Shown one piece after another: positions 1-38,320 of a stretch of DNA of 38,320 nucleotides (positions are counted from its first letter, which is position 1; the number at the start of each line of letters is the position of its first letter). The translations under genes were made by a program, and so were the position numbers. Origin of the DNA: Methanobacteriota archaeon (GTDB taxonomy: Archaea > Thermoplasmatota > Poseidoniia > Poseidoniales > Thalassarchaeaceae); assembly GCA_002698225.1 (NCBI GenBank), contig NZWD01000033.1:14996-53315 (forward strand), in the 5' to 3' direction. The notes beneath the pieces are model-generated. The model was not told where the DNA came from. It did no database searches and worked only from the letters and a program-made list of their open reading frames with translations.

Positions 1-58
1 TGTCCAATGGAATGGGAGGAGGTAATTCCGTGGGAATACCTTCCGAGTAGTCATTCAT
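1..58 (-). CDS. N-terminal fragment of a truncated CDS (MNDYSEGIPTELPPPIPLD...), runs off the left edge
   Basis: Reverse complement from 58 reads ATG AAT GAC TAC TCG... open to the window edge; starts just after the cyclodeaminase stop codon (64-66). Confidence 0.35.
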   Translation of the reverse strand, partial: MNDYSEGIPTELPPPIPLD

Positions 59-63
59 TTTCT

Positions 64-678
64 TCACCAGCCGAGTCTTTCAGTGTATATGCTACGCAAA
101 TGAAGCATTTTCTCATCACATTTTCCTATTACAATCTCTGTGTCATGGTCAATAGAATCAACATCATTACCACTGATGTACTGTGTATTGATCTTTACAT
201 TCATCTGTGCTATCTTTGCTGCAGAATGAGCTAACTCGGCAGATGCGGCAAGATCTGTAAGCGCATTAGCATTGCAGTGATGAGATAATTTTAGCAAATC
301 ATTCAGTAACAGGTGAGATGCTCGTAATATTTCTAGTGGAGTCAACGCAGCTCCAATTGTGGCCTGTCTAATTGAATCTGACCTAATGTTCGAGTCATCA
401 TCCTTAGGTAGTCTGTATGCTGCCATGACTGCATCAAAAGCAGCAGCATCCCTCTCAGCTAGTGATATGGAATCATCAATTCGATCTACTGACTGTTGCA
501 CAATGAGGTTAGCAATCTCATGCCCGTCAGACCACTTATCGCTTTTGAGTGTCAGGCGAGAAACCATTGTAGCCAAGGAATGTGCATGGGCCAGGCTCAA
601 TGCAGCGACCGACCCCCCACCCGGCGTGGGTCTAGAAGATCCGATAGAATTCAGTATGTCTCTATATCCTTCATTCAT
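64..678 (-). CDS. Formiminotetrahydrofolate cyclodeaminase / methenyl-THF cyclohydrolase family (FtcD C-terminal-like, FchA)
   Basis: 204 aa; 'SSRPTPGGGSVAALSLAHAHSLATMVSRLT' is typical of the FTCD_C family; adjacent to formiminotransferase. Confidence 0.85.
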   Translation of the reverse strand: MNEGYRDILNSIGSSRPTPGGGSVAALSLAHAHSLATMVSRLTLKSDKWSDGHEIANLIVQQSVDRIDDSISLAERDAAAFDAVMAAYRLPKDDDSNIRSDSIRQATIGAALTPLEILRASHLLLNDLLKLSHHCNANALTDLAASAELAHSAAKIAQMNVKINTQYISGNDVDSIDHDTEIVIGKCDEKMLHLRSIYTERLGW

Positions 679-679
679 G

Positions 680-1711
680 CTATCTCTCCTGAATTACCCA
701 TTCAATGATGTTTGAATTAGGATTGAAGTCATCCAACTTATCGAGCATTAGCCCATCTATGGCTTGTTGGACTAAGGTTTCGTGATCCGCCTCTAAGTTA
801 CCATAATAATGACGACCAGCATCAAGCATTGCTTCTAGAGGAACCAATCCCACTAGTTCTCCTGCAACTGCCTCTAGGCCAATCTTTGCAGCCTCTTCGC
901 ATATGGCATCTGTTACATGATGCAAACCAGTCACAGAGTATTCTAACAGATTCATAGAGACTTGGGCGGTATCATCATCGTACATCCATCCCGCGGCTTG
1001 AAGGTGCTTGAACAATCCTGGATTCCTGAGAGCTTTGCCATTATCATCACGGATTATAGCACCATCATCGTCTTTGACAACCGAGCCGCTAGTTCGGAGT
1101 TTGGAAGCAATCGAGTTAGCTTTCTTTTTATCATCTGTATTGAGATTTACATTGTAGGCAATTAGCAGACTCCTTGCACCAGTCGCGGTTGCACCCATAG
1201 TGGGCATGAACTGTGCAGGGCCGTAGTCAGGTTTCCATTCGTCTGTAATGATTTTCTCTGCTAATCCTTCATACTCGCCTTTCCTGATTTCGGGAAGTCT
1301 TAATCGCTGTTCTGTAGCGGCTGAATTGGCATACAAGAAAACTGGTAGTGAGTGTTCTTCTGACACCGAGATACCGTATCTTCGAGATAGATCAACACAT
1401 TCTGACATGGTTACGCCACTAATTGGAATGAAAGGCACGACATCCACAGCACCCATTCTAGCATGCTCGCCAGAATGGCTTCTCATGTCGATTAGTTCTA
1501 GTGCGACTGTTGTACAAGCAATTACGGTCTCTAATACCGCTTCAGGCTCACCGACCATTGTAACAACTGTACGATTGAAGTCACCTCCCATGTCAATGTC
1601 AAGTAGAGAAACGGCTGCATTATCGATGATGGGCTGAACTATTGAATCGATAATCGAGCGGTCTTTGCCTTCGCTAAAGTTCGGAACACACTCGACTAAG
1701 CGCTGATTCAT
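680..1711 (-). CDS. ftcD: Glutamate formiminotransferase
   Basis: 343 aa; 'LVECVPNFSEGKD', 'HSGEHARMGAVDVVPFIP' motifs of formiminotransferase N/C subdomains. Confidence 0.9.
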   Translation of the reverse strand: MNQRLVECVPNFSEGKDRSIIDSIVQPIIDNAAVSLLDIDMGGDFNRTVVTMVGEPEAVLETVIACTTVALELIDMRSHSGEHARMGAVDVVPFIPISGVTMSECVDLSRRYGISVSEEHSLPVFLYANSAATEQRLRLPEIRKGEYEGLAEKIITDEWKPDYGPAQFMPTMGATATGARSLLIAYNVNLNTDDKKKANSIASKLRTSGSVVKDDDGAIIRDDNGKALRNPGLFKHLQAAGWMYDDDTAQVSMNLLEYSVTGLHHVTDAICEEAAKIGLEAVAGELVGLVPLEAMLDAGRHYYGNLEADHETLVQQAIDGLMLDKLDDFNPNSNIIEWVIQER

Positions 1712-1749
1712 GGCATGGGGTCGCAGCGTTGGCTGATGAGTATTGCTGA

Positions 1750-2961
1750 TTAGCCATATAGCCCATCAGGTGAATCAACTCCGGACTCTCTCTTTTCGCG
1801 GAGCTTACTCATCGCATTTGTGAAATCATCTTCATGACATGAGTCTCTACCGTCGGCAATAGCTGAAATTGCGGCTTCGGTAACTACCGACTTGATCTCT
1901 GCACCACTGAATCCATCAGAAGAAATTGCAAGTTTCCTAGTATCAATTTTATTTTTCTTGGGTAGATTTCTACAATAAACTTCGAATATGCTCTCACGGG
2001 CCTCTAAATTTGGTAAATCGATGTTGATCAGCCTATCGAACCGGCCGGGCCTTAGTAGTGCTGGATCGAGTAATTCCGGACGATTTGTGGCGGCAATAAT
2101 CTTGACATCGTCCAAAGCATCGAATCCGTCTAACTCGGCCAGTAATTGCATCAATGTCCTCTGAACCTCACGGTCTCCAGATGTAGCTACATCAAGTCTT
2201 TTCGAGCCAATAGAATCAATCTCATCGATGAAAATTATTGCTGGAGCACGATCCCTAGCCAAGTCAAACAGTTCACGCACTATTCTCCCGCCTTCACCGA
2301 TATACTTCTGTGCTAACTCTGAACCAACCAATCCAAGAAATGTTACTTCAGTAGAGTTAGCGATAGCCTTTGCCATAGCAGTTTTCCCAGTACCTGGAGG
2401 GCCGGTGATTAGCACTCCCTTGGGTGGAGTAATGCCGAAATCGAGGAAAGCATCAGGCCGATTTAACGGCAACTCAATAGATTCGCGTAACTCTTTGATT
2501 TGTTCATCTAATCCTCCAAGGTCGTCAAAGCTACTATTTGGCCTTTCAATAATCTCAGCACTGGTTACTATAGGGTCCCATGAATCATTCAGGACCTCAA
2601 TAATTGATAATGAATCTTGATTCAGAGCAACTCTTGCCCCGGGTTTTATTTTCTCCTCATCAATCCTAGTGTTTATGGTGACTAAAAATACAGTACCGTT
2701 CGAACTTCTGACTACAGCTTTATCCTCCACTCTGTCCTGTACATGACCTACTACAAATGGTGGCTTACGAAGTGAGCGGACCTCTTCGTCTAATGAATTG
2801 ACTCTCTTCTTCAAACGAGCACATTCATTTTCAAGATAGAGTTTCTCAGTCAATAATTGCTGGGCATCGCTAGAGAGATCTTTGTATTCGTTACGAAGTT
2901 TGGTCAAAGGTTCTAGCGAGTCAGAATCATCACTACGCGGAGAATCATCAACTTCAGCCAT
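1750..2961 (-). CDS. pan: Proteasome-activating nucleotidase (PAN), AAA+ ATPase
   Basis: 403 aa; coiled-coil N-terminus, Walker A 'GPPGTGKTAMAKAIA', Walker B 'IIFIDEID', C-terminal 'LYG' HbYX-like tail. Confidence 0.93.
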   Translation of the reverse strand: MAEVDDSPRSDDSDSLEPLTKLRNEYKDLSSDAQQLLTEKLYLENECARLKKRVNSLDEEVRSLRKPPFVVGHVQDRVEDKAVVRSSNGTVFLVTINTRIDEEKIKPGARVALNQDSLSIIEVLNDSWDPIVTSAEIIERPNSSFDDLGGLDEQIKELRESIELPLNRPDAFLDFGITPPKGVLITGPPGTGKTAMAKAIANSTEVTFLGLVGSELAQKYIGEGGRIVRELFDLARDRAPAIIFIDEIDSIGSKRLDVATSGDREVQRTLMQLLAELDGFDALDDVKIIAATNRPELLDPALLRPGRFDRLINIDLPNLEARESIFEVYCRNLPKKNKIDTRKLAISSDGFSGAEIKSVVTEAAISAIADGRDSCHEDDFTNAMSKLREKRESGVDSPDGLYG

Positions 2962-3036
2962 GATATGGATTAGAGCCTCTTCTATATTGACGCTTCCTTC
3001 CCTAAGAGTAATCCGGCAATAGCCCCTGAGGGGCTC

Positions 3037-3519
3037 ATGGCAGTATGCGAACTGTGTGGAGCAGAAGGAGTCTCAACCAACAGAGGCATAGTCTCCAATG
3101 TATCTGTTGAAGTCTGTACTCGATGTACCGAAACTATGGGTATTGAGCTTCACAGGTCTCCATTTGAGCAAAAACGACCACAGTTACGAAAACCGATGCC
3201 CCAAAGAAGGACTCAATCCGACAAAACCGAGCTTTCCTCAGACTTCCACATCAGACTACGTAAAGCCCGCGATTCAAAGGGATGGACTCAGCAGGAATTA
3301 GCTAGACGAATGAATGTGAGAGTCAACTTGATTCAGAAGGCCGAGTCAGGCACTAGGCCCACAGACGATTTGATTTCAAAGTTAGAGAAAGTACTCAATG
3401 TTAAATTGAAGGAGGATTCAGATGTAGTACATGACTCTATGATTTCTCCGACTTCTTCAAGGGGACTCACAATCGCAGATGCTCTGGATGAATTTCTTCA
3501 GGGTGACTCTGATGGATGA
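3037..3519 (+). CDS. Multiprotein bridging factor 1-like protein (zinc ribbon + HTH Cro/C1)
   Basis: N-terminal 'CELCG...CTRC' zinc ribbon and HTH 'LRKARDSKGWTQQELARRMNVRVNLIQKAESGTRPTDDLISKLEKVLNVKL' typical of archaeal MBF1. Confidence 0.9.
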   Translation: MAVCELCGAEGVSTNRGIVSNVSVEVCTRCTETMGIELHRSPFEQKRPQLRKPMPQRRTQSDKTELSSDFHIRLRKARDSKGWTQQELARRMNVRVNLIQKAESGTRPTDDLISKLEKVLNVKLKEDSDVVHDSMISPTSSRGLTIADALDEFLQGDSDG

Positions 3520-4057
3520 AGTACCTGTGCATGTTATTCACCTCAATCAGGATGATCCTCGGAAGTGTACAGCACGAATAATTTCCTCGGCTGGATTGGC
3601 AGAATTGCATTTCAGTACTGATAATGCTCCCAGCCGAGGCGTATTGTTAGATCCCACATCCGACATGATACAAGGGCCACAGGATCGGCGTATCATTGAC
3701 ATTGGAGGTTCTGTTGTGGCCCTAGATTGTTCATGGAAGCAAATATTCCCATCAATCAATACAATTTCTAGTACGACTAGTCTCAAACGCCGGATGTTGC
3801 CAGTATTGTTAGCAGCTAATCCAGTCTCGTGGGGTAAGCCTGGTAGGCTATCAACCGCAGAAGCCATTGCAGCATCACTAATCATACTAGACAGACAGTC
3901 GCAAGGGGAGAAGATCCTCAGTCAATTGACATATGGAAATGAGTTTTTGAAGTTGAATGAACAGCCTCTTGATGCGTACCGTACAGCCAAATCTAGCAAG
4001 GAGTTAGTTAAGATGCAATGGGAGTTCTTCGATGAACCCGTGTCATCTGACCAATGA
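3512..4057 (+). CDS. Tsr3-like rRNA aminocarboxypropyltransferase (DUF367)
   Basis: 'VALDCSWKQ...LPVLLAANPVSWGKPGRLSTAEAIAASLIIL...NEFLKLNEQPLDAY' typical of Tsr3; start refined from the 3479 ORF to ATG 3512, overlapping the MBF1 stop. Confidence 0.85.
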   Translation: MDEVPVHVIHLNQDDPRKCTARIISSAGLAELHFSTDNAPSRGVLLDPTSDMIQGPQDRRIIDIGGSVVALDCSWKQIFPSINTISSTTSLKRRMLPVLLAANPVSWGKPGRLSTAEAIAASLIILDRQSQGEKILSQLTYGNEFLKLNEQPLDAYRTAKSSKELVKMQWEFFDEPVSSDQ

Positions 4058-6277
4058 GCCTGGGGGCATCCCATCCTCTGGAGTTAATACTCGGACATTT
4101 CCATCCTCATCGTCTGCAGCGAGTAGCATACCTTCGGATAGAACACCTCTGAGCTTACGTGGACGTAAATTGGCGACGAACACTATATCGAGACCTTCTA
4201 GTTGTGATGCAGTATAATGTCCCTTAAGGCCAGCACAAACTGTTCTAGTCGAATCTGGACCATCCTCAATTACCACAACAAACAACTTATCTGCATTAGG
4301 ATGATCTTCAACGGAGAGGATTTTACCAGTCCGCATCTCAACTTTGACGAAATCTTCGTAGTCGATTAGATCATCTCCTGAACCCCCCTGAGTAGGTTTT
4401 GATTCATTGTCCTTACTATCTTCTTCATCAGCCAATGATTTCTCATGCTTGAGGATGGATTCTAGATCTAGTCTCTCGAATAATGGATTAGGTTTACTAG
4501 AATTCCATGAGAATGAATTGTCACTGTACGAATCAAGCCAAGAGACGGAATCAATATCTTCAGTACAACCGAGCATTTCCCATAGCCTGTCAGATTGAAA
4601 TGGAATGAAAGGCCTGAGAGTTACTGCTAGACCTTTGCATAACAACCAACAATATGCAAGAGAGGATAGGGACTTTATCCCATCTGAGGAATCAGTATTC
4701 TTGATATGATTCCATGGAGCAGCTTCCTGGAGTATCGAATTACCAAGTTGGGCTATCGACATAATACTGCGAAGAGACTCTTTGAATCGCTGTCTTTCAA
4801 GGGATTCAGTTGCAGATTGTAAGTATTCGCTTACTATTGCAGCGTGTTCTGTGTGCAAAGATGAATCATAGTACGCCTCCAAAGGATTGCTGGTATGATT
4901 TGGCAGTCTGTGTGCCAAAGTCAGTACGCGATGAACGAAGTTAGCGTATGTACCAATTAACTCATTGTTGACGCGATTAACATACTCATCCCATCTGAAA
5001 TCCGAATCATGCCCTTCAGGCATATTGATTGACAGGTAGTAACGAAGAGTATCGGGATCGTATCGCTCAAGAAATGAAGGTAGCCAGACACCGTGTCGTC
5101 TACTTTTGCTAAATTGTCCTCCTTGCAGCAACAGAAACTCATTTGCAGGAACATTACTCTCTAGGGCTAGTTCACCGGGCAATGGTTCACATGTTGGGGG
5201 ATTTCCTGATGCAGCAGCGTTCATAGCCATAATTATCGATGGCCATATGATGGTGTGGAATGGAATGTTATCCTTGCCCATGAAGTAGATGTGCTTAGGA
5301 GAAACTCCATTGGAATCTACTTTCCACCAATTCTCCCATGCATCTACACCGTGTTTATGTCCTGCACTAACTGCGTATCTCTCAGCCCAAATTCTAGCGC
5401 ATGTATAGTATCCTTGAACTGCTTCAAACCAGACATACACTCTCTTAGAATCCCAATCTTCACCCTCAAGAGGCAAAGTAATCCCCCAGTCAATATCTCT
5501 GGTAACGGCCCTTGGCCTCAATCCCATATCCAGCCAATTCTTGGTCATTGCACGGACATTTGGTTTCCACACTTTCGTACGAGCCTTGGATCTCTCCACA
5601 AGTTCTTCCTGGAATAAATCGAGACGGAAAAACATATGATCAGTATCTCTAATCTCTACCGAAGCTGTAGGATCTAGTTTGGATACAGGATTCCGCAGTT
5701 GGTTTGCCTCATATGTTGAACCGCAATCATCGCATTGATCGCCTCTAGCACCATCCGCACTACATACTGGGCATGTACCTTCCACATACCTATCGGGAAG
5801 AAACCTGACTTCTCCATTGGAGATAGAACAATACTGTTGCATAGTAGTTCGTTCTAGAAAACCTGCATCAAGTAAATCCTCGAATACGATTCTGACCATG
5901 TCCTTATGCATTGGATCAGAAGTTCTGTTGTAGAGAGTTCCACCGAAATCCACTCCTCGCGGATCTACATTGTCCACCCAGGAACAACCAAGATCTGCTA
6001 GTGACTTGCTGTTTATTCCATGGTATTTGTCTACTACTTCTTGCGGAGATATGCCATTCTGTTCGGCTGTGAGAGTTATAGGGGTGCCATGCTCATCTGA
6101 ACCACTACACATCAAAACGCTACGTCCCCTAGCCCTCTCGTACTTGTACTGAATATCTGCCGGGAGGCAATTGCCAGCTACATGCCCGAGATGTAGGGGG
6201 CCATTTGCATATGGCCATGCCATGAATATGGCAACGCGCTCAGAATCGGCTTCCATTTGGCGGTTTGGGGGAGCCAC
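4043..6277 (-). CDS. metG: Methionyl-tRNA synthetase with C-terminal tRNA-binding (EMAP/Trbp111-like) domain
   Basis: 744 aa; 'AWPYANGPLHLGHVAGNCLPADI' (HIGH), 'QFSKSRRHGVW' (KMSKS-like), C-terminal 'VEMRTGKILSVEDHPNADKLFVVVIEDG'. Confidence 0.95.
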   Translation of the reverse strand: MAPPNRQMEADSERVAIFMAWPYANGPLHLGHVAGNCLPADIQYKYERARGRSVLMCSGSDEHGTPITLTAEQNGISPQEVVDKYHGINSKSLADLGCSWVDNVDPRGVDFGGTLYNRTSDPMHKDMVRIVFEDLLDAGFLERTTMQQYCSISNGEVRFLPDRYVEGTCPVCSADGARGDQCDDCGSTYEANQLRNPVSKLDPTASVEIRDTDHMFFRLDLFQEELVERSKARTKVWKPNVRAMTKNWLDMGLRPRAVTRDIDWGITLPLEGEDWDSKRVYVWFEAVQGYYTCARIWAERYAVSAGHKHGVDAWENWWKVDSNGVSPKHIYFMGKDNIPFHTIIWPSIIMAMNAAASGNPPTCEPLPGELALESNVPANEFLLLQGGQFSKSRRHGVWLPSFLERYDPDTLRYYLSINMPEGHDSDFRWDEYVNRVNNELIGTYANFVHRVLTLAHRLPNHTSNPLEAYYDSSLHTEHAAIVSEYLQSATESLERQRFKESLRSIMSIAQLGNSILQEAAPWNHIKNTDSSDGIKSLSSLAYCWLLCKGLAVTLRPFIPFQSDRLWEMLGCTEDIDSVSWLDSYSDNSFSWNSSKPNPLFERLDLESILKHEKSLADEEDSKDNESKPTQGGSGDDLIDYEDFVKVEMRTGKILSVEDHPNADKLFVVVIEDGPDSTRTVCAGLKGHYTASQLEGLDIVFVANLRPRKLRGVLSEGMLLAADDEDGNVRVLTPEDGMPPGSLVR

Positions 6278-6364
6278 ATGTTTATGTCATAATCGCCCGC
6301 CGCAGGGTTAGGGGATGTACTAATCACATTGTTCCACATCTGGGAAACCTAAGAGGCAACGAAT

Positions 6365-7423
6365 TTGAGCGACTATACATTAATCGTTACATATGCCTTG
6401 ATTGCTCTAGGAGCCTCGTTCCTTTGCAGTATTCTAGAAGCAGTGCTACTTTCCACATCACATGGGCACATCAAATTACTCTCAGACACACACGAGAAAG
6501 TTAGTGAAGTCTGGTCAAATTGGAAGGATGACCCTGAACGCCCACTTACTGCAATCCTAACTCTCAACACAATTGCGCACACTGTAGGTGCCCTCGGAGT
6601 TGGTTCCGAAGTCGAGAAAGCATTTGAGGGCGAATATGTAGTCGCAGCATCTGCAGCCATACTTACTATCGCCATCCTACTACTGAGTGAGATTTTACCA
6701 AAGACCATCGGTGCTCTATATTGGCGGCGTCTAACGGTGCCAACCTACTATGTTCTAAATTACATGATGATTTTACTTTGGGTTATTGTCAAACCAATTG
6801 AAGTTACTAGATCTCTACTTCCAGCTGTGGAAACAGAGACTGTGACTAGAACTGAATTGTCAGTACTAGCAGACATTGCAGAAGAATCTGACCAGATTGA
6901 AGAGGATGAAGAAACTGTCATCCAGAATGTTCTACGACTCAAGGAGATCACAGTAAATGATGTCATGACCCCCAGAGTAGTAATTACAGCAGTACAAGAG
7001 AGTGAAAGTGTAAACGATGTGCTTGAGCGTATGCCCATCATGATATATGGCAGGTTACCAGTAACAGGGGAGAGTATAGACGACATCAAGGGCATGGTGT
7101 TGCGTAGCGAAATTCTGCGTCATGCAGCCGTTGATGACTATAGTAGTAAAATGAGTGAGATTTCAAGAGATATTTTCTCATGTAAACAGGATGATTCCGT
7201 TGACAAAGCACTTGATGTGCTACTAGAAAACAAAATCCAGATGCTGATGGTTAAGGACGATTTCGGAGGTACCGTCGGGCTAATCACCATGGAAGATGTG
7301 ATTGAGACTCTGCTAGGTGTGGAAATTGTAGATGAATCTGACCAAGAAGGTATTGACGATGGTGTACATCACGAAGATATGCGTCAACTCGCAAAACAAA
7401 GATACGAGGATTCCGATTCCTAG
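6365..7423 (+). CDS. DUF21/CBS domain transporter (CNNM/CorC-HlyC family)
   Basis: 352 aa; hydrophobic DUF21-like N-terminus, CBS pair 'VNDVMTPRVVITAV...' and 'MLMVKDDFGGTVGLITMEDVIETLLGVEIVDE'; TTG start in track. Confidence 0.88.
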   Translation: MSDYTLIVTYALIALGASFLCSILEAVLLSTSHGHIKLLSDTHEKVSEVWSNWKDDPERPLTAILTLNTIAHTVGALGVGSEVEKAFEGEYVVAASAAILTIAILLLSEILPKTIGALYWRRLTVPTYYVLNYMMILLWVIVKPIEVTRSLLPAVETETVTRTELSVLADIAEESDQIEEDEETVIQNVLRLKEITVNDVMTPRVVITAVQESESVNDVLERMPIMIYGRLPVTGESIDDIKGMVLRSEILRHAAVDDYSSKMSEISRDIFSCKQDDSVDKALDVLLENKIQMLMVKDDFGGTVGLITMEDVIETLLGVEIVDESDQEGIDDGVHHEDMRQLAKQRYEDSDS

Positions 7424-7425
7424 AA

Positions 7426-8214
7426 TCACTCTGTATTGCCGTCATCCTCTGCTAACATTCCGCGTTGTTCTGCATAGTCTCCGATAGACTGCAATCTCTG
7501 AATTATTCCTGAATCACTAGATTCCTTAGAAGCAGTAACTAGCCAAACACCTCCAAATAAGGTGTCCCAGAAACCGAGGTCATCGCTCCTCATTCTGTAC
7601 ATTATCCTGTCAACTAGAGGTATTAGCATCAAGGTGATTGCAATCACTACAAAGGCCTTCATACCCGGTGTCCAGTCAGTACCAGAGGATATAGCGTACA
7701 TCATTGCCACCATCCCTAAGAAAAGTAGTGGTACATTGATACTCTTACCTATGTGATACAAAAAAGATGGTGCATCCCCCCTAGTGTTGACGAATTTGGT
7801 ACCAGAGACAATGTTTCCTGCTGATCTGGAAAATTTCGAGGGCAGATAGAATACATTGCCCAGAGCTAGAATTATCGAAGCTATGAGGGGGTATGTGATG
7901 TCCGTGTAGAACATAATGAATAATCCAATCAAGAAGGCCATGAGTCCAAAGTTGACAATGAAGTCGAATAGATACCTAGCAGCGGATCTAGCTCTTCCTG
8001 CATTCTCGAATCCGTCAGGTAGTACTTTTGGCACTCTTTCCTTCTTTACCTTCTTCTTCTTATTTCGTCTACGAGATTTTTTTGCTTTCTTTGGTTCGGG
8101 TGCGGTAGGCTCGGGCTGAGCTACAGGCTCAGGTTCGGGCAAAGGAGTTACCTTTGCAGGTACACTATCGGGCGTATCGGTCTGAATCTTCCCAGCTTTC
8201 TCTAACAATCCCAT
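7426..8214 (-). CDS. Membrane protein with Lys/Pro-rich N-terminus (possibly RDD-like)
   Basis: 262 aa; basic/proline-rich N-terminal 60 residues, then several hydrophobic helices; product unknown. Confidence 0.6.
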   Translation of the reverse strand: MGLLEKAGKIQTDTPDSVPAKVTPLPEPEPVAQPEPTAPEPKKAKKSRRRNKKKKVKKERVPKVLPDGFENAGRARSAARYLFDFIVNFGLMAFLIGLFIMFYTDITYPLIASIILALGNVFYLPSKFSRSAGNIVSGTKFVNTRGDAPSFLYHIGKSINVPLLFLGMVAMMYAISSGTDWTPGMKAFVVIAITLMLIPLVDRIMYRMRSDDLGFWDTLFGGVWLVTASKESSDSGIIQRLQSIGDYAEQRGMLAEDDGNTE

Positions 8215-8217
8215 ATC

Positions 8218-8943
8218 TTAACCTCCGTACAAATCTCCCATTTTAGTAAATAATTCAAACCCCGGCGACTCGACGAACTCGTTTATCTTATCCTCAGGCA
8301 ACTCACCCAATTCAGCGTTTATCATAGAGAAGAATTGGGCACGAGTGTCCTCATCAGCAGCATTCGGATCGGCACCTACACTCTCAAAGAGTTTGAACGA
8401 GTCAGAAGCAAGGAAGCGCTGGATAAAATCATCGGGCATATCACCTAGAAGACTATTGACGACCCCAAAGAACTCTGCGAACTCATCTGTGGGACTATCT
8501 TCCTCTACTTCGAACGCTTCATCTTCAGTAATTTCGGGAGCGCTAATCAACTCAACAGTTGGTTTGACTGCTCTTATTTCTTGCTGCTGCTTCTTTCTGA
8601 GCACGATAATCTCGCGATCAAGTTCGGATCCGAATCTATCAGAAAACCGGTCCAAGAGAGTACCGACCTCTCCAGTAGCAATCCTATCGATATGCCCATA
8701 CATACTGTCCTTTGAGTCTGACGAAAGAGTAGGGTCGTTGGCTTTTCGACTCTCCCATTGGGATTGAAAGTCTCTAGATTGTGTATCAACGGGTGTGTTA
8801 TCCTGTAAATCTGAATTTTCTTCAATCTCTTCTTCAACCTCGGCAGAGATATCCATCGGAGGAGGCGGGGGGGGAGGTGGAAGTGAAATGCCAGGAGGCA
8901 GTGGAGGTAGTGGCAAATCGTCTAATTCATCAGCATCACTCAT
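8218..8943 (-). CDS. Uncharacterised acidic protein with N-terminal polyproline tract and C-terminal duplicated ~40-aa unit
   Basis: 241 aa; 'LPLPPLPPGISLPPPPPPPPMD' near N-terminus; 3 nt upstream of the 7426-8214 gene. Confidence 0.65.
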   Translation of the reverse strand: MSDADELDDLPLPPLPPGISLPPPPPPPPMDISAEVEEEIEENSDLQDNTPVDTQSRDFQSQWESRKANDPTLSSDSKDSMYGHIDRIATGEVGTLLDRFSDRFGSELDREIIVLRKKQQQEIRAVKPTVELISAPEITEDEAFEVEEDSPTDEFAEFFGVVNSLLGDMPDDFIQRFLASDSFKLFESVGADPNAADEDTRAQFFSMINAELGELPEDKINEFVESPGFELFTKMGDLYGG

Positions 8944-9012
8944 AGGCGAACGAGTGCGTTAGTAAGTCGACATTATTCAAAGTTCTCTGAAACAGAGTCG
9001 AGTAAATAGCAG

Positions 9013-10248
9013 TTAAGCAGGCAATAGTCTGGCCCAGCCCTTCAGAGTTAGGAATGTTGCCAAGCTCTCAGGAACGGTAAACACATCACCAATAGAACCT
9101 TCAATCTCGCAGTCTAATACCCTTGCACGAACATCATCCTGTTTCAATTCTACATCAAAGGAACGCGTTGAACCTAGTGCCACACATTCAGACAAGGCAT
9201 CAAATGGGTCTGAACCATCAGGATTTAGTCTTTCTAATGGGAACTCAGTCACTCGGAGACCACACTTGCCATGTAAACTACCAATCCACCTAATGACTCG
9301 TTTTACATCTACTGTGACATTTTCATCAGTTTCACCAGCACCACCCAGCACCACTGCTGAATCGCCCTTCACAAGTTCCCAAAATGCTGCAGTTTGTTGT
9401 TCTCCGAATACCGTTAGTGATGTATCGGATTTTAACCTGTCAATCTTGGTATCATTTAGACATTGATCGGCAAGGCTGACAATTTTCTTTTTGGTAAATG
9501 ATTTGACTGTAGAATCGGGGCTACGGATTCTCTGTTTCATGACCGCATCAAGCTCCCCAAGTATTCGGTTTCCAATGTCTTTCTTTAGTGCGATATTTTG
9601 CAATTTATGGATTATTGTGTCGGTTCCATTCAACACTCTATCCCTCCATCCTCCGGAACCATTTCCAATTACTGCATTCACATTTATTCCCTCTCCGCGG
9701 ATATAATTCACTAATTGCCTACGAGCATTTGAGTCTAAGTGTAGATAGGATGGATCTCTCAGGTGTAAATGGAATCCACGATGCCCAGAGAATGCAACCT
9801 GTAGGTATTTTTCATCGAATCCAAACTCCGGCGAAAGGTAATCCGACCAGAGGCTCCATGCCTGTTCTTGGATTAGTTCAAGCATGCTGGGGAAGTCTCG
9901 ATCAGAAACTCCAGGGAGATGGTCTCCATCAAGGTCGAAAATTAAGTCGGCACCTTTCCAGTCCTTATCCAACATCTTTCTCTGTGAAGGGTCTGCATAA
10001 TATGCAGTACTGTGAAAACATGAATGTGGAGATTTAGTCTGAAGGTAATTGTGTAGGGAAGATTTGTCTGAAAATCCCCTGTGCCTATCTGGCGGTTTAT
10101 CACCCCAGGGAATGAACATCCATTCCCTTGATCTGAATCTAGGAGGTGTCCAAAGTGAGTCAGTAGAGAGTGAGTTATAGTACTCAGAAAACCTGACTGC
10201 GAAACGGCTCCAGCCCTCTGCCATGTAGTGATTGGGGGGTTGAGGCAA
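9013..10248 (-). CDS. priS: DNA primase catalytic (small) subunit PriS
   Basis: 411 aa; 'ADLIFDLDGDHLPG' catalytic acidic motif and 'VAFSGHRGFHLHLRD'. Confidence 0.92.
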   Translation of the reverse strand: MPQPPNHYMAEGWSRFAVRFSEYYNSLSTDSLWTPPRFRSREWMFIPWGDKPPDRHRGFSDKSSLHNYLQTKSPHSCFHSTAYYADPSQRKMLDKDWKGADLIFDLDGDHLPGVSDRDFPSMLELIQEQAWSLWSDYLSPEFGFDEKYLQVAFSGHRGFHLHLRDPSYLHLDSNARRQLVNYIRGEGINVNAVIGNGSGGWRDRVLNGTDTIIHKLQNIALKKDIGNRILGELDAVMKQRIRSPDSTVKSFTKKKIVSLADQCLNDTKIDRLKSDTSLTVFGEQQTAAFWELVKGDSAVVLGGAGETDENVTVDVKRVIRWIGSLHGKCGLRVTEFPLERLNPDGSDPFDALSECVALGSTRSFDVELKQDDVRARVLDCEIEGSIGDVFTVPESLATFLTLKGWARLLPA

Positions 10249-10258
10249 ATGAACTTGG

Positions 10259-10453
10259 CTAATCTAAATCAAGATTTACAATCTCTCGTCCATCGGTAGA
10301 AGGCTCTGCTCCGGTTAACTCGATATAGGCCTCCCAGCAAACATACTTGTCATCTAAGACGAGAGCTTCGGCGAATGTCATTGCCTTACCAGTATGAGAA
10401 CATACGGGCCCCAGTTGTCCGGTTGCCGTAGAGAGTTTCGATGCATCTGGCAT
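10259..10453 (-). CDS. Small uncharacterised protein upstream of priS
   Basis: 64 aa ORF ending 10 nt upstream of priS start, same strand. Confidence 0.5.
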   Translation of the reverse strand: MPDASKLSTATGQLGPVCSHTGKAMTFAEALVLDDKYVCWEAYIELTGAEPSTDGREIVNLDLD

Positions 10454-10549
10454 GACATGTCCACAATGCCGTGGCTATTGACTCTTACTTATGTGAAGTA
10501 CCGCTCCAGTAGGCGTTTAGTAGTAGCAATTACGCGACCCGATTATCAT

Positions 10550-11398
10550 ATGTTGATACGTATTGGCCATTCCCCCGATCCGGATGATGCATTCATGTTC
10601 CATGCAATGACAACTGGACTCATTGATACTGACGATAGGAGGTATGAACATTGCTTGTTAGATATAGAAACTCTCAATCAGAAGTCCATGGAAGGGGAGT
10701 TCGAAGTTTCTGCGGTCAGTATACATTCATACCCCAAGATTTCACATCATTATGCACTAACAAACTGTGGAGCTTCAATGGGAGAAGGTTACGGGCCGAT
10801 ACTGATTTCTAACAAATCATCTACTATTGAAGAAGCTACTAACTCAGTTATCGCCATTCCGGGTTTAGGGACTAGTGCATACCTAGGTCTACGTCTTGCA
10901 CTAGGAGATGTGAAAACTGCCATAGTCCCATTCGATGAAATCATACCATCACTACAAAGTGGAGAGTATGATTTTGGCGTAATTATTCACGAAGGTCAAC
11001 TAACATGGTCAGAATACGGCATGCACAATATTCTGGACTTAGGAGAATGGTGGAGAGATCGTACAGGCGGTCTTCCATTACCATTGGGGGGTAATATTGT
11101 GCGCAAGGATCTTGGAGAGGATCTGTGTTCCAATATAGCGGATGACATCAAACATAGCATCCTATATGCACTGGAAAACCCGGATTCAGCACTTGAGTTC
11201 GCAAAACAATGGGGCCGTGGAATCGATGACGATACCAATAGGAAATTCGTAGGAATGTATGTCAATTCTAGAACAATTGACTATGGTCCTGATGGTAGGG
11301 AGGCTGTACGAAGATTCCTTAGAGAGGGGCAGGAAATTGGATTAGTTGAGGAAACATTCGATGTTAGTTCGATAGTCTTCGTCGGGAGCGAATCATGA
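10550..11398 (+). CDS. mqnD: 1,4-dihydroxy-6-naphthoate synthase-like (futalosine menaquinone pathway)
   Basis: 'IGHSPDPDDAFMFHAMTTGLID' and periplasmic-binding-like fold sequence; start refined from 10394 to ATG 10550 (the longer form overlaps the 64-aa ORF). Confidence 0.87.
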   Translation: MLIRIGHSPDPDDAFMFHAMTTGLIDTDDRRYEHCLLDIETLNQKSMEGEFEVSAVSIHSYPKISHHYALTNCGASMGEGYGPILISNKSSTIEEATNSVIAIPGLGTSAYLGLRLALGDVKTAIVPFDEIIPSLQSGEYDFGVIIHEGQLTWSEYGMHNILDLGEWWRDRTGGLPLPLGGNIVRKDLGEDLCSNIADDIKHSILYALENPDSALEFAKQWGRGIDDDTNRKFVGMYVNSRTIDYGPDGREAVRRFLREGQEIGLVEETFDVSSIVFVGSES

Positions 11399-11871
11399 CA
11401 GAGAAGCCCGAAGTCAGTGAGTTTGGTTCTGTCGATCCAGCACCGCCTTCGGACAGTGGTAAGATTTCTGAATTTAGAGCAGTTATTTGCGACGAAAATG
11501 CGCGCATGTTCTTACGAATGAGAGCATTATTCGCATTGAGAAATTCTGGTGGCCCCGATGCTCTCGATGCACTGGCAGCAGCATTCTCTTCCAAGTCTGC
11601 ACTTCTCAAGCATGAAATTGCATATGTTATGGGCCAGATGCAGGATTCGTATGCAGTGCCTTATCTAATCGAACGACTAAATGATCATAATGAGGATCTA
11701 ATGGTTAGGCACGAAGCTGCAGAAGCTTTGGGAGCCATTGGGGATAGGACTGCCCTAGACACACTTTTTGCATTTAGAGACGATCCTGAGCCTGTAATCT
11801 CAGAGTCTTGCGAAGTCGCCATTGATTTACTAGAATGGGTAGATAGCAAGAGATTGAACTATGAGGATTAG
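11395..11871 (+). CDS. HEAT-repeat protein resembling one half of deoxyhypusine hydroxylase (candidate DOHH)
   Basis: 158 aa; 'FGSVDPAPPSDSG', 'MRALFALRNSGG', 'SALLKHEIAYVMGQMQD', 'LMVRHEAAEALGAIGD'; His73-Glu74 and His106-Glu107; ATGA overlap with mqnD. Confidence 0.75.
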   Translation: MTEKPEVSEFGSVDPAPPSDSGKISEFRAVICDENARMFLRMRALFALRNSGGPDALDALAAAFSSKSALLKHEIAYVMGQMQDSYAVPYLIERLNDHNEDLMVRHEAAEALGAIGDRTALDTLFAFRDDPEPVISESCEVAIDLLEWVDSKRLNYED

Positions 11872-12707
11872 TCTAGTTTTGCCCATTCAACGCCCCCTCT
11901 GACGCCACATACCAAGTCGAGGTAGAGTTCCAATCCACGTTCAGCATCAGTATCTAATCGGTTACAGACCTCTGTAGAATAGTAGTTATCCAGTCTTGTA
12001 GTAGACAGTCCAACAGTGGATGATGCATCATCAATAACACGACTCCTCCAAGTGATGTCCTGTTCGAATTTATCCAATTGATTAGTCATGTCTGAGTGAG
12101 CTCTAATCAAAAATCTAGGGTCAGTATCCTTCCTAGCAGCGAAGACCCCGAATACCATCGGAAGGCCTGTCATCTTGGTCCATTCGGCGGCTAGATCCAT
12201 AACAACAAGCTCGGGATTTGTTTTCGACTCCAGAAGTGCTCTATCTCCGATGATGAGTGCCCCATCGCACTCGGCCATCATCTCACCGAGATCTGGTGCC
12301 ATCTCAACACGTCGAGGATCTAGCCCTTTCTCATCCAGAATCCAATCTAGTAACTGTCTAGAAGATGATGAGTCAGTAGGTACTGCAATATCGCGCATGG
12401 AATCCAATGTCCTGTTACCAAATATCAGTACAGAACCAGTACTACCTCTGCCTACGATTGCTAGATCCGGTAGGAGTAGCAGTTCGTCTGTGTGTTTGGC
12501 ATAGTCCGCAGTCGGAATGGGAGCTGTGACGCAATCACGTCTGATTACATGTCCACAAAGCCACGATGGAGGTGCTGAGAATACCTTCCACCTGTCAGAA
12601 ATCCCGTTGAAGACGGGATCGCAATTACAGAAAGAAACACGCCCCAAAACATCCGTCCAACTCAAGATATCACCCACTAGAAATTGGTAGAGAAATGCTG
12701 GAGTCAT
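11868..12707 (-). CDS. mqnA: Chorismate dehydratase-like MqnA (futalosine pathway)
   Basis: 'LGRVSFCNCDPVF', 'LLLLPDLAIVGRGSTGSVLIF', 'CDGALIIGDRALL'; start uncertain, ORF open to 12776. Confidence 0.85.
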   Translation of the reverse strand: MTPAFLYQFLVGDILSWTDVLGRVSFCNCDPVFNGISDRWKVFSAPPSWLCGHVIRRDCVTAPIPTADYAKHTDELLLLPDLAIVGRGSTGSVLIFGNRTLDSMRDIAVPTDSSSSRQLLDWILDEKGLDPRRVEMAPDLGEMMAECDGALIIGDRALLESKTNPELVVMDLAAEWTKMTGLPMVFGVFAARKDTDPRFLIRAHSDMTNQLDKFEQDITWRSRVIDDASSTVGLSTTRLDNYYSTEVCNRLDTDAERGLELYLDLVCGVRGGVEWAKLD

Positions 12708-13857
12708 CAAATTCAACTTCAATGAATTCGTCGTATGTTGAGTTACGTCGAACGGGAGTTGAGTTTGTTGACTCAATCAGCCTTAACAAACCCCTCTCAG
12801 GCGTATCTAGCCTTGTTGTACTGCCAGCATCGTGCATTATCTCCTCGTGGCCAACAGTGCCGTCTATGTCATCAGCACCCGCGTTGAGACATATGGAAGA
12901 TAGATGATCGCCGAGATTCATTCTGTAAGCCTTGATGTGAGGGATGTTATCGAGCATCAATCGAGATACAGCAATCATCCTGACGACCTCACTTGAAGTA
13001 GCTAATTGTGCTTCAGGTAATCGGGAATGATCAGGGAGGAATGGGTATGGGACGAAGCACTGGAAACCACCTGAAGAGTCTTGTTGTTCACGAATTCTAA
13101 TCAAATGATGGATTCTATCGGATATGGATTCAACTGTACCGAATAACATTGTACAATTTGAACGAATTCCGATTTCGTGAGCTGTGGCGTGAACCTGCAA
13201 ATACTCATCGGATGACTCTTTACCACGGCAGATTCTATCTCTGACTGAGTCGACTAGAATCTCGGCACCTCCACCTGGTATCGAGTCTAGTCCAGCATCA
13301 CGCAATGTACGGAGTGTTTGTTCGATGGAGATGCCGGACCTTTTCGAAATGTGTATGATTTCTATTGCGGTTAGTGACTTAATGTGAATCCATGGGAACT
13401 CACCCTTGATGGCTGAGTATATCTCTGCATAGTGATCAACTTTCCAATCAGGATGAAGACCTCCAACAGAATGAACCTCATCGATATGTGTTGCCATTGG
13501 AGCAATCCTCTGAATAAACTCTTCAGTAGAAACTTCGTATGCATCAGAATGTTTGGAGCCTTTACGAAATGCACAGAACCTACAAGCAAGAACACAGATG
13601 TTGGTAGTATTAACATGCAAATTTCGATTGTAGAACACATTGTCACCAAATCGTGCATATTTGACCATATTTGCTAGAGAACTGATCCCCAATAGAGAAG
13701 GTTCGTTCATGAGATTAATTCCGTCCTCAGCAGATAACCTTCCCGTGTAGATTAATCTGTCCAAACAAGTAGTGAGTAGAGTGTTACTAGATACTGATAT
13801 AGGGACTTCAATAGATGATAGTCGCTCGCGCCAATCAGCGTTCTCACTCATTGACAC
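12670..13857 (-). CDS. mqnE: Radical SAM aminodeoxyfutalosine synthase (MqnE-like)
   Basis: 395 aa; 'NLHVNTTNICVLACRFCAFRKG' CxxxCxxC, 'EVHSVGGLHPDWKVDHY', 'IHIKSLTAIEI', 'GADDIDGTVGHEEI'. Confidence 0.85.
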   Translation of the reverse strand: MSMSENADWRERLSSIEVPISVSSNTLLTTCLDRLIYTGRLSAEDGINLMNEPSLLGISSLANMVKYARFGDNVFYNRNLHVNTTNICVLACRFCAFRKGSKHSDAYEVSTEEFIQRIAPMATHIDEVHSVGGLHPDWKVDHYAEIYSAIKGEFPWIHIKSLTAIEIIHISKRSGISIEQTLRTLRDAGLDSIPGGGAEILVDSVRDRICRGKESSDEYLQVHATAHEIGIRSNCTMLFGTVESISDRIHHLIRIREQQDSSGGFQCFVPYPFLPDHSRLPEAQLATSSEVVRMIAVSRLMLDNIPHIKAYRMNLGDHLSSICLNAGADDIDGTVGHEEIMHDAGSTTRLDTPERGLLRLIESTNSTPVRRNSTYDEFIEVEFDDSSISLPISSG

Positions 13858-13953
13858 ACCTCTGAATATATGCTAGGAGCCATGCGATTTGAACCCGACT
13901 ATCGCACCCCTTCCTTGAGTGTGCCCGCTGGAAACCATCAATAGCCAAACTCC

Positions 13954-14802
13954 GTGTTTGCACACATGGGCATGCGCACTCGAGGTATGGGGCTTGATGT
14001 CGAAGCACTCCAAGACATGGCTCGTAGATGCAGAGTCAGTATAGTGAAGATGACTCATGCTGCTAAATCAGGCCACCCTGGAGGCTCTCTGTCTTCCATA
14101 GACCTGTTATCGGGTTTGTATGGGACACAGATGAGAATTGATTCAGATGATTCGGATTGGTCCGATAGGGACCGATTCATCATGAGTAAGGGGCACGCTA
14201 GCCCTGCAGTCTATTCCATACTACACGAGGTCGGATATATCAGCCTAGAAGACATGATGTCCTTCAGAGAACTTGGTTCTGTATGCCAAGGTCATGTTGA
14301 CATGAAGTGGACTGATGGTGTTGATTTCTCAGCCGGGAGTTTGGGAATGGGTCTATCATTTGGGATTGGATGTGCTTTAGCAGCTAGAATGGACAATAGC
14401 GATAGAAATGTTTGGGTTATGTTAGGTGATGGAGAGATACAGGAAGGCGAGGTGTGGGAGGCCTTCATGGCTGCAGACTTCCACTCGATTGGTAATCTCA
14501 AGGTCATTATTGATAGGAATCGAATACAAAACGATGATTTCGTTCATCTACAGATGGAAGTTGGAGATGTCGTATCAAAGCTCGAATCGTTCGGCTGGGA
14601 TGTAATTGAAATCGACGGTCATTCAATGGTGGATGTAGTCAGGGCCTTAGACTGGGCTAATTCCCATGATAGTGGTCCAGTCGCGATTGTTGCTAACACT
14701 GTCAAAGGCAAAGGGGTATCTTTCATGGAGGATAATCCTGCATTCCATGGCAAAGCTCCAGATGATGAGGAGCTCCGTCAGGCTCTGGAGGAGTTGAAAT
14801 GA
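13954..14802 (+). CDS. Transketolase, N-terminal subunit
   Basis: 'MTHAAKSGHPGGSLSSIDLLSGLYG', ThDP motif 'VMLGDGEIQEGEVWEAFMAADFHSIGNLKVIIDRN'; GTG start in track, internal ATGs possible. Confidence 0.92.
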   Translation: MFAHMGMRTRGMGLDVEALQDMARRCRVSIVKMTHAAKSGHPGGSLSSIDLLSGLYGTQMRIDSDDSDWSDRDRFIMSKGHASPAVYSILHEVGYISLEDMMSFRELGSVCQGHVDMKWTDGVDFSAGSLGMGLSFGIGCALAARMDNSDRNVWVMLGDGEIQEGEVWEAFMAADFHSIGNLKVIIDRNRIQNDDFVHLQMEVGDVVSKLESFGWDVIEIDGHSMVDVVRALDWANSHDSGPVAIVANTVKGKGVSFMEDNPAFHGKAPDDEELRQALEELK

Positions 14803-15746
14803 GTGCTCCTTCCTCAGGCGGTGCTTCTCGAGATGGATATGGGAAGGGCCTCCTAAGACTCGCCTCGGATCCCCGAGTAGTAGTGCTTGAAGCGGATCTG
14901 GGTAAGTCAACCAAATCCTGTCACTTCAGAGCAGAGTACCCTTCTAGATCATTCTCTATGGGGATTGCTGAACAGAACATGATGCTGGTCGCAGCCGGCA
15001 TGGCAGCGTCTGGTAAAATCCCATTTGCCAGTACATTCGCAATTTTCACCGAGCGGGCCTTTGAACAAGTAAGAAATGGAGTTGCTAGGCCTGAATTGAC
15101 AGTCCATATCTGTGGCAGTCATGGAGGAATCCACACTGGGACTGACGGTAGTAGCGCTCAGTCCATTGAGGATTTAGCAATATACAGGACAATTCCCGGT
15201 ATGACCGTAATTCATCCATCAGACGATTTGTCTGCAGAAGAGTTGACTGTGCAGTTACTAGATCACAAAGCCCCGTCATACATGAGAACAGCGAGAAATA
15301 AAACCCCGAGAATCTATAATGAGAGTTCAGTGACCGAATTGAGGATAGGCAAAGGGGCCTTAATTAAGGAAGGAAATGATGTATGCATTCTCGCATGTGG
15401 CGTAATGGTGAACGAGTCATTAGTCGCCGCAGGATTACTATCCGAAGAAGGCGTTAGTGCTTCAGTGGTAGATATGCATACTCTGAAACCATTGGATACT
15501 ACTCTAATTGACGATTGTATCACTAGATGCGGGTGTCTGGTGACTGCTGAAGATCATTCTGTAATCGGTGGCCTAGGAGGGGCTGTAGCGGAGTACATTG
15601 CTACTACCAGATCAGCACCATTGGAGATGGTAGGTGTAGCAGATAAATTTGGGCAAAGTGGTGGTTCTTCCGAATTGATGAATATCATGGGCCTGACGGC
15701 TAATGATATCGTTGCGGCCGCACATAGGTCAATCTCTCGGAAATAG
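14799..15746 (+). CDS. Transketolase, C-terminal subunit
   Basis: 315 aa; 'FSMGIAEQNMMLVAAGMAASGKIPFASTFAIF', 'HSVIGGLGGAVAEY'; 4-nt overlap with the N-terminal subunit. Confidence 0.92.
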   Translation: MSAPSSGGASRDGYGKGLLRLASDPRVVVLEADLGKSTKSCHFRAEYPSRSFSMGIAEQNMMLVAAGMAASGKIPFASTFAIFTERAFEQVRNGVARPELTVHICGSHGGIHTGTDGSSAQSIEDLAIYRTIPGMTVIHPSDDLSAEELTVQLLDHKAPSYMRTARNKTPRIYNESSVTELRIGKGALIKEGNDVCILACGVMVNESLVAAGLLSEEGVSASVVDMHTLKPLDTTLIDDCITRCGCLVTAEDHSVIGGLGGAVAEYIATTRSAPLEMVGVADKFGQSGGSSELMNIMGLTANDIVAAAHRSISRK

Positions 15747-15776
15747 CGTTACTGTCGTATTGGTAGCGTTTGATTC

Positions 15777-16652
15777 ATGAATGATTGCCAATGGCAGACT
15801 GTTGTGAGTGACGCCGAGAGAGTCAAGGGCTTGCTTGACGGAACAGTTGATCCGTCCGAATTAGAAGATGATCCTGAGCTTTATTCACTAGCTGAGAGAA
15901 TATATGGTAGAGAGGCTCTGGATGAGATGGGGATCTCAGCTCCAGTTGTACCAACAAATAATTTCGATGACCCGGAATCCTCGAATGGTAACAATCTCGA
16001 AGTGGAGCTACCTGACGAACCTGAATTAGATGTAAATCCTGATTCCGGTACAATATCAAACGGCTCTAAGATTCCATTACTGGCTGGTCTACTTGGACTG
16101 ATGATAGTGGGGCTAAATGTCGTAGTAGGCATCGGAGCAGTTGTGGAGTTATGTGAAAATCCTCCCGAAGAGATACCTATCGAATTCAATACAATGGCGA
16201 GCTTGCAAGAAGGAGTACTACATGTGACATGGACAATTACGAATATGGATCCCGCTCACAACTATTCTGTGGAGTGGACAATTTCTGAGGAGGGTTCACA
16301 ACTAGTAGTCGATTCCGGTAGTTTCGTCTGGGCTTCTCAGGATACCTACATCCACTCTGAGAACGCAATGATTGAACAATCACCTTGGTGTTATATCTCC
16401 ACATTGTACGAGAACGGCACTGATATTGCAGTATCTAACGACTGTGAGGCTCAAGAAGTCATGAAGGCAATGGCTCAGTCTGACTCTGAAGATGTCTATT
16501 GCGAAGACAATACTAGGTTATTATGGAGTGAAATGAGTGAATATGAGAATATTGAATCTTGGGCTCCAGCAGGAACAGGAGAATTGCTTGACGGAGCACT
16601 CCTAATGCTGTTCGCAATGATTGCATTCTCTGGACTGAGGCGCAAGGCGTGA
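15777..16652 (+). CDS. Uncharacterised membrane-anchored protein, N-terminal helical region + central TM + C-terminal TM
   Basis: 291 aa; hydrophobic 'IPLLAGLLGLMIVGLNVVVGIGAVV' and C-terminal 'LLDGALLMLFAMIAFSGLRRKA'. Confidence 0.6.
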   Translation: MNDCQWQTVVSDAERVKGLLDGTVDPSELEDDPELYSLAERIYGREALDEMGISAPVVPTNNFDDPESSNGNNLEVELPDEPELDVNPDSGTISNGSKIPLLAGLLGLMIVGLNVVVGIGAVVELCENPPEEIPIEFNTMASLQEGVLHVTWTITNMDPAHNYSVEWTISEEGSQLVVDSGSFVWASQDTYIHSENAMIEQSPWCYISTLYENGTDIAVSNDCEAQEVMKAMAQSDSEDVYCEDNTRLLWSEMSEYENIESWAPAGTGELLDGALLMLFAMIAFSGLRRKA

Positions 16653-16659
16653 AATCAGC

Positions 16660-18213
16660 TCAATACATTCTGGCGATATGTTGCCTACGGGTGGTGGGAT
16701 TACCTGTAATTGCGCAAGGTACAGGGTCGGGGAACGGCATATCGGCATCGCCTAGCAAGGTCAGGCCGGTGGACTTCTCAAGAGCCTCAGCATCAGAGTC
16801 AGAGCCATCAAAGGCCAACTCGTAAATCAGTCCGTCCTGAATCGGTTCTTTCAATACCGAATTCCCATTTTCATCCTTGATGAATCCAGGGAACGCACAT
16901 ACCAATCCGTCTGCAACTTTCTTGGCTCTTGAGCGTAATTCAGAAGAAATTGTCTCGAGAAGTTGTTGTGCTGAATCAACAAATCCATCCAGTGCAATCT
17001 GTTGTTTTCCTCCGGTCCTGGCAGATACAAGACTAGATTTGGATTCCAAGTCTCTAGGGCCTATCTCAACTCTTAGTGGAACGCCCTTGATTTCCCAATC
17101 GAAATGCTTGGCGCCTGGCCTTAAATCACGATCATCAACATGAACTCGGAATCCCGCGGAGCGTAATTGTTCGTCTAATTCATAGACTGATGTCAGAACA
17201 TTTGGATTCACATGTTGGGCGATAGGCATAATCACAATCTGGATTGGTGCAATTGATGGTGGCATTACTAACCCGTAGTCATCACCGTGCATACCAACTA
17301 CGGCGCCCAATAATCTCTCAGACATTCCAAATGTAGTTTGGTGACATGGCTTAGTATTGCCATCAGGATCCTCAAAGGTCAAGTCAAAGGCCTCAGCCCA
17401 CTGATCTTTGTAGTGATGGTAAGTCGCAACCTGCAAAGTTCGCCCATTAGGCATGATTACATCAGCGGCCTTTGTGAACCAAGCACCTGGAAATGTATCC
17501 CACACGGGCCTCTTAGAAACCAGACTCGGTAGGCACAGGTCATGGAGTATTGATTGCACCATCTGGGCATCCTCCTCAATCTGGGCATCGGCACCCTCCT
17601 TGTCGGCATGAACTGTGTGCGCCTCAAAGAAGTGTATTTCTCGAACCCGAATGAAAGAACGTGTCTGCTTGGTCTCGTATCTGAAGGTGTTAACTATCTG
17701 AAATGTCTTCAAGGGTAAATCAGCATGACTTCTGATCCATAGCGCGAACATAGTGTACATGGGGGTCTCTGATGTTGGCCTGAGGAACATTGGGATTTCT
17801 AGTTCGTTCTCACCGCCTTTAGTTACCCAATAAACTTCCTTCTTGAAGCCCGATTCTTCATCTTCTATACGAAGTTCGGAAGGATCGACCCCTGCAGCTC
17901 TAGCGGCCTTCAATCTAGAAACGAGTCGGTTCTCCTTCTCCAACAAATCCTCTGGGACCAATAGGGGGAAGCGATGCTCATGATGTCCTGTACGAGCCAT
18001 CTCCCTTCTTGCAATTCCATCAATCAGGTTCATCGACTTCAAGCCATAGGGCTTCCATACATCCATGCCCTTAATCGGGTATCTCTTGTCAACGAGATCT
18101 GCAATCTCAACTATTGCTGGATACCATGCATTGAATTCCGACTTACTGGGGATTCCCCGCTTGGCCTTCTTCGGACTACTCACAACTGATACCGAAGGTG
18201 AGGTGTGCTTCAA
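16660..18213 (-). CDS. proS: Prolyl-tRNA synthetase (archaeal/eukaryal type)
   Basis: 517 aa; 'FLRPTSETPMYTMFALWIRSHADLPLKTFQIVNTFRYE', 'QTTFGMSERLLGAVVGMHGDDYGLVMPP'. Confidence 0.95.
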   Translation of the reverse strand: MKHTSPSVSVVSSPKKAKRGIPSKSEFNAWYPAIVEIADLVDKRYPIKGMDVWKPYGLKSMNLIDGIARREMARTGHHEHRFPLLVPEDLLEKENRLVSRLKAARAAGVDPSELRIEDEESGFKKEVYWVTKGGENELEIPMFLRPTSETPMYTMFALWIRSHADLPLKTFQIVNTFRYETKQTRSFIRVREIHFFEAHTVHADKEGADAQIEEDAQMVQSILHDLCLPSLVSKRPVWDTFPGAWFTKAADVIMPNGRTLQVATYHHYKDQWAEAFDLTFEDPDGNTKPCHQTTFGMSERLLGAVVGMHGDDYGLVMPPSIAPIQIVIMPIAQHVNPNVLTSVYELDEQLRSAGFRVHVDDRDLRPGAKHFDWEIKGVPLRVEIGPRDLESKSSLVSARTGGKQQIALDGFVDSAQQLLETISSELRSRAKKVADGLVCAFPGFIKDENGNSVLKEPIQDGLIYELAFDGSDSDAEALEKSTGLTLLGDADMPFPDPVPCAITGNPTTRRQHIARMY

Positions 18214-18227
18214 TGTAATGCCGAAGT

Positions 18228-19451
18228 CTAGTCATGAATGTGCAATAGGGACTCGATAGTGCGACACAGTTCTGAATCATCTCTCATCTCCATCACATTG
18301 CCATCGGGTAGAACAATTCTACCTCGGGGAGTATTCGGGTCGTGAACTTCATCTTTCAGATTTGCAACAACAGCGTCTGTGCCTAGCCTTTCAATCTGGG
18401 CTGCCGATCTGCTCAGAAGTTCTTCCACAGAGACATCTACCTCAAGTTTGAAGCCAATTCTGATGCTATCCTCCGTCAGATGAGCGATCTCTTCGATGTG
18501 CTTGGGGCCGGGTGTCAGTTCAAGATTCCAATCGGACTCGCCGCTCGGCTTCTTTCCTGAAATGGCTTCGGCGTAGTAATCTAGTACCGCAGCAGCATGA
18601 ATCCAAGCATCCGGTTTGCTTTCAGAGATATCATCTCTCCAAAAATTCCCGCCTGATGCAACGTCCAAACAAGCAGTAAGCATGGCCGAAGGAGTACCTG
18701 CTCGAATTACAGAAGGTAAAACGAAGTGAGGGGACGAAGAGGTGACTCCAGCTATGCACAGCACATCATGACCCATTCTATACAGGTGCTCGGCTATTCT
18801 CCATCCGGTTGTCCCAGATGATGCATTCTGGATGGCTCTAACCGAGTCAATAGGGGCACGGTTTGCACCTAGAGTGATTGCTACTTTCTTCCTGTTAGGT
18901 AGATGCTTGTTGATACAACGACCTAGATGAGCAACAATCTGGATGTGGTTAGGCTGCTTCATCCGACCCTCTGATAGTTCATCCAATACGATATCAGAAC
19001 CTTCGTCCCTTAGTGCATCGAGTAGTTCGGTTGTTACAGGGTCATCAAATAAGTCAGAATGCATAGAGGGGACAAAAAGCATGGGTGTCCCATTACCCCT
19101 TGCTGCTGATAAAGCCATCATAGCAGGAGAGTCCATGACACCATGGATGTGCTTAGAAATGGTGTTTCTAGTGGCGGGGGCGATTAGTAAAGCATCAAAT
19201 GTAGATAATTGCGTCATTTTAGAATCCCAATCGGTAATTATTGGAGATGCTGATGACCAGGATAATGCCAATGGAGTAATGACCTTGTGAGCATCTTTGG
19301 TCATGATGATGCTGAGTTCAGCCCCGTGACGTCTTATCTCTCTCGATAATTTGACAGATTCAACTGCTGCTATCCCGCCAGAGACAATTAGGAGAACATG
19401 TTTACCCGACAAAGAATCGCCAATTGGCTCAATGTCTAGGTCGGATGACAT
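18228..19451 (-). CDS. coaBC: Bifunctional phosphopantothenoylcysteine decarboxylase / phosphopantothenate-cysteine ligase
   Basis: 'LSGKHVLLIVSGGIAAVESVKLSREIRRHGAE' flavoprotein domain and 'VAITLGANRAPIDSVRAIQNASSGTTGWRIAE' CoaB domain; start refined to ATG 19451 (ORF open to 19562). Confidence 0.9.
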   Translation of the reverse strand: MSSDLDIEPIGDSLSGKHVLLIVSGGIAAVESVKLSREIRRHGAELSIIMTKDAHKVITPLALSWSSASPIITDWDSKMTQLSTFDALLIAPATRNTISKHIHGVMDSPAMMALSAARGNGTPMLFVPSMHSDLFDDPVTTELLDALRDEGSDIVLDELSEGRMKQPNHIQIVAHLGRCINKHLPNRKKVAITLGANRAPIDSVRAIQNASSGTTGWRIAEHLYRMGHDVLCIAGVTSSSPHFVLPSVIRAGTPSAMLTACLDVASGGNFWRDDISESKPDAWIHAAAVLDYYAEAISGKKPSGESDWNLELTPGPKHIEEIAHLTEDSIRIGFKLEVDVSVEELLSRSAAQIERLGTDAVVANLKDEVHDPNTPRGRIVLPDGNVMEMRDDSELCRTIESLLHIHD

Positions 19452-19526
19452 GACAATGCGACTAGTGCCGCATTCAAGAGTCCGTCGCAAGATGAATATT
19501 CTTCTGCTGGTGCCCAATCGCAGTGC

Positions 19527-20084
19527 ATGGATGCGGACCCAATGAGTAGGGTACATGGGCATATTGTCAGATTCTGTGTCATCGATTGTATTCTGCTACT
19601 TATGTTATTATTGACTGGTTTCGGTGGTTCACTAAGCACTTTGTCTCTATTCATGCTACTAGCTGCTCTTGTAATCATTCCCTTGAGTATAGTATCAATC
19701 GTTATGCTATACAGAAAATCCACGGGTGGGTTGAATGTCGGAATAGCAAACCTCTCACTTACTGGTTCCTATTTCTTGCTGATTGGTGTGCTAGGATTGT
19801 ATTTCTATGCTAATGGATCTGAGGGAAATATTCTGCTTCCTATCGCCTTGTCTCTATTGGGGATCTCAACTCTAAGGAGAGTTTCGACGATGAGAAATCC
19901 CGCCTACTCTACTTGGTACCAATCCTACTCTAATTCATCAACTATTGTTACAGGGGATAATGAAGTTATGACCCTCTGTCCGGGGTGTAGTAGCATTCTA
20001 GCTGTAATTCCGTCCAAGTTGTCCCCAGAAGATCTGTGTCCAAATTGCGATTGTAAACTTGTCTCTATAGAAGAAAGTGACTAG
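19527..20084 (+). CDS. Small membrane protein with C-terminal zinc ribbon
   Basis: 185 aa; ~4 hydrophobic helices, C-terminal 'LCPGCSSILAVIPSKLSPEDLCPNCDCKLV'. Confidence 0.6.
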   Translation: MDADPMSRVHGHIVRFCVIDCILLLMLLLTGFGGSLSTLSLFMLLAALVIIPLSIVSIVMLYRKSTGGLNVGIANLSLTGSYFLLIGVLGLYFYANGSEGNILLPIALSLLGISTLRRVSTMRNPAYSTWYQSYSNSSTIVTGDNEVMTLCPGCSSILAVIPSKLSPEDLCPNCDCKLVSIEESD

Positions 20085-21238
20085 GGTTTCTCAAGAGCCA
20101 AGGCCATACCCATGCCACCACCTATGCACATGGTGGCTATTGCTCTGGATGAGCCTGTCCTGTTGAGAATAGATGCAGCTTTGCCGGCAATACGCGCGCC
20201 GGATGCCCCCAAGGGGTGGCCGATTGATATTGCTCCTCCATCGATATTGATTCGATTGGAATCAATTCCTAATTCAGATATAACAGCTAGACTCTGTGAA
20301 GAGAAGGCCTCATTGAGTTCGATTACATCTACGGAATCCAACTCCCACCCGGTATTATTCAGTAGTTTTCTTGTCGCAGATACCGGGCCTATGCCCATTA
20401 GTTCAGGCTTGCATCCGGTCACGGATCCTGATATAATCCGAGCAAGTGGTTTCAGAGCGTTAGAATTAGCATACTCCTCACTGCAGACTATCAACGCTGA
20501 TGCGCCATCAGTCAGAGGAGATGAGGTGGCTGCAGTAACAGTTCCATTTTCCGAGAATACGGGTGATAGGCCCGACATTGCTTCCAATGTTGTTTCAGGA
20601 CGGATGCATCCATCGATTGAACACACACCTGAGTCTGTTTCAATCTCAATAATCTCTTCATCAAAATTTCCATTTTCTACTGCCTGCGACGATTTGATGT
20701 GTGACTGAAGGGCGAACTCCTCTTGCTCGGATCTACCAATTGACCACTTTTCTGCCACATTTTCAGCAGTAACTCCCATATCGACATAGGCCTGAGGCCA
20801 ATCAATCTTCAACGATGGGTTTGGACTCCAATTGTATCCTCTTCGCTTAACTCGAGACATTGACTCCACTCCTGCACACATGAAGCAATCACCCCAGCCA
20901 GATTCGATGCTTGATGCCGCGTATAGGATAGCATGCATTGATGAGCCGCACAGACGATTGATAGTCATACCAGCGACGGATTTGGGAAATCCAGATAGTG
21001 ATGCAACTAAACGACCTAGGTTGTAACCCTGTTCTGCCTCAGGGTACGCACAGCCAAGAATCAGATCGTCAAAATCAACAGGGTCGATTTCATTCCTATC
21101 CATTAGGCCCGTAATCACCTGCTTGGCTAAGTCATCGGGTCTAACAGTGCGTAAATCGCCTTTATGGGCTCGATGAAAGGGAGTTCTGGCCCAATCTACG
21201 ATTACCGCGGTCACGCCCACACCAGCAAGACGCCTCAC
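20081..21238 (-). CDS. Thiolase family acetyl-CoA C-acyltransferase
   Basis: 385 aa; 'INRLCGSSMHAILYA' nucleophile region, 'GGAISIGHPLGASGARI', 'ATMCIGGGMGMALALE'. Confidence 0.93.
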   Translation of the reverse strand: MRRLAGVGVTAVIVDWARTPFHRAHKGDLRTVRPDDLAKQVITGLMDRNEIDPVDFDDLILGCAYPEAEQGYNLGRLVASLSGFPKSVAGMTINRLCGSSMHAILYAASSIESGWGDCFMCAGVESMSRVKRRGYNWSPNPSLKIDWPQAYVDMGVTAENVAEKWSIGRSEQEEFALQSHIKSSQAVENGNFDEEIIEIETDSGVCSIDGCIRPETTLEAMSGLSPVFSENGTVTAATSSPLTDGASALIVCSEEYANSNALKPLARIISGSVTGCKPELMGIGPVSATRKLLNNTGWELDSVDVIELNEAFSSQSLAVISELGIDSNRINIDGGAISIGHPLGASGARIAGKAASILNRTGSSRAIATMCIGGGMGMALALEKP

Positions 21239-21321
21239 ATAACCATTGACTATTGGGAAGTGTCCCCAGCATACCTGACCGAGGGGTTCTTGAAAGGCTT
21301 GCTACTGGACGGATTGATAGG

Positions 21322-22011
21322 ATGATTAGAGAATGTACTAACCATGGATACTACGCTGATGATGAACTCTGCCCAGCATGCAATTCAGAGGGTCGTTTCA
21401 TCATGCGAACCGGTGAGAGAGATGGATTAGCACGCCGATTAGCACTGGTGCTTAGGCACGCTCCCGAGAAGTTTGAATTAGAGATGGATATTAATGGCTG
21501 GATTGACCTAAAGGACATGATCAAGCAGTTCAAAGGTTCTAACAAAAGGAGATACCATTGGTTACGCCCTCATCACTTCAGAGCTATCTCTGAAACTGAC
21601 CCAAAAGGAAGATATGAAGTTCGTGGCAACATGATGAGGGCTACATACGCCCACACAGTCGAAATCGAGCTTGACCTGCCTACGGATAACATCCCAGAAT
21701 CCCTATTCTTCCCCTGTGATCCTAATGAGGCAGAGAACTTGTTGGAACTAGGGCTGAGTCCAAGTGGTAGGTCTCATGTGCATCTATCTGCCACCATAAG
21801 ATCTGCAGCAGAGGCGGGCCATGTCCATCACAGCCTACCTTCAATACTCGAGGTTGACACTGCTCGAATGGTCGCTTCTGGAGATACCATTTGGCACGCT
21901 GGGATTACTGTTTACTTAGCAGACAATGTGTCTGCCGAATACCTCACGATTATTCCTAACGACCACCCAGAGTATGAATTAGCAAGAGTTCACTGGGAAG
22001 AAGAGGAATAG
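21322..22011 (+). CDS. kptA: RNA 2'-phosphotransferase (KptA/Tpt1) with N-terminal zinc ribbon
   Basis: 'CTNHGYYADDELCPACNSEG' ribbon, 'RLALVLRHAPEKFELEMDINGWI', 'RYEVRGNMMRATYAHT', 'GRSHVHLS'; start refined from 21253 to ATG 21322. Confidence 0.88.
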   Translation: MIRECTNHGYYADDELCPACNSEGRFIMRTGERDGLARRLALVLRHAPEKFELEMDINGWIDLKDMIKQFKGSNKRRYHWLRPHHFRAISETDPKGRYEVRGNMMRATYAHTVEIELDLPTDNIPESLFFPCDPNEAENLLELGLSPSGRSHVHLSATIRSAAEAGHVHHSLPSILEVDTARMVASGDTIWHAGITVYLADNVSAEYLTIIPNDHPEYELARVHWEEEE

Positions 22012-22356
22012 TCAACGGTACTTACCACAGGCGGGACAGAAGTCTAGGTCCCCACTAATAGTCTCCTGACATCCCGGACATATTGATGCCTCTGGTGACT
22101 CGGCCCTCTCTAGGTCAGTATTCTCCACGACGCGCACGGGAGAAGTCATTTCAGTGAATGGAGAGGGTACCGTTTCGGATTGCTCGGATAAAATCTCCCG
22201 ATATTGAATTGCTAGTTGGATGGCAGATTCAATTTGAATGTTGATTCTATCCTTCTCAGAAGGATCTTCGATATTCTCCGACATTGCTAGGCGGGCTTGC
22301 AGCCACCTTTGGAACTGTTCAATTTCAGATGTCCCGCTCATACCCATCTCACGCAT
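22012..22356 (-). CDS. Small zinc-ribbon protein
   Basis: 114 aa; C-terminal 'ICPGCQETISGDLDFCPACGKYR'. Confidence 0.6.
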   Translation of the reverse strand: MREMGMSGTSEIEQFQRWLQARLAMSENIEDPSEKDRINIQIESAIQLAIQYREILSEQSETVPSPFTEMTSPVRVVENTDLERAESPEASICPGCQETISGDLDFCPACGKYR

Positions 22357-22410
22357 CCATCAGTCATGAATCTACGGTATATGCTAAGTCGTATAACCCG
22401 TGGCCAATTC

Positions 22411-23205
22411 ATGGCTCGGGGAATCATCAAGTTAGGGGGAGGACTGATTACCGACAAGACCCGCTACAAGGAAGTATTTAGAGAACGAATAGATGCAGTA
22501 TCTGTCGTCATTTCAAAAATCGTCGATTTGGGGTACTCGGTAATTGTAATCCATGGCGCGGGCTCTTTCGGGCATTTAGAGGCTAAGAAATGGGACATTA
22601 GTGGAGGGTATAACCCCGCAATCTCGGAAGACCAGTACTCAGCAATAGAAACGATACGGACAGATATGGATGAATTGAATTCTATAGTACTAGATTCACT
22701 AGTCCGTGCTGGCGTGAGTTGCGATTCATTGCCGCCTAGAGATTGGGTGAATGGAGTAGGGACGAGTTTCTCAGGCGATGTTTTTGCCTTCGAGCGCAGC
22801 CCTGATTTGGCTGTTCCAGTGAGTTTCGGTGATGTTGTGAAAATCAATGATGAAAGTCGCTTCGGAATACTATCGGGAGATCATTTGATGGTTAGAATCG
22901 CAACAGAATTGCCTGATGTTCTTTTGTGTGCCTTCCTACTTGGAGACACTGCAGGGTTGATGAGTGGCCCTCCTGGAATTGATGAATCTAAATTAATCGA
23001 AGAATGGTCCGAATCTCAGGGTTTCATCGGCGAGCAAGACAATCGAATAGATGTAACGGGTGGAATTCATCTGAAGGCCCGATGTGCATCATTAATCTCA
23101 CGCTCAGCAAAGCAGGTATGGTTTATTGATGGTAGGGAGCCTTCAAGATTACTTGACATAATATCTGGTGATAGCGTCATTGGTACCAGAATAGTTCCGG
23201 GATAA
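22411..23205 (+). CDS. Isopentenyl phosphate kinase (amino acid kinase family)
   Basis: 'MARGIIKLGGGLITDKTRY', 'VIVIHGAGSFGHLEAKKW', 'VTGGIHLKARCA'; start refined (ORF open from 22297; ATG 22366 also possible). Confidence 0.88.
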   Translation: MARGIIKLGGGLITDKTRYKEVFRERIDAVSVVISKIVDLGYSVIVIHGAGSFGHLEAKKWDISGGYNPAISEDQYSAIETIRTDMDELNSIVLDSLVRAGVSCDSLPPRDWVNGVGTSFSGDVFAFERSPDLAVPVSFGDVVKINDESRFGILSGDHLMVRIATELPDVLLCAFLLGDTAGLMSGPPGIDESKLIEEWSESQGFIGEQDNRIDVTGGIHLKARCASLISRSAKQVWFIDGREPSRLLDIISGDSVIGTRIVPG

Positions 23206-23224
23206 TTGCTCTCAAAATCCCGTA

Positions 23225-24952
23225 TTGGGTTATATGCAACCGTATTGTCGCACCATCATGGCAGCGGGTTCAGACCCCAATGCTTTGCAGGGTCATGATG
23301 ACTCACAAGCAGATATGATGCAAGAGCAATGCATCCTTGTGGATTCGTCGGACAATAGAATCGGTTCAGAAACCAAGCTTAATTGCCATCAGGGTGATGG
23401 TATTCTTCATCGCGCTTTCAGTGTATTATTGTTTCATGGTGGTTACGAACTGTTGGTACAGAAGCGTTCTGATGACAAGATCACCTTCCCTTCTGTCTGG
23501 GCTAATACCTGCTGTAGCCACCCTCTCGATATTCCTGGGGAGAATGAGGATGCCGTAAGTGGTGTGATTAACGCTGCTAAGAGGAAACTGCACCAAGAAT
23601 TGGGGATACCACTGCAGCAATTAGAACAAATTGATTTTCAGCACATAGGTAGATTCCAGTATGAATGCAGGTGGGATAGTATTTGGGTTGAGAATGAAGT
23701 TGACCATGTAATAGTGGCCTATGTGAATAAGGAAGAGATTCAGATTGACCCTAACCCTAATGAAATTTCTGAGGCTAGGTGGTTGAATGTCGGTGAAGTA
23801 TGGGATATGATAAGTGGCAAAGGCATTTGGAAAGATGAGCTCGTAGCCCCTTGGTTCAAGTTGCTATACAATGAGTTCTTAGTTGAGTTTCTCCCGGAAC
23901 TCCCGCTTCCTAGGGATGATGTGGTGCATTTCGGAGAAGTAGATATGGATGGTAATTCAGTAGTCCCTGGACAGAATCTGATGGACACCATAGCACTCCA
24001 CCGAGAGCATGTCGAAGAAGTCATTATGAGCAGTCTTGACAAGATGAAACAAGAGAGGCTACATGGAGCAATGACGCATTTATTCTCGGGCGGAGGAAAG
24101 AGGTTGAGAGCTACCCTTCCTAGGTTGGTAGGCGAGGCTGTTGGTGAAGCCCATGCGGGACATTACACACTAGGTGCTTCGATAGAAATAATTCACAACT
24201 TCACTTTAGTTCATGATGATTTGATGGATCAAGACCCAATCAGAAGAGGATTGGATGCTGTACATGTGGCATATGATGATTCTACAGCGATTAATGCTGG
24301 CGATGCGATGTTAGCAGTCGCATTTGAGATTCTCGCAGAATCTACAAATATTGACTCAGACAAACTGGCATTTTTAGTCAGATCGATAGGTGAAATGGTC
24401 AGGAATGTAGCAGACGGACAACAGGAGGATATCTCATTCGAATCCAGAGACAAAGTGAGTGAGGAAGAATACATCGCTATGATTACTGGAAAGACTAGTG
24501 TGATGTTTGAAACATGCGCAGGTACTGGAGCAATGCTCGCAGGAGCATCTGAAGATGTCGTGAGAAATATGGAGAGTTGGGGGCTCAATCTAGGTCTCTG
24601 CTTCCAGTTAATGGACGACCTGATAGACATCACTGGAGATACGAAGACTCTTGGAAAACCTGCAGGTTCAGACATAGTTCAAGGCAAAAAAACGCTGATT
24701 GCTATACATGCCTTGCAATGTGGGGATGATATGCCTTACTTTCACAGGGCTTACGGTTCTGGTGAATGCTCAGACGAAGAATTGTTGAATGCTGTCCAAG
24801 AACTTCACGAAAGCGGTTCAATACGATACGCCAAAGATAGGGCCATGCATCATCACTCGTTAGCTCACCAGTGCCTAGACAAGTTGCCCGACAGTCCAGC
24901 GGTTTCCGTACTTAGGGAGTTAACTGACTTCCAATTGATACGAATCAACTAG
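23225..24952 (+). CDS. Fusion: type I isopentenyl-diphosphate isomerase (Nudix-type Idi) + polyprenyl (geranylgeranyl) diphosphate synthase
   Basis: 575 aa single ORF; Idi motif 'VWANTCCSHPL...KRKLHQELGIPL' then 'GGGKRLRATLPRLV', FARM 'DDLMD' (24215-24229) and SARM 'DDLID' (24614-24628). Confidence 0.93.
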   Translation: MGYMQPYCRTIMAAGSDPNALQGHDDSQADMMQEQCILVDSSDNRIGSETKLNCHQGDGILHRAFSVLLFHGGYELLVQKRSDDKITFPSVWANTCCSHPLDIPGENEDAVSGVINAAKRKLHQELGIPLQQLEQIDFQHIGRFQYECRWDSIWVENEVDHVIVAYVNKEEIQIDPNPNEISEARWLNVGEVWDMISGKGIWKDELVAPWFKLLYNEFLVEFLPELPLPRDDVVHFGEVDMDGNSVVPGQNLMDTIALHREHVEEVIMSSLDKMKQERLHGAMTHLFSGGGKRLRATLPRLVGEAVGEAHAGHYTLGASIEIIHNFTLVHDDLMDQDPIRRGLDAVHVAYDDSTAINAGDAMLAVAFEILAESTNIDSDKLAFLVRSIGEMVRNVADGQQEDISFESRDKVSEEEYIAMITGKTSVMFETCAGTGAMLAGASEDVVRNMESWGLNLGLCFQLMDDLIDITGDTKTLGKPAGSDIVQGKKTLIAIHALQCGDDMPYFHRAYGSGECSDEELLNAVQELHESGSIRYAKDRAMHHHSLAHQCLDKLPDSPAVSVLRELTDFQLIRIN

Positions 24953-24953
24953 T

Positions 24954-27170
24954 TCAATCCATGTAATGGGCTTCACCGGGAATCTCTTCTTTGAGTCCCT
25001 TCCTCTCTCTGATTTCTCCCGTTACAGTTCCAAACAGGTTTGGGGGAAGATGAACATAACCAGCATTCTCAGTATTCCAGATTGCCCTACCTTGGCTAGC
25101 AGCCCTGATATCATTTGAGAAACCAAATGTCTCGGCTACAGGCATAGATCCGATGATACTGGCTGTACTGCCATCTACAGGCATGTCCTCGATGACCCCT
25201 CGGCGAGTGGTAACTTCTCTAGTAACACCACCAATGACATCATTTGGTGCATCAATTCGAATCTTCTGGATTGGCTCAAAGATTACTGATTTGGACCTTA
25301 GTAAAGCACCCTTGATTGCGTTTCTGACTGCTGGGATAGTCTGCGCAGGACCACGGTGGATTGCATCCTCGTGGAGTTTAGCATCAACCAGTCTGACAAG
25401 TACTCCCATCAGTGGCTCATCTGCAACGGGGCCCTTCTTGCAAACATCGTTGAAGCCTTCGATTATGAGTTCCCTAGTTTCGTGCAGGTTCTGGATTCCT
25501 TTTGTGTCATTAACCAATAGATTGGTACCGTGAATTGCGTATATTTTCCTCATCAAATCCTTGTCCAAACCAAACTCAGCAAACCTATCGCCGACTCCTT
25601 TGGCATCCTTTGCGCGAACAGCACCTTCGCCGAAAGCACCCTCTCGTAGAGCATTGATTACATCATCAGGGAGGGGCTCAGTCTCAATGTAGAAACGATT
25701 GTGACGATTAGGAGATTTACCTTCGAAGGATCGTCCTTTGTTGTCCGCTGAAATTGACTCCCGGTAGACCACGATAGGCTCGCTAACAGTCACTTTGATG
25801 CCTTCCTCCTCTTCCAATCGATAGACTGTAATTTCAAGATGCAATTCTCCCATTCCAGCTAATAGTGCCTCACCAGTCTCCTGATCAGTTGAAACCTGTA
25901 AAGAAGCATCGGCCTTGCCTAGTCTTCTAAGGGCATCAATAAATTTTGGTAGATCCTTCATCGACTTGGGCTCGACTGCCACTGTAACAACAGGCTCAGA
26001 ATAGTGGCGAATCGCTTCGAATGGGGTGGCGTCCTCCTCTCTTGTGATTGTAACACCGGCCGCTGCGCTGCGAACGCCGGTGAGTGCTACGATGTTTCCA
26101 GATGAGACCTCGGGAACTTGTATCCTGTCTCCTCCAACCATCATACTAACTTGCTGGACACGTTCAGCCTTGGCACCGCCGAGGGCCCATACGGTCTCCC
26201 CGTGTGAGATAGTTCCTGAGTAGACTCTTCCCACGGCTACCTCTCCAGCATGTGGATCCATCCAAATCTTGGTGATCATCAACGAAAGGGGGCCGGATGC
26301 ATCGCAACTCATCATGGCAGTTCCTGTTTCTGATTCAAGGTCACCCTGCCAGATGTTGGGTATCCTATATTTCTGAGCGATTAAAGGTGAAGGAAGTTCC
26401 TCTACTGCCATATCCAGTAGAACCTCATGAACAGGGGCCTTCTGTGCTAGTTCCTTCTGCTCTTCGTTGTGACAATGCTCGAAGATTTGAGTGAAATTGA
26501 CTCCTGACTTCTGCATGTATGGTACGGTTATGCCCCAATTATGGTACGCAGATCCGAATGCGACGGTTCCGTCCTTGACACTGACTTGCCAGTCCTTGCG
26601 GTGCTCTTCTGGAGCGAATTGACGAATCAGAGTGTTGACTCTGGTTATCTGCTCCTCAAATCTACCCATCATGTCTTCGGGAGTAACTTGCAACTCGTTG
26701 ATTAGTCGGTCAACCTTGTTGATGAATAGTACAGGCTTCACCTTCTCTTTGAGCGCCTGCCTTACCACTGTTTCAGTCTGAGGCATTGCACCTTCGACAG
26801 CGCAGGTCAGAATGATGCATCCATCTACAGCACGCATGGCTCTTGTGACATCTCCGCCGAAGTCCACGTGTCCGGGCGTATCAATGAGATTGATGAGATA
26901 GTCATCTTCTCCGACACCGTGCACCATAGAGGCACTGGCTGCATTGATAGTGATGCCACGGGCGCTTTCCTGATCATCGAAATCTAGGACTCTTGATTTT
27001 CCAGCTAGTTCTTCAGACATCATCCCTGCACCAGCAATCAGATTGTCAGACAGGGTAGTTTTGCCATGGTCAATGTGTGCTGCGATAGCCAGGTTACGAA
27101 TCCTATCCCTTTGATGCATGACCTCAGTAGCACGCTTGATGTTGTCTTCCTTCCTACCCATTCCTAACAC
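24954..27170 (-). CDS. fusA: Translation elongation factor EF-2
   Basis: 738 aa; G-domain 'AHIDHGKTTLSDNL', 'DTPGHVDFGGDV', 'NKVDR'; diphthamide-site 'HEDAIHRGPAQ'. Confidence 0.97.
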   Translation of the reverse strand: MLGMGRKEDNIKRATEVMHQRDRIRNLAIAAHIDHGKTTLSDNLIAGAGMMSEELAGKSRVLDFDDQESARGITINAASASMVHGVGEDDYLINLIDTPGHVDFGGDVTRAMRAVDGCIILTCAVEGAMPQTETVVRQALKEKVKPVLFINKVDRLINELQVTPEDMMGRFEEQITRVNTLIRQFAPEEHRKDWQVSVKDGTVAFGSAYHNWGITVPYMQKSGVNFTQIFEHCHNEEQKELAQKAPVHEVLLDMAVEELPSPLIAQKYRIPNIWQGDLESETGTAMMSCDASGPLSLMITKIWMDPHAGEVAVGRVYSGTISHGETVWALGGAKAERVQQVSMMVGGDRIQVPEVSSGNIVALTGVRSAAAGVTITREEDATPFEAIRHYSEPVVTVAVEPKSMKDLPKFIDALRRLGKADASLQVSTDQETGEALLAGMGELHLEITVYRLEEEEGIKVTVSEPIVVYRESISADNKGRSFEGKSPNRHNRFYIETEPLPDDVINALREGAFGEGAVRAKDAKGVGDRFAEFGLDKDLMRKIYAIHGTNLLVNDTKGIQNLHETRELIIEGFNDVCKKGPVADEPLMGVLVRLVDAKLHEDAIHRGPAQTIPAVRNAIKGALLRSKSVIFEPIQKIRIDAPNDVIGGVTREVTTRRGVIEDMPVDGSTASIIGSMPVAETFGFSNDIRAASQGRAIWNTENAGYVHLPPNLFGTVTGEIRERKGLKEEIPGEAHYMD

Positions 27171-27214
27171 CTGTTGACGCGGCGACCTGACTATGGTTCA
27201 TAAATCCGATTGTG

Positions 27215-27242
27215 AGACTACTGAACAGACTCTCAGTAGTCT
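27215..27242. other. Perfect 10-bp inverted repeat (AGACTACTGA-8 nt-TCAGTAGTCT) between uS7 and EF-2 genes
   Basis: Read directly from sequence. Confidence 0.85.
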
Positions 27243-27260
27243 TGTTGCAAGGTGTTGCCA

Positions 27261-27869
27261 TCACCTCGCAGAGGCAGCGATACGCTCAATCTCCTCTCTC
27301 TTGCCGACTGAGAAGGAAGTGATATCGCCTTGTGCAGCCTTAGATATCTCTGTTACGATACCTTCTGTGAGTGTCCTACGGCTCTTGGCGGTGGCTGATG
27401 TAGAGCCGAGTGCAATGTTTCTAAGAGCGATATCGAGCCTGCGGTTGGGAGACGAGTCGACTGCCTTTGGTTGACTTACTGCTCCAACCTTGATTCTGGT
27501 CGTTTCTTCACAGGGTGCAGCTTCAATAATCGCATCGATGAATTTCTGTAGAGGATTCTCACCAGTCTTAGAGGCTATGTTATCGAGGGCGTTCTCGAAC
27601 GCTCTGGCACAATGCTGCTTCTTGCCAGAAAACTTACCTGTGCGCATCAGATTATTGATGAAACGCTCGACAACAGAGAGTTTGGACTTTCCGAACCATG
27701 CGTTGGCATGCCTTCCTCCTGAGTGAGGGGTTCCGATTGTTGTGAGATTGATGTATGGGGAAAGACCGGGGTCTGCACAGGTTACCTCAGATGCATCCCA
27801 CTTTCCGAATACCATTGTACCAATGCCCGCAATGGGCTTCTCTGGCTCCACAGTTGCTTCCTCGGACAT
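27261..27869 (-). CDS. rps7: Ribosomal protein uS7
   Basis: 'NLTTIGTPHSGGRHANAWFGKSKLSVVERFINNLMRTGKFSGKK...ENPLQKFIDAIIEAAPCEETTRIKVGAV'; start refined to ATG 27869. Confidence 0.95.
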   Translation of the reverse strand: MSEEATVEPEKPIAGIGTMVFGKWDASEVTCADPGLSPYINLTTIGTPHSGGRHANAWFGKSKLSVVERFINNLMRTGKFSGKKQHCARAFENALDNIASKTGENPLQKFIDAIIEAAPCEETTRIKVGAVSQPKAVDSSPNRRLDIALRNIALGSTSATAKSRRTLTEGIVTEISKAAQGDITSFSVGKREEIERIAASAR

Positions 27870-27873
27870 AGAA

Positions 27874-28314
27874 TCACCTGATTGGCTTCTCCTTACGGCC
27901 ACGGACCATCTCATCTAGAGAAACTCCATTGACCTTGATTACCTTGTATCTTACTCCTGGGAGGTCACCATACGACCTGCCCATTCTACCGCCGATTCCC
28001 TCGACTAGAACTTCGTCGTGCTCATCTATGAATGAGATAGCACCGTCGCCCGGAGCGAATGCAGTGAGTTTATTTCCGGTTCTAATTAGACTAATCTTGA
28101 CTGCCTTTCTAATCCCGGAGTTTGGTTGCTTAGCCTCGAAACCGACCTTCTCAATTACAATCCCCTTGGCTTGAGTGCTGCCCTTGAGTGGGTCGTGCTT
28201 GAGAATTCCCCCCTGGCGGCGCTTAATCTCACGATCTCTGAACTTACGCTCCTTCCAGCGATACTTCTTACGATCATTCTTCATCTTCGATCCGGAGAAT
28301 AATCCACGACCCAA
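27874..28314 (-). CDS. rps12: Ribosomal protein uS12
   Basis: 146 aa; '[20 protein letters not shown]...[22 protein letters not shown]...[17 protein letters not shown]'. Confidence 0.96.
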
Positions 28315-28350
28315 GTATACACCTCAGAATGACGCCCCGCCGACCTACCT

Positions 28351-28360
28351 CCCGTATAAG
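28351..28360 (-). promoter_or_regulatory. Possible TATA box for the rps12-rps7-fusA transcript
   Basis: Minus strand 'CTTATACGGG' ~40 nt upstream of rps12 start; positional inference only. Confidence 0.3.
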
Positions 28361-28443
28361 AGCGTGACGGACTCACCGTAGGTGAGGTGTTCAGTGCTCC
28401 AACCTCGCCAACATTCAAGCAGAAGACGCGCCGGCCACTAATT

Positions 28444-29715
28444 ATGTCCTTCAGGGACCTATTAGTCGGCGTTGAAGAGGTCAACGAAGAAATTGGTGTG
28501 GAGCATGACATGTTTGAGCACTCAGCATCCACCGGACATAAAGCCGTGATGTTTAATCGAATTAAGGGCACTGACGGTCTGCGATCTGCGCTTAATGTTC
28601 TCGCCAGAGACCGACTCTGCTCAATATTCGATATCACACCTGGGGAACTTATCGACATTCTCGCTTGGGCGATGGCAAACCCTATCCAGCCCGTAATAGT
28701 AGATTGTGGAGATGCTCCAGTCTTGGAGAATACTCAAGATTCGGTTAATCTGTCAGTGCTACCAATACCGTGGCATTATCCTGAAGATAGGGGTCGATAC
28801 CAATCTGCATCTGTCATCATTGCAGAATACGAGGGAGTTAGGAACATGTCGTTCCATAGACAATTCCTTCGAGATGAGAATCACTGTGTTTCTCGATTCG
28901 TACCTCGTCATCTGCGGACTATGACTGACAAGGCTCGTGAAAATGGCGATGAAATTGACATTGCTGTAGTAAATGGACCTGATGCTGCTGTTCTACTCGC
29001 AGCGGCTATGTCCTTCACACACGACCTAGACGAGTTAACTGTCGCCGCAGCCCTCCACCAGAGATTACATGGTAAGCCTCTCGAACTAGTTACTCTCCCT
29101 AACGGGATTCAAGTCCCTGCAGACTCTGAATATGCGATGGAAGCTAGAATCACACTGGAAGATGATGATGAGGGGCCGTATGTCGACATTACTGGCACAG
29201 TAGATGATGTGAGACAGGAGCCAGTAATTGAGTACGATGCAATTCATCATAGAAATTCAGCGGTATTTCATGCATTGATTCCAGCTGAAGTCGAACATAG
29301 AACTCTGATGGGATTGCCCAGAGCACCCACAATTAAAGCTGCAGTGAACGAGGTTGTCCCGTGTACTGATGTCTACATGACCGATGGGGGAAGTGGGTGG
29401 TTGTCAGCAGTGGTTTCTATACAGCCTCAGAGTAAGGGAGATGGAATAAAAGCCATTCATGCAGCTTTGAATGGACATAGATCAATGAAGCAGGTTACGA
29501 TAGTAGATACTGACATAGACTGCTCCAATCCCGTTCGCGTAGAATGGGCGTTAATGACTCGTTGGCAGCCCGATAAGGACACAGTCATTCTCTCAGAACA
29601 GAAAGGATCCAGCCTAGATCCATCTAGAGGAGAAGACGGTCTGACCAGTAAAATCGGCATAGATGCAACCTTGCCCCCGGGAATTGACCGCTCGCCCTAT
29701 GAGAGTGTCCTGTGA
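28444..29715 (+). CDS. UbiD-family decarboxylase (candidate anhydromevalonate phosphate decarboxylase)
   Basis: 'MSFRDLLVGVEEV', 'LPIPWHYPEDRGRYQSASVIIAEYEGVRNMSFHRQFLRDENHCVSRFVPRHL'; start refined from GTG 28387 to ATG 28444. Confidence 0.82.
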   Translation: MSFRDLLVGVEEVNEEIGVEHDMFEHSASTGHKAVMFNRIKGTDGLRSALNVLARDRLCSIFDITPGELIDILAWAMANPIQPVIVDCGDAPVLENTQDSVNLSVLPIPWHYPEDRGRYQSASVIIAEYEGVRNMSFHRQFLRDENHCVSRFVPRHLRTMTDKARENGDEIDIAVVNGPDAAVLLAAAMSFTHDLDELTVAAALHQRLHGKPLELVTLPNGIQVPADSEYAMEARITLEDDDEGPYVDITGTVDDVRQEPVIEYDAIHHRNSAVFHALIPAEVEHRTLMGLPRAPTIKAAVNEVVPCTDVYMTDGGSGWLSAVVSIQPQSKGDGIKAIHAALNGHRSMKQVTIVDTDIDCSNPVRVEWALMTRWQPDKDTVILSEQKGSSLDPSRGEDGLTSKIGIDATLPPGIDRSPYESVL

Positions 29716-29810
29716 GGTTTTAGATGGCAACCGACATCGGGGCAAGTTTGCAACATCCTAGGCGAAGCCTTGGTAACCGACATCGCAGCCAAGCTAAAAA
29801 ATTCCTCAAT

Positions 29811-30689
29811 ATGTCTGAGAATGATTCAGATTATATCGGATGGGCTGAACAAAGTGCCCGGCAAGCTGTTCTCCATGATTTCACCCACCCAGATAATTGG
29901 AGAATTCTCGTGGAAGTGAAGCTGAAAGCAAGTGACGAGCCTGGAATCAGGGCGGTTCTTGTCGAGCTGTTCTCCGTACTTGGAAGGGATTCTGTATATC
30001 TGAAGCAATTGGACGGAGTTGACATGATTCATATGGGTTCTCAGATTCTAGAGGCTAGTCTCGATGCGGATCCTTTGGATTCAGACACATGGTGGGAGAT
30101 GACTAGGAGTTCCGAGGGTGGTGTCTACTCATTCTGCGAGAGAGTTAGGAGCCTAGACTTACGCGACATCCGTGCTAATGTTCTCTTCTCAAGAAGGCTT
30201 GAGCGTTTGAGGGACACAGGTCATGAGGATGAGTTTCTTGAGTTGTCTAAGTTAATCCTAGCGCATAGACCGAACAATCATGAAACCTGGTCAGAACTGG
30301 GCCGGATGCATGAGAGGAGAAAAGAATTTGACAATGCTTGGATGTGTTATGACCAAGCCCAAATCCATTTCCCAGAAATTCCTGCAAGAGATCGTTTCAT
30401 TGAGCGTATGGAATCCAAGATGGATGAGGGAGTTCCCGAATCATGGAATACTCCTGGTATAGATTCCAGAGTCGAGTTTCTCCAGCGAATGCAGGATCTG
30501 GCCGGCCAATCCTCAACTTCGAGTGAATCTATGATGCAAGACGAAGTGGAGGAACTACCATTGAATGAAGTGGATGCTTTATTGGAAGCAAACAGGCTTA
30601 CAGAGGCGTTCTTCCTAGCTAGGAGAATGGCTGCCGAGGGAGTAGATGGAGCCCCCAGTAAGGTAGAGCAAATTAGAGGTATGCTATGA
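29811..30689 (+). CDS. Uncharacterised TPR-like helical protein
   Basis: ORF 29724-30689; 'NHETWSELGRMHERRKEFDNAWMCYDQAQIHFPEIP' TPR-like; start refined to ATG 29811 (MSENDSD...). Confidence 0.6.
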   Translation: MSENDSDYIGWAEQSARQAVLHDFTHPDNWRILVEVKLKASDEPGIRAVLVELFSVLGRDSVYLKQLDGVDMIHMGSQILEASLDADPLDSDTWWEMTRSSEGGVYSFCERVRSLDLRDIRANVLFSRRLERLRDTGHEDEFLELSKLILAHRPNNHETWSELGRMHERRKEFDNAWMCYDQAQIHFPEIPARDRFIERMESKMDEGVPESWNTPGIDSRVEFLQRMQDLAGQSSTSSESMMQDEVEELPLNEVDALLEANRLTEAFFLARRMAAEGVDGAPSKVEQIRGML

Positions 30690-31081
30690 CAGGAGAATTC
30701 GCATTGGCGTGGACCACTTCCAAGTCTTCGACAGAAAAGTGCTGGGTCATGGTACTGCATAATGAGAGAGGATGGGAATTGCCTGGTGGAATGGTAGGCG
30801 AGGATGAGGAGATTGAACAAGCAGCATTGAGAGAATTGTTCGAAGAGACTGGTTTGCTCGGCACCGCGGTTGCGGTGGACTCGGAATTGTTGGAAGGTGG
30901 GCATGTAGTATGGATCCAAGTAGACGAGGACCCAGAACCTCTTCCTTGGGGTTCGATTGATTCTAGCATCGAGGAAGTCGGTTGGTGTGTTGATTTACCT
31001 GAGAATCTAGGATGGGGAGTAGAAGAGATTGAGTCCATCATTTCTCATGATTGGAGCAAATCTAGGAGTCTAGGATCTTGA
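30686..31081 (+). CDS. Nudix hydrolase
   Basis: Nudix box 'GMVGEDEEIEQAALRELFEETGL'; ATGA overlap with upstream ORF. Confidence 0.88.
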   Translation: MTGEFALAWTTSKSSTEKCWVMVLHNERGWELPGGMVGEDEEIEQAALRELFEETGLLGTAVAVDSELLEGGHVVWIQVDEDPEPLPWGSIDSSIEEVGWCVDLPENLGWGVEEIESIISHDWSKSRSLGS

Positions 31082-31869
31082 ATTTCTCCAACCTTGTCCT
31101 CTATACTAGTAATCCAACCATCCTCTTCGAGCATTTCAGCTGCATCAATTAGTAGTCCTAAATCGGCCCTATCCATGCCGCTGGCATCTTCTAGAAGCAC
31201 AGGTAGCAGCATCTCCACGACCTCTCTGACATCTTTGGGGTTGGCAGGAATCCATGTCGTGCCCGGCTCGCTTCTAGGCTTGGCATTCTCGACCCTATGT
31301 TGCATTCGGGGAGCGATATCACTAACTTCTTCAAGAGCTATATCTAGCCACTCAAGAGAGGCAGTGAGTGATTCCGGGGCCATTCCTGAATCATTGAGAT
31401 AGCCTCTTGCAGCCCAAAGGTGCCTCATTGCTGTTGACAAGTCATCTAATGATGCTAGCATCCTCCCTACTTCTAGTCGGGATAAGCCTAGGATCTGAAT
31501 GGGGTGTCCGGTAGAGGGTGAGATACTGGAGTGCATTGCTAGCGCCATCATCGTTTCTCCTTTATTGCGATGCCATGCGGCCAAGTTGAGTATCGAAACA
31601 CCATGGTTGATGGATCCCGCAGAAATAGCGTTCAAGCGTTCCATGCACCACTTCAGTTCGGACCCTGTACTCTCATCGTCACCTATTCCGAAAAGTGCCC
31701 TCTGCATCCTAGTCAGAGCTTCGACCTCGGGGTCCTTCTCTTTACTAGACCTTGAACGGAGGAGTATATCATTTGACTTCAAGAGAAAATCCTCAGATTT
31801 TCCCTGCCGGACTTGCTCCATCAGAGTCCGCAACTCTGACATCAGTGGCGAGAAGTCTGAATTTTCCAT
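31045..31869 (-). CDS. Uncharacterised helical protein at the 3' end of the exosome superoperon
   Basis: 274 aa ORF 4 nt downstream of the prefoldin-like gene; no recognised motif. Confidence 0.6.
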   Translation of the reverse strand: MENSDFSPLMSELRTLMEQVRQGKSEDFLLKSNDILLRSRSSKEKDPEVEALTRMQRALFGIGDDESTGSELKWCMERLNAISAGSINHGVSILNLAAWHRNKGETMMALAMHSSISPSTGHPIQILGLSRLEVGRMLASLDDLSTAMRHLWAARGYLNDSGMAPESLTASLEWLDIALEEVSDIAPRMQHRVENAKPRSEPGTTWIPANPKDVREVVEMLLPVLLEDASGMDRADLGLLIDAAEMLEEDGWITSIEDKVGEIQDPRLLDLLQS

Positions 31870-31873
31870 CTTC

Positions 31874-32197
31874 TCACCGGCTCTCGAACGACTTCACCAG
31901 TTCCTCATATTGAGAAACGAGATTGGACTCTCGTTCCTCCAATATTGAAGAGTGTTCAACGAAGGCAGTTCTTGAATCCTCCAACTCGGCCCTTAGAGCA
32001 TCCCTGTCATCTACCTCTAGCAAGAGGTTACCTACTGCTCTGTATACCGGTCTGCTTGGATTTTGTGAATCTAGAGATTCCAATGTCATTGAAATCTCGG
32101 ATATTTGTGACGAAATGGCCTGCACCTGTGAACGGACCATCTGAAGTTCCTGTGCTAGTGCCTGTAACTCTTGAGCAGTTGCCTCAGGATCACTCAT
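31874..32197 (-). CDS. Prefoldin beta subunit-like coiled-coil protein
   Basis: 'QELQALAQELQMVRSQVQAISSQISEISMTLESL...VYRAVGNLLLEVDDRDALRAELED'; superoperon position; start refined to ATG 32197. Confidence 0.7.
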   Translation of the reverse strand: MSDPEATAQELQALAQELQMVRSQVQAISSQISEISMTLESLDSQNPSRPVYRAVGNLLLEVDDRDALRAELEDSRTAFVEHSSILEERESNLVSQYEELVKSFESR

Positions 32198-32439
32198 CGA
32201 ATCTCCTCCCCTAGGTCTAGGACACGCTCGGAGGCAATTAAACCACGCATCAGCGTGTTCCAACGTGCCCTGAGGTCGACTATTGATTCAGCTGCCTCAT
32301 CTACCTGTAAAGTAGTGTTGTCAGCTAGACGAAACGACGCTTCGGTAGTCAAAGAAGCAGCTAGAGCTGGCGCTTCACCATGAGTCAAGCGTAAAATGAG
32401 TCGTGAAGACTTACTCTTCCTCTGAGTCACCGGCCTCAC
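32194..32439 (-). CDS. KEOPS complex Pcc1-like subunit
   Basis: 81 aa; 'ESIVDLRARWNTLMRGLIASERVL' resembles the Pcc1 C-terminal helix; GTG start in track; superoperon position. Confidence 0.65.
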   Translation of the reverse strand: MRPVTQRKSKSSRLILRLTHGEAPALAASLTTEASFRLADNTTLQVDEAAESIVDLRARWNTLMRGLIASERVLDLGEEIR

Positions 32440-32776
32440 CCTCGGACAGATTCCTCTCGAAATCTAAGGCAGCCTGCTGAGCAATTACGGCCATATCGGT
32501 GGCCGTTGCACCTTCCATAGATCTACGAATTATCCTGTTATTGGAATCAGTAGCTCTTGTGAATGGTTCCCAGACTCCTCCTGTGAATGTGTGATCACAC
32601 TTACGGCACTCCCAGATTCCCGCGGCCTTCCTTCGGACCTTTTGATAATTACACGATGGGCATGTGTAATGTCGGGACTTCTTCTTCAGTGCTGCGCCAG
32701 CCCTGCGCCTTACACTCACACCGTAGCGCGAGCCGAAACGAGCAGTGGCGCCGGACTTCTGGGTTCTCTTTGCCAT
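32411..32776 (-). CDS. rpl37ae: Ribosomal protein eL43 (L37Ae) with C-terminal extension
   Basis: 'GSRYGVSVRRRAGAALKKKSRHYTCPSCNYQKVRRKAAGIWECRKCDHTFTGGVWEP'. Confidence 0.95.
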   Translation of the reverse strand: MAKRTQKSGATARFGSRYGVSVRRRAGAALKKKSRHYTCPSCNYQKVRRKAAGIWECRKCDHTFTGGVWEPFTRATDSNNRIIRRSMEGATATDMAVIAQQAALDFERNLSEGEAGDSEEE

Positions 32777-33562
32777 CTACTCGCCTCCATGCACCATATC
32801 TCTGAGTTCACTGCACCTTGACTTAGCATGCTCCATGATTTCAGCGAATTCGCTCTCCGTAAAGATTCCCTTTAGACCCTTCTGAAGGGAATGGACATTG
32901 TCATCATCACCCAAGGTGATGTGAATTCTCTCATCACCTCCGAGTTCCTCCTTCCCTTCAGCATCGTAGACAAACCTGCCTCCGACCTTGTGATAGGAGC
33001 ACATGATAGGGGTTTTCGATATAGGCAGAGGTCGATCTTTGTCGCTGACTTCGAACTTGGCTTCAGGAATTACTGCGGTCCTCAGTGCTGCAATGCCTGC
33101 CAGAGCGAATGCATCGAACAAATTACCATCATCAGAAAGGGCAAACAAATCGAGAATGACCTGCCATGCCTTCTCACCTGGGATGATACAAAGATCATCC
33201 ACATCAATGCATCCAGATTCTCTGATTCCTCTGTCTACTACTCTGCTGAGTTCAATTGATTCGGGACTTGGTGGTCCTGCCTCCCAATTTCGCCCTGCGA
33301 CTGGTCTGACTTCGGCGCTGCACATCAAACCGCCTTGGTTAGGTCGATCGGGGTATGGAGTCATAATCTGGAACTTGACACCTGCGTATACGATGGTATT
33401 CCCCATTGTGACTATTGCTGAACCTTCTGCATTGGGCAAGACATTTGTCTGTAGATTAAGGTCACGAGATTCCCACTGGCCTCGACTATCTATCCTCTGG
33501 TTTTGCTGAGCCAGTTCTGCTAGATGATTACGAAGCAGTTGTGGTACCAATGGAATTGCCAT
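32777..33562 (-). CDS. rrp42: Exosome complex protein Rrp42
   Basis: 261 aa RNase PH-fold: 'RIDSRGQWESRDL...GSAIVTMGNTIVYAGVKFQIMTPYPDRPNQGGLMCSAEV'. Confidence 0.93.
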   Translation of the reverse strand: MAIPLVPQLLRNHLAELAQQNQRIDSRGQWESRDLNLQTNVLPNAEGSAIVTMGNTIVYAGVKFQIMTPYPDRPNQGGLMCSAEVRPVAGRNWEAGPPSPESIELSRVVDRGIRESGCIDVDDLCIIPGEKAWQVILDLFALSDDGNLFDAFALAGIAALRTAVIPEAKFEVSDKDRPLPISKTPIMCSYHKVGGRFVYDAEGKEELGGDERIHITLGDDDNVHSLQKGLKGIFTESEFAEIMEHAKSRCSELRDMVHGGE

Positions 33563-34278
33563 TAGGCCTCACCTCCCTTGAGGGCGTCGACCATTATCTT
33601 GTGAATGCCCTGAGCAGCCTCCATGTTGTAGTTCCAAGCCTTCTGGAACTCATCTTGAGACAAGTCCCCATCCATCTGCAAGAAAACCAATTCTCCTGAA
33701 TTGGGGAGTATTCCCATCGGTAAGTCCGCTTCTCCATAGTTATCCTCCTCTTTGTTGAGGTCGCAGACAACTATGTCATTGATCTTACCAGATGCCACAG
33801 AGACAACCATGTCGGTCATTGGAATACCAGCGTGCGCCAGAGCAACAGATGCTGCTGTGATACCGACGCATCGAGTTCCGGCCTCGGCTGCCAAGATTTC
33901 AATTTCAACGCGAATCTTCGAGCGAGGATACATCTCGACAAGTACTACACTCTCTAGTGCCTCAGCAGTAACTTTGCTAATCTCTCGGCTGCGTCGGTTA
34001 AATCCGGGACGAATCCTGTCAGTGGTTGAAAATGGTGCCATGTTGTAACGTACATCCAAAACAGCTCGATCTTGGCGCTGAATCTTTCGTGGATGGGCCT
34101 CCATTGGGCCGTAAATTGCTGCAACTGCGTGATTATTTCCCCAGATGACTCTAGCTGAGCCATCTGCTACTGGAATAACTCCTGTCTCGATCTCAATGGG
34201 TCTGAGATCGCCGGCCTTACGGCCGTCCATCCTGATTCCGTTCTCGTCAATCATCTGAATATCGCCGTATCCTCCCAT
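33562..34278 (-). CDS. rrp41: Exosome complex exonuclease Rrp41
   Basis: 238 aa: 'RMDGRKAGDLRPIEIETGVIPVADGSARVIWGNNHAVAAIYGP', 'AEAGTRCVGITAASVALAHAGIPMTD'. Confidence 0.94.
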   Translation of the reverse strand: MGGYGDIQMIDENGIRMDGRKAGDLRPIEIETGVIPVADGSARVIWGNNHAVAAIYGPMEAHPRKIQRQDRAVLDVRYNMAPFSTTDRIRPGFNRRSREISKVTAEALESVVLVEMYPRSKIRVEIEILAAEAGTRCVGITAASVALAHAGIPMTDMVVSVASGKINDIVVCDLNKEEDNYGEADLPMGILPNSGELVFLQMDGDLSQDEFQKAWNYNMEAAQGIHKIMVDALKGGEA

Positions 34279-35000
34279 CAGGCAACACCTCCAATCGCTT
34301 TGGATTCGGTAGTCATCTCTCTGAGTCTATTACGCACGGAGACTACTCCGTCAAATTCTCCATCGACCCAAATACGACCATTGTCGCAGACAATTATCCT
34401 ACAGTCGGACTCATCCTTCAGGTTTCTCAGTGAATTTCCCTTCTTGCCGATTAGTTGGCCCAACAGATGGGGCTCTACATCCTCGATGGTACCTGATCTA
34501 ATCTTTCTCAGACCAAGTCCCTTCATCGTGACTACGCTTGAATGGGTCTCTTCAACCTCTTGAACTCTACAAAGTACAGCCTCTCCGATATCCATGACTT
34601 GTCTGGTACCGCCGAAAGAGGCGTTTCCTGGACCAAGGCTCATCGGTAGTATGGCGTTGAAGGGGGCCCCAATGTCGATGAACCAGATGTTGTTTGTGCA
34701 TCCTTCGACATAGCCTATCACAAGATCTCCCGGCCTAGGGATATATCCTGTCCTCAAAGGCTGTACCGAAACCTCGTTACCTTTCACATTCATTTTACCG
34801 TGCTTGGTCGCTCTTATTCGGCCATCCATCACTAAGACGCCATGGCCGGCTTCTCTTCCCTCAGATTTCCCGAGATCCTCCCCGGGGGTGACGAGAGAGG
34901 GTGCTCGTCCACCTTTACGCGGTCCGTCCGCTTCATCGCTAACACTCATGTTATCGGGCCGCGCGACCCGCCCACCCTTCATAACCATTGATGTAGGCAC
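34278..35000 (-). CDS. rrp4: Exosome RNA-binding protein Rrp4 (S1 + KH)
   Basis: 'YIPRPGDLVIGYVEGCTNNIWFIDIGAPFNAILP', KH 'VEPHLLGQLIGKKGNSLRNLKDESDCRIIVCDNGRIWV'. Confidence 0.93.
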   Translation of the reverse strand: MPTSMVMKGGRVARPDNMSVSDEADGPRKGGRAPSLVTPGEDLGKSEGREAGHGVLVMDGRIRATKHGKMNVKGNEVSVQPLRTGYIPRPGDLVIGYVEGCTNNIWFIDIGAPFNAILPMSLGPGNASFGGTRQVMDIGEAVLCRVQEVEETHSSVVTMKGLGLRKIRSGTIEDVEPHLLGQLIGKKGNSLRNLKDESDCRIIVCDNGRIWVDGEFDGVVSVRNRLREMTTESKAIGGVA

Positions 35001-35012
35001 CTACGGTGCATT

Positions 35013-35702
35013 TCAGTCGAGTTCCTTTACCTCAAGGCCCGAGGAACGGTTAGCAACCCTACTAATTATCTCATTCCTCATCCCTCCCGGTACTTCGACT
35101 ACGCACGCCCATGAGCCGTCATCAAGCCATTGTTCTCTCTGTAATGAGTCCCTCAGTAATTGTTGAACTCCCCCGTAGTCCTTGCCGGGAATCTTGAAAG
35201 CGAGCTTGACGCTGATGAACTGGAGAGGAATTACTGGCTTCAGCAAGTCTATAGCGTCCTGAACTTGACGTTCAACAGATAGAAACGGATCTGCTCTGAA
35301 TCTAACTTCAGACAGGGCGTTTTCTATTCTAGTCTGGGGGTGTGGTAGGCGTGTCTTCGGATCCGTGGCGGTAAGTGATATCTCAGTAACAATTTGCTTC
35401 ATCTTCTCCACAACCATTTGCTTCCTCTGGGCCGTTGTCAATTGAATTGAGCCTTGACTCAGTATTCGCTCGACGCAGATAATTAAATCGGTGCTTCCGA
35501 AAGCACCCTCAAGAGCCTCGGAGGTTGGCCTGTCACCGGCCTTTGCATCAGACCAAATCTCCTCTGTTGCTAAAAGATCGCTCAAAAGCACAGATTCTGG
35601 GTCATCTTTCCAAGCCTGAACGAGATTAGGATCGACGAGGATCTCATATCTCGAACCGCCCCTCTCGAGGCGGGCTGTAACTGCATCGTCCAGACTCACC
35701 AT
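35013..35702 (-). CDS. Ribosome maturation protein SBDS/Sdo1 homolog
   Basis: 229 aa; 'ARLERGGSRYEILVDPNLVQAWK', 'ILSQGSIQLTTAQRKQMVVEKMKQIVTEIS'. Confidence 0.93.
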   Translation of the reverse strand: MVSLDDAVTARLERGGSRYEILVDPNLVQAWKDDPESVLLSDLLATEEIWSDAKAGDRPTSEALEGAFGSTDLIICVERILSQGSIQLTTAQRKQMVVEKMKQIVTEISLTATDPKTRLPHPQTRIENALSEVRFRADPFLSVERQVQDAIDLLKPVIPLQFISVKLAFKIPGKDYGGVQQLLRDSLQREQWLDDGSWACVVEVPGGMRNEIISRVANRSSGLEVKELD

Positions 35703-35744
35703 GATGGTGTCAGCATGAAGGTCCGACTTAGAGGCATGGATGGA

Positions 35745-36524
35745 TCAGGATATCTTCTCGAGATGCTTTAGAGCATCTTCATGAGTCATCTTATGATATC
35801 CATTCGAATCGACGATGGCAATCTCAACTGTGTCTGAATTCAAATCATCATCCAAGGACTCTCTAAGAGCTTCGAGGCCGAGTTTGATGGCTGCATTCTG
35901 AGTGATATTCGCCTTCCACTTAGCCTCAAAGTGATCCATTACTGTAGATTTACCTCGGCCGATTGCTCCGGCCTGATATGATTGGTAGGCACCCGATGGA
36001 TCAGTCTCGAAGAGATGAATACCTTCGTTGTCCAATCCTGCAATCAGCAGAGCGGTTCCGAATGGCCTAGCCCCACCATATTGAGTGAAGGACTGTAAGT
36101 GGTCACACATCTTCTTGACGAGCGAAGTTACTCCGATTGGATCGCCATAGGTCATCTTGTTAATTTGACACTGAACTCTGGCTCGATCGACCAATTGCCT
36201 TGCGTCAGCTACCAGTCCAGAGGTGGTGATTCCGATGTGGTCGTCTATTTGGTACATCTTCTCGATAGAGTCTGCGATGACTAGCTTGCTAGAGATTCTT
36301 TTGTCAACAATTAGAATGACTCCATCCTTGTACTTCAGGCCAACAGTAGTTGTCCCTCGCTTGACCGATTCCCTGGCATACTCCACCTGATACAGTCTGC
36401 CATCAGGTGAGAAGGTTGAAACTCCGTGGTCATATCCTCGTCCGCTTGGCTGCATGCTATCAGGCCGTTGCCTATACGGACTCTTATCAATCTTGGTCGT
36501 AACTAGTCTTGTGAATCGCGTCAT
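35745..36524 (-). CDS. psmA: 20S proteasome alpha subunit
   Basis: 'GRGYDHGVSTFSPDGRLYQVEYARESVKRGTTTVGLKYKDGVILIVDKR'; conventional start may be ATG 36455. Confidence 0.96.
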   Translation of the reverse strand: MTRFTRLVTTKIDKSPYRQRPDSMQPSGRGYDHGVSTFSPDGRLYQVEYARESVKRGTTTVGLKYKDGVILIVDKRISSKLVIADSIEKMYQIDDHIGITTSGLVADARQLVDRARVQCQINKMTYGDPIGVTSLVKKMCDHLQSFTQYGGARPFGTALLIAGLDNEGIHLFETDPSGAYQSYQAGAIGRGKSTVMDHFEAKWKANITQNAAIKLGLEALRESLDDDLNSDTVEIAIVDSNGYHKMTHEDALKHLEKIS

Positions 36525-36552
36525 TCATTGATGTGTCCCTACTCGGGCGGGC

Positions 36553-37308
36553 ATGAAAGTCGCCGTGTTGGCATCATCGGGCAAAGACTCTTCCTACTGC
36601 GCTTGGTGGGCTAAGATGCGTGGCTGGGATGTCGATTGTATCGTATCAGTAGGCATCGACTCAAATGACTCAATGATGTTTCAGACAAATGGGGTTGCCA
36701 TAGCAGCATTACAGAGCGCTGCTATGGGAGTCCCGTGGCTTCCTGTAGTTAGTCAAGGTGAAGAGGAGTTTGAAGTTCGGGATTTGGAAGTTGCTCTCTC
36801 AGGAAGTAATGACTCGATATCTTGCTTTGACCGTATGTGGCCAGAAGGATGGGAGTATCCAAAGAATCTCTTACTGCATGATGGGCCAGTGAATGTCGAT
36901 GCTTTGGTAGTAGGGGCATTACGATCGGACTATCAAAGAACTAGAATCGACATGATGTGCGAGAGACTTGGTATCATATCATTCAGCCCACTATGGCACC
37001 ATGACTCAATATCACATATGCAGTCTCTTGTTGAGCACGACTTCGATGTAATGTTCGTATCCGTCTCCGCAGATGGCCTTGGAGAAGAGTGGTTAGGTAG
37101 GCATCTGGACGAGGAGTCTCTTAGCCGTCTCGAATTATTGGCCAGTGAGTACAGGTTCAACATCGATGGGGAAGGAGGGGAGTTTGAGACTGTTGTACTA
37201 TCTTCTCCGTGCATGAATGGACATATAGAATGTAGTACTGAAAGCCTGTGGGAAGGAAATAGGGGTATGTTAACCATACTTGAAGCGCGACTAGCGGGGA
37301 TGCGCTAG
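36553..37308 (+). CDS. Diphthine-ammonia ligase (Dph6-like ATP pyrophosphatase)
   Basis: 'VAVLASSGKDSSYCAWWAKMRGWDV' PP-loop SGGKDS-like motif, 'VDALVVGALRSDYQRTRIDMMCERLGIISFSPLW', 'GEGGEFETVVL'. Confidence 0.85.
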   Translation: MKVAVLASSGKDSSYCAWWAKMRGWDVDCIVSVGIDSNDSMMFQTNGVAIAALQSAAMGVPWLPVVSQGEEEFEVRDLEVALSGSNDSISCFDRMWPEGWEYPKNLLLHDGPVNVDALVVGALRSDYQRTRIDMMCERLGIISFSPLWHHDSISHMQSLVEHDFDVMFVSVSADGLGEEWLGRHLDEESLSRLELLASEYRFNIDGEGGEFETVVLSSPCMNGHIECSTESLWEGNRGMLTILEARLAGMR

Positions 37309-37349
37309 GCTCAAACAGGGGTCTAGGTCCGCAAACCACGGGGAAGGCC

Positions 37350-38320
37350 GTGACGATATCGCCTCTGGATTACAGATACGGGCGTGACGAGGCTAAGCAT
37401 ATATGGTCCAGAGAGGGCCGACATAGTCGTCAATTGGAGGTAGAAAGGGCCTTGGTCTGGGCCCATTGCCAACTAGGCAAAGTCAGTGCAGAGGACTACG
37501 ACATCATAGCTGACATCGCTGATCCTGGAATAGTCACCGCAGACAGAGTCGACGAGATAGAGGAAGAGACCAAACATGATATCATGGCCTTGACTAAGGC
37601 CATGGCAGAGGCTGCTGGTGAAGCAGGATGGTGTATTCATCTCGGTGCTACCAGCAATGACATCGTGGATTCGGCTGTCGCGATACAAATCAAGGATAGT
37701 ATCAGACTGCAGAGGGATGTCCTTTCCCAAGTAATCTCCACGCTATGCGACATCGCACAACGAGAACGCGACACCGTGATGATTGGGCGCACTCATGGGC
37801 AGGCTGCTGTTCCAATCACATTCGGATTAAAGGTCGCAGTATGGGTGGACGAGTTTGTTCGTCATTATGAAAGGCTCTCAGAGCTCGAAACACGTGCAAC
37901 TACTGGTAAGTTCATGGGAGCAGTGGGGACTGGCGCGGCGCAGGGAGAAAACGCATTTGAGTTGCAGAGACTAATCATGCAGGAGTTGGGGCTAGGGGTG
38001 CCAATTGCAACTACTCAGGTGGTCGGACGCGACCGATATATCGAATGGGTCGGATGGATGGCCAATGTGGCAACTACAGTAGAGAAGGTTTTGCAAGAGA
38101 TTCGTAACCTACAGAGAAGTGAGATTGCGGAGGTAGCAGAAGCCTTCGACACCAAGAAACAGGTAGGCTCTTCGACAATGGCTCACAAGAGGAATCCTAT
38201 CACTGCAGAGAATGCCTGTGGCTTAGCTAGAATCGTCCGCTCGATGATTGTGCCATCGTACGAGAATGCCCTTCTGTGGCATGAGCGTGACTTGGCAAAC
38301 TCTTCTGCAGAGAGGTTTAC
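37350..38320 (+). CDS. purB: Adenylosuccinate lyase (3' truncated by window end)
   Basis: GTG-initiated frame open to the edge: 'VTISPLDYRYGRDEAKHIW...HLGATSNDIVDSAVA...MIGRTHGQAAVPITFG...GSSTMAHKRNPITAEN...LLWHERDLANSSAERF'; absent from the supplied ORF track because it has no stop in the window. Confidence 0.93.
   Translation, partial: MTISPLDYRYGRDEAKHIWSREGRHSRQLEVERALVWAHCQLGKVSAEDYDIIADIADPGIVTADRVDEIEEETKHDIMALTKAMAEAAGEAGWCIHLGATSNDIVDSAVAIQIKDSIRLQRDVLSQVISTLCDIAQRERDTVMIGRTHGQAAVPITFGLKVAVWVDEFVRHYERLSELETRATTGKFMGAVGTGAAQGENAFELQRLIMQELGLGVPIATTQVVGRDRYIEWVGWMANVATTVEKVLQEIRNLQRSEIAEVAEAFDTKKQVGSSTMAHKRNPITAENACGLARIVRSMIVPSYENALLWHERDLANSSAERF

Follow-up and report, generated by a model that had tools for sequence, protein, structure and literature searches.

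The window analysed here, a stretch of 38,320 nucleotides from a Poseidoniales (Marine Group II) genome that is 68% complete, contains a short gene for a half-size homologue of deoxyhypusine hydroxylase (DOHH), lying between genes reminiscent of menaquinone biosynthesis and close to a primase gene. The features referred to below are the following:

9013..10248, minus strand: DNA primase small subunit-like protein (PriS), a conserved neighbour in Poseidoniales
10394..11398, plus strand: MqnD-like protein (PF02621, VitK2_biosynth), upstream; its stop codon and the start codon of the half-size DOHH gene share the motif ATGA (11395-11398)
11395..11871, plus strand: half-size DOHH homologue, 158 amino acids, from translation, phmmer, Foldseek and conservation
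11428..11448, plus strand: SVDPAPP segment, residues 12-18, near the N-terminus
11611..11616, plus strand: His73-Glu74, aligned with H56-E57 and H207-E208 of human DOHH
11710..11715, plus strand: His106-Glu107, aligned with H89-E90 and H240-E241 of human DOHH
11868..12776, minus strand: MqnA-like protein (PF02621), convergent and downstream
12670..13857, minus strand: MqnE/CofH-family radical SAM protein, above cutoff for TIGR00423 and at 385.7 bits for TIGR03700 (MqnE), below its cutoff of 434.55

The frame at 11395-11871 translates into 158 amino acids followed by a stop codon. A sequence-only reading of the locus had proposed a candidate archaeal DOHH of half size with two His-Glu (HE) pairs, and had pointed to the segments SVDPAPP and ALFALRNSGG; both segments are present in the translation and the HE pairs fall exactly on the residues and codons that it gave. 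They are 33 residues apart, the same spacing as between H56 and H89 and between H207 and H240 of human DOHH, the human positions being taken from the literature (PMC9117371). Comparison of the gene with relatives from the same genus or the same family gave pS values of 0.70-0.90 and pN values of 0.09-0.21, the substitutions being overwhelmingly synonymous. Because pN is far below pS, these alignments indicate that the gene evolves under strong purifying selection.

Human DOHH was the best match of the protein in the PDB (phmmer, 4d4z, E 2.3e-70) and was aligned twice, with residues 5-148 of the query on its C-terminal half (126 bits, single-domain i-Evalue 8.8e-36) and residues 30-150 on its N-terminal half (112 bits, 3.2e-31). 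The alignment to the C-terminal half starts with the shared SVDPAPP. Among the matches listed, no single domain of the artificial HEAT (alphaRep) chains did better than about 7e-10; since the i-Evalues for DOHH are more than 20 orders of magnitude better, the match is far from chance. A profile built from 44 archaeal sequences matched human DOHH, again in both halves, with an E value of 9.3e-105. The archaeal halves share 43-52% identity with the human C-terminal half (48% for the window protein) and 38-44% with the N-terminal half, the two human halves being 39% identical to each other, and the archaeal sequences are no more distant from the human enzyme than archaeal families are from one another. 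The protein was modeled with AlphaFold2 as a helical-repeat solenoid (pLDDT 92.6), whose top Foldseek match in the PDB is again 4d4z (E 3.6e-11, TM 0.85 over the query), followed by alphaReps at about 2e-5; the same outcome was obtained for a distant family member (L036). The predicted fold is thus that of a DOHH arm.

A set of 129 half-size sequences of 148-169 amino acids, in which some genes occur twice via two collections and of which 50 remain at less than 80% identity, was used to assess conservation. H73, E74, G80, Q81, V104, R105, H106, E107, E110 and G113 are invariant in all 129, as are D14 and P15 of SVDPAPP, and M103 is conserved in 128. The residues that anchor iron in human DOHH are H56, H89, E90, H207, H240 and E241, and those assigned to the substrate are E57, E90, E208, E241 and G214 (PMC9117371). 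Their archaeal counterparts are among the invariant positions, in the right HE spacing and context; they are unchanged across families that differ at up to about 60% of their residues, so that every catalytic position is conserved and the DOHH reading is supported. The homologues always carry two HE motifs, and no fused two-arm copy was seen among the 129. A standard member of the family combines eight HEAT repeats, in two arms, with four HE motifs in a single chain of about 300 residues; the archaeal protein lacks this build and is best described as a half-size variant, which probably works like DOHH.

A match at E<=1e-8 was found in 110 of 393 Thermoplasmatota genomes. Four of these matches (families f16 and f54) lack the motifs and represent generic HEAT proteins; the remainder are half-size DOHH homologues or fragments, from the Poseidoniales families f1 and f2 and from f4, f15, f21, f31, f32 and f39. 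Half-size homologues of 148-169 amino acids are thus spread over at least eight Thermoplasmatota families, and both terms of the earlier description, archaeal and half-size, hold generally. The source genome itself probably belongs to Thalassarchaeaceae, as a Thalassarchaeum record (L094) scores 229 bits, in line with family f1, and Poseidonia records reach about 177 bits, in line with f2. When 85,462 species genomes were scanned with two motifs, 256 relatives were obtained, of which the best 80 were judged to be from Thermoplasmatota, a few of them under misleading titles; close homologues seem to be confined to this phylum. Three of the loci (L053, L067 and L088) are titled Proteobacteria, Rhodobiaceae and Halobacteriales and lie on contigs of Thermoplasmatota type, so these public records are probably mislabelled or misbinned. 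No match came from phage or plasmid collections, and viral contigs yielded one relative at 33% identity.

Within the genus of the source genome the distribution is patchy: six sampled genus mates are without the gene, and three further congeners have it at the corresponding locus, at 72-85% identity. The gene is also present in a single-contig Marine Group II chromosome (CM001443.1, L110). A binning artefact was considered and ruled out on both grounds, and because the three congeners have the gene in place, its absence from genus mates reflects repeated loss rather than misbinning. Remnants were seen as well. In the congener G080 (locus L145, about 1435-1500, minus strand) only the first ~25 residues, through SVDPAPP, are followed in frame by an unrelated open frame, likely a deletion chimera, and copies at L167 (2951-3112), L172 (2878-3089) and G108:C122:4338-4769 are fragments or contain in-frame stops, being apparently decaying genes. 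Four genomes (G164, G316, G320 and G377) have two copies on different contigs; one copy in G377, an f2 genome, resembles those of family f1, which suggests transfer or contamination.

A DOHH needs its substrate pathway, and the earlier reading had asked whether archaeal IF5A (aIF5A) and deoxyhypusine synthase (DHS) occur in the genome; both do. A single DHS is encoded in the source genome; it scores above the cutoff of an NCBIfam DHS equivalog and has a lysine in the motif SWGKVR; this SWGK lysine we take to be the equivalent of the human catalytic K329. It also has an aIF5A with a modifiable SKPGKHG loop. This aIF5A (G000:C22:3901-4062, L139) was found by PF21485 only and missed by PF01287, and it seems to have a divergent C-terminal domain. 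In several relatives there is also a second and more distant homologue of DHS, probably explained by speY, a DHS homologue making homospermidine that has been reported in Poseidoniales together with an arginine-decarboxylating SpeD (PMC10407285). As for oxygen, each of the nine carriers outside Poseidoniales has a gene for the haem-copper oxidase subunit COX1, compared with 75 of 266 genomes overall (Fisher p 8e-6, uncorrected for relatedness, the genomes not being independent). Many COX1-bearing genomes are without the half-size gene; the co-occurrence is as expected of an O2-dependent enzyme.

We consider it likely that the half-size protein is a DOHH that acts on aIF5A as a C2-symmetric homodimer with a diiron site. 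In human DOHH two four-repeat arms form a symmetrical dyad and cooperate in a single diiron centre (PMC8153317), the same three iron ligands coming from either arm (residues as in PMC9117371). Two half-size chains would together provide an identical set, and the protein probably works as a pair. The gene would then encode a one-arm form of DOHH, with four HEAT repeats, of which two identical chains would pair about a two-fold axis. Each chain would give His73, His106 and Glu107 to the metal site, and Glu74 and Gly80 to the substrate; together, the chains would rebuild the diiron site that eukaryotes form within a single duplicated chain. With O2, we infer, the dimer would hydroxylate the deoxyhypusine that DHS places on the GKHG lysine of aIF5A. 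Three observations speak against this role, namely that in the loci examined the gene is linked neither to DHS nor to aIF5A, that in Poseidoniales it forms an overlapping pair with an MqnD-like gene, and that it was lost repeatedly in Poseidoniales that keep the neighbouring genes, from which it follows that it is dispensable. Yeast lia1 mutants are also viable (PMC8153317).

That the protein is an ordinary PBS-lyase or HEAT-repeat protein, with its HE pairs there by coincidence, would agree with the Pfam search, in which HEAT_2 and HEAT_PBS, both general repeat models, were the only matches, and with the NCBIfam search, in which lyase models gave weak matches (NblB 33 bits against a cutoff of 300, CpcE 25 against 330); no DOHH model was returned from either database. 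However, no lyase or phycobilisome-degradation model was above its cutoff, i-Evalues of 1e-31 to 1e-35 place DOHH more than 20 orders beyond the generic HEAT chains listed, and SVDPAPP and both HE motifs are (nearly) invariant in the 129 sequences, whereas generic HEAT proteins from the same survey (L041-L044) have neither. Sequence searches and Foldseek agree on a match specific to DOHH, the comparison that the sequence-only reading had called for, and we regard a coincidence as extremely improbable. A DOHH homologue that acts on another protein or on a small molecule, or that keeps its metal site for a role other than hydroxylation, deserves more weight, as the function is read from homology and the gene is not genetically linked to either DHS or aIF5A. 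It is nevertheless unlikely in our view, since the counterparts of the human iron and deoxyhypusine residues are invariant, the sequence has moved no further from the human enzyme than archaeal families have from one another, and DHS and aIF5A are at hand.

The gene neighbourhood raises the question of whether a diiron hydroxylase derived from DOHH was instead recruited to menaquinone biosynthesis by the futalosine pathway, with the overlapping MqnD-like enzyme as its partner. The MqnD-like and half-size DOHH genes are adjacent in nearly all loci, in both Poseidoniales families, and their MqnA-, MqnE- and PriS-like neighbours are conserved in both as well. The MqnA-, MqnD- and MqnE-like proteins at 10394-13857 are below or outside the NCBIfam futalosine equivalog models, and for this reason the menaquinone genes of the source lineage are divergent; the true MqnD-like start is probably near 10550, because the alignment to most homologues begins there. 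Among Poseidoniales genomes the two genes are correlated in their presence: 96 have both, one the DOHH homologue only, 19 the MqnD-like gene only and 11 neither. The 19 count against a shared pathway: 17 of these loci were inspected, of which 15 have no trace of the half-size gene (one of them, G310, L170, ends 384 bases past the MqnD-like gene) and two (L167 and L172) have short fragments, and an eighteenth (G080) keeps the first residues only. Outside Poseidoniales, five of nine carriers are without an MqnD-like match at E<=1e-20, 30 MqnD-bearing genomes are without the half-size gene, and the readable neighbours in other families differ (iPGM and PurH; isocitrate dehydrogenase). Furthermore, the substrate-side residues match those of human DOHH, and to our knowledge none of the established futalosine steps requires a hydroxylase. 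Since each gene occurs without the other, a menaquinone role is weakened to the point of being quite unlikely, and we read the ATGA overlap as operon economy, not shared chemistry.

Archaea carry hypusine or deoxyhypusine on aIF5A, and papers of 2016 (PMC5178350), 2018 (PMC6105217), 2020 (PMC7432094) and 2021 (PMC8153317) state that no archaeal DOHH homologue had been found; in open-licence articles, preprints excluded, we found none on DOHH in Asgard or Thermoplasmata or on hypusine in Poseidoniales. If active, the half-size DOHH would close a gap in the pathway, no archaeal enzyme for this step being reported in the literature, and a candidate in the abundant marine Poseidoniales makes this missing step directly testable. 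Such an enzyme cannot account for the hypusine of Sulfolobus or of anaerobes, because its close homologues seem confined to Thermoplasmatota.

The half size also offers a working model for how a two-arm diiron enzyme could arise by gene duplication. Given the age of the half gene and its diversity within the phylum, the simplest reading is that it keeps the pre-duplication state. A homodimeric half of this kind would have been duplicated and fused to give eukaryotic DOHH, and the SVDPAPP linker would be what is left of the N-terminus of the second copy; we put this forward tentatively, at somewhat less than an even chance. An ancient transfer of the half gene may be the alternative origin. In a tree that included the two human halves, both formed very long branches and were not grouped together; a tree grouping them was not rejected (p-AU 0.35).

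Among known systems, human DOHH (PDB 4d4z and 4d50) and yeast Lia1 likewise have a HEAT-repeat fold and HE motifs 33 residues apart, and human DOHH has in common with the archaeal half the SVDPAPP segment and the MVRHE and LGQ contexts. In the human enzyme SVDPAPP links the halves, directly before the C-terminal one, whereas in the archaeal protein it is N-terminal. Eukaryotic DOHH has two arms and four HE motifs per chain; the archaeal protein has one four-repeat arm and two HE motifs, and unlike its eukaryotic relative would have to dimerise for a full site. The PBS-lyase HEAT proteins CpcE and NblB and the alphaRep designs have the HEAT_PBS repeat architecture in common with it, but score much more weakly, and the alignments inspected show neither paired HE motifs nor SVDPAPP in them. 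The bacterial EF-P hydroxylase EpmC (YfcM) is not known to be related to DOHH. It likewise acts on a modified lysine of a factor of the EF-P/IF5A family (PMC6105217).
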